Source: Dehalococcoidia bacterium (lineage in GTDB: Bacteria; Chloroflexota; Dehalococcoidia; DSTF01; JACRBR01). Taken from it: a DNA stretch of 34,549 nt. Shown here piece after piece: positions 1 through 34,549 of this stretch. Position numbers and translations under genes: made by a program. Numbering within the stretch: position 1 is the stretch's first letter; each line of letters opens with the position of its first letter. Below the pieces are notes generated by a model. It made no database searches. It saw only the letters and a program-made list of their open reading frames with translations, and was not told where the DNA came from. The stretch spans positions 1 through 34,549 of the forward strand of contig JAKFYB010000020.1 in the NCBI GenBank assembly GCA_021731085.1, read 5' to 3'.

Positions 1-611
1 ACAAGCTCCGGCTGAACAAATGCTGCTTCAAGACCAGCGTCCTTAAAGTTGTCCGCGATTCTGTAGACATGCGCCAGTGCACCCAACCCGCTGGCATACA
101 ACAGGCGACCGTCTGATGCGTAGCACTCTTGCCAGTCTTGACCGCCTTCTTCCGTGCCAACGAGATTGAAGCACTCCGCATCCGTTAGACCTACGACTCT
201 ACCTGGCGCAGACGTAACCTCTGTGTTCAACGTCTGCAAGTCATCGAGGCCGAGGAATGCCGTCCCCTCCGGACGGGCCTTCGTTACACATTCCATATCT
301 TCCACCGCAACGGATTCGCCCTCCGATACGCAGAACCGGCTCTCGTTTCCCTCGATAGTCCACAAGAGCCTTCCGCCCTGTGCGCCGTCCCACGTGATCT
401 GAGCTTCACTGTTCGTGCCTGCCTCCGAGTTCCAAGTCATAGTCGCGATCCGGGCTCCGTCCGCATCCAAGATCTCGTAGTCTTGGCTAAATGTCGCGTG
501 CTTAAATTGATTGACGAGCTCGACATAGCGGGGGTCCACGGTTGCGGAGTCTTCTGAAGTGCAGGCGGCGGCGATCGGCAAAAATGCCAAAATGAGGGCC
601 AGAATTTTCAC
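1..611 (-). CDS. Putative lipoprotein, partial (C-terminus beyond window)
   Basis: Reading the minus strand from a GTG at 609-611 gives an open frame of 203 codons that runs off the left edge. It begins MKILALILAFLPIAAACTSE, a short signal peptide followed by a lipobox-like site ending in Cys17, so the product is probably a lipid-anchored exported protein. The mature part is acidic and contains four further Cys residues (in contexts RFCVSE, MECVT, AECFN, QECYA), which could form disulfides. I recognise no family. It lies inside the integrated element whose recombinase is at 1339-3060; a lipoprotein cargo could affect surface properties or phage superinfection, but that is speculation. No strong ribosome-binding site precedes the GTG. 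Confidence 0.7.
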   Translation of the reverse strand, partial: MKILALILAFLPIAAACTSEDSATVDPRYVELVNQFKHATFSQDYEILDADGARIATMTWNSEAGTNSEAQITWDGAQGGRLLWTIEGNESRFCVSEGESVAVEDMECVTKARPEGTAFLGLDDLQTLNTEVTSAPGRVVGLTDAECFNLVGTEEGGQDWQECYASDGRLLYASGLGALAHVYRIADNFKDAGLEAAFVQPEL

Positions 612-636
612 ACAAGCAGCGTACAAGAAACGCTGA

Positions 637-657
637 AAGCCCCCTATTTGGGGGCTT
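637..657 (-). terminator. Hairpin terminator candidate
   Basis: A perfect 8-bp stem (AAGCCCCC, loop TATTT, GGGGGCTT) lies between the small membrane protein gene (ends 679) and the lipoprotein gene (starts 611). On the minus strand it is followed by only a short T stretch, so it is a weak but plausible intrinsic terminator or attenuator. Confidence 0.5.
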
Positions 658-678
658 CGTCGTCGTCAGTCGATAGCC

Positions 679-849
679 CTAGTACGGCGCAATTGTGGTG
701 ATGATCACGACCAGGAGAAGCCAAGTCCCCATGCTAGTGAGCAGATACGCGGGAACCACGATCCAATAACTCTGAGGCAAACGCCGCGCGACCAAAGCGC
801 CTACCGCAAGCCCCGCAAGTCCAGTCAGCACAAAGCCGATGGGATGCAT
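679..849 (-). CDS. Small two-helix membrane protein
   Basis: An ATG at 847-849 opens a 56-residue frame ending in TAG at 679-681. It begins MHPIGFVLTGLAGLAVGALV, continues with a basic turn (ARRLP), and a second hydrophobic stretch (WIVVPAYLL onward to LLLVVIITTIAPY). Two transmembrane helices with a short polar loop are therefore predicted. No family is recognised and no clear Shine-Dalgarno is seen. It shares strand and probably origin with the lipoprotein downstream, both as cargo of the integrated element. Coding status rests on the hydrophobic pattern and an intact frame, so it stays hypothetical. Confidence 0.5.
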   Translation of the reverse strand: MHPIGFVLTGLAGLAVGALVARRLPQSYWIVVPAYLLTSMGTWLLLVVIITTIAPY

Positions 850-1159
850 GCTCTAAGTATCGGCCGAGAGCGTCCTATTCGGTGGCCTTCGTCGTCGGTG
901 CGGGGGCGGTCAAAACCACGGGTCTCCCAAATCCAGATATTAAGAGTAGGAGGGTGAAGACTCCGCAGCCTTGGCTGCTGTCCAAAGCTGACCTGCGTAG
1001 AAAGGGCCTCCAGCCTCCCTTCTGGGCCTCTAGGGCCTCCTATGGAGCAAGAAACCGCAGGCGTTGAGGCCTCAGGAGGCCCAGACTCCCGTTGGCAAGA
1101 AACCACGCATGAGAACTATCCTAGAGTCATTGGCTAGAGGCAGCATCAAGGAGGCGACA
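850..1159. other. Non-coding stretch with short repeats ahead of the recombinase genes
   Basis: This 310-bp gap separates the minus-strand membrane protein from the plus-strand recombinase pair. It holds an inverted repeat GCAGCC-TT-GGCTGC (965-978), several copies of GGCCTC between about 1000 and 1075, the palindrome TGAGGCCTCA near 1065, and two copies of GCAAGAAACC about 44 bp apart. These could be operator sites for control of the recombinase. No convincing gene was seen. Confidence 0.35.
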
Positions 1160-1342
1160 GTGACCAAGAGACTCATCCCGACCGGCGAGTGCTGGTGTAG
1201 GTGCGGCGCCGAGGTTCCCCTCGGCAAGTTCTTCTTGCAGGGACACGACCGCCGAGCAGTCCAGCGAGTGATCGTGGAGGTCTACGGCAGCACGCCTGAC
1301 TTCCTCCGCAAGGTGGGCTACGCGCCCAAGGAGGCCCGATGA
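1160..1342 (+). CDS. Small Cys-containing protein upstream of the recombinase
   Basis: The GTG at 1160 is chosen because a strong Shine-Dalgarno, AAGGAGG, lies five bases upstream; longer in-frame starts lack one. The 60-residue product has the core GECWCRCGAEVPLGKFFLQG followed by HDRRA, resembling small phage- and element-associated proteins with a CxCxCG...F.pGHD pattern, probably metal-binding. The rest is a short helical tail. Its stop overlaps the recombinase start (ATGA at 1339-1342), so the two are translationally coupled. A role as a recombination directionality factor or regulator is conceivable from position alone. Function unknown. Confidence 0.7.
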   Translation: MTKRLIPTGECWCRCGAEVPLGKFFLQGHDRRAVQRVIVEVYGSTPDFLRKVGYAPKEAR

Positions 1343-3060
1343 GAGTAGCGATCTACACGCGCGTTTCCACGGAAGAGCAAGCAGCGGAGGAAAAGCTGTC
1401 CCTCACTGATCAAGAGGAGGTGTGTAGGGCGTGGTGCGCGAACAAGGGCTACCTCGTTGTCGGCGTATACTCAGACCCCGGCGTCAGTGGCGGCACCACC
1501 GAGAGGCCAGGACTTCAAGCTGCGCTGTCCGCCGCGAGGGGCGACGAGTACGACGTGCTGCTAGCGAAGTGCATGGACCGCCTGACTCGCGACACGGATC
1601 ACGGTGGGTACCTCGCGACGATCCTCAGCACCAACAACGTCAGCATCCGGCTGGTGGATGAGGAGTTTGACGAGACTCCCATCGGCAAGCTGATGCGCAC
1701 GATCAGCACATGGCGAGGAGAGGAGGAGCGCGAGAAGTTCCGCAAGAGAGGACTCGTCGGCAGGAAGGGTCGAGCAAAGGCAGGGAAGTCCAACGCTCCA
1801 ACGCAGGCGTACGGCTACAGTCGCGAGGCAACCTATGACGCTGAAACTGGAAAGCTCCTCACTGAGAAGCTCGTCGTGGATGAGTTCGAGGGCGCGTGGG
1901 TGCGCAAGGTCTTTGACCTCTACCTCCTTGAGGGCATGGCGATCCGGCAGATCGCGTTCGTCCTCAACGAGGCTGGTGTACCGACACGCAGGAAACCCTC
2001 AGCAAAGTGCAGCGGTCGATGGAGTGCCGAGCCAGTGCGACGGATCTTGACGCGGGAGGCCTACACCGGCACCGGCTGGCAGAACGTCCGTGAGACCGTG
2101 AAGAAGAACGGCAAGAAAAAGCACTTCAAGATTCGGCCTCGTGAGGAGTGGTTGGAAATCGCGTTTCCTCCGATCATCGACATCGCGACCTTCGAGGCGA
2201 CGCAGGAGAAGATCAAGCAGAACAAACCATGGAGGCGTCCTGCTCCGGGTCGATCCTCTCGCCACCTTCTGCAAGGGCTGGTCTTCTGCTCAGAGTGCGG
2301 CAACAAGCTCCTGAGTCACACCGGAGGAGGCAAGGAGAGACAACGACTGGGCTACATCTGCCAGACCCAACTCCGACGGGGCACGGACTGCCGCAAACCG
2401 ATGTGGCTCAAGGCTGTCGATCTCGAAGGCCCTGTCTGGACGCGCATCGCGGAGGCCTGCAAGAACCCTGACCTCTGGGTGGAGGCGAGCGAGGCCCACG
2501 ACGAGGTGACTGGCGAGCTAGAGACCAACGCTGGTCGGTTGCTTGAGGACGTGAGGTCCAAGAGAGGGAAGGCCTTGGAGGAGAGGCAGCGGTTGGTGCG
2601 CTCGGTGGCTACCGGCACCCTGTCTGGCTCTGACCGCGACGTGAAGGCCCTCATGGGGGAGTACGACGAGAGGATCGCGGCGTGGGACCACGAACTCGAA
2701 AGGTTGGAGGTCAGGACAGGTCAGCGACGACGCCAAGCAGTGGAGAGGGAACAGGCCGAGGCTCTAGCCAAGGCGATCGGTGCCAAGGTGGACCGGCTCT
2801 CCTTCGAGCAGCGGAGCGAACTTCTGCGAGCGATGGTGCGCCGGATCTGGGTGGACAGAGAGGGCAGCATCAGCATCGAGGCTGGGATTCCGTATCTGGA
2901 ACAGGGTGAGGCGGTAGACCCAATCAGTCCTTTGATCTCGGAGAAGTCGACGCCATGCCAGACGGCGCGTGTCCCCGAAGACGCACATGGCCTACGTGAC
3001 GCGGTTGGGATGAGCGGCTCATCTCCGGACAGGTGGTTTAGAACGGCGCCGACGTTCTGA
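1339..3060 (+). CDS. Large serine recombinase (site-specific integrase)
   Basis: A 573-residue serine recombinase that cuts and rejoins attachment sites to integrate or excise its element. The resolvase-type catalytic domain covers about residues 1-150 and starts MRVAIYTRVS with nucleophile Ser10. A recombinase DNA-binding domain follows (about 175-290), then a zinc ribbon (FCSECGNKLL...YICQ...DCRKP, about 315-355) and a coiled-coil segment (about 400-470). Roughly the last 40 residues, past base 2930, are encoded by antisense comM DNA, so the C-terminal tail is chimeric. Arginine codons AGA and AGG are frequent here, unlike the CGN-rich chromosomal genes, consistent with transfer. The identification is firm; the target being comM is read from the junction. 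Confidence 0.95.
   Translation: MRVAIYTRVSTEEQAAEEKLSLTDQEEVCRAWCANKGYLVVGVYSDPGVSGGTTERPGLQAALSAARGDEYDVLLAKCMDRLTRDTDHGGYLATILSTNNVSIRLVDEEFDETPIGKLMRTISTWRGEEEREKFRKRGLVGRKGRAKAGKSNAPTQAYGYSREATYDAETGKLLTEKLVVDEFEGAWVRKVFDLYLLEGMAIRQIAFVLNEAGVPTRRKPSAKCSGRWSAEPVRRILTREAYTGTGWQNVRETVKKNGKKKHFKIRPREEWLEIAFPPIIDIATFEATQEKIKQNKPWRRPAPGRSSRHLLQGLVFCSECGNKLLSHTGGGKERQRLGYICQTQLRRGTDCRKPMWLKAVDLEGPVWTRIAEACKNPDLWVEASEAHDEVTGELETNAGRLLEDVRSKRGKALEERQRLVRSVATGTLSGSDRDVKALMGEYDERIAAWDHELERLEVRTGQRRRQAVEREQAEALAKAIGAKVDRLSFEQRSELLRAMVRRIWVDREGSISIEAGIPYLEQGEAVDPISPLISEKSTPCQTARVPEDAHGLRDAVGMSGSSPDRWFRTAPTF
2915..2945. other. Element-chromosome junction (attachment site)
   Basis: On the minus strand, recognisable ComM protein sequence runs to Val-Asp-Phe-Ser-Glu-Ile-Lys-Gly and then stops at about base 2930, where a ComM protein would continue with the residues leading to its ATPase P-loop. 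Beyond this point the DNA is recombinase coding sequence. The recombinational junction is therefore placed near 2925-2935; the exact crossover dinucleotide cannot be fixed without the other end. Confidence 0.75.
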
Positions 3061-3533
3061 ACCCCGTACACCGTCATGTCAGGCACGAGCGCAGCCTCCG
3101 CGGCGTCGATCGCGGGGACGTACGCCGTGCGGATGCCGCGATCGCGTGCCAGCGCGACCATCGGCAGCACTCCCTGCGTGTGCCGGACGGCGCCGTCCAG
3201 CGACAGTTCGCCAAGAAACACGCAATTCGTCACGTCGGCCATGACGCGACCGCCGGCAACCATGATGCCGACGGCGATCGGCAGGTCGTACGTTGGGCCT
3301 TCCTTCCGCAGGTCGGCTGGCGCGAGGTTGATGATGATTCGGCCGTTCGGGAACAAGAAGCCGCTGTTCTTGATCGCCGACTCGACCCGGTCCTTCGCCT
3401 CTTTGACGGCCGTATCCGGCAGACCGACGAGCGCGAGACTGTTGAGCCCTCGTCGTGAGACGTCGACCTCACACTCGACGATTTCGCCTTCGAGGCCGAC
3501 GATCGCACAGGACAAGACTTTAGCGAGTGGCAT
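2929..3533 (-). pseudogene. comM: ComM/YifB Mg-chelatase-like ATPase, N-terminal fragment interrupted by element
   Basis: Starting at the ATG 3531-3533 the frame reads MPLAKVLSCAIVGLEGEIVE, the standard start of ComM/YifB proteins, a hexameric helicase-type ATPase that in other bacteria promotes branch migration during natural transformation. The fragment covers the N-terminal S5-like domain (ALVGLPDTAVKEAKDRV, NLAPADLRKEG, YDLPIAVGI, FLGELSLDG) for about 200 residues, against roughly 500 for the family. It lacks the Walker A/B ATPase core. The open frame continues into antisense recombinase sequence to 2721 but that part is not ComM. The remainder should lie at the far end of the element, left of this window. 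Confidence 0.9.
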
Positions 3534-3558
3534 GCGCTGACTATCCCATGCAGAACAC

Positions 3559-4197
3559 TTGTTCGCAATCACGTTACGTCGACTTTACATGATTCTTTTT
3601 CGATTGCCCTCCCGCCGAGACATGTCGATACTCGCCCTGAACAGGTCGCGGCGAGCGGGGAGAACGGTGTTGAGCGAGGGCGAACTCATTGTCATCGCGC
3701 TGCGCCTGCTGATCCCCCTCCTCATCCTGCGCAACCCACTCGTCGGCGGTTTGGCGGCGATGGCGATCGACGCGCTCGACGTTGTCATCATCGAGCTGAT
3801 TGGTCTCGGCGGCTTCGGCGACCACTACGCGCAGCTCGACAAACTGCTCGACACCTACTACCTGACAATCGAGCTGTACGTCGCATGGAGCTGGGAGATC
3901 TGGGCCAAGGCGCCCGCAGTGTTCCTATACGTATACCGCGTGATCGGCGTCATTCTGTTCGAGATCACGGGCACGCGTTGGCTGCTGCTCGTCTTCCCGA
4001 ACATGTTCGAGAACTGGTGGCTGTACTGCGTCATCGTTGCCCGCTTCTTTCCGAGCATCTACCCACGCTCGTACAAGACCGTGGCGATTCCGATGGTGCT
4101 GTTGCTCATTCCGAAGCTGGCGCAGGAATACCTCCTACACTTCGCGGAGGTGCAGCCCTGGGACTGGATCAAGCGGAATATCCTGGGCATCGCCTAG
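3559..4197 (+). CDS. Multi-pass membrane protein of unknown function
   Basis: An up to 212-residue protein with about four or five hydrophobic segments, e.g. LIVIALRLLIPLLIL, LAAMAIDALDVVIIELIGL, AVFLYVYRVIGVILFEI, WLYCVIVARFF and VAIPMVLLLIPKLA. It is rich in aromatic residues. The first in-frame start is at 3559, but a GTG at 3667 preceded by a purine-rich GGGGAG is an attractive alternative giving 176 residues that start right before the first membrane segment. The gene is divergent from the comM fragment and its stop codon overlaps that of the convergent esterase (CTAG at 4194-4197). No family recognised. Confidence 0.75.
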   Translation: MFAITLRRLYMILFRLPSRRDMSILALNRSRRAGRTVLSEGELIVIALRLLIPLLILRNPLVGGLAAMAIDALDVVIIELIGLGGFGDHYAQLDKLLDTYYLTIELYVAWSWEIWAKAPAVFLYVYRVIGVILFEITGTRWLLLVFPNMFENWWLYCVIVARFFPSIYPRSYKTVAIPMVLLLIPKLAQEYLLHFAEVQPWDWIKRNILGIA

Positions 4198-5216
4198 TCA
4201 GGCACAGTGGAACCACCGCTGTCATCGGTAGACCCGGTGGACATCGCGACGAAGAACTCCCAGATCGCCTGTGTCGCATCGATCTGCTTGTTCGTCGCGC
4301 CGAAGGTTTCGACCGGCAGTTCGGCCGATCCCGGCCAGGTGTGGCCGCCGCCAATGAGCGTGTACAGGAGCACAATGCCATCGCCGGCCGGACAGCGGAT
4401 GTACGTCGAAAGCTCGACTTCGGTTGACGGGCGGGTGATCTGCGCGAGAGCGTCGCAGCCAAACTCGCGCGCGTACTCACTAAGAACACGGCGCGTTGGG
4501 AGAAAGACACCGCCGCCCCGCTCCGGAGGGTTCACGCCACCCTCAAACGGCACCTGCGGGTCGGCCATCCCGTGGAATGCGATCCACGGCAGCGGGCTCT
4601 TGCAGTCCGAGTACGTCGCCGAAACGGTCCCGATCCCCGCGAACATGTCCGGGAGTTCGCATCCGACGCGCTGGGCCATGCCGCCACCATTGGACCAGCC
4701 CACTGCGTACACGCGAGTTTCGTCGATGCATAGGTCTGTCTGCAGTTTGGTGACAAGGTCGTCCGTGAATTGCACGTCGTCCACGATCGTCACATCGCCA
4801 TCGTCGTTCCAGCGGGGTGGCACTTCCGTCCCATTCGGATACACGACGACGAACCCTTCTGCGTCCGCGAGGGCGTTGAACCGCGTGTAGTCGGCAATCG
4901 CTTGCGCGGACGACGCAAAGCCGTGATACACGACCACCAGGGGCTGAAGTTGGCCGCCATCGTACGCAGGCGGCACATGCACGATATAGGTGCGCTCCGA
5001 GCCACCGCTAGAGATTGTGCCCGGCTGATCACCCGGCGCGGCGGGACGTGCGGGCGTACAACCCTGCGCGGCCGTCGGCGAAGCGAGCACGGTGCCGTCG
5101 CTTATGACGGTCGGCGTGTTGCTCTCGTCGTCCCCACCACTCGAACATGCAGCGGCAAGGAGAACGAGCGCGGCGGTCAGCGGGGCGAGCGCGCGAATCA
5201 CGGCAGCAGGGTACAC
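4194..5216 (-). CDS. Secreted lipoprotein esterase, PHB-depolymerase/feruloyl-esterase type
   Basis: A 340-residue alpha/beta hydrolase. An N-terminal signal peptide ends in a lipobox-like LLAAACSS (Cys24), so the enzyme is probably lipid-anchored outside the membrane. The catalytic Ser lies in GWSNGG (Ser175), preceded by the oxyanion region VVVYHGF; FHGMADPQVPFEGG supplies the likely acid and GGGHTWPG the catalytic His. This pattern is that of the poly(3-hydroxybutyrate) depolymerase/LpqC-like esterase family (carbohydrate esterase family 1 relatives), which act on polyesters or feruloyl and acetyl esters. The exact substrate cannot be read. It may be co-transcribed with the acyl-CoA dehydrogenase gene that ends nine bases upstream. 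Confidence 0.85.
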   Translation of the reverse strand: MYPAAVIRALAPLTAALVLLAAACSSGGDDESNTPTVISDGTVLASPTAAQGCTPARPAAPGDQPGTISSGGSERTYIVHVPPAYDGGQLQPLVVVYHGFASSAQAIADYTRFNALADAEGFVVVYPNGTEVPPRWNDDGDVTIVDDVQFTDDLVTKLQTDLCIDETRVYAVGWSNGGGMAQRVGCELPDMFAGIGTVSATYSDCKSPLPWIAFHGMADPQVPFEGGVNPPERGGGVFLPTRRVLSEYAREFGCDALAQITRPSTEVELSTYIRCPAGDGIVLLYTLIGGGHTWPGSAELPVETFGATNKQIDATQAIWEFFVAMSTGSTDDSGGSTVPD

Positions 5217-5225
5217 GACGACCGA

Positions 5226-6449
5226 CTACAGCAGGTTGCTCGTCGCCTTGCGCGTGTTTCCGTCTTCCTTGAACCAGCCGAGCGTGTTTCGCGCGATCGT
5301 TTGCAGATGAACCTCGTCCGCGCCGTCGACCAGACGAGCGGAACGCGCGTTGCGCATCAGACGCTCCAGCGGCGTGTCCGTCGAGTATCCGAGCGCTCCG
5401 TGCACCTGGATTGCGCGGTCGACGACCTTCCAGAGCGTGTTCGCGACGTGGTACTTCGAGATCGCGACCTCGTGCTTGAAGGGCATGCCGTTCTCGATGA
5501 GGTATGCCGCGTGCATGACCATCAGCTTTGCCGCATATAACTCCATCACCGACTCCGAGATCATCCACTGAATCGCCTGCTTGTCGGCGAGCAATGAGCC
5601 GTGTGTGAAGCGATTCAGTGAGCGGTCGACCATCATCTCAAGCGCGATCTCGGCGTTGCCGATCCAGCGCATACAGTGCGCGAGCCGCGCCGGGCCGAGG
5701 CGGTATTGCCCGAGCAAGTGCCCATGGCCGCGCTCGCCGAGCATGGCGCTGTTGGGCACGCGGAGGTTCGTGATCTTGATTTCGCAGTGATTGCCGACGC
5801 CGGCCATCGTGTCGATGTCGCGCACCATCTCCCAACCGGGGTTCGGCAGGTCGACGAGAAAGGCGGAGTTGCGGGCCTGTGGTGGGTCAGCATCAGGGTC
5901 GGTCTGCGCGATGAGGATCGCGAAGCGTGCGCCCTTCGCGCCAGAAATAAACCACTTGTGTCCATTGATGACCCAGTCGTCGCCATCCTTCACCGCGCGT
6001 GTTTGGATCAGTGTCGGATCAGAGCCGGAGACCTCGGGCTCTGTCATCGCAAAGCATGATCGCGATTTGCCTTCGGAAAGCGGGCGTAGGTACTTCTCCT
6101 GCTGCTCAGGGTTCGCGGCGTGCAACAGCGTGTGCATGTTGCCCTCGTCCGGCGCCTGGGCGTTGATGATGTACGGCCCCATGCCAGTGCGACCAGCCTC
6201 TGCGGAGACGAAGGCCATCGCTACAGGGCCAAGGCCCATGCCCTTCCACTCGGCCGGCAAGTGCGGGTTCCAGAGCCCCAGATCCTGTGCGCGCTGGCGC
6301 AAGCCGACAATCGTGCCGATGTAGCTGTTGCGGTCAGATTCGTTGTCGCGAAGCTTTTGCTCCGCCGGGCGCACTTCTTCGTCCATGAAGCGGCGAACAC
6401 GGTCACGTACGTCCTGCACTTCAGGTGAGAGCGTAAAATCGATAGCCAT
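5226..6449 (-). CDS. Acyl-CoA dehydrogenase, ACAD10/11-like
   Basis: A 407-residue flavin-dependent acyl-CoA dehydrogenase. Motifs include APDEGNMHTL, SCFAMTEPEV, the FAD-contacting INGHKWFISGA, RLGPARLAHCMRW, IQVHGALGYSTDTPL and the C-terminal LVDGADEVH. This set (APDxGNM, RLGPxRxxHCMR, DGxDEVH) matches the clade of ACAD10/ACAD11, in which the usual catalytic Glu context is altered, rather than classical straight-chain dehydrogenases. Members of that clade work with an APH-type kinase to turn 4-hydroxyacyl-CoA into 2-enoyl-CoA through a phosphorylated intermediate; such a kinase is encoded divergently at 6583. The start ATG has a strong AGGAGG four bases upstream. Confidence 0.9.
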   Translation of the reverse strand: MAIDFTLSPEVQDVRDRVRRFMDEEVRPAEQKLRDNESDRNSYIGTIVGLRQRAQDLGLWNPHLPAEWKGMGLGPVAMAFVSAEAGRTGMGPYIINAQAPDEGNMHTLLHAANPEQQEKYLRPLSEGKSRSCFAMTEPEVSGSDPTLIQTRAVKDGDDWVINGHKWFISGAKGARFAILIAQTDPDADPPQARNSAFLVDLPNPGWEMVRDIDTMAGVGNHCEIKITNLRVPNSAMLGERGHGHLLGQYRLGPARLAHCMRWIGNAEIALEMMVDRSLNRFTHGSLLADKQAIQWMISESVMELYAAKLMVMHAAYLIENGMPFKHEVAISKYHVANTLWKVVDRAIQVHGALGYSTDTPLERLMRNARSARLVDGADEVHLQTIARNTLGWFKEDGNTRKATSNLL

Positions 6450-6515
6450 AGGGCCTCCTGTGTATGCGCGGCCCAGGGCCGGCGGAATGAACGCGATTCA
6501 GTTAGCGTCGCGGGG

Positions 6516-6544
6516 ATTGTAGACTGCGAGCCGCGGTGAGTCAC
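6516..6544 (-). promoter_or_regulatory. Sigma70-like promoter of the acyl-CoA dehydrogenase gene
   Basis: On the minus strand GTGACT (6539-6544) is followed after exactly 17 bases by TACAAT (6516-6521), close to the TTGACA/TATAAT consensus. It faces the dehydrogenase start at 6449, about 65 bases downstream. It is nearly identical in form to the gltB promoter (GTGACA-17-TACAAT). Confidence 0.55.
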
Positions 6545-6582
6545 GCGTCGGCGGTGAGCGCGAACAAGGGGAATCAGGGCAT

Positions 6583-7641
6583 ATGACGACGACTGAAGAC
6601 GTACCGGGCATCGTGTTCGAACGGCTTGTGCCGTGGTTCAGCGAGCACGTCGAGCCGGTGGAATCGCTGACGGCGAAGGTCATCGGCCACGGGCGCTCGA
6701 ATATCACCTACCGCATCGAATCAGGCGACAAGGCCTGGGTATTGCGGCGGCCGCCGCTTTCGCACGTGCTGCCGACCGCACACGACATGGTACGCGAGCA
6801 TCGCGTGATCTCGGCGCTGGAAGGCACCGGCATCCCGGTCCCGGACGCGATCGCCTTGTGCGAAGACAAGGAGGTGATCGGCGCGCAGTTCTACATCATG
6901 TCGTTCGTCGAAGGCATGATTGCGGCCGATCCGGTGGCGTTTGCCGCGAAGTATCCAGAGGAGGCGCGGCGCGGCGTCGGCGAGAACCTGATCGACACGC
7001 TGGCTGACCTCCACGCGGTTGATCCTGCGAAGGTCCGGCTGGGTGACTTCGGCAAGCCGGCAGGGTTCGTCGCGCGTCAGGTGAAGCGCTTCGCGGGCCA
7101 GATCGAGCAGCACAAGACGAAGCGCGACTTCCCGGAGCTGCCCGAGCTGGCGCGGCGCTTGCAGAACGCGATCCCGGAGGAGAGCGGCGACTTCTCGATC
7201 GTCCACGGCGACTATCGCATCGACAACTGTGTGCTCGGCGATGATGGCAAGATCGCGGCGATCCTGGACTGGGAGATGTCGAGCCTCGGCGATCCACTAA
7301 CGGATGTCGGCCTGATCTACATGTACTGGAATGACGCGCAGTCGGGATCGGTGACCGGCGTCGCGAGCAACTCCGTTACTGGCCAACCTGGTTTCCTGAG
7401 CCGGCGTGAGGCGCTGGAGCGCTACGCGACGCACAGTGGCCGCGACCTGAGCAACATCGATTTCTACATCCTGCTCGCGCACTTCAAACTCGCTGTCATC
7501 GTGGAGGGCATCTACGCGCGCTTTCTGGAGGGTGGCACGGTGGGCACGGGATTCGAGGCGACGGGGGCGCAAGCTGTGAACCTCGCGCGAAGCGGGCTTG
7601 CGGTCGCAGACCGGTCGTCGGTGGCGGCGCTACGGGGATAA
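6583..7641 (+). CDS. APH-family phosphotransferase (putative hydroxyacyl-CoA kinase)
   Basis: A 352-residue aminoglycoside-phosphotransferase/choline-kinase fold protein. The N-lobe carries GHGRSNITYRIE and the lysine-bearing strand region AWVLRRPP; the catalytic loop is IVHGDYRIDNCVLG (HxDxxxxN) and the metal-binding segment is AAILDWEMSSLGDPLTDVG. Despite the family name, these enzymes next to ACAD10/11-type dehydrogenases phosphorylate the hydroxyl of 4-hydroxyacyl-CoAs, as in mammalian ACAD10/11 and the LvaA step of levulinate use in Pseudomonas. The divergent arrangement with the dehydrogenase at 5226-6449, sharing a 133-bp intergenic region, supports that reading. Antibiotic resistance is unlikely. 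Confidence 0.88.
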   Translation: MTTTEDVPGIVFERLVPWFSEHVEPVESLTAKVIGHGRSNITYRIESGDKAWVLRRPPLSHVLPTAHDMVREHRVISALEGTGIPVPDAIALCEDKEVIGAQFYIMSFVEGMIAADPVAFAAKYPEEARRGVGENLIDTLADLHAVDPAKVRLGDFGKPAGFVARQVKRFAGQIEQHKTKRDFPELPELARRLQNAIPEESGDFSIVHGDYRIDNCVLGDDGKIAAILDWEMSSLGDPLTDVGLIYMYWNDAQSGSVTGVASNSVTGQPGFLSRREALERYATHSGRDLSNIDFYILLAHFKLAVIVEGIYARFLEGGTVGTGFEATGAQAVNLARSGLAVADRSSVAALRG

Positions 7642-7677
7642 TCTCTCGCCCGTTGGGCGCGCTCCCGGCGATGGTGA

Positions 7678-7693
7678 TGTTTCACGTGAAACA
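7678..7693. promoter_or_regulatory. parS-like ParB binding site 1
   Basis: TGTTTCACGTGAAACA is identical to the widely conserved chromosomal parS 16-mer bound by ParB. The palindrome extends here to GATGTTTCACGTGAAACATC and one base further on each side. It is intergenic, 36 bases after the kinase stop codon. Confidence 0.9.
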
Positions 7694-7858
7694 TCACGCG
7701 GGTGCGAGGCAACGAATTCACGACGTTGGATTGCGGTTCGCTTTTGACGACCTTCTGACTTGAGCTTTGCGTAACGCCGCTGTCGCATGGCACATGGGTG
7801 CTGGACGGCGAGGGCCGACACGCAGGTCAGCCCTCACATGTCGCACGGCGTGTGGTGA

Positions 7859-7874
7859 TGTTTCACGAGAAACA
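7859..7874. promoter_or_regulatory. parS-like ParB binding site 2 (one mismatch)
   Basis: TGTTTCACGAGAAACA differs from the parS consensus by one base in the centre (T to A at 7868), which breaks the symmetry and may weaken binding. It lies exactly 181 bp from site 1. Confidence 0.75.
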
Positions 7875-8039
7875 TGGTGCGGGTGCGAGGCAATGAATCA
7901 CTACGTTGGATTGCGGTTCGCTTTCGAACCGACCACCTCGGGCTGTGAGGGACGCGCACGCTGTCGCATGGCACGATGGTGCTGGACGGCGAGGGCCGAC
8001 ACGCAGGTCAGCCCTCACATGTCGCACGGCGTGCGGTGA

Positions 8040-8055
8040 TGTTTCACGTGAAACA
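8040..8055. promoter_or_regulatory. parS-like ParB binding site 3
   Basis: TGTTTCACGTGAAACA, again a perfect match to the chromosomal parS consensus, exactly 181 bp from site 2 and 111 bp from the end of the hydratase gene. Confidence 0.9.
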
Positions 8056-8166
8056 TTGTTGTCGTATTGAAGTATCGAATGCTGAAGCTGAGGGGTGCCA
8101 TTTGGCGGTTGCACCTTGCTCTGGTGCGTCCTCGGTGCCGGTTCGTGCTGCGCTCGCTGGTTTGAT

Positions 8167-9234
8167 TTAGAGGACGGCTACGGCGCGGCGGGGGATGAGG
8201 CCGATGTAGTCGAGATCGAGGACGACGTTGGCGTTGTAGCGTTCGCGGTCGTCTTCTCCGGCGACTTTCACGGGAACGTCCTCTGTGTTCGGATCTACGT
8301 TCTTGCAGGCGACTAGGCGGAGGCGGAGGGCGCCGATATCCGGGCGGCCGATGTCGATGGTTTCGATGACTTCCGTCCAGGCGAAGAGGGTATCGCCCGC
8401 GAAGGTTGGGTTGGTGTGTGAGCCGCCGTTCCAGGCGGCAATCGCGACGACGTTCTCGAGACCATCGAACGAGAGCGCGTGGGCGACGGAGATGATGTGT
8501 CCGCCGTAGATGATGCGGCGACCGTGGCGGGACGCGTTCTGCTGGTGCTGGTTGAAGTGGACGCGGGCGGTGTTCTGGTAGAGGCGGGTGGCCATCTGGT
8601 GCTCGGCTTCTTCGATGGTGATGCCCTGCGGGTGCGGGATGCGCTCGCCGGCGCTGTAGTCCTCCCAGAAGCGCTGACCGCCAGTCGCCCACGCCTCGAA
8701 CTTCGTGATCGTCGGGAACGCTAGCTGGTCGAGCGAAGCGCGCGCGGGCATCTCGGGGGCGTCATCGGCGTTCGTTGGGGTCTGCGGTTCGCGCTTGTTG
8801 ACCATGACCCAGCGATTGAATCGGAGGACCTCCTCGTCGCGCTGGTTGTAGCCGGTGGTCTCGACCCAGACGACGCCAGTGTCGCCCTTCGAGGTCTCGC
8901 GCCAACCGAGGGTCTTCGTCGTCGCGCGCAGGGTGTCGCCGGTGTAGACGGGGCGGACGAAGCGCAGGTCGGCGTAGCCCAAGTTGCCGGGCGAGTTCAG
9001 GGAGATTTCGCCGACGGCACGACCGAAGACGATGTGGAAGACGAGCATGTCGTGGACGGGGGCGCGGTCGAAGCCCAGGGAGCGCGCGAACTCGTCCGAG
9101 CAGTTCTTTGGGTTGCGGTCGCTGGTGAGGGCGATGTATAGGGCCGTATCGCCGTCGGTGATGGTGCGGGGGACGGGGTTGCGCAGGACCTGCCCGGGGC
9201 CGAGGTCTTCGAAGAAGTTTCCGCCAAGTTTCAT
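8167..9234 (-). CDS. MaoC-type double-hotdog hydratase, mesaconyl-CoA hydratase-like
   Basis: A 355-residue protein with two hotdog domains. The first (about 1-150) contains FFEDLGPGQ, TITDGDTALYIALTSDR, APVHDMLVFHIVFGRAV, NLGYADLRFVRPVYTGDTL and FNRWVMVNKR, very close in pattern to beta-methylmalyl-CoA dehydratase/mesaconyl-CoA hydratase of the ethylmalonyl-CoA and 3-hydroxypropionate pathways. The second (about 180-355) has FWEDYSAGERI, YGGHIISVAHAL and GDTLFAWTEV. It adds water to an enoyl-CoA double bond. Near the dehydrogenase/kinase pair it might hydrate their enoyl-CoA product instead, so the substrate is uncertain. No Shine-Dalgarno is visible before the ATG. Confidence 0.85.
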   Translation of the reverse strand: MKLGGNFFEDLGPGQVLRNPVPRTITDGDTALYIALTSDRNPKNCSDEFARSLGFDRAPVHDMLVFHIVFGRAVGEISLNSPGNLGYADLRFVRPVYTGDTLRATTKTLGWRETSKGDTGVVWVETTGYNQRDEEVLRFNRWVMVNKREPQTPTNADDAPEMPARASLDQLAFPTITKFEAWATGGQRFWEDYSAGERIPHPQGITIEEAEHQMATRLYQNTARVHFNQHQQNASRHGRRIIYGGHIISVAHALSFDGLENVVAIAAWNGGSHTNPTFAGDTLFAWTEVIETIDIGRPDIGALRLRLVACKNVDPNTEDVPVKVAGEDDRERYNANVVLDLDYIGLIPRRAVAVL

Positions 9235-9240
9235 ATTGGC

Positions 9241-9246
9241 TTTATA
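9241..9246 (-). promoter_or_regulatory. -10 element suggesting leaderless transcript of the hydratase gene
   Basis: On the minus strand TATAAA is followed by six bases (GCCAAT) and then the ATG of the hydratase gene. That spacing puts the transcription start on or next to the start codon. The absence of a Shine-Dalgarno agrees; no good -35 was found. Confidence 0.4.
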
Positions 9247-9297
9247 GCGCGAAGCACCCTAACGGAGAATCTCTAGCAAGTTCGACTTGTCATCGCC

Positions 9298-9672
9298 TCA
9301 GTCCCGACTGACCCAAGCCCAGATTCTCGATAGCGGGCCCGGGCGAGCAGCTCGCGGACGCAAGACACTTACATCGATCACGAGTCCTTCTATCTCTTCA
9401 GGCGTAAGTCTCGGAATCGGCACTTCGCAATGCCGATAGTCCGCGCTCAAGGACTCTGCGGGCTGGGCCATGCGTGCCTGCAACTCGCCTCCTGGATCGT
9501 CGGAAACGCATGGCCCTTCGTTTGCACATAAGCACCACTCGGCTCCCTCGGTAAAGAATCCAACTCGGTAACCGCGTTCAACGAGGCGTGCGCCCGCACT
9601 CCTGGCAGCCAACTGGTCCCGGAAATACAACCAGTGTCGTACGGTGCGTTCTTCCTCACGTTCGGGCGTCAT
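9298..9672 (-). CDS. RraB-like domain protein
   Basis: A 124-residue soluble protein. The segment RHWLYFRDQLAARSAG, LVERGYRVGFFTEG, EWCLCANEG and, after a helical stretch, ADYRHCEVPI follows the pattern of the RraB (ribonuclease E inhibitor-like) domain: HWLYF strand, helix, GYxV strand, W-L strand, helix and final YD/YR strand. In Escherichia coli RraB binds RNase E; in other phyla these domains have no fixed role. The C-terminal extension is unassigned. The match is by pattern only. It is followed after about 60 bases by the hydratase gene on the same strand. Confidence 0.55.
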   Translation of the reverse strand: MTPEREEERTVRHWLYFRDQLAARSAGARLVERGYRVGFFTEGAEWCLCANEGPCVSDDPGGELQARMAQPAESLSADYRHCEVPIPRLTPEEIEGLVIDVSVLRPRAARPGPLSRIWAWVSRD

Positions 9673-9773
9673 TAGACCAAGCGTATAGCCACACGAAATT
9701 CGACCGCATCTGACGAGCCGTGCGACGCACGCTGCCTACGCCGCAACGAAACCATCGAGTGTTGATCGTGGCG

Positions 9774-11051
9774 TCAGCAAGCGCGGCCGCGTTGGCGGAG
9801 GGATGCGGCTAGATCGCCGTAGTCGACTCTGCCGTTGCGGTCGAGGTCGAACCAGGGGTCTGTCACTGCTCGTTGAATTGCGCGCAGGGAGATCTGGTTG
9901 TCTGTCGCCGTGACGATTCCGTCGAGGTCGAGATCGGCGCACCTAGCCGGGATGGACGTCGCGGTCGCTATTGGCGTGGCTGTGCGTGTCGGCGTGGGCG
10001 TGCGGGTGGCCGTCGGCGTGAAGGTGGGCGTTGCAGTGACATCGAGTTGGTCCACCTTGCAGAGCGTCGGGCCGTTGATCATGAAGAATGTGGCGCCGTC
10101 TGGGGAGACGTCGAACTTCGTGGCTGTGCACGAGGTCACGTAGCGGCGCAACTCGGCGAACGTCGTCGAGTTGTAGCCGGACAGGAATCCCGGGCGGGCG
10201 ACATATGTGATGTTCCGCGGCGCATCCACGCGGGGCGGGCCTGATGCGAGCGCGCCGGCCTGCACGAATGTGTCGCTGCGCAGGACCTGGCCGCTGCGCA
10301 GGAAGATGCGCGAGCCGTCAGCGCTAACCTCGACGATGTCGGTGCCGCTCACGTCGCCGTGGTTGTCCTCGAGCACCTTCGGTGCCGTGTCTGTTGTGAT
10401 GTCGAACTTGTAGAGCGAGTTGGGCGAGAAGCCTTCGCCGACGTAGAGATACTGCTGGCTCGGGCTGGCGGCGAGGACGGGCTGCGCACGGATGATGCCG
10501 CCCGAGGTCACGCGGGATACCTCGTTCGCCTCGTCGAGCTTCACCATCGCGAGGTAGGAGATGCCGCTGCTGCTCGGGGACGCGGTCACGAACAAGCGAT
10601 TTGGCTTCGCTTCCAACACGTCGTAGGTGATGTTATTGCCTGTGCCATTCGGGCCGCCGACGACTACTTCGACGAAGCCATCGTCGTCGAGGTTCTGGAT
10701 GCCGACCGAACCGGCGCTGACGAAGGCGATGAACAGCCGCGTCCCGTCGAGGCTGAGGTCAACAGCGCGCGGGCCCTTGCCGGGATAGTCGTACGTGCGC
10801 AGGATCTCGAGCGTGGCCATCGAGACGACGTGTACCTCGCCGCGAGCAGGCACAGGGACATAGAGCACGTTGCGCGCGGGATCCACATCGATGTCGAAGG
10901 CGTCGTGTTGGAGGGTGAGCGTCTGCTGTTGCGTGATGAACACGGGTGGGTCAGTTGCGGCGGTTGAGCTCGGGGCGAGCGATGCGCCGATCGCCACCGT
11001 GACGACGGCTGAGAGCACAAGCACCGTGGCGATGGCAATTCGAACGGACAT
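9774..11051 (-). CDS. Secreted beta-propeller protein with TPT linker and dockerin-like tail
   Basis: A 425-residue exported protein. A signal peptide (MSVRIAIATVLVLSAVVTVA) is followed by a seven-bladed-type propeller of degenerate repeats (DIDVDPARNVLYVP, AVDLSLDGTRLFIAF, VLAASPSQQYLYVG, IVEVSADGSRIFL, KFDVSPDGATFFMI). A linker rich in Thr-Pro (about 340-370) leads to a C-terminal dockerin-like pair of calcium loops: ADLDLDGIVTATDNQISLRA and DLDRNGRVDYGDLAASLR. Dockerins usually bind cohesins, but in Chloroflexota lone dockerin tails on surface proteins are common and the partner is not in this window. The start has AGGAGG upstream. Function unknown. Confidence 0.8.
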   Translation of the reverse strand: MSVRIAIATVLVLSAVVTVAIGASLAPSSTAATDPPVFITQQQTLTLQHDAFDIDVDPARNVLYVPVPARGEVHVVSMATLEILRTYDYPGKGPRAVDLSLDGTRLFIAFVSAGSVGIQNLDDDGFVEVVVGGPNGTGNNITYDVLEAKPNRLFVTASPSSSGISYLAMVKLDEANEVSRVTSGGIIRAQPVLAASPSQQYLYVGEGFSPNSLYKFDITTDTAPKVLEDNHGDVSGTDIVEVSADGSRIFLRSGQVLRSDTFVQAGALASGPPRVDAPRNITYVARPGFLSGYNSTTFAELRRYVTSCTATKFDVSPDGATFFMINGPTLCKVDQLDVTATPTFTPTATRTPTPTRTATPIATATSIPARCADLDLDGIVTATDNQISLRAIQRAVTDPWFDLDRNGRVDYGDLAASLRQRGRAC

Positions 11052-11218
11052 CAGACGCCTCCTGAAGCAGGCAACGCGAATCTTTGACCCAAGGTAGGCC
11101 CGGAGAAGTCATCGGCACCATCGGGGAAATCCTCAGCGTCGGCGGAGGTGGTCTGTGACACTCGACTCTCTAGTAGAACATCCTTGCGTATCAGCGCGGA
11201 TTCGGCCACGATGCTGCG

Positions 11219-12370
11219 ATGCCTACCTCCGTCCGGCCCGACCCGCTTGCTCCGCACTGGAAGGCTCTCTCGTTGCAACCTGGCGCGCCTGCGTGCGTCA
11301 TCAAGGAGGCGCATCGCTTTCACATTCGGCTTGCGCATCCGGACGTTGGTGGCAGCGACGAAGAGGCGATGCGCGTGAATGTCGCGATGGACAAGCTCGG
11401 CAGCAAGGGATCGCCGGCTAACGAGCATGTCGCTCGATATGTGGCCTCAGGGGAACCGTGGCACGTGCTGGGCCTCGCTCCGTCGGCGGATCCGAAGCTT
11501 GTTGAGCGAGCGGGTAAGGCGCTGACCGCTGAGCTTGGAGACATGCCGCGGCTGACGGCCCGCGTGCACTGGGCAGTCGCGAATTTCGGGACGCCGGCAC
11601 AACCACCGCAGCCGAAGGCGCGCACGCTGATTACGCCGTCACAGCCGCCACCACGCCCGACTGGCATGTGGACGCCGCCTCCGCCACGGGCACCCGTCGT
11701 TGGGCGGCCGGAGGGGCTGCCGCAGACGATCGACTTCGGAGAGTTCCTACGTGGGAGCGAAGCCGAGCATGTGGTGCGGTTAACGTGGCCGGGCCGTGCG
11801 CCTCACGACATTCGCGTCGAGACGGCGGCACCGTTGATCGCGACGATCACACCGTCGAAGACGCAGGCGGGTCGCGTGGCTATGAAGCTCGCGATCGATT
11901 GGGAGTCGCCACTGCTGGCGGATGCGGCGACTACGCGGGGGTTCGATGCGCGGCTTACGGTGCACTGGGGTGCGGAGGGTTCGGCGACGATCCGGGTGGT
12001 CGGGTCACCGGCGCAGCCAACACGGATCGCGGTTGGGCCAAAGGAGCTGGACTTCGGCGCTGTGCGACTGAAACAGCCGGCGCGCGCGGAGCTCACGTTG
12101 CGGAGCAGCCGACCGGCGCAGGTGACGATCGATGCGTCAGCGTGGCTGCATCCTGTCGACGGCAAGGGGCGGCGTATGGTTGCGCCGATACGGCTGGACG
12201 CGAACACACCGGCGATTCTGACGTTCGGCCTGGACTGGGCGCCGATCCTCGAACGCGGTGCGGAGTCGATCGCGAACAAGCGGGCGATCAAGCCGAGCGG
12301 GCGCGTACATGTGCGATGGGATGGCGGCGAGATTGCTGTGCCGGTGACAATGCTCGTTGAGCCTGGGTAA
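11219..12370 (+). CDS. J-domain protein with degenerate second J-like motif and Ig-like (ASH/MSP-type) repeats
   Basis: A 383-residue protein with an unusual layout. Near the N-terminus, HRFHIRLAHPDVGGSDEEAM carries the HPD tripeptide (40-42) of DnaJ J-domains, which stimulate Hsp70 ATPases, in a shortened setting. A second segment, WHVLGLAPSADPKLVERAGK (81-100), resembles the start of a J-domain but has no HPD. A proline-rich linker (about 124-165) follows, then two beta-sandwich repeats beginning TIDFGEFLRGS and ELDFGAVRLKQPAR, like ASH/MSP or Hydin-type domains. No signal peptide or membrane segment is seen, so it is probably cytoplasmic. No Shine-Dalgarno is obvious. Family not recognised. 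Confidence 0.75.
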   Translation: MPTSVRPDPLAPHWKALSLQPGAPACVIKEAHRFHIRLAHPDVGGSDEEAMRVNVAMDKLGSKGSPANEHVARYVASGEPWHVLGLAPSADPKLVERAGKALTAELGDMPRLTARVHWAVANFGTPAQPPQPKARTLITPSQPPPRPTGMWTPPPPRAPVVGRPEGLPQTIDFGEFLRGSEAEHVVRLTWPGRAPHDIRVETAAPLIATITPSKTQAGRVAMKLAIDWESPLLADAATTRGFDARLTVHWGAEGSATIRVVGSPAQPTRIAVGPKELDFGAVRLKQPARAELTLRSSRPAQVTIDASAWLHPVDGKGRRMVAPIRLDANTPAILTFGLDWAPILERGAESIANKRAIKPSGRVHVRWDGGEIAVPVTMLVEPG

Positions 12371-12371
12371 G

Positions 12372-12388
12372 CGCGCTCAAGGAGCGCG
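12372..12388. terminator. Hairpin between convergent genes
   Basis: CGCGCTC-AAG-GAGCGCG forms a perfect 7-bp stem in the 36-bp gap between the J-domain gene (ends 12370) and gltD (ends 12407). It has no T tract, so termination by it is only a possibility. Confidence 0.35.
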
Positions 12389-12406
12389 GCGCTCTAGAAG
12401 CGGGGG

Positions 12407-13847
12407 CTAGAGCAGAGGGCGTGCGGTGGGTTCGATGGGGACGGCGAGCTGACTGTCGCCCATCAGCATCTTGTCGACGCCGGCGGCGCAGGCGCGGCCT
12501 TCTGCAATGGCCCACACGATGAGGCTTTGTCCGCGGCCCATGTCTCCACAGGCGAAGACGCCATCAACGTTGGTCATGAACGACGTGTCGCGCGCGACGT
12601 TGCCGCGCTGGTCGTACTCAACGCCGAGACCGTCGAGCAGGCCAGCCTTCTCGGGACCAACGAATCCCATCGCGAGGAAGACGATCTCGCACGGCAGCTC
12701 GAAGTCGCTTCCTTCGACCTTCTCGAAGCGGCCGTCCTTCATCTCGACTTCATGCGCTACGAGGCCGCTGACGTTCCCGGCGGCGTTGCCGACGAAGCGC
12801 TCGGTATTCACGCTGTAGACGCGCTCACCGCCTTCTTCGTGTGCGGAGGAGACGCGGAAGATGTTGGAGTACGTGGGCCAGGGGTTTGTGGGCGCGCGCG
12901 ACTCCGGTGGACGCGGCATGATCTCGAACTGGTGGACGGACTTCGCGCCCTGACGGTGGGCTGTGCCGAGGCAGTCAGCGCCTGTGTCGCCGCCACCGAT
13001 GATGACGACACGCTTGCCCTCAGCGGTGATCGTTGGGGCAGGGATGTCACCCTGCTGGACCTTGTTGCCGATGGGGAGATATTCCATCGCCTGGTGGATG
13101 CCACTCAGTTCGCGGCCGGGGATCGGTAGATCGCGGGCGGCAGTCGCGCCGCCGGCGAGCACGACGGCGTCGAACGCGCGCATCTCGTCGACGCTGACGT
13201 TCACGCCGACGTTGGCGTTCACGCGGAACTCCGTGCCTTCAGCGCGCATCTGCGCAAGCCGGCGGTCGAGATGGCGCTTCTCCATCTTGAACTCGGGGAT
13301 GCCGTAGCGGAGTAGGCCGCCGATGCGGTCGGCGCGCTCGAACACGACGACATCGTGGCCGGCGCGCGTGAGTTGCTGGGCAGCCGCGAGACCGGCCGGC
13401 CCGGAGCCGACGACGGCGACGCGCTTGCCGGTCTTGACGGAGGGCATCACGGGCTCGACCCAGCCTTCAGCCCAAGCGCGGTCGATGATCTCGACCTCGA
13501 CCTGCTTGATGGTGACCGGATCCTGGTTGATGCCGAGCACGCACGAGGCCTCGCAGGGCGCGGGGCAGAGGCGGCCGGTGAACTCGGGGAAGTTGTTGGT
13601 TGCGTGCAGGCGCTCGATGGCGTCGTGCCAGTGCTCGCGGTAGACGAGGTCGTTCCAGTCGGGGATGAGGTTGCCGAGAGGGCAGCCGTTGTTGCAGAAC
13701 GGAATGCCGCAGTCCATGCAGCGGCCAGCCTGCTGCTTGAGGGTTTCGCGGTCGAATGGCTCGTACACTTCGAGCCAGTCGTGCAGTCGGGTGGCGACGG
13801 GGCGACGCTTTGCCGTGATGCGACTCCACTTGAGGAATCCTGTGGTC

Positions 13848-13855
<8 letters not shown>
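12407..13855 (-). CDS. gltD: Glutamate synthase (NADPH) small subunit
   Basis: A 482-residue subunit that passes electrons from NADPH through FAD to the large subunit. The N-terminal iron-sulfur domain has [20 protein letters not shown] and PCEASC, the FAD-binding motif is [17 protein letters not shown], and the NADPH-binding motif is [15 protein letters not shown]. The C-terminal [17 protein letters not shown] closes the FAD site. Length is typical. Its start overlaps the end of gltB by eight bases, so the two are translationally coupled. It begins [12 protein letters not shown], the usual GltD start. Confidence 0.97.
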
Positions 13856-18443
<4,588 letters not shown>

Positions 18444-18566
18444 GGCGTCGTCTCCCACCTGTTGACGTCGATCCGGGCTACGTAACTGGTAGCCGACGAC
18501 CTCGAGACTGCTTCGAGGCCGGGTGCGGAATCAACGTTATGACTCGCTACCTATCTGGGATGGCCA

Positions 18567-18595
18567 ATTGTAACAAGCTTCACAATCAGTGTCAC
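18567..18595 (-). promoter_or_regulatory. Sigma70-like promoter of gltBD
   Basis: On the minus strand GTGACA (18590-18595) is followed after 17 bases by TACAAT (18567-18572), five of six matches at each box. The predicted start is near 18560, leaving a leader of about 117 bases before gltB. Within that leader CCTCGA and TCGAGG (18500-18518) can pair around a 7-base loop. Confidence 0.65.
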
Positions 18596-18644
18596 GGGCT
18601 TGGATCTGCTGTGCTATAGGCCCAGCGGCCCCGCAGAAAACGCA

Positions 18645-18672
18645 GCGAGGTCGCAATGGGCGACCCCGCTTT
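18645..18672 (+). terminator. Terminator-like hairpin in the gltB upstream gap
   Basis: GCGAGGTCGC and GCGACCCCGC pair as a 10-bp stem with one mismatch around the loop AATGG, followed by TTT on the plus strand. No plus-strand gene ends nearby, so its purpose is unclear; it may insulate the gltB promoter from the secreted-protein gene. The rest of 18600-18925 shows only the inverted repeat ACCGAC-AC-GTCGGT (18791-18804). Confidence 0.3.
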
Positions 18673-18925
18673 CCAACGATCTGTACCAGAGACGCCGATG
18701 TCCACGCTGCGCGCGGGGATTGGCAGATACTACACGACCTCAGGCGGGTTAACAAGCAGGAAGCGCTCCAGGATGGCAAGCGCGGTACACACCGACACGT
18801 CGGTTCATGCCCTTTGCTGGCGCGCTCTGTAATTTGGGAGGGCACCCTGCGTTTTGAATCAGTACAGCCGCGACCCCGATCGCGGCACACGAGCGACATC
18901 GTTGCCATTCTGCAGGAGGAACCCC

Positions 18926-19264
18926 GTGAAGAAGTACATCCTTGGAGCCGCAGCGTTTTCCGTCATCGGAATTGCAGCGGCTACGGCCGGAGCAGCGAAC
19001 GCCGCACAGGGCAGCGGCAAATCGGCCGACAACCGCAACGATGACTTCGTCGTCGTTTGCCACTACGACCGCAACCTCAAGAGCCCGAATGCTGGTCCGC
19101 ACACGATCACGATCAACGCGAATGCTCTCGACAAGCACCTCGAGAACCACGTGAAGGCAGAAGGCTTCATCGGCGACGACCACGTCGGCTCGTGCGACGA
19201 CTCGACGCCCGAGGCTACGAGGACCGTCATCGCAGATGAGACATCGACTCCCACCGAGGACTAG
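18926..19264 (+). CDS. Small secreted protein with CH...ITI...HL...H motif
   Basis: The GTG at 18926 is chosen because AGGAGG lies seven bases upstream and it opens a clean signal peptide (MKKYILGAAAFSVIGIAAAT, cleaved after about ANA). The mature part of about 85 residues holds VVVCHYDRN, PHTITINANALDKHLENHVK and DDHVGSC. This resembles a short module found in many actinobacterial and Chloroflexota surface proteins (VCH...TITV...A...HL.H.D..G.C), whose His and Cys residues may bind metal. The tail is Thr- and acid-rich. The longer frame upstream of the GTG lacks a signal sequence. A strong terminator follows the stop codon. Confidence 0.75.
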   Translation: MKKYILGAAAFSVIGIAAATAGAANAAQGSGKSADNRNDDFVVVCHYDRNLKSPNAGPHTITINANALDKHLENHVKAEGFIGDDHVGSCDDSTPEATRTVIADETSTPTED

Positions 19265-19288
19265 GGGAACTCACCGGTCAGATTTGCC

Positions 19289-19320
19289 AAGAAGGCCGAC
19301 TCAATGGGGTCGGCCTTCTT
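19289..19320. terminator. Strong bidirectional hairpin terminator
   Basis: AAGAAGGCCGAC and GTCGGCCTTCTT form a perfect 12-bp stem around an 8-base loop. It lies between the stops of the convergent secreted-protein gene (19264) and PPOX gene (19334), with A-rich and T-rich stem ends, so it can serve both. Confidence 0.85.
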
Positions 19321-19333
19321 CTATGCTCGGACG

Positions 19334-19795
19334 TTAGTACACGCCACCGAGTTTGCCGTGATCCCACGACACGACCTTCTTGATGTCGAGGCGGACGACG
19401 ACGCGCTTGGCGGCGTTCTTCGCGATCATCGGCTTCATCGTGTCGGTGACGGTTATGTTCTGGTAGCGCTCGGTGATCTGAACGCCAAAGTCGAGGACGC
19501 GGCCGGCGTCTTCGATCAGTTCTGCATCGGCGACGATTTCGACGCCGCGGAGTTCGTTGTAGGCGTTGCCGCTCTCGACGAGGCAGGTCAGGCGCGGGTC
19601 GCGACGGAGGTTGATAATCTTCTGCGACTTGCCGTATGTCCAGAACGCCGGGGCGTCGTCGACGAATCCAAACCACATCGCGACGACGTGGGGCCGCCCG
19701 TCAGCGCCTACGGTGGCCACGGACATCACGCGCTCTTCGGCGAGGAAGGCATCGATCTCGGCGTCGGTCATGGTGATCTGGTTGCGTCGTGACAT
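19334..19795 (-). CDS. PPOX-class (FMN/F420-dependent) split-barrel oxidoreductase
   Basis: A 153-residue split beta-barrel flavoprotein. It begins with a helix and the strand VMSVATVGADGRPHVVAMWF, followed by FWTYGKSQKIINLRRDPRLTCLVE and GVEIVADAELIED, the standard pattern of the pyridoxamine-phosphate-oxidase-like/F420-dependent reductase superfamily. The length and the C-terminal RVVVRLDIKKVVSWDHGKL favour an F420- or FMN-binding FDOR-B-type enzyme over a true PdxH. Substrate unknown. It lies 41 bases after the cupin gene on the same strand and could be co-transcribed with it. Confidence 0.85.
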   Translation of the reverse strand: MSRRNQITMTDAEIDAFLAEERVMSVATVGADGRPHVVAMWFGFVDDAPAFWTYGKSQKIINLRRDPRLTCLVESGNAYNELRGVEIVADAELIEDAGRVLDFGVQITERYQNITVTDTMKPMIAKNAAKRVVVRLDIKKVVSWDHGKLGGVY

Positions 19796-19836
19796 GAATG
19801 GCTCCCGTCTGTTCCGCGTCGTGCGTCGTGAGAAGC

Positions 19837-20328
19837 TTACCCGGCGCGATGCGCGGTCCAGGCGGCGCTGTCTGAGAACCAGTTGTCGAAGCGTTCTTGC
19901 GATGCCAGCACCTCGGACATCTGCGCCTCGCCGCTCACGACCTTCTTCAGCAGGCGGAAGTAGTCGAATCGGTCGATGGCGGGACTAAACAGGATCAGCA
20001 AGTCTGCGATGTGCCCCTTCGTCGCAGAGAATGCATGCATCTTGTTGGGCGCGGCGATCGCGAGGTCGCCCTTGGTCGCTGTGATGACGGTTTCGCTGGC
20101 GAGGATGTCGACGCTGCCGTCGAGCACGTAGAACAGTTCAGAGGAGCCTTTGTGAGTGTGTGGACGCGCGCCGTCCGCGCCTTCCTTCAGCGTGCCACGC
20201 ACGACGCTGAAGGCCCCTGCGGTGTCGGATTTGTCGGCGAGGAGCTGCATCGTCTGCACGTGCAGGTCGAGTTGCTCAGCGTCTGCAGCACGCACGAAGA
20301 AGCCTTGAGCCGGATCCAACAAACTCAA
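19837..20328 (-). CDS. Cupin-domain protein
   Basis: A 163-residue single-cupin protein. The start is a TTG with GGAGGTG five bases upstream. Cupin motif 1 is seen as GARPHTHKGSSELFYVLDG and motif 2 as GDLAIAAPNKMHAFSA, giving His/His/Glu/His metal ligands (H57 and H59 region, E64 region, H96 region). A helical tail of about 55 residues follows. Such proteins may be enzymes or small-molecule sensors; nothing here fixes the substrate. It is 50 bases downstream of sufT and may be the tail of the SUF operon. Confidence 0.85.
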   Translation of the reverse strand: MSLLDPAQGFFVRAADAEQLDLHVQTMQLLADKSDTAGAFSVVRGTLKEGADGARPHTHKGSSELFYVLDGSVDILASETVITATKGDLAIAAPNKMHAFSATKGHIADLLILFSPAIDRFDYFRLLKKVVSGEAQMSEVLASQERFDNWFSDSAAWTAHRAG

Positions 20329-20378
20329 GGCTTCACCTCCGACAGGACAGTTGCAGGCAACCAGTCATCAAGCTCAAG

Positions 20379-20699
20379 TCACCAGATGCCGAGCTGCATC
20401 TTCACATCGTCGGAGGCCATGGTCTTCGGGTCCCACATCGGCGTGAACGTGAGCTTGCCGTGCACTTCCTTCACGCCGGGCAGATCGATGAGCACGTCCT
20501 GGATCTGGCCGTCGATCACCGCGCCGAGCGGGCAGCCGGGGCTGGTCAGCGTGTAGTGCACGTCGATGATTCCGTCGTCCGAGACATCGACGCCGTAGAC
20601 GAGGCCGAGCTCGACGATGGACATGTGGATCTCGGGGTCGAAGACGTCCTTCAACCGCTCCATCACCAGCTCTTCGGAAAGCAATCCCTTAACCGACAT
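20379..20699 (-). CDS. sufT: SufT/MIP18-family iron-sulfur assembly protein
   Basis: A 106-residue protein of the DUF59/MIP18 family, which helps mature iron-sulfur proteins. The core reads LKDVFDPEIHMSIVELGLVY, then VDVHYTLTSPGCPLGAVID and a beta strand LTFTPMWDPKTM. The conserved motif DPE/DPEI and the Cys in TSPGCPLG are present. The final residues MASDDVKMQLGIW are typical of SufT encoded in SUF operons. It follows sufU by 46 bases. SufT in other bacteria is needed under high demand for iron-sulfur clusters. Confidence 0.9.
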   Translation of the reverse strand: MSVKGLLSEELVMERLKDVFDPEIHMSIVELGLVYGVDVSDDGIIDVHYTLTSPGCPLGAVIDGQIQDVLIDLPGVKEVHGKLTFTPMWDPKTMASDDVKMQLGIW

Positions 20700-20745
20700 G
20701 TCGTACCTCTCGTCTATTCACGTTCTACAGACAGCCTAGCACCAC

Positions 20746-21222
20746 TCAAGCTTCTTCGTGCGTGACGACACCGTCGCCGCGCTCATGCTGCTCGATGCCG
20801 TCCGCGAGCGTGTGCCATGCGAGCGTCGCGCATTTCACGCGGACGGCGAACTTGCCGACGCCCTGCAGCGCTTCGAGGTCGCCGAGGTCCTCGGGCACAC
20901 CCTGCTCCGGGTTCGTGAGCATCGTCTTGAACTCGTCCGTCAGGCGGCGGATCTCGGCGACGCTCTTGCCCTTCACCAGCTCCGACATCATCGAGCCGGA
21001 CGCCTGTGAGATCGAACAGCCACGGCCTGCGAGCCCCAGATCGGCCACCGTGTCGCCGTCGAAGATGATGCCCATATCGACCTCATCGCCGCAGACGGGG
21101 TTGTAGCCTTCGGCGCGCACTTGGGCGTTCGCGGGGATGCTGTGGTTCCGCGGCCGCTTGTAGTGGTCGAGGATCAGCTCGCGATACAGCTCGTCGAGCA
21201 GCGGCTCAGGCCGTGACTGCAT
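20746..21222 (-). CDS. sufU: SufU iron-sulfur assembly/sulfurtransferase protein
   Basis: The start is placed at ATG 21220-21222 (MQSRPEPLLDELYRELILDH), giving 158 residues as usual for SufU; a longer open frame upstream is antisense to nothing useful but overlaps sufS and reads as low-complexity shadow. SufU accepts persulfide sulfur from SufS. The three zinc-binding Cys are in YNPVCGDEVD, GRGCSISQAS and RVKCATLAW. The protein ends with DGVVTHEEA. Its start overlaps the sufS stop by 17 bases, showing tight coupling with its partner desulfurase. Confidence 0.93.
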   Translation of the reverse strand: MQSRPEPLLDELYRELILDHYKRPRNHSIPANAQVRAEGYNPVCGDEVDMGIIFDGDTVADLGLAGRGCSISQASGSMMSELVKGKSVAEIRRLTDEFKTMLTNPEQGVPEDLGDLEALQGVGKFAVRVKCATLAWHTLADGIEQHERGDGVVTHEEA

Positions 21223-22483
21223 GGCCCGCGCCTCCTCTCGCTTCGCTGGAGGAGGATCCGAAGATGCGGTCGGCTGCGCCCAGTGCATCGACCAGCGCAT
21301 CGACATCTTCGTTGGTGTTGTAGATGTAGAAGCTGGCCCGCGCGGTCGCGACGACGCCGAGGCGCCGCATGAGTGGCTGCGCGCAGTGATGGCCGGCGCG
21401 GATTGCGACGCCCTCCTGGTCGAGCACCTGGCTGAGGTCATGCGGGTGGAGGTCGCCGTAGTTGAAGGTGACGGCGCCGCCCTTTTCGTGCGCGTCCTCC
21501 GGCCCGAATATCTTCACACCTTCGACTCGGGACAACGCATCGATCGCGTACTGGGTGATTGCGATCTCGTGCTCGCGGACAGCGTCCATGCCGAGGCCTT
21601 CGAGATAGCCGATGGCGGCGCCGAATGCGATCACGTCGGCGATGTTCGGCGTACCGGCTTCGAATTTGTTGGGGAGCGCGGCATACGTGCTCTCCTCGTA
21701 CGTCACCTTCATGATCATTTCGCCGCCGCCGAGGAACGGATCCATCGCGTTCAAGATGTCGCGCTTGCCGTAGAGGACGCCGACGCCGGTTGGGCCGAGC
21801 ATCTTGTGCGCCGAGAAGGCGAGGAAGTCGCAGTCGAGGTCCTGGACGTCGACGGGCATGTGGGGGACGCTCTGGGCGCCGTCGATGAGGAGGACGGCTC
21901 CGAACTTGTGCGCGACCTCGGCGATCGCCTTCACGTCGTTGATCGTGCCGAGGACGTTGGACATCTGCGAGATAGCGACGATTTTCGTCTTCGCGTTGAG
22001 CTTTTCGAGCAGGTCGTCCCAGACGAGGTGGCCTGTCTCGTCGATATCGACGTAGCGCACCTTCGCCCCGGTCTCGAGCGCGATCATCTGCCACGGCACG
22101 AGGTTGCTGTGGTGCTCGATCGCCGAGAAGAGGATCTCGTCGCCGGACTTGAGGTTCTTCCGCCCCCAGCCGTGCGCGACGAGGTTGATGCCCTCAGTCG
22201 TGTTGCGGGTGAAAATGATCTCCTGTTCAGGGTGCGCGGCGTTGATGAAGCGACCAGCCTTCAGGCGCGACTCTTCGTACGCCGCCGTCGCCTCTTCGGC
22301 GAGCGTGTGGAGTCCGCGATGGATGTTTGCGTTGTAGTGCTCGTAGTAGTGGACGAGCGCGTCGATCACCTGTCGCGGTTTTTGCGTCGTCGCCGCGTTG
22401 TCGAGATAGACGAGCGGCTTGCCGTGCACGGTGCGTGCGAGGATAGGGAAGTCTTGGCGGATCTTCTGGATATCGAAGGTCAT
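21206..22483 (-). CDS. sufS: SufS cysteine desulfurase
   Basis: A 425-residue PLP enzyme that takes sulfur from cysteine and hands it to SufU as a persulfide. The N-terminus has FPILARTVHGKPLVYLDNAA, the PLP region ENTTEGINLVAHGWG-like motif (RNTTEGINLV), the Asp/His region DGAQSVPHMP, the PLP lysine in FLAFSAHKMLGPTGVG, and the active-site cysteine in RAGHHCAQPLMRRLG, as in class II desulfurases. The start lies three bases after the DinB-like gene stop. The last residues carry a short extra tail (SSSSEARGGAGHAVTA). Confidence 0.95.
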   Translation of the reverse strand: MTFDIQKIRQDFPILARTVHGKPLVYLDNAATTQKPRQVIDALVHYYEHYNANIHRGLHTLAEEATAAYEESRLKAGRFINAAHPEQEIIFTRNTTEGINLVAHGWGRKNLKSGDEILFSAIEHHSNLVPWQMIALETGAKVRYVDIDETGHLVWDDLLEKLNAKTKIVAISQMSNVLGTINDVKAIAEVAHKFGAVLLIDGAQSVPHMPVDVQDLDCDFLAFSAHKMLGPTGVGVLYGKRDILNAMDPFLGGGEMIMKVTYEESTYAALPNKFEAGTPNIADVIAFGAAIGYLEGLGMDAVREHEIAITQYAIDALSRVEGVKIFGPEDAHEKGGAVTFNYGDLHPHDLSQVLDQEGVAIRAGHHCAQPLMRRLGVVATARASFYIYNTNEDVDALVDALGAADRIFGSSSSEARGGAGHAVTA

Positions 22484-22486
22484 GAT

Positions 22487-22972
22487 CTAGCCGCCTTCGC
22501 CGATCGCCGCTCGAATCTGGCCGAGGTGATACGGTCCGTGTTGTCCGTATCCGTTGATCAGACCGGCCAGCGGAAACGGCATTCCGTCCGGCTGGCGCGT
22601 CTCGTCCTCCACCGTCAGCCGCGCGAGCAACGCCTGTAGCGCGTGTCCGTTCTTCTCGAGCTCACCGGCGATCTCTTCAATCGACCGGCTCTTCCATGCT
22701 TCGAGGTTGCGCGCGTTTCGCGCGTCGATCTCGTTGAAAATGCTCAGGTCTGGCGTACCGCCATCCAGAATCGCACCGAGCGTCGTGACGAAATCTGGAT
22801 CAGATGCGGCGATGTGCGTCACTTCCTCGCGCACGGACCAACCCTCGTCGCCGGTTGCGAGGCTCAATTGCTCGTCGGTCAACGTCCGGGTGAGCTGCAC
22901 GATATCCGCGCGATTTTCGCGGTAGGAAGCAGCTAGCGGCTCAACCCAAGCAGCGAACGAGTGCGCTGTCAT
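22487..22972 (-). CDS. DinB/maleylpyruvate-isomerase-like four-helix protein within the SUF operon
   Basis: A 161-residue DinB-fold protein. Metal-binding histidines are likely in REEVTHIAASD (helix 2) and in the C-terminal GYGQHGPYHLGQIRAAI (HxxxH), the normal DinB pattern; WSVREEVTH is the typical motif. DinB proteins include bacillithiol- and mycothiol-dependent transferases and many uncharacterised members. It overlaps the Rieske gene upstream by four bases (ATGA) and sits three bases from sufS, so it is certainly in the SUF transcript. A thiol-related role is possible, given the operon, but not shown. Confidence 0.88.
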   Translation of the reverse strand: MTAHSFAAWVEPLAASYRENRADIVQLTRTLTDEQLSLATGDEGWSVREEVTHIAASDPDFVTTLGAILDGGTPDLSIFNEIDARNARNLEAWKSRSIEEIAGELEKNGHALQALLARLTVEDETRQPDGMPFPLAGLINGYGQHGPYHLGQIRAAIGEGG

Positions 22973-23280
22973 TCGCTTATCTCCACGCGCACGTCGTCAC
23001 CGTCAACTGTCACTGGGTAGGTCTTCACCGGCCGCACCGCCGGCAGCGTCATCGGGCGCCCCGTGGTTACGTCGAAGCGCGCCCCATGGCGGGGGCATTC
23101 GACGAGATCGCCATCAAGCTCACCTTGATCGAGCGGGCCACCGTCGTGCGTGCAGACATCATCAATCGCGTAGAAGCGGCCGTTTACGTTGCAGAGCGCG
23201 ATCCGCAGATCACCGACCTCGTGCACGGAGATCGTGCCGGGTGGTGTATCTGATACCTTCGCTATCGTCTCAAGCGTCAT
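22969..23280 (-). CDS. Rieske [2Fe-2S] ferredoxin
   Basis: A 103-residue ferredoxin of the non-heme dioxygenase type. Cluster ligands are in CTHDGGPLDQG (Cys, His) and CPRHGARFD (Cys, His). It would carry electrons in the cytoplasm. In several actinobacterial and Chloroflexota SUF operons a Rieske ferredoxin is encoded between sufD and sufS, and may donate electrons during cluster assembly. AAGGA lies five bases before the ATG. It starts 16 bases after the sufD stop. Confidence 0.93.
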   Translation of the reverse strand: MTLETIAKVSDTPPGTISVHEVGDLRIALCNVNGRFYAIDDVCTHDGGPLDQGELDGDLVECPRHGARFDVTTGRPMTLPAVRPVKTYPVTVDGDDVRVEISE

Positions 23281-23296
23281 GCGAGTCCTTCGTGGA

Positions 23297-24541
23297 TCAA
23301 CCTGCTAGCACATCGTCCCAAGTGATTGATTCGAGCCGACCGCCCGCCTTCACGAGGACGGCATCGAGCACTTGCTCGCGCAGCTTCTCGTCGGGGATGC
23401 GGCGGATTACGTCGGCGAAGAAGCCCTCGACGAGCATGTGCTCGGCGACGTCCTTCGGGATACCTCGCGACTCGAGATAGAAGAGTTCGGTGTCTTCGAC
23501 GGGGCCGGCCGTCGCGCCGTGGCTGCACTTCGCGACGTCGTACGCCTCGATCTCGAGAATCGGGATGGGGGCGGCCTTCGCGTGCTCGCTAAGGAGCAGG
23601 TTGCGCGAGGTCTGGTTGGCTTCGGCCGCAGTCGCACCGTGATTGATGCGTGTGATGCCGTACCAGACCAGCGACGACTCGTCGGTGAGGGCGGACTTGA
23701 ACTGCAGGTCGCTGATCGTGTGGTGGCCGACGTGGTTCTGGAGCGTGTTGTAGTCGAAGTGCTGCTTGCCACTGCCGAACGTCACACCAAGCAGTTGCAT
23801 GCGCGCGCCTGGCTCCGGCATCTCGACATCGAAGCGCATCTTCGTGAGCTTCGAACCGATGCCGGCGGCCAAGCCGACAAACTCCGCATCGCGGCCGAGA
23901 ATGGCGCGCACGGTCTTGAAGTTGAGGACGCCGTCACCCCAGCGGTTGATGTCGTAGTATTCGACTTTCGCGCCTTCGCCGACGATGATCTCGACGACGC
24001 TGCTAACGAATCCACCACCGACTGACGAACTGTCGTCGACGATGCGGACGCTGCTGTTGCGCTCGGCGATGACGAGCACGCGCGGGAATGCTGCGCCGCC
24101 GTCTGTGAGGCCGCTAGCGAGCAGAGACACAGGCAGGTCGGCCTCGACGCCCGCGGGAACGTGGATGAGCTTGCCGCCAGACCACAACGCTGCGTTCAAA
24201 GCGACAAACTTCCACTCTTCGGCGTGCACGGTCTTGCCGAAGTAGCGCTTGACGACGTCAGCGTGGTCACTCGAAGCGAGATCTGCAATCACGATCGCAT
24301 CGTTGCGGCTCGAGTCAGCAGCGACTGATAGCTGCGACGGGCGCGCCGACGGGAACGTCATCTCGCGGAGGTTCGTTCGCCGCCACTCTTCGTCGCCGGG
24401 ATCGGGCAGCTCCATCGATTCGTAGGTGCGCCAAGCATTGCGGCGCGTCTCGGCCACCCACTCGGGAGAGCTCTTCGACGCTGTTTCTACGTCACCATCA
24501 GTCAGCCCGGGCAGCCCCGGAGCCAGTACGTTACTCGTCAC
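23297..24541 (-). CDS. sufD: SufD, SUF scaffold complex subunit
   Basis: A 414-residue SufD, partner of SufB and SufC in the cytoplasmic scaffold where iron-sulfur clusters form. The N-terminal helical part has EEWRRTNLREMTF; the core beta-helix follows with LNAALWSGGKLIHVPAGVEA and VVEIIVGEGAKVEYYDIN. The C-terminus shows AKCSHGATAGPVEDTELFYL and ESRGIPKDVAEHMLVEGFFA. Length is typical. AGAGG lies eight bases ahead of the ATG, following a G-poor tandem repeat. Confidence 0.94.
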   Translation of the reverse strand: MTSNVLAPGLPGLTDGDVETASKSSPEWVAETRRNAWRTYESMELPDPGDEEWRRTNLREMTFPSARPSQLSVAADSSRNDAIVIADLASSDHADVVKRYFGKTVHAEEWKFVALNAALWSGGKLIHVPAGVEADLPVSLLASGLTDGGAAFPRVLVIAERNSSVRIVDDSSSVGGGFVSSVVEIIVGEGAKVEYYDINRWGDGVLNFKTVRAILGRDAEFVGLAAGIGSKLTKMRFDVEMPEPGARMQLLGVTFGSGKQHFDYNTLQNHVGHHTISDLQFKSALTDESSLVWYGITRINHGATAAEANQTSRNLLLSEHAKAAPIPILEIEAYDVAKCSHGATAGPVEDTELFYLESRGIPKDVAEHMLVEGFFADVIRRIPDEKLREQVLDAVLVKAGGRLESITWDDVLAG

Positions 24542-24550
24542 AAGAACCTC

Positions 24551-24578
24551 TGCTGTTTGTTGTCTGCTGTTTGTTGTC
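24551..24578 (-). repeat. Two tandem 14-bp repeats between sufB and sufD
   Basis: TGCTGTTTGTTGTC occurs twice in direct succession. In the mRNA this becomes GACAACAAACAGCA twice, an unstructured A/C-rich stretch just before the sufD ribosome-binding site. It could aid translation or simply be a slippage product. Confidence 0.8.
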
Positions 24579-24585
24579 GGCGGCG

Positions 24586-26016
<1,431 letters not shown>

Positions 26017-26077
26017 GTCTGTTCCTTCTTCCTGGTTCTCCCCGCTTCGTCGAGAAGCAGGGACCGGTGTGAGAGGG

Positions 26078-26863
26078 CTATGCCTTCTCTCCGGCGACAG
26101 CCAGCTCTGGCGTGCCACCATACTTCGCGATCACGGGGTCGTACCCCTCGGCTTCGAGCTGCAATGCGAGCTCCGGACCGCCGGACTCGATGATGCGTCC
26201 CTTGTAGAGGATGTGGACGAACTGCGGCTTGATGTAGTTCAGCAGTCGTTGGTAGTGCGTGATGAGCACGACGCCGAGCTTTGGCGTTGTCAGCGCGTTC
26301 ACGCCCTCGGCGACGGTGCGCAGGGCGTCGATGTCTAGTCCGGAGTCGGTCTCGTCCATGATCGCGAGATCAGGGTCGAGGATGCCGAGCTGCAGGACTT
26401 CGGCGCGCTTCTTTTCGCCGCCGGAGAATCCTTCGTTCACGTAGCGACGGGCGAAGTCTTCGTCGATCTTGAGCAGCTTGAGTGTGGCAAGCAGTTTCTC
26501 GCGGAACTCGCGCACGGGCACATCTTCCTGACGCACAGCCTTCATCGCCTGGCGGAGGAAGTTCACCATCGTCACGCCGGGGATGCTCGTCGGGTACTGG
26601 AACGCGAGAAACATGCCCTTCTGCGCGCGAACGTCCGGCGTCAGGCCGAGGATCTCCTCGCCCTTGAACTTCACATCGCCACCGGTTACTTGGTAGCGCG
26701 GGTGGCCCATGAGGGCGTTAGCGAGCGTGCTCTTGCCGGAGCCGTTAGGGCCCATGATCGCATGCACTTCGCCACGATTCACGGTCAGATCGAGCCCGTT
26801 GAGGATTTGTTTGCCCTCAACAGCTACGGTCAGCCCGCGTATTTTCAGTAGTTCCTCTGCCAT
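26078..26863 (-). CDS. sufC: SufC, SUF complex ATPase
   Basis: A 261-residue ABC-type ATPase that drives conformational change in SufBD. Walker A is [13 protein letters not shown], the Q-loop segment is [15 protein letters not shown], the signature is [13 protein letters not shown], Walker B is [16 protein letters not shown] and the H-loop is LITHYQRLL. All motifs are intact and the length is standard. It is the first scaffold gene after the regulator, 51 bases downstream. Confidence 0.96.
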
Positions 26864-26914
26864 CGATTCCTCTTCCTGTCCTTGGTGTTGCTGTGTGCTC
26901 TTCTGATTGGTTCT

Positions 26915-27553
26915 CTAGCTGGCTCTCGGCACGTCCGCGATGTCGACGGGTTCTCGCACGACGTACTCGCAGACGTGATGCCCATCGACGATGCGGCTCA
27001 CCTGTTCGACGGGAGCGCCGACGAGCGCCTGCACGACCTTGTGGTCGGCGTGGCACGGCGCGTCGGTCACGTCTGCGGCCTTGCGGTACGGGCAGGACGT
27101 GTTCATCAAGTGGAAGCCATCGTCGTCCTTCCGCCAGTGGTCGACGATGCCCTCTTCTTTGAGCGCGATGCTCGTCTCGGCGACGCGCTGTTCCAGCGTC
27201 GTGCCCGTGACCATCGGCCGATACGCACCGGTGACTTCGTCGGCGACACCGTCGAAGAGCTGTTCGAGCATCGGCGCCGAGTCCGGCATGGCAGCGAGCC
27301 GCTTCACCATGCGGTTCACGAGCCGCGGATAGTGGGCGCTCAACTCGAGAGCACGCTCGGTGAGGCCGTATATGTAGGCAGGCCGGCCGATCTCGTGCTT
27401 CTGGAGTCTTACGTCAACTAAGCCTTCTGCCCTGAGGACTTCGAGGTGGCGGCGAATGTTCGCCTGGTTCATCTCCAGCGTCTCCGCAATGTCCCCAACG
27501 GTGGCTTCGCGGACGGCCAAGAGCGCTCGAATTTGGTCTCGCGTGGATTGCAT
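26915..27553 (-). CDS. sufR: SufR-type iron-sulfur-sensing repressor
   Basis: A 212-residue regulator with an N-terminal winged helix-turn-helix (TVGDIAETLEMNQANIRRHLE, LEVLRAEGLVDVRLQK, GRPAYIYGLTE) and a C-terminal domain with Cys/His residues in TSCPYRKAADV, DAPCHADHKVV and HHVCEYVV. This matches SufR, which uses a 4Fe-4S cluster to sense iron-sulfur status and represses suf genes. It is the first gene of the SUF operon. No Shine-Dalgarno precedes the ATG, and the predicted transcription start is at the start codon, so the mRNA is probably leaderless. Confidence 0.9.
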   Translation of the reverse strand: MQSTRDQIRALLAVREATVGDIAETLEMNQANIRRHLEVLRAEGLVDVRLQKHEIGRPAYIYGLTERALELSAHYPRLVNRMVKRLAAMPDSAPMLEQLFDGVADEVTGAYRPMVTGTTLEQRVAETSIALKEEGIVDHWRKDDDGFHLMNTSCPYRKAADVTDAPCHADHKVVQALVGAPVEQVSRIVDGHHVCEYVVREPVDIADVPRAS

Positions 27554-27560
27554 CAGATTC

Positions 27561-27591
27561 AGAATAGATCAGTCTTGAAGCTGTATCAAGA
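27561..27591 (-). promoter_or_regulatory. sufR operon promoter with overlapping inverted-repeat operator
   Basis: On the minus strand TTGATA (27584-27589), a 17-base spacer and TATTCT (27561-27566) make a sigma70-like promoter. An inverted repeat TCTTGA-N7-TCAAGA (27573-27591) covers the -35 box, a fitting place for SufR to block transcription. The -10 box ends seven bases from the sufR ATG. The rest of 27592-27701 shows nothing further. Confidence 0.65.
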
Positions 27592-27701
27592 CAAAACAGA
27601 CTAAAAATGCACTTTTCCACTAAAAGAGCGTGCCGCGCGTTCGCCTTAGCTCGCAGACGCAGAATATCTTACGGTGATCCACGCCACTCCCGTTTCGTCG
27701 G

Positions 27702-28691
27702 TTAGGCGACAAGAGCCGCGAGTGCGTCGGTCAGCTCCTGTGTGCTGAACACAGACTCAAGGAAGGACACGATCGTGCCATCGGCGGCCATGAAGAAGGT
27801 AATGGGCTCGGTCGGCAAGCCCCACTCCTGGGTTGCGGCGCGGTACTGGCGGAGCTGGAAGTCTTGCCAGACCTCGATGTGGATGAAGTCGATGCGGTTC
27901 TGATAGGCCGGTACGTCATCGAGCAGGACGTCGAGGACGGGGCCGCAGAAGCGCGTGTCGCAAAAGGCGGGCGTGCTGAACTGCACGACCAGGGGGCGGC
28001 CCTTGCCGAGGTAGTCGGCGATGACCTTGTCGTGAAGGGGGCAGATGGGGTCGCGGCTGCATAAACTTGTCTCGTTCGGGTTGGTGGCTGCGGTGTCGTT
28101 CTCACTCGCTGGAGGGACGGTGCCGATTGCGGGAATGCGGAACTGCTCGAAGACCTCGAACGGGGCCTGCACGGTTGTAGGCGACGATGCGCCGGGGGGT
28201 GTGGCGGCCATTTCGACGGCCCAGTTGCCGGCGACGTCGAAGGGCGCGATCGCCTCATAGAAGCCAATCGTCTCGCCGAGAGCAGCACCTGCTGTCGATG
28301 CGCTTTCAGGCACGACGAGCTCGGTGTAGGTGGCGGTGCCTTCGCCGCGAAGCTTTCCGGACTGGCCATCCGGATTCACCACGAAGAACTTGAGGTCGAC
28401 ACTAGCGTCGCGGAGGAAGTCGTTGTCTTCGTTGAGAAGGCCGACGAGGAAGCGGTTCTGCTGGCCGACGACGTACTCGCTAGTGAGCATGACGGGCGTG
28501 ATCGCTCCGCTGACGGACTGCGTCGGCATGGCGGCAGTTGTGGGCGCAGTCGTCGCATCTGCGCCGTCTTCGCCGCCGCCGCAACCGACGGCGTATGCGG
28601 CGGCACCTGCGCTGGAGAGTGCGAGCGCGCCACGCAGGAAAGCGCGGCGGCCGAGCCTATGCGCCAGGACGTTGTGCGGATTGGGAGCCAT
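27702..28691 (-). CDS. Tat-exported thioredoxin-fold lipoprotein
   Basis: The start is set at ATG 28689-28691 because it opens a twin-arginine signal (LGRRAFLRGALALSSAGAAA) ending in a lipobox (AVGCGGGED); the longer open frame upstream reads as low-quality sequence. The 329-residue protein has an Ig-like region (about 65-190) and a C-terminal thioredoxin-like domain with QFSTPAFCDTRFCGPVLD (a CxxxC redox motif) and EPITFFMAADGTIVSFL. SCO- or peroxiredoxin-like roles in extracytoplasmic thiol chemistry are likely. It is divergent from the M50 protease gene. Confidence 0.85.
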   Translation of the reverse strand: MAPNPHNVLAHRLGRRAFLRGALALSSAGAAAYAVGCGGGEDGADATTAPTTAAMPTQSVSGAITPVMLTSEYVVGQQNRFLVGLLNEDNDFLRDASVDLKFFVVNPDGQSGKLRGEGTATYTELVVPESASTAGAALGETIGFYEAIAPFDVAGNWAVEMAATPPGASSPTTVQAPFEVFEQFRIPAIGTVPPASENDTAATNPNETSLCSRDPICPLHDKVIADYLGKGRPLVVQFSTPAFCDTRFCGPVLDVLLDDVPAYQNRIDFIHIEVWQDFQLRQYRAATQEWGLPTEPITFFMAADGTIVSFLESVFSTQELTDALAALVA

Positions 28692-28716
28692 GGGCGAGGA
28701 GTCTCCAAACACTTCG

Positions 28717-28732
28717 CGGTGAACGTTCACCG
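28717..28732. promoter_or_regulatory. 16-bp perfect palindrome in a divergent promoter region
   Basis: CGGTGAACGTTCACCG is perfectly symmetric. It lies between the divergent thioredoxin-lipoprotein (start 28691) and M50 protease (start 28837) genes, 26 bases before the first. A dimeric regulator binding site is the simplest reading; the regulator is unknown. Confidence 0.55.
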
Positions 28733-28836
28733 TATGGTACGACGCAAGAACGAGCAACGATGCAATGGCACCTTCAACGAACAGGGGGCTGTGAGCGGTT
28801 GCATTTGTGCGAGAATGAATACGAAGAGGAGTGCGG

Positions 28837-30027
28837 GTGGACAACTCGGTCAAGTTCGGGCGGATATTCGGTGTGGAGATCGGCATCCATTGGAGCTGGC
28901 TGCTGATCTTTGCGGTTGTGACGTACACGTTCGCCACGGGCATCTTCGAGGTCTTCTACGAGGACTGGTCGCAGGCACAGAAGTGGGCCGGGGGTGCGGC
29001 TGTAGCGATCGTCTTCTTCCTGTCCGTCCTGATCCATGAGATGTCGCACGCCGTGGTCTCGAACCGGCTGGGGCTGCCGGTGAAGAGCATCACGTTGTTC
29101 GTGTTTGGCGGTGTTGCGAATCTGACGCGGGATCCGGACAACGCGAAGCAGGAGTTCTTGATTGCGGTGGTCGGACCAGTCACCAGCCTCGTGCTGGGGC
29201 TGCTGTTCGCGGCTGCCTGGGGAGCGTTGTACGAGTTCAACACGGGCATTGCGGGCATTGCCCTCAATCTGGCTGTGATCAATATCTCGCTGGCAGTGTT
29301 CAACATGCTACCCGGGTTTCCGCTGGATGGCGGACGGGTGTTTCGTTCGCTGATCTGGCTACGGAACAAGAATCGCATCAAGGCGACGAAGATCGCTTCA
29401 ACGACGGGTGAGTGGATTGCGTACGCGCTGATGGCGGCCGGCATGGCTCAGGTGGTGTTCGGATCCTACGGTGGACTGTGGACGGTGTTCATCGGCTTCT
29501 TTCTGAAGAACGCGGCGAGTGGCGCGTATCAGCAGACCATTACGGCGTCGGCTCTTGACGGCGTGATGGTACGCGACGTGATGTCGCGCGACGTGGCAAC
29601 CGTCGAACCAACTGTGATGCTGGATGAACTGCTGCGGGATCACGTGCTTCAGCGCAATGCGCGTTGCTTCGCCGTTCTTGCGGGTGGCGACTTTGCCGGG
29701 ATCGTGACGCTGCATGACGTGCGGGTGGTGGAGCAGCGGTTGTGGCCGGAAACGAGCGTGTATCGCGCGATGACGCCGTCGACGCGCTTGCACACGGTGA
29801 CGCCGGAGGAGAGTTTGACGTCGGTGATGCAGCTGATGAGCGTTCACGATGTGAATCAGCTCCCTGTTGTGTATGGGCGGGAGTTGGTCGGGATGCTTAC
29901 GCGTGGCGATGTGATGCGGTTCATTCAGTTGCGGCAGGATGTTGGGGATCTGCCGGCGAATGATGGTGAAAACGAAGCCGAATCGGTCTCAACGGAGAAA
30001 GTAATTCCCACAAACCGCGCGGGCTGA
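28837..30027 (+). CDS. M50 site-2 protease with CBS domain pair
   Basis: A polytopic zinc protease (396 residues) that cuts substrates within the membrane. AGAGGAG five bases before GTG 28837 favours this start; an in-frame GTG at 28831 adds two residues. The zinc motif HEMSH is in FFLSVLIHEMSHAVVSNRLG, and the third ligand in NMLPGFPLDGGRVFRS. After about six membrane segments come two CBS domains (about 245-375; VMSRDVATVEPTVML, MTPSTRLHTVTPEESL), which often bind adenine nucleotides and regulate activity. The last residues (NRAG) come from an intergenic-type hairpin repeat that overlaps the stop codon. Confidence 0.92.
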   Translation: MDNSVKFGRIFGVEIGIHWSWLLIFAVVTYTFATGIFEVFYEDWSQAQKWAGGAAVAIVFFLSVLIHEMSHAVVSNRLGLPVKSITLFVFGGVANLTRDPDNAKQEFLIAVVGPVTSLVLGLLFAAAWGALYEFNTGIAGIALNLAVINISLAVFNMLPGFPLDGGRVFRSLIWLRNKNRIKATKIASTTGEWIAYALMAAGMAQVVFGSYGGLWTVFIGFFLKNAASGAYQQTITASALDGVMVRDVMSRDVATVEPTVMLDELLRDHVLQRNARCFAVLAGGDFAGIVTLHDVRVVEQRLWPETSVYRAMTPSTRLHTVTPEESLTSVMQLMSVHDVNQLPVVYGRELVGMLTRGDVMRFIQLRQDVGDLPANDGENEAESVSTEKVIPTNRAG

Positions 30028-30043
30028 AGGCCCGCCCTACGAC
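30019..30043 (+). repeat. REP-like hairpin ending in GCCCTACGAC
   Basis: GCGGGC-TGAAG-GCCCGC forms a 6-bp stem followed by CCTACGAC. It overlaps the stop codon of the M50 protease gene and sits in the gap before the convergent channel gene. It resembles the hairpins at 32811, 32848 and 33669, all with a GGGC/GCCC stem and a trailing YTAYRR. Confidence 0.55.
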
Positions 30044-30058
30044 ATTCAGACACCGCGC

Positions 30059-30919
30059 CTAGCCCCAGGGGGTCTTGATGCCTTCCTTTTGGAAGGCGTC
30101 GAGGAGGCGGGCGCGCATGGCGCCGGCGATTTCCCACTGCTTTCCGGGAATGACGGTGCCATTCACGTTCACGGCCACGCCGCCCATCATGTCGATGTTG
30201 TCGATGCGGAGATACTGCGGGGGCGTGATAATCATGTCCTTGAAGTGCGGATCCGCGGCCATTTCCAAGCCGATGCGGTTCGCTACTTCCTTCACTTTTT
30301 CTAGATCACTGGCGTGGGCGACAGGGATTATGACGCGCACCTTCGCGAAGTCGCGGGTGTGGTTGGTCGTGGTCGTGATAGCGCCGTTGGGGACCGTGTG
30401 CAGGGCACCGTCAACATCGCGGACCATCGTCTTGCGGAGAGAGATGTCCTCGACGGTGCCGGTAATGTTCGCGACCGTGACGGTGTCGCCGACGACGTAT
30501 TGGTTCTCGCTGAGGATGAAGATGCCGCTGAGGCCGTCACGCACGATTGACTGGGCGCCGAAGCCGAGGGCGATGCTGCTGATGCTGACGCCGGCCAGCA
30601 GCGCGCGCATGTCGATGCCGAGTTCTGGGAGGATGGTGAGAACGGCGAGTATCAGGATGATGAGTTTCGCCGTGCCGTTTATGACTCCAGTTAGCGTGTC
30701 GGCGCGGCGCTTTACATCTTCTTCGCTGCTATCAGGCATCTGCCGCTTGAGGGCGGGACGGATGACGTGATGGACGGTACGGTTGACGAAGAACATCGCT
30801 GCGAGCGCGATGACGACGGTCCAGGTGATCGCCCAGCCGTGCGCATTCCACCATTCGGTGATGTTCCAGTTTGCGATCTCGATGTCTAGCAGCATCGCGG
30901 CAGTGTATGGGCGTGTCAT
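30059..30919 (-). CDS. MscS-family mechanosensitive channel
   Basis: A 286-residue small-conductance mechanosensitive channel. Three membrane segments are visible (WAITWTVVIALAAMFFV, TAKLIILILAVLTILPEL, LLAGVSISSIALGFGAQSIV); the last is the pore helix and joins the conserved VRDGLSGIFILSENQYVVGDTV. The beta domain (TGTVEDISLRKTMVRDVDGALHTVPNGAI) and C-terminal alpha/beta domain follow. It would release solutes during osmotic downshock. The first start codon overlaps the MocR gene stop (ATGA at 30916-30919), so they are coupled; a second ATG eight codons on is an alternative. Confidence 0.93.
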   Translation of the reverse strand: MTRPYTAAMLLDIEIANWNITEWWNAHGWAITWTVVIALAAMFFVNRTVHHVIRPALKRQMPDSSEEDVKRRADTLTGVINGTAKLIILILAVLTILPELGIDMRALLAGVSISSIALGFGAQSIVRDGLSGIFILSENQYVVGDTVTVANITGTVEDISLRKTMVRDVDGALHTVPNGAITTTTNHTRDFAKVRVIIPVAHASDLEKVKEVANRIGLEMAADPHFKDMIITPPQYLRIDNIDMMGGVAVNVNGTVIPGKQWEIAGAMRARLLDAFQKEGIKTPWG

Positions 30920-32406
30920 GCGGGCGCGCTAGCGCTCGCGCCGCGCAGCGCCTCTGCTAAGCGGAGGACGGCGGCGCGGGCGGCGCGTTCTGGGACGGCG
31001 GCGTAGCCGAGGACGAAGCCCGGGATGGGTGGTTCGCTGAGGTAGTAGCCGGATAGCGCGGCGGCTTCTACGCGGTGTACGCGCACGGAGTCGGAGAGTG
31101 CGGCGTCGTCGCTGCCTTCGGGGAGGAAGCCGACGACGTGCATGCCGGCGGCGTGGGGTTCGACGACGAGGAGGCCGTTGAGGTGGCGGTTGGCGACGTC
31201 GATGAGGGCGGCCTGACGGTCGGCGTAGAGCATGCGCATGCGGCGGATGTGGCGCTCGAAGTGGCCTTCGTCCATGAAGTCGGCGAGAGCGGCCTGATCG
31301 ACGGACGGTGAGTGGCGGTCGGAGACGGCGCGAGCGGAGACGAAGGCGTCGACAACGTCAGGCGGCAGGACCATGTAGCCGAAACGCATCGACGGCAGCA
31401 TGACCTTGCTGAATGTCCCGAGGTAGATGACGCGGCCATCGATGTCGAGGCCTTGAAGCGCCTCGAGAGGCCGTCCGGCGTAGCGGTATTCGCTGTCGTA
31501 GTCGTCTTCGAGGATCCACGCTTTCGACGTGCGCGCCCACTCGAGGAGGGCGAGGCGGCGTGTGAGGGACATCGTGGCCCCGAGCGGGAACTGGTGCGAT
31601 GGCGTGACGTAGGCCATTGCGGCCTTCGGTGCGCGTGCGATGCCGGCGGCCACGTTGAGGCCTTCACGATCGACCGGGACGGAGACGACTTCGGCACCGG
31701 AGCCGGTGAGGGCGGCGCGGGCCCCGAGGTAGCCGGGGTCTTCGACCCAAACCTTGTCGCCGGGATCGAGTAGAAGGCGCGCCGCTAGATCGAGCGCTTG
31801 CTGTGAGCCACTGACGATGACGACCTGCTCGGCGGAGCAGCGGACGCCGCGCGCGACGGCGAGGTAGCGGACGATGGCTTCTCGCAGTGGACGGTAGCCG
31901 GCGGGATCGCCGTACGTGAGAAGGTCGGGTGTGGCATCGCGCCAGCGGCGGGCAAGCATACGGGACCAAAGGTCCAAAGGGAACTCGTCGATGGCGGGGG
32001 TGCCGGCACGGAAGGCGATTGGGGCGCCGGTGCGCGCGGCGCTGACTCGCGCACTGATCAGGCGCGCGCCACGCTTCGAGATCGTTCGGCCACGATCGAC
32101 GGCGGGTGGCTGGTCGGTCGGGGCTGCGCGGCGGGTGCGGAGGGTTTCGTCCGGGAGCGTGCGCGTGACGTAGGTGCCGGAGCCAAGGCGGCCCTGCAGG
32201 TAGCCCTCGGCGAGGAGCTGGCTGAACGCGGCCATCACGGTGTTGCGGGAGACGCCGAGCTCGGTCGCCATGCTGCGGGTCGAGGCGAGGCGGGTGCCTG
32301 CGGGGAGTCCGCCAGCGAGGACGGCTTCGCGGATGCGGTCGTAGAGCTGGCGGTGGAGGGGCTGCTCCGCGTTCGGGTTGAGGGTGACTGTCGGTGGAAT
32401 TGGCAT
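30916..32406 (-). CDS. MocR-type regulator (GntR wHTH fused to aminotransferase-like domain)
   Basis: A 496-residue transcription factor. The N-terminal GntR winged helix (about 10-75) has LYDRIREAVLAGGLPAGTRL, MATELGVSRNTVMAAFSQLL and GYLQGRLGSGTYV. The rest is a fold-type I aminotransferase domain with VSGSQQALDLAARLL, EDPGYLGARAAL, the Asp/Tyr region LEDDYDSEYRY and the PLP lysine in YLGTFSKVMLPSMRFGY. MocR proteins such as GabR and PdxR use PLP adducts as signals and bind direct repeats. Direct repeats lie upstream of this gene. Its target is not clear; the coupled mscS gene or the divergent PPOX gene at 32882 are candidates. Confidence 0.94.
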   Translation of the reverse strand: MPIPPTVTLNPNAEQPLHRQLYDRIREAVLAGGLPAGTRLASTRSMATELGVSRNTVMAAFSQLLAEGYLQGRLGSGTYVTRTLPDETLRTRRAAPTDQPPAVDRGRTISKRGARLISARVSAARTGAPIAFRAGTPAIDEFPLDLWSRMLARRWRDATPDLLTYGDPAGYRPLREAIVRYLAVARGVRCSAEQVVIVSGSQQALDLAARLLLDPGDKVWVEDPGYLGARAALTGSGAEVVSVPVDREGLNVAAGIARAPKAAMAYVTPSHQFPLGATMSLTRRLALLEWARTSKAWILEDDYDSEYRYAGRPLEALQGLDIDGRVIYLGTFSKVMLPSMRFGYMVLPPDVVDAFVSARAVSDRHSPSVDQAALADFMDEGHFERHIRRMRMLYADRQAALIDVANRHLNGLLVVEPHAAGMHVVGFLPEGSDDAALSDSVRVHRVEAAALSGYYLSEPPIPGFVLGYAAVPERAARAAVLRLAEALRGASASAPA

Positions 32407-32433
32407 GGTGTCGTCTCACGTTCTCTGCGGGGC

Positions 32434-32562
32434 AGTTCGTTTGGCAGTTTTGGTGTTTTGGCCTTTGAGACTCTCACTACAGTGCGGGAGTTCGTTTGGC
32501 ACTTCTGGTGTTTCGACGGCCCGTCAGTCCTAGCACCTGATTTCGTTACGTACATTTGGCAC
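32434..32562 (-). promoter_or_regulatory. Direct repeats upstream of the MocR gene
   Basis: AGTTCGTTTGGCA occurs at 32434-32446 and at 32489-32501, 55 bp apart; similarity extends to 27 bp with three mismatches. A shorter third copy, TTTGGCAC, is at 32555-32562, 60 bp further. MocR-type proteins are known to bind direct repeats, so these are candidate autoregulatory sites. The rest of the gap (32563-32810) holds no convincing gene. Confidence 0.6.
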
Positions 32563-32810
32563 TAGCAAGCAGCCGTTGCCCTGCTGCTTCGCGAATCCAC
32601 GATCGTCGCCGTCCGACGACGGGGCCTGAAGCCGCCAGGGGCGGGCGCGGGCTCCGGGACGCAGCACACAGAGAACACCTCTTCGAGCCGATCACATAGC
32701 CTGTCGCGGCACTTCCGGGCATCCTGAGTGGTACCTACTGGATAGCCTACATCGGTTCTTTTGGTGATGCCACTTTTCGGACATCCTTCTGACAACGGAG
32801 TTGGTCACAG

Positions 32811-32869
32811 AAGGGCGTGTCGGCGACACGCCCTTACAGCGGTAGATGGGCGCAGACGGCGGTGCGCCC
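32811..32869 (+). repeat. Pair of REP-like hairpins before the PPOX gene
   Basis: First hairpin: AAGGGCGTGTC-GGC-GACACGCCCTT, a perfect 11-bp stem (32811-32835), followed by ACAGCGG. Second: GGGCGCA and TGCGCCC (32848-32854, 32863-32869), ending next to the ribosome-binding site of the PPOX gene. Both belong with the dispersed GGGC...GCCC hairpins of this window and might act as terminators or affect translation. Confidence 0.6.
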
Positions 32870-32881
32870 TATGGAGCTTGT

Positions 32882-33439
32882 ATGAAGGACTATTTGGAGG
32901 CGGCAGCGCATGAGGTGCGGCGGCGGGATCGTGCTGTTGAGGACGAGGCGTGGATTCGGGAGTTGCTCGCGCGGGCTCCATTCGGGGTGCTGGCTACGGT
33001 GCATGATGAGCAACCGTTTACGAACGCGAACATCTTTGTCTATTCGGCGGATGAGCACGCGATCTACATGCACACGGCTCGGACGGGGCGGACGTCGGCG
33101 AACGTTTCGGCGGACGAGCGAGTGTGCTTCACGGCGTTCGAGATGGGACGGCTGCTGCCGGCGCCGCGCGCGTTCAACATGAGCGTGGAGTACAAGGGTG
33201 TGGTGGTGTTCGGGCGCGGGCGTGTGCTGGCGTGCGCGGAGGAGAAGGCGCGTGGGCTGCAATTGCTGGTCGACAAGTACTTTTCGCATCTGACACCGGT
33301 GGCGGACTATGCGCTGCCGTCGGAGGAGGAGTTGCGGCTGACGGCGGTGTACCGGATCGGGATTGATGCCTGGTCGGGGAAGCGGAAGGCGGTTGGGGAG
33401 CATGAGGGCGCGTTCTTGTTTGGGTCTATCAACAGATGA
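32882..33439 (+). CDS. Pyridoxamine-5'-phosphate-oxidase-like flavin protein (NimA/nitroimidazole-resistance type)
   Basis: The ATG at 32882 has GGAG five bases upstream and gives 185 residues (MKDYLEAAAHEVRRRDRAVE); a longer frame reads through a hairpin repeat. The protein is a split beta-barrel flavin-binding enzyme: LLARAPFGVLATVHDEQPFT, NIFVYSADEHAIYMHTARTG and VCFTAFEMGRLLPAPRAFN, SVEYKGVVVFGRG and a C-terminal YRIGIDAWSGKRKAVGEHEG. This arrangement matches the PPOX subfamily often named pyridoxamine 5'-phosphate oxidase family or NimA-like, not PdxH itself. It is divergent from the MocR gene, which suggests possible regulation by it. Confidence 0.85.
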   Translation: MKDYLEAAAHEVRRRDRAVEDEAWIRELLARAPFGVLATVHDEQPFTNANIFVYSADEHAIYMHTARTGRTSANVSADERVCFTAFEMGRLLPAPRAFNMSVEYKGVVVFGRGRVLACAEEKARGLQLLVDKYFSHLTPVADYALPSEEELRLTAVYRIGIDAWSGKRKAVGEHEGAFLFGSINR

Positions 33440-33504
33440 CACAGATTGAACAGATGGAGTTGAACGACGATTCGCTCTTGAATACGACGACTGGCGCTGG
33501 CATA

Positions 33505-33627
33505 GCACCTCACCCCCCGGCCCCTCTCCATGTCGTGGAGAGGGGGAGCCTGGGTGCAGGTTGGTGTGGCGCTAGCGCTGGGGCTCGGATGTGGGACTGC
33601 TAGATTCTTCACTTCGTTCAGAATGAC
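33505..33627 (+). repeat. Composite intergenic repeat, copy A
   Basis: Begins GCACCTCACCCCCC, contains the perfect 10-bp hairpin CCCCTCTCCA-TGTCG-TGGAGAGGGG (33521-33545), and ends with GGACTGCTAGATTCTTCACT and TCGTTCAGAATGAC. Copy B at 34273-34396 has the same two ends and a more diverged middle. The remaining 33440-33504 and 33628-33668 show nothing else. Confidence 0.85.
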
Positions 33628-33668
33628 ACCAACGCGCTGACGCATGGGGCATTGGCGCTGACCGACGA

Positions 33669-33693
33669 GGGCGCGGCAAGCGGCGCCCCTACA
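33669..33693 (+). repeat. REP-like hairpin ending in CCCCTACA
   Basis: GGGCGC and GCGCCC form a 6-bp stem around GGCAAGCG, followed by CTACAAC. It belongs with the hairpins at 30019, 32811 and 32848, and lies about 25 bases before the RidA-family gene. Confidence 0.55.
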
Positions 33694-33715
33694 ACGAACT
33701 GCGAGGCTGTTGAAC

Positions 33716-34186
33716 ATGAGCTTTGATACGCGGGTTGCGGAGTTGGGGTTGGAGTTGCCTGTGTGGCGGGAGCCGGCGGGGACGTTTGTGCATGGGGTCG
33801 AGTCGGGCGGGATGTTTTATACGGCGGGGCATGTGCCGTTTAGGGCGGATGGGTCGGTGATCATCGGGAAGCTTGGTGACTCGCTTTCGGTGGATCAGGG
33901 TGCGGAGGCGGCGCGCTGGTGTGCTCTGGGTGTGCTGACGACGTTGCGGCACGAGTTGGGCTCGCTCGACCGGGTGGCGCGGTTTGTGCGGGTGCTGGCG
34001 ACGATCAATGCGACGCCGGACTTCGGGTTTCATACACAGGTTGCTAACGGCGCTTCGGATCTGTTTGTGGAAGTGTTCGGGGAGGCGGGGCAGCATGCTC
34101 GGCTGGCCGTTGGGGTGTCTTCGTTGCCGTTTGGGATTGCGTTGGAGATTGAGGCGATCGTGGCTGTTCGGCCGGAGTCTGGTTAG
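33716..34186 (+). CDS. RidA/YjgF-family protein (YjgF-endoribonuclease-like subgroup)
   Basis: A 156-residue member of the RidA superfamily. The ATG at 33716 begins MSFDTRVAELGLELPVWREP; a TTG two codons earlier is less likely. Core motifs are FYTAGHVPFRADGSVIIGKL, AARWCALGVLTTLRHELGSL, RVARFVRVLATINATPDFGF and the final ARLAVGVSSLPFGIALEIEA, in which the conserved Arg and Glu positions of the trimer-interface pocket can be seen. True RidA deaminates reactive enamines such as 2-aminoacrylate; this longer subgroup is less well characterised, so the substrate is uncertain. It sits between two copies of an intergenic repeat. Confidence 0.88.
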   Translation: MSFDTRVAELGLELPVWREPAGTFVHGVESGGMFYTAGHVPFRADGSVIIGKLGDSLSVDQGAEAARWCALGVLTTLRHELGSLDRVARFVRVLATINATPDFGFHTQVANGASDLFVEVFGEAGQHARLAVGVSSLPFGIALEIEAIVAVRPESG

Positions 34187-34272
34187 GAACCACAGATTCA
34201 CTGATTTCATCGATTGGGTTCACCGCAGAGGTCTAGCGGCACCGCATCAAGATGACGCACTGTGGTGGGACT

Positions 34273-34396
34273 GCACCTCACCCCCCAAGCCCCCTCTCCA
34301 CGGCGTGGAGAGGGAGAACTTGGAGTGACGAGCTGGGGCGATGTCGCTACTGCGTCGATGTGGGACTGCTAGATTCTTCGCTTCGCTCAGAATGAC
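34273..34396 (+). repeat. Composite intergenic repeat, copy B
   Basis: Begins GCACCTCACCCCCC, has the hairpin CCCTCTCCA-CGGCG-TGGAGAGGG (34292-34314) and ends GGACTGCTAGATTCTTCGCT and TCGCTCAGAATGAC. It is 124 bp against 123 bp for copy A. The rest of 34187-34468 shows no gene. Confidence 0.85.
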
Positions 34397-34468
34397 TGTG
34401 TCGGCGTTCTCTTCTGCGCATCGTGAAGTTGCGCATCCACTGTGAGCTGTCGACTGTAGACTTTGTCT

Positions 34469-34549
34469 ATGAGTGATGCCGTTGTTGTTTCTGTGAACTC
34501 CAAGGCTACGCCGGGGGTGGGGAAGATTCCTCGCGGTGAGGTGTTGCTG
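34469..34549 (+). CDS. Start of a possible MOSC-domain protein (partial)
   Basis: An ATG at 34469 opens 27 codons to the window end: MSDAVVVSVNSKATPGVGKI then PRGEVLL. The pattern VVSVN...G...P...V resembles the start of MOSC-domain proteins (molybdenum cofactor sulfurase C-terminal type). No Shine-Dalgarno is seen; TAGACT six bases upstream of the ATG could be a -10 box for a leaderless mRNA. Identification is tentative because so little is present. Confidence 0.4.
   Translation, partial: MSDAVVVSVNSKATPGVGKIPRGEVLL

What the first reader, a model, noticed from the sequence alone, without database searches (positions are those of the whole stretch)
7678..8055. Three chromosomal parS-type sites built into a 181-bp tandem repeat
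Two perfect parS 16-mers (TGTTTCACGTGAAACA) and one with a single central mismatch occur at exactly 181-bp intervals, between convergent genes and without parA/parB nearby. Chromosomal parS sites are usually scattered, so a centromere cluster made by tandem duplication is unusual. The parS motif and flanks are kept while about 40 central bases diverge at constant length, which suggests that spacing and ends are under selection. It also implies this window is origin-proximal.
Basis: partly seen in the sequence, partly recalled or inferred. Interest (0 to 1): 0.8.

Follow-up and report, generated by a model that had tools for sequence, protein, structure and literature searches.

The report
Scattered parS sites in dispersed repeats
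The three sites look like real docking sites for the chromosome-partitioning protein ParB, but they are one of at least 16 such places scattered over this bacterium's genome inside a family of repeated intergenic elements, whereas in most bacteria such sites sit together near the replication origin.

Summary
In detail: two perfect parS 16-mers and one with a single mismatch lie exactly 181 bp apart between convergent genes. The inference that the window is origin-proximal fails. The same assembly (3.58 Mb, 52 contigs) holds 29 perfect parS (41 with up to 2 mismatches) at 16 loci on 14 contigs. They span at least 1.28 Mb (36%) and fit uniform scatter. The usual place of parS in relatives is yidC-jag-kinase-parA-parB; here yidC-jag (contig C18) is followed by its own tandem parS array. 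Most dispersed copies share an asymmetric flank (TGGTGA-parS-TGCATCGnRTGCGAG). A search blind to the core recovered 20 copies with a parS core: core positions differ from consensus at 5/320, free flank positions at 38/100. So the core is under selection inside a repeat that has been copied around. Relatives mostly have 0-3 parS, usually near parB; G004 (same family) shows its own scattering, with a different flank and at other loci. The encoded ParB is the vertical ortholog but carries Ser where relatives have Gly (Gly201); parA is not found. I read this as real ParB-loading sites in a scattered, repeat-borne parS set: a new variant of a known kind. ParB binding is untested.

The parts
7678..7693 (.). 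parS site 1, perfect palindrome TGTTTCACGTGAAACA; extended 24-bp palindrome 7674-7697
7859..7874 (.). parS site 2, one central mismatch (TGTTTCACGAGAAACA)
8040..8055 (.). parS site 3, perfect palindrome
7678..7858 (+). tandem unit 1 (181 bp)
7859..8039 (+). tandem unit 2 (181 bp)
7672..7677 (+). conserved left flank TGGTGA of site 1 (also 7853-7858 for site 2; CGGTGA 8034-8039 for site 3), shared with most dispersed copies
7694..7708 (+). conserved right flank of site 1, TCACGCGGGTGCGAG (7875-7889 for site 2); consensus TGCATCGnRTGCGAG genome-wide
7810..7835 (+). dispersed hairpin module GAGGGCCGACACGCAGGTCAGCCCTC in unit 1; similar pieces occur beside other parS and without parS (e.g. C29:7782-7827)
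7991..8016 (+). same hairpin module in unit 2
8093..8114 (+). downstream module GGGTGCCATTTGGCGGTTGCAC, 37 bp after parS 3; counterpart of GAGTGCCAnnnGnGGCTTGGAGATC found 31-39 bp after ten parS sites and alone elsewhere
6583..7641 (+). left convergent gene, phosphotransferase (APH) family; orthologs in six same-family genomes have no parS behind them
8167..9234 (-). right convergent gene, MaoC / mesaconyl-CoA hydratase-like

Best explanation
The three 16-mers are real ParB-loading sites (parS). They belong to a lineage-specific family of dispersed intergenic elements whose invariant heart is parS. Steps shown: the sites exist, are far beyond chance, share an asymmetric flank with most of about 40 sites at 16 or more loci, have much better conserved cores than flanks, and coexist with a single canonical chromosomal ParB and with a parS array at the usual yidC-jag place. 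Steps inferred: the array arose by ectopic copying plus local tandem duplication of a compound repeat. ParB clamps (CTP-dependent, as in characterised ParBs) load at each site, slide over the neighbouring kilobases and probably recruit SMC. The result would be many ParB/SMC entry points over the chromosome instead of one origin-proximal centromere. Clustered copies within a few hundred bp would simply raise local loading.
For: 29 perfect and 41 sites with up to 2 mismatches in the own genome, 0 for the reversed control; about 1e-4 perfect sites expected from base composition (my estimate). 28 of 29 perfect sites are intergenic by a codon-usage gene call. Core-blind flank search: all 9 zero-mismatch and 6 of 7 one-mismatch hits carry a parS core; core 5/320 vs free flank 38/100 departures from consensus, Fisher p 1e-21, and 6e-21 with one copy per locus. 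One canonical ParB (HTH_ParB, ParB_N and ParB_C domains), vertical ortholog of the same-genus ParB (support 100/98), with the parS-reading Arg173 equivalent kept. The canonical yidC-jag locus carries 4 tandem parS, 3 of them perfect. All perfect sites span at least 1.28 Mb.
Against: No binding data. Position 201 of the own ParB is Ser; Gly is described as absolutely conserved in ParB orthologs (PMC7383237), though the same paper finds Ser tolerated by parS-specific variants. Draft assembly: contig order unknown, and parA and its upstream kinase gene were not found, so the partition system cannot be shown complete. SMC was not searched for. Flank positions were partly selected by the search pattern; only unselected positions were used in the test.
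Confidence: 0.7

Rival explanations
1. Ordinary origin-proximal parS cluster: the window lies near oriC and the tandem array is part of a compact centromere.
For: Tandem parS also sit at the yidC-jag locus. Multi-site centromeres near the origin are normal (PMC7333895).
Against: Perfect sites on 14 contigs totalling 1.56 Mb; smallest possible arc 1.28 Mb, 36% of the assembly; contig occupancy fits uniform scatter (P 0.70). The dnaA contig C42 and the parB contig C29 hold no parS. Orthologous loci in relatives lack parS.
Confidence: 0.1
2. Hitch-hiking or selfish dispersed repeat: the element spreads as a REP/MITE-like or conversion-borne repeat and parS is only a passenger without cellular use.
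For: Shared asymmetric flanks, mosaic intergenic repeats, tandem copies, lineage-specific positions; two genera with different flanks.
Against: Core far better conserved than adjacent flank in a core-blind set, and no copy with a decayed core. No terminal inverted repeat or shared element end was seen in the alignments.
Confidence: 0.14
3. Regulatory operator: the palindrome with its flanks is the binding site of a transcription regulator, or ParB acts there as a regulator of neighbouring promoters.
For: A promoter-like module (GAGTGCCAnnnGnGGCTTGGAGATC) lies 31-39 bp downstream of ten sites and also occurs alone with plausible -10 boxes.
Against: At the parS loci I saw no -10 box by eye, and about half of the ten modules point into the 3' ends of genes. 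The identical 16-mer sits at the canonical parS place in relatives.
Confidence: 0.06

Closest known systems
Scattered parS of Bacillus subtilis (8 sites over about 0.75 Mb; PMC8357415)
   Same: Same 16-mer type, multiple sites spread widely, one ParB.
   Different: B. subtilis has 8 sites over ~0.75 Mb. Here 29 perfect sites span at least 1.28 Mb of a 3.6-Mb genome, embedded in a repeat family with shared flanks and 160-217-bp tandem arrays.
High-number origin-proximal parS sets (Streptomyces coelicolor, Listeria innocua, up to 20-23; PMC7333895)
   Same: Similar number of sites.
   Different: Those lie near the origin of replication.
Noc-binding sites, scattered over the B. subtilis chromosome (PMC4331003)
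   Same: Dispersed sites of a ParB-family protein.
   Different: Here the sequence is parS, and the one canonical ParB keeps Arg173, not Gln as in Noc (PMC7383237).
P. aeruginosa dispersed degenerate parS and half-parS (PMC4368675, PMC10419367)
   Same: ParB targets away from the origin.
   Different: Those dispersed full sites carry two mismatches and half-sites are heptamers; here the dispersed sites are perfect 16-mers.

Membership tests
chromosomal parS (ParB-loading site) | 16-bp palindrome TGTTTCACGTGAAACA | tested here: met
   Two perfect, one with one mismatch in the window; 29 perfect in genome
chromosomal parS (ParB-loading site) | Canonical ParB with HTH_ParB domain and parS-reading Arg encoded in the same genome | tested here: met
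   C29 ParB, Pfam ParB_N/HTH_ParB/ParB_C, Arg at 173 equivalent; Ser instead of Gly at 201
chromosomal parS (ParB-loading site) | Core conserved beyond its surroundings | tested here: met
   5/320 vs 38/100 departures in a core-blind set
chromosomal parS (ParB-loading site) | Bound by ParB in vitro or in vivo | not testable with these tools
   Needs gel shift or ChIP-seq
origin-proximal centromere cluster | Sites confined to the origin region | tested here: not met
   Sites span at least 36% of the assembly and fit uniform scatter; the window's own distance to the origin is unknown
complete ParABS system | ParA ATPase encoded with ParB | tested here: inconclusive
   Only CpaE-like and Mrp/NUBPL-like ATPases found; relatives G001 and G004 have parA next to parB; kinase and parA may lie in an assembly gap
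Noc / Noc-binding sites | Noc paralog with Gln173 and Lys179/184, and non-parS site sequence | tested here: not met
   Single canonical ParB with R-S-S-S; sites are parS
MITE/REP-type mobile repeat | Terminal inverted repeats or a cognate transposase | tested here: inconclusive
   No TIR seen in flank alignments; RAYT/transposase genes not searched

The most novel reading that the evidence does not exclude
In this lineage ParB-parS has been rewired from an origin centromere to a chromosome-wide set of ParB/SMC loading sites, spread as a parS-cored dispersed repeat. This accompanies displacement (perhaps loss) of parA and a faster-evolving ParB with an otherwise conserved DNA-contact residue changed. 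A similar dispersal with different flanks occurred in at least one other genus.
Probability: 0.3. Interest if true: 0.8.

Novelty: new variant of a known kind. Interest (0 to 1): 0.6.

Why it matters
parS sites are held to lie almost exclusively near the origin, and misplaced sites disturb segregation in tested bacteria (PMC5815017, PMC8357415). A natural genome with about 29 intact parS scattered over at least a third of the chromosome and carried by a repeat family would be a natural test of why parS clusters, how many SMC entry points a chromosome tolerates, and how parS sites multiply.

Tried and rejected
Contig order by GC skew: skew is weak and mixed everywhere sampled, so useless. Polarity of the asymmetric element relative to strand composition: no pattern. 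Rfam: no match. The array folds better than shuffles as RNA (z -5), but inverted repeats explain that and I draw no function from it. Homologous positions of dispersed parS between this genome and G004: only yidC-jag is shared. Naming the organism: the named-genome scan leaves out this genome. Proteins rich in TPTNTP repeats hint at Chloroflexota, which is my inference only. A ParB paralog/HGT origin for the C29 parB was rejected by the tree. A first tree with fewer, partly wrong rows was replaced. That the parS-free large contigs form a terminus block was rejected: the number of empty contigs is as expected.

Full report
WHAT IS THERE. The window holds parS 16-mers at 7678, 7859 (one central mismatch) and 8040, 181 bp apart twice, far beyond chance. 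They lie between two convergent genes, an APH-family phosphotransferase and a MaoC/mesaconyl-CoA-hydratase-like protein. The array is two full units plus the third parS; the middle of the units, about 7743-7788, is hardly alignable and its equal length includes compensating small indels.

GENOME-WIDE PICTURE. The window is contig C30 of a 3.58-Mb, 52-contig assembly (96.6% complete). The exact 16-mer occurs 29 times and 41 sites have at most two mismatches; the reversed control gives none. They lie on C1, C2, C5, C7, C8, C9, C14, C18, C19, C20, C23, C24, C30 and C45 (C10 has only a two-mismatch site). Merging sites less than 5 kb apart gives 16 loci with a perfect site. If all contigs belong to one circular chromosome, the smallest arc holding them is 1.28 Mb (36%), and contig occupancy is what uniform scatter predicts. 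By a codon-usage gene call, 28 of the 29 perfect sites are intergenic; the exception is inside an NYN-domain gene on C24. The dnaA contig and the parB contig have no parS. So the window's parS do not show that it is near the origin.

THE ELEMENT. Most sites share an asymmetric flank: TGGTGA on one side, TGCATCGnRTGCGAG on the other. Ten sites also have, 31-39 bp further on, GAGTGCCAnnnGnGGCTTGGAGATC. That module also occurs without parS, usually followed 17-18 bp later by a plausible -10 box, so it is probably half of a promoter; at the parS loci I could not see a -10 box. A hairpin module GAGGGCCGAC-ACGCA-GGTCAGCCCTC is part of the window unit and recurs beside other parS and alone. Multi-site loci have neighbour spacings of 34-217 bp, mostly 162-217, and their interiors are partly homologous to each other and to the yidC-jag array on C18. 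I infer that the arrays descend from one another by ectopic copying and tandem duplication.

IS THE CORE SELECTED? To avoid choosing copies by their core, I searched the genome with the flank only (core as 16 N). All 9 flank-perfect hits and 6 of 7 one-mismatch hits had a parS core with at most 2 mismatches; no copy with a decayed core appeared. In the 20 parS-bearing copies, core positions depart from consensus in 5 of 320 cases, the five flank positions left free by the pattern in 38 of 100 (Fisher p 1e-21; one copy per locus 4/256 against 35/80). The 16-mer is therefore kept while its neighbours drift.

RELATIVES. In 60 related genomes most have 0-3 perfect sites; the highest are G004 (same family, 10) and G059 (same class, 6). 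In most relatives that have any, one or two parS lie about 1-8 kb from parB. Gene order is yidC-jag-kinase-parA-parB in G004, and jag-parS-kinase-parS-parA-parB in G001. The orthologous APH locus in six same-family genomes has no parS. G004's eight dispersed sites share another flank, parS-TWWGTTCT (observed agreement 56, maximum 43 in 5000 simulations); some G059 sites resemble it. Of the G004 parS places, only yidC-jag is clearly shared with this genome. Dispersal of parS-cored elements is thus recurrent and lineage-specific.

PARB AND PARA. The one canonical ParB is on C29 and groups with the same-genus ParB (100/98). It has more private substitutions than its sister (37 to 19 with G004 as outgroup, p 0.02; 31:16 and 33:19 with two other outgroups, p 0.04 and 0.07), while Jag shows no such difference (12:14). 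At the Caulobacter positions 173/179/184/201 it reads R-S-S-S, all readable relatives having Gly at 201. Gly201 is reported as absolutely conserved in natural ParBs, yet Ser is tolerated by parS-specific variants, and Arg173 is invariant in these (PMC7383237). Its upstream neighbour is a cyclase-family gene, not parA. No ParA ortholog and no kinase ortholog were found; only CpaE-like and Mrp-like ATPases. Because the yidC-jag contig ends inside the parS array, both genes may sit in an assembly gap. The ParB keeps its N-terminal LGRGLSALIP stretch, which speaks for a surviving ParA partner (inference).

MECHANISM. Established knowledge: ParB-CTP clamps load at parS, slide and recruit SMC. Inferred here: the window array is one of many such loading places. 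What it changes in the cell is unknown. In B. subtilis, widely spaced strong parS cause SMC encounters, and scattering there has been suggested to serve sporulation (PMC8357415).

COMPARISON. Most bacteria have clustered parS near the origin, and in P. aeruginosa parS must lie within about 650 kb around it (PMC5815017). B. subtilis has 8 sites over 0.75 Mb (PMC8357415); species with 20-23 sites have them near the origin (PMC7333895). I found no described case of a repeat-borne, widely scattered set of this size in the papers searched, but the library is partial. Pairs of exact parS at 162-192 bp are common, so the 181-bp spacing by itself is not special.

VERDICT. Observation confirmed; the parS identity is very likely; the origin-proximal reading is not supported; the unusual fact is the scattered, repeat-borne parS set.

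Noticed in passing
L198:2821-3765 (G000:C29): Own ParB has Ser at the position equivalent to Caulobacter Gly201, Gly in all relatives that could be read, and evolves faster than its same-genus sister.
   Followed up: partly
G000, C18 start (L016) and C29: kinase-parA segment of the conserved yidC-jag-kinase-parA-parB locus is missing from the assembly, and parB sits elsewhere next to a cyclase-family gene.
   Followed up: partly
L212-L221, e.g. L216, L218, L221: Motif GAGTGCCATCnGnGGCTTGGAGATC followed 17-18 bp later by a TAnnnT-like box, apparently a promoter class of this organism; its first half also follows ten parS sites.
   Followed up: partly
G004 loci L186-L194 and G059 loci L282-L287: Dispersed parS in other genera carry another asymmetric flank, TWWGTTCT, shared between members of two families.
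   Followed up: partly
L289:1705 and 1905, L288:1264 (G018): Three parS sites of another genome of the class all carry the flank AATTGCTAAGGC.
   Followed up: no
L020:5171 (G000:C24:36170): A perfect parS lies inside an NYN-domain gene, the only perfect site called as coding.
   Followed up: no
L198, frames near 1300-1940 and 3834-4181: Other dispersed intergenic repeats (readable as HSERSEESS and PSPRRGEGPGVR) are frequent in this genome.
   Followed up: no
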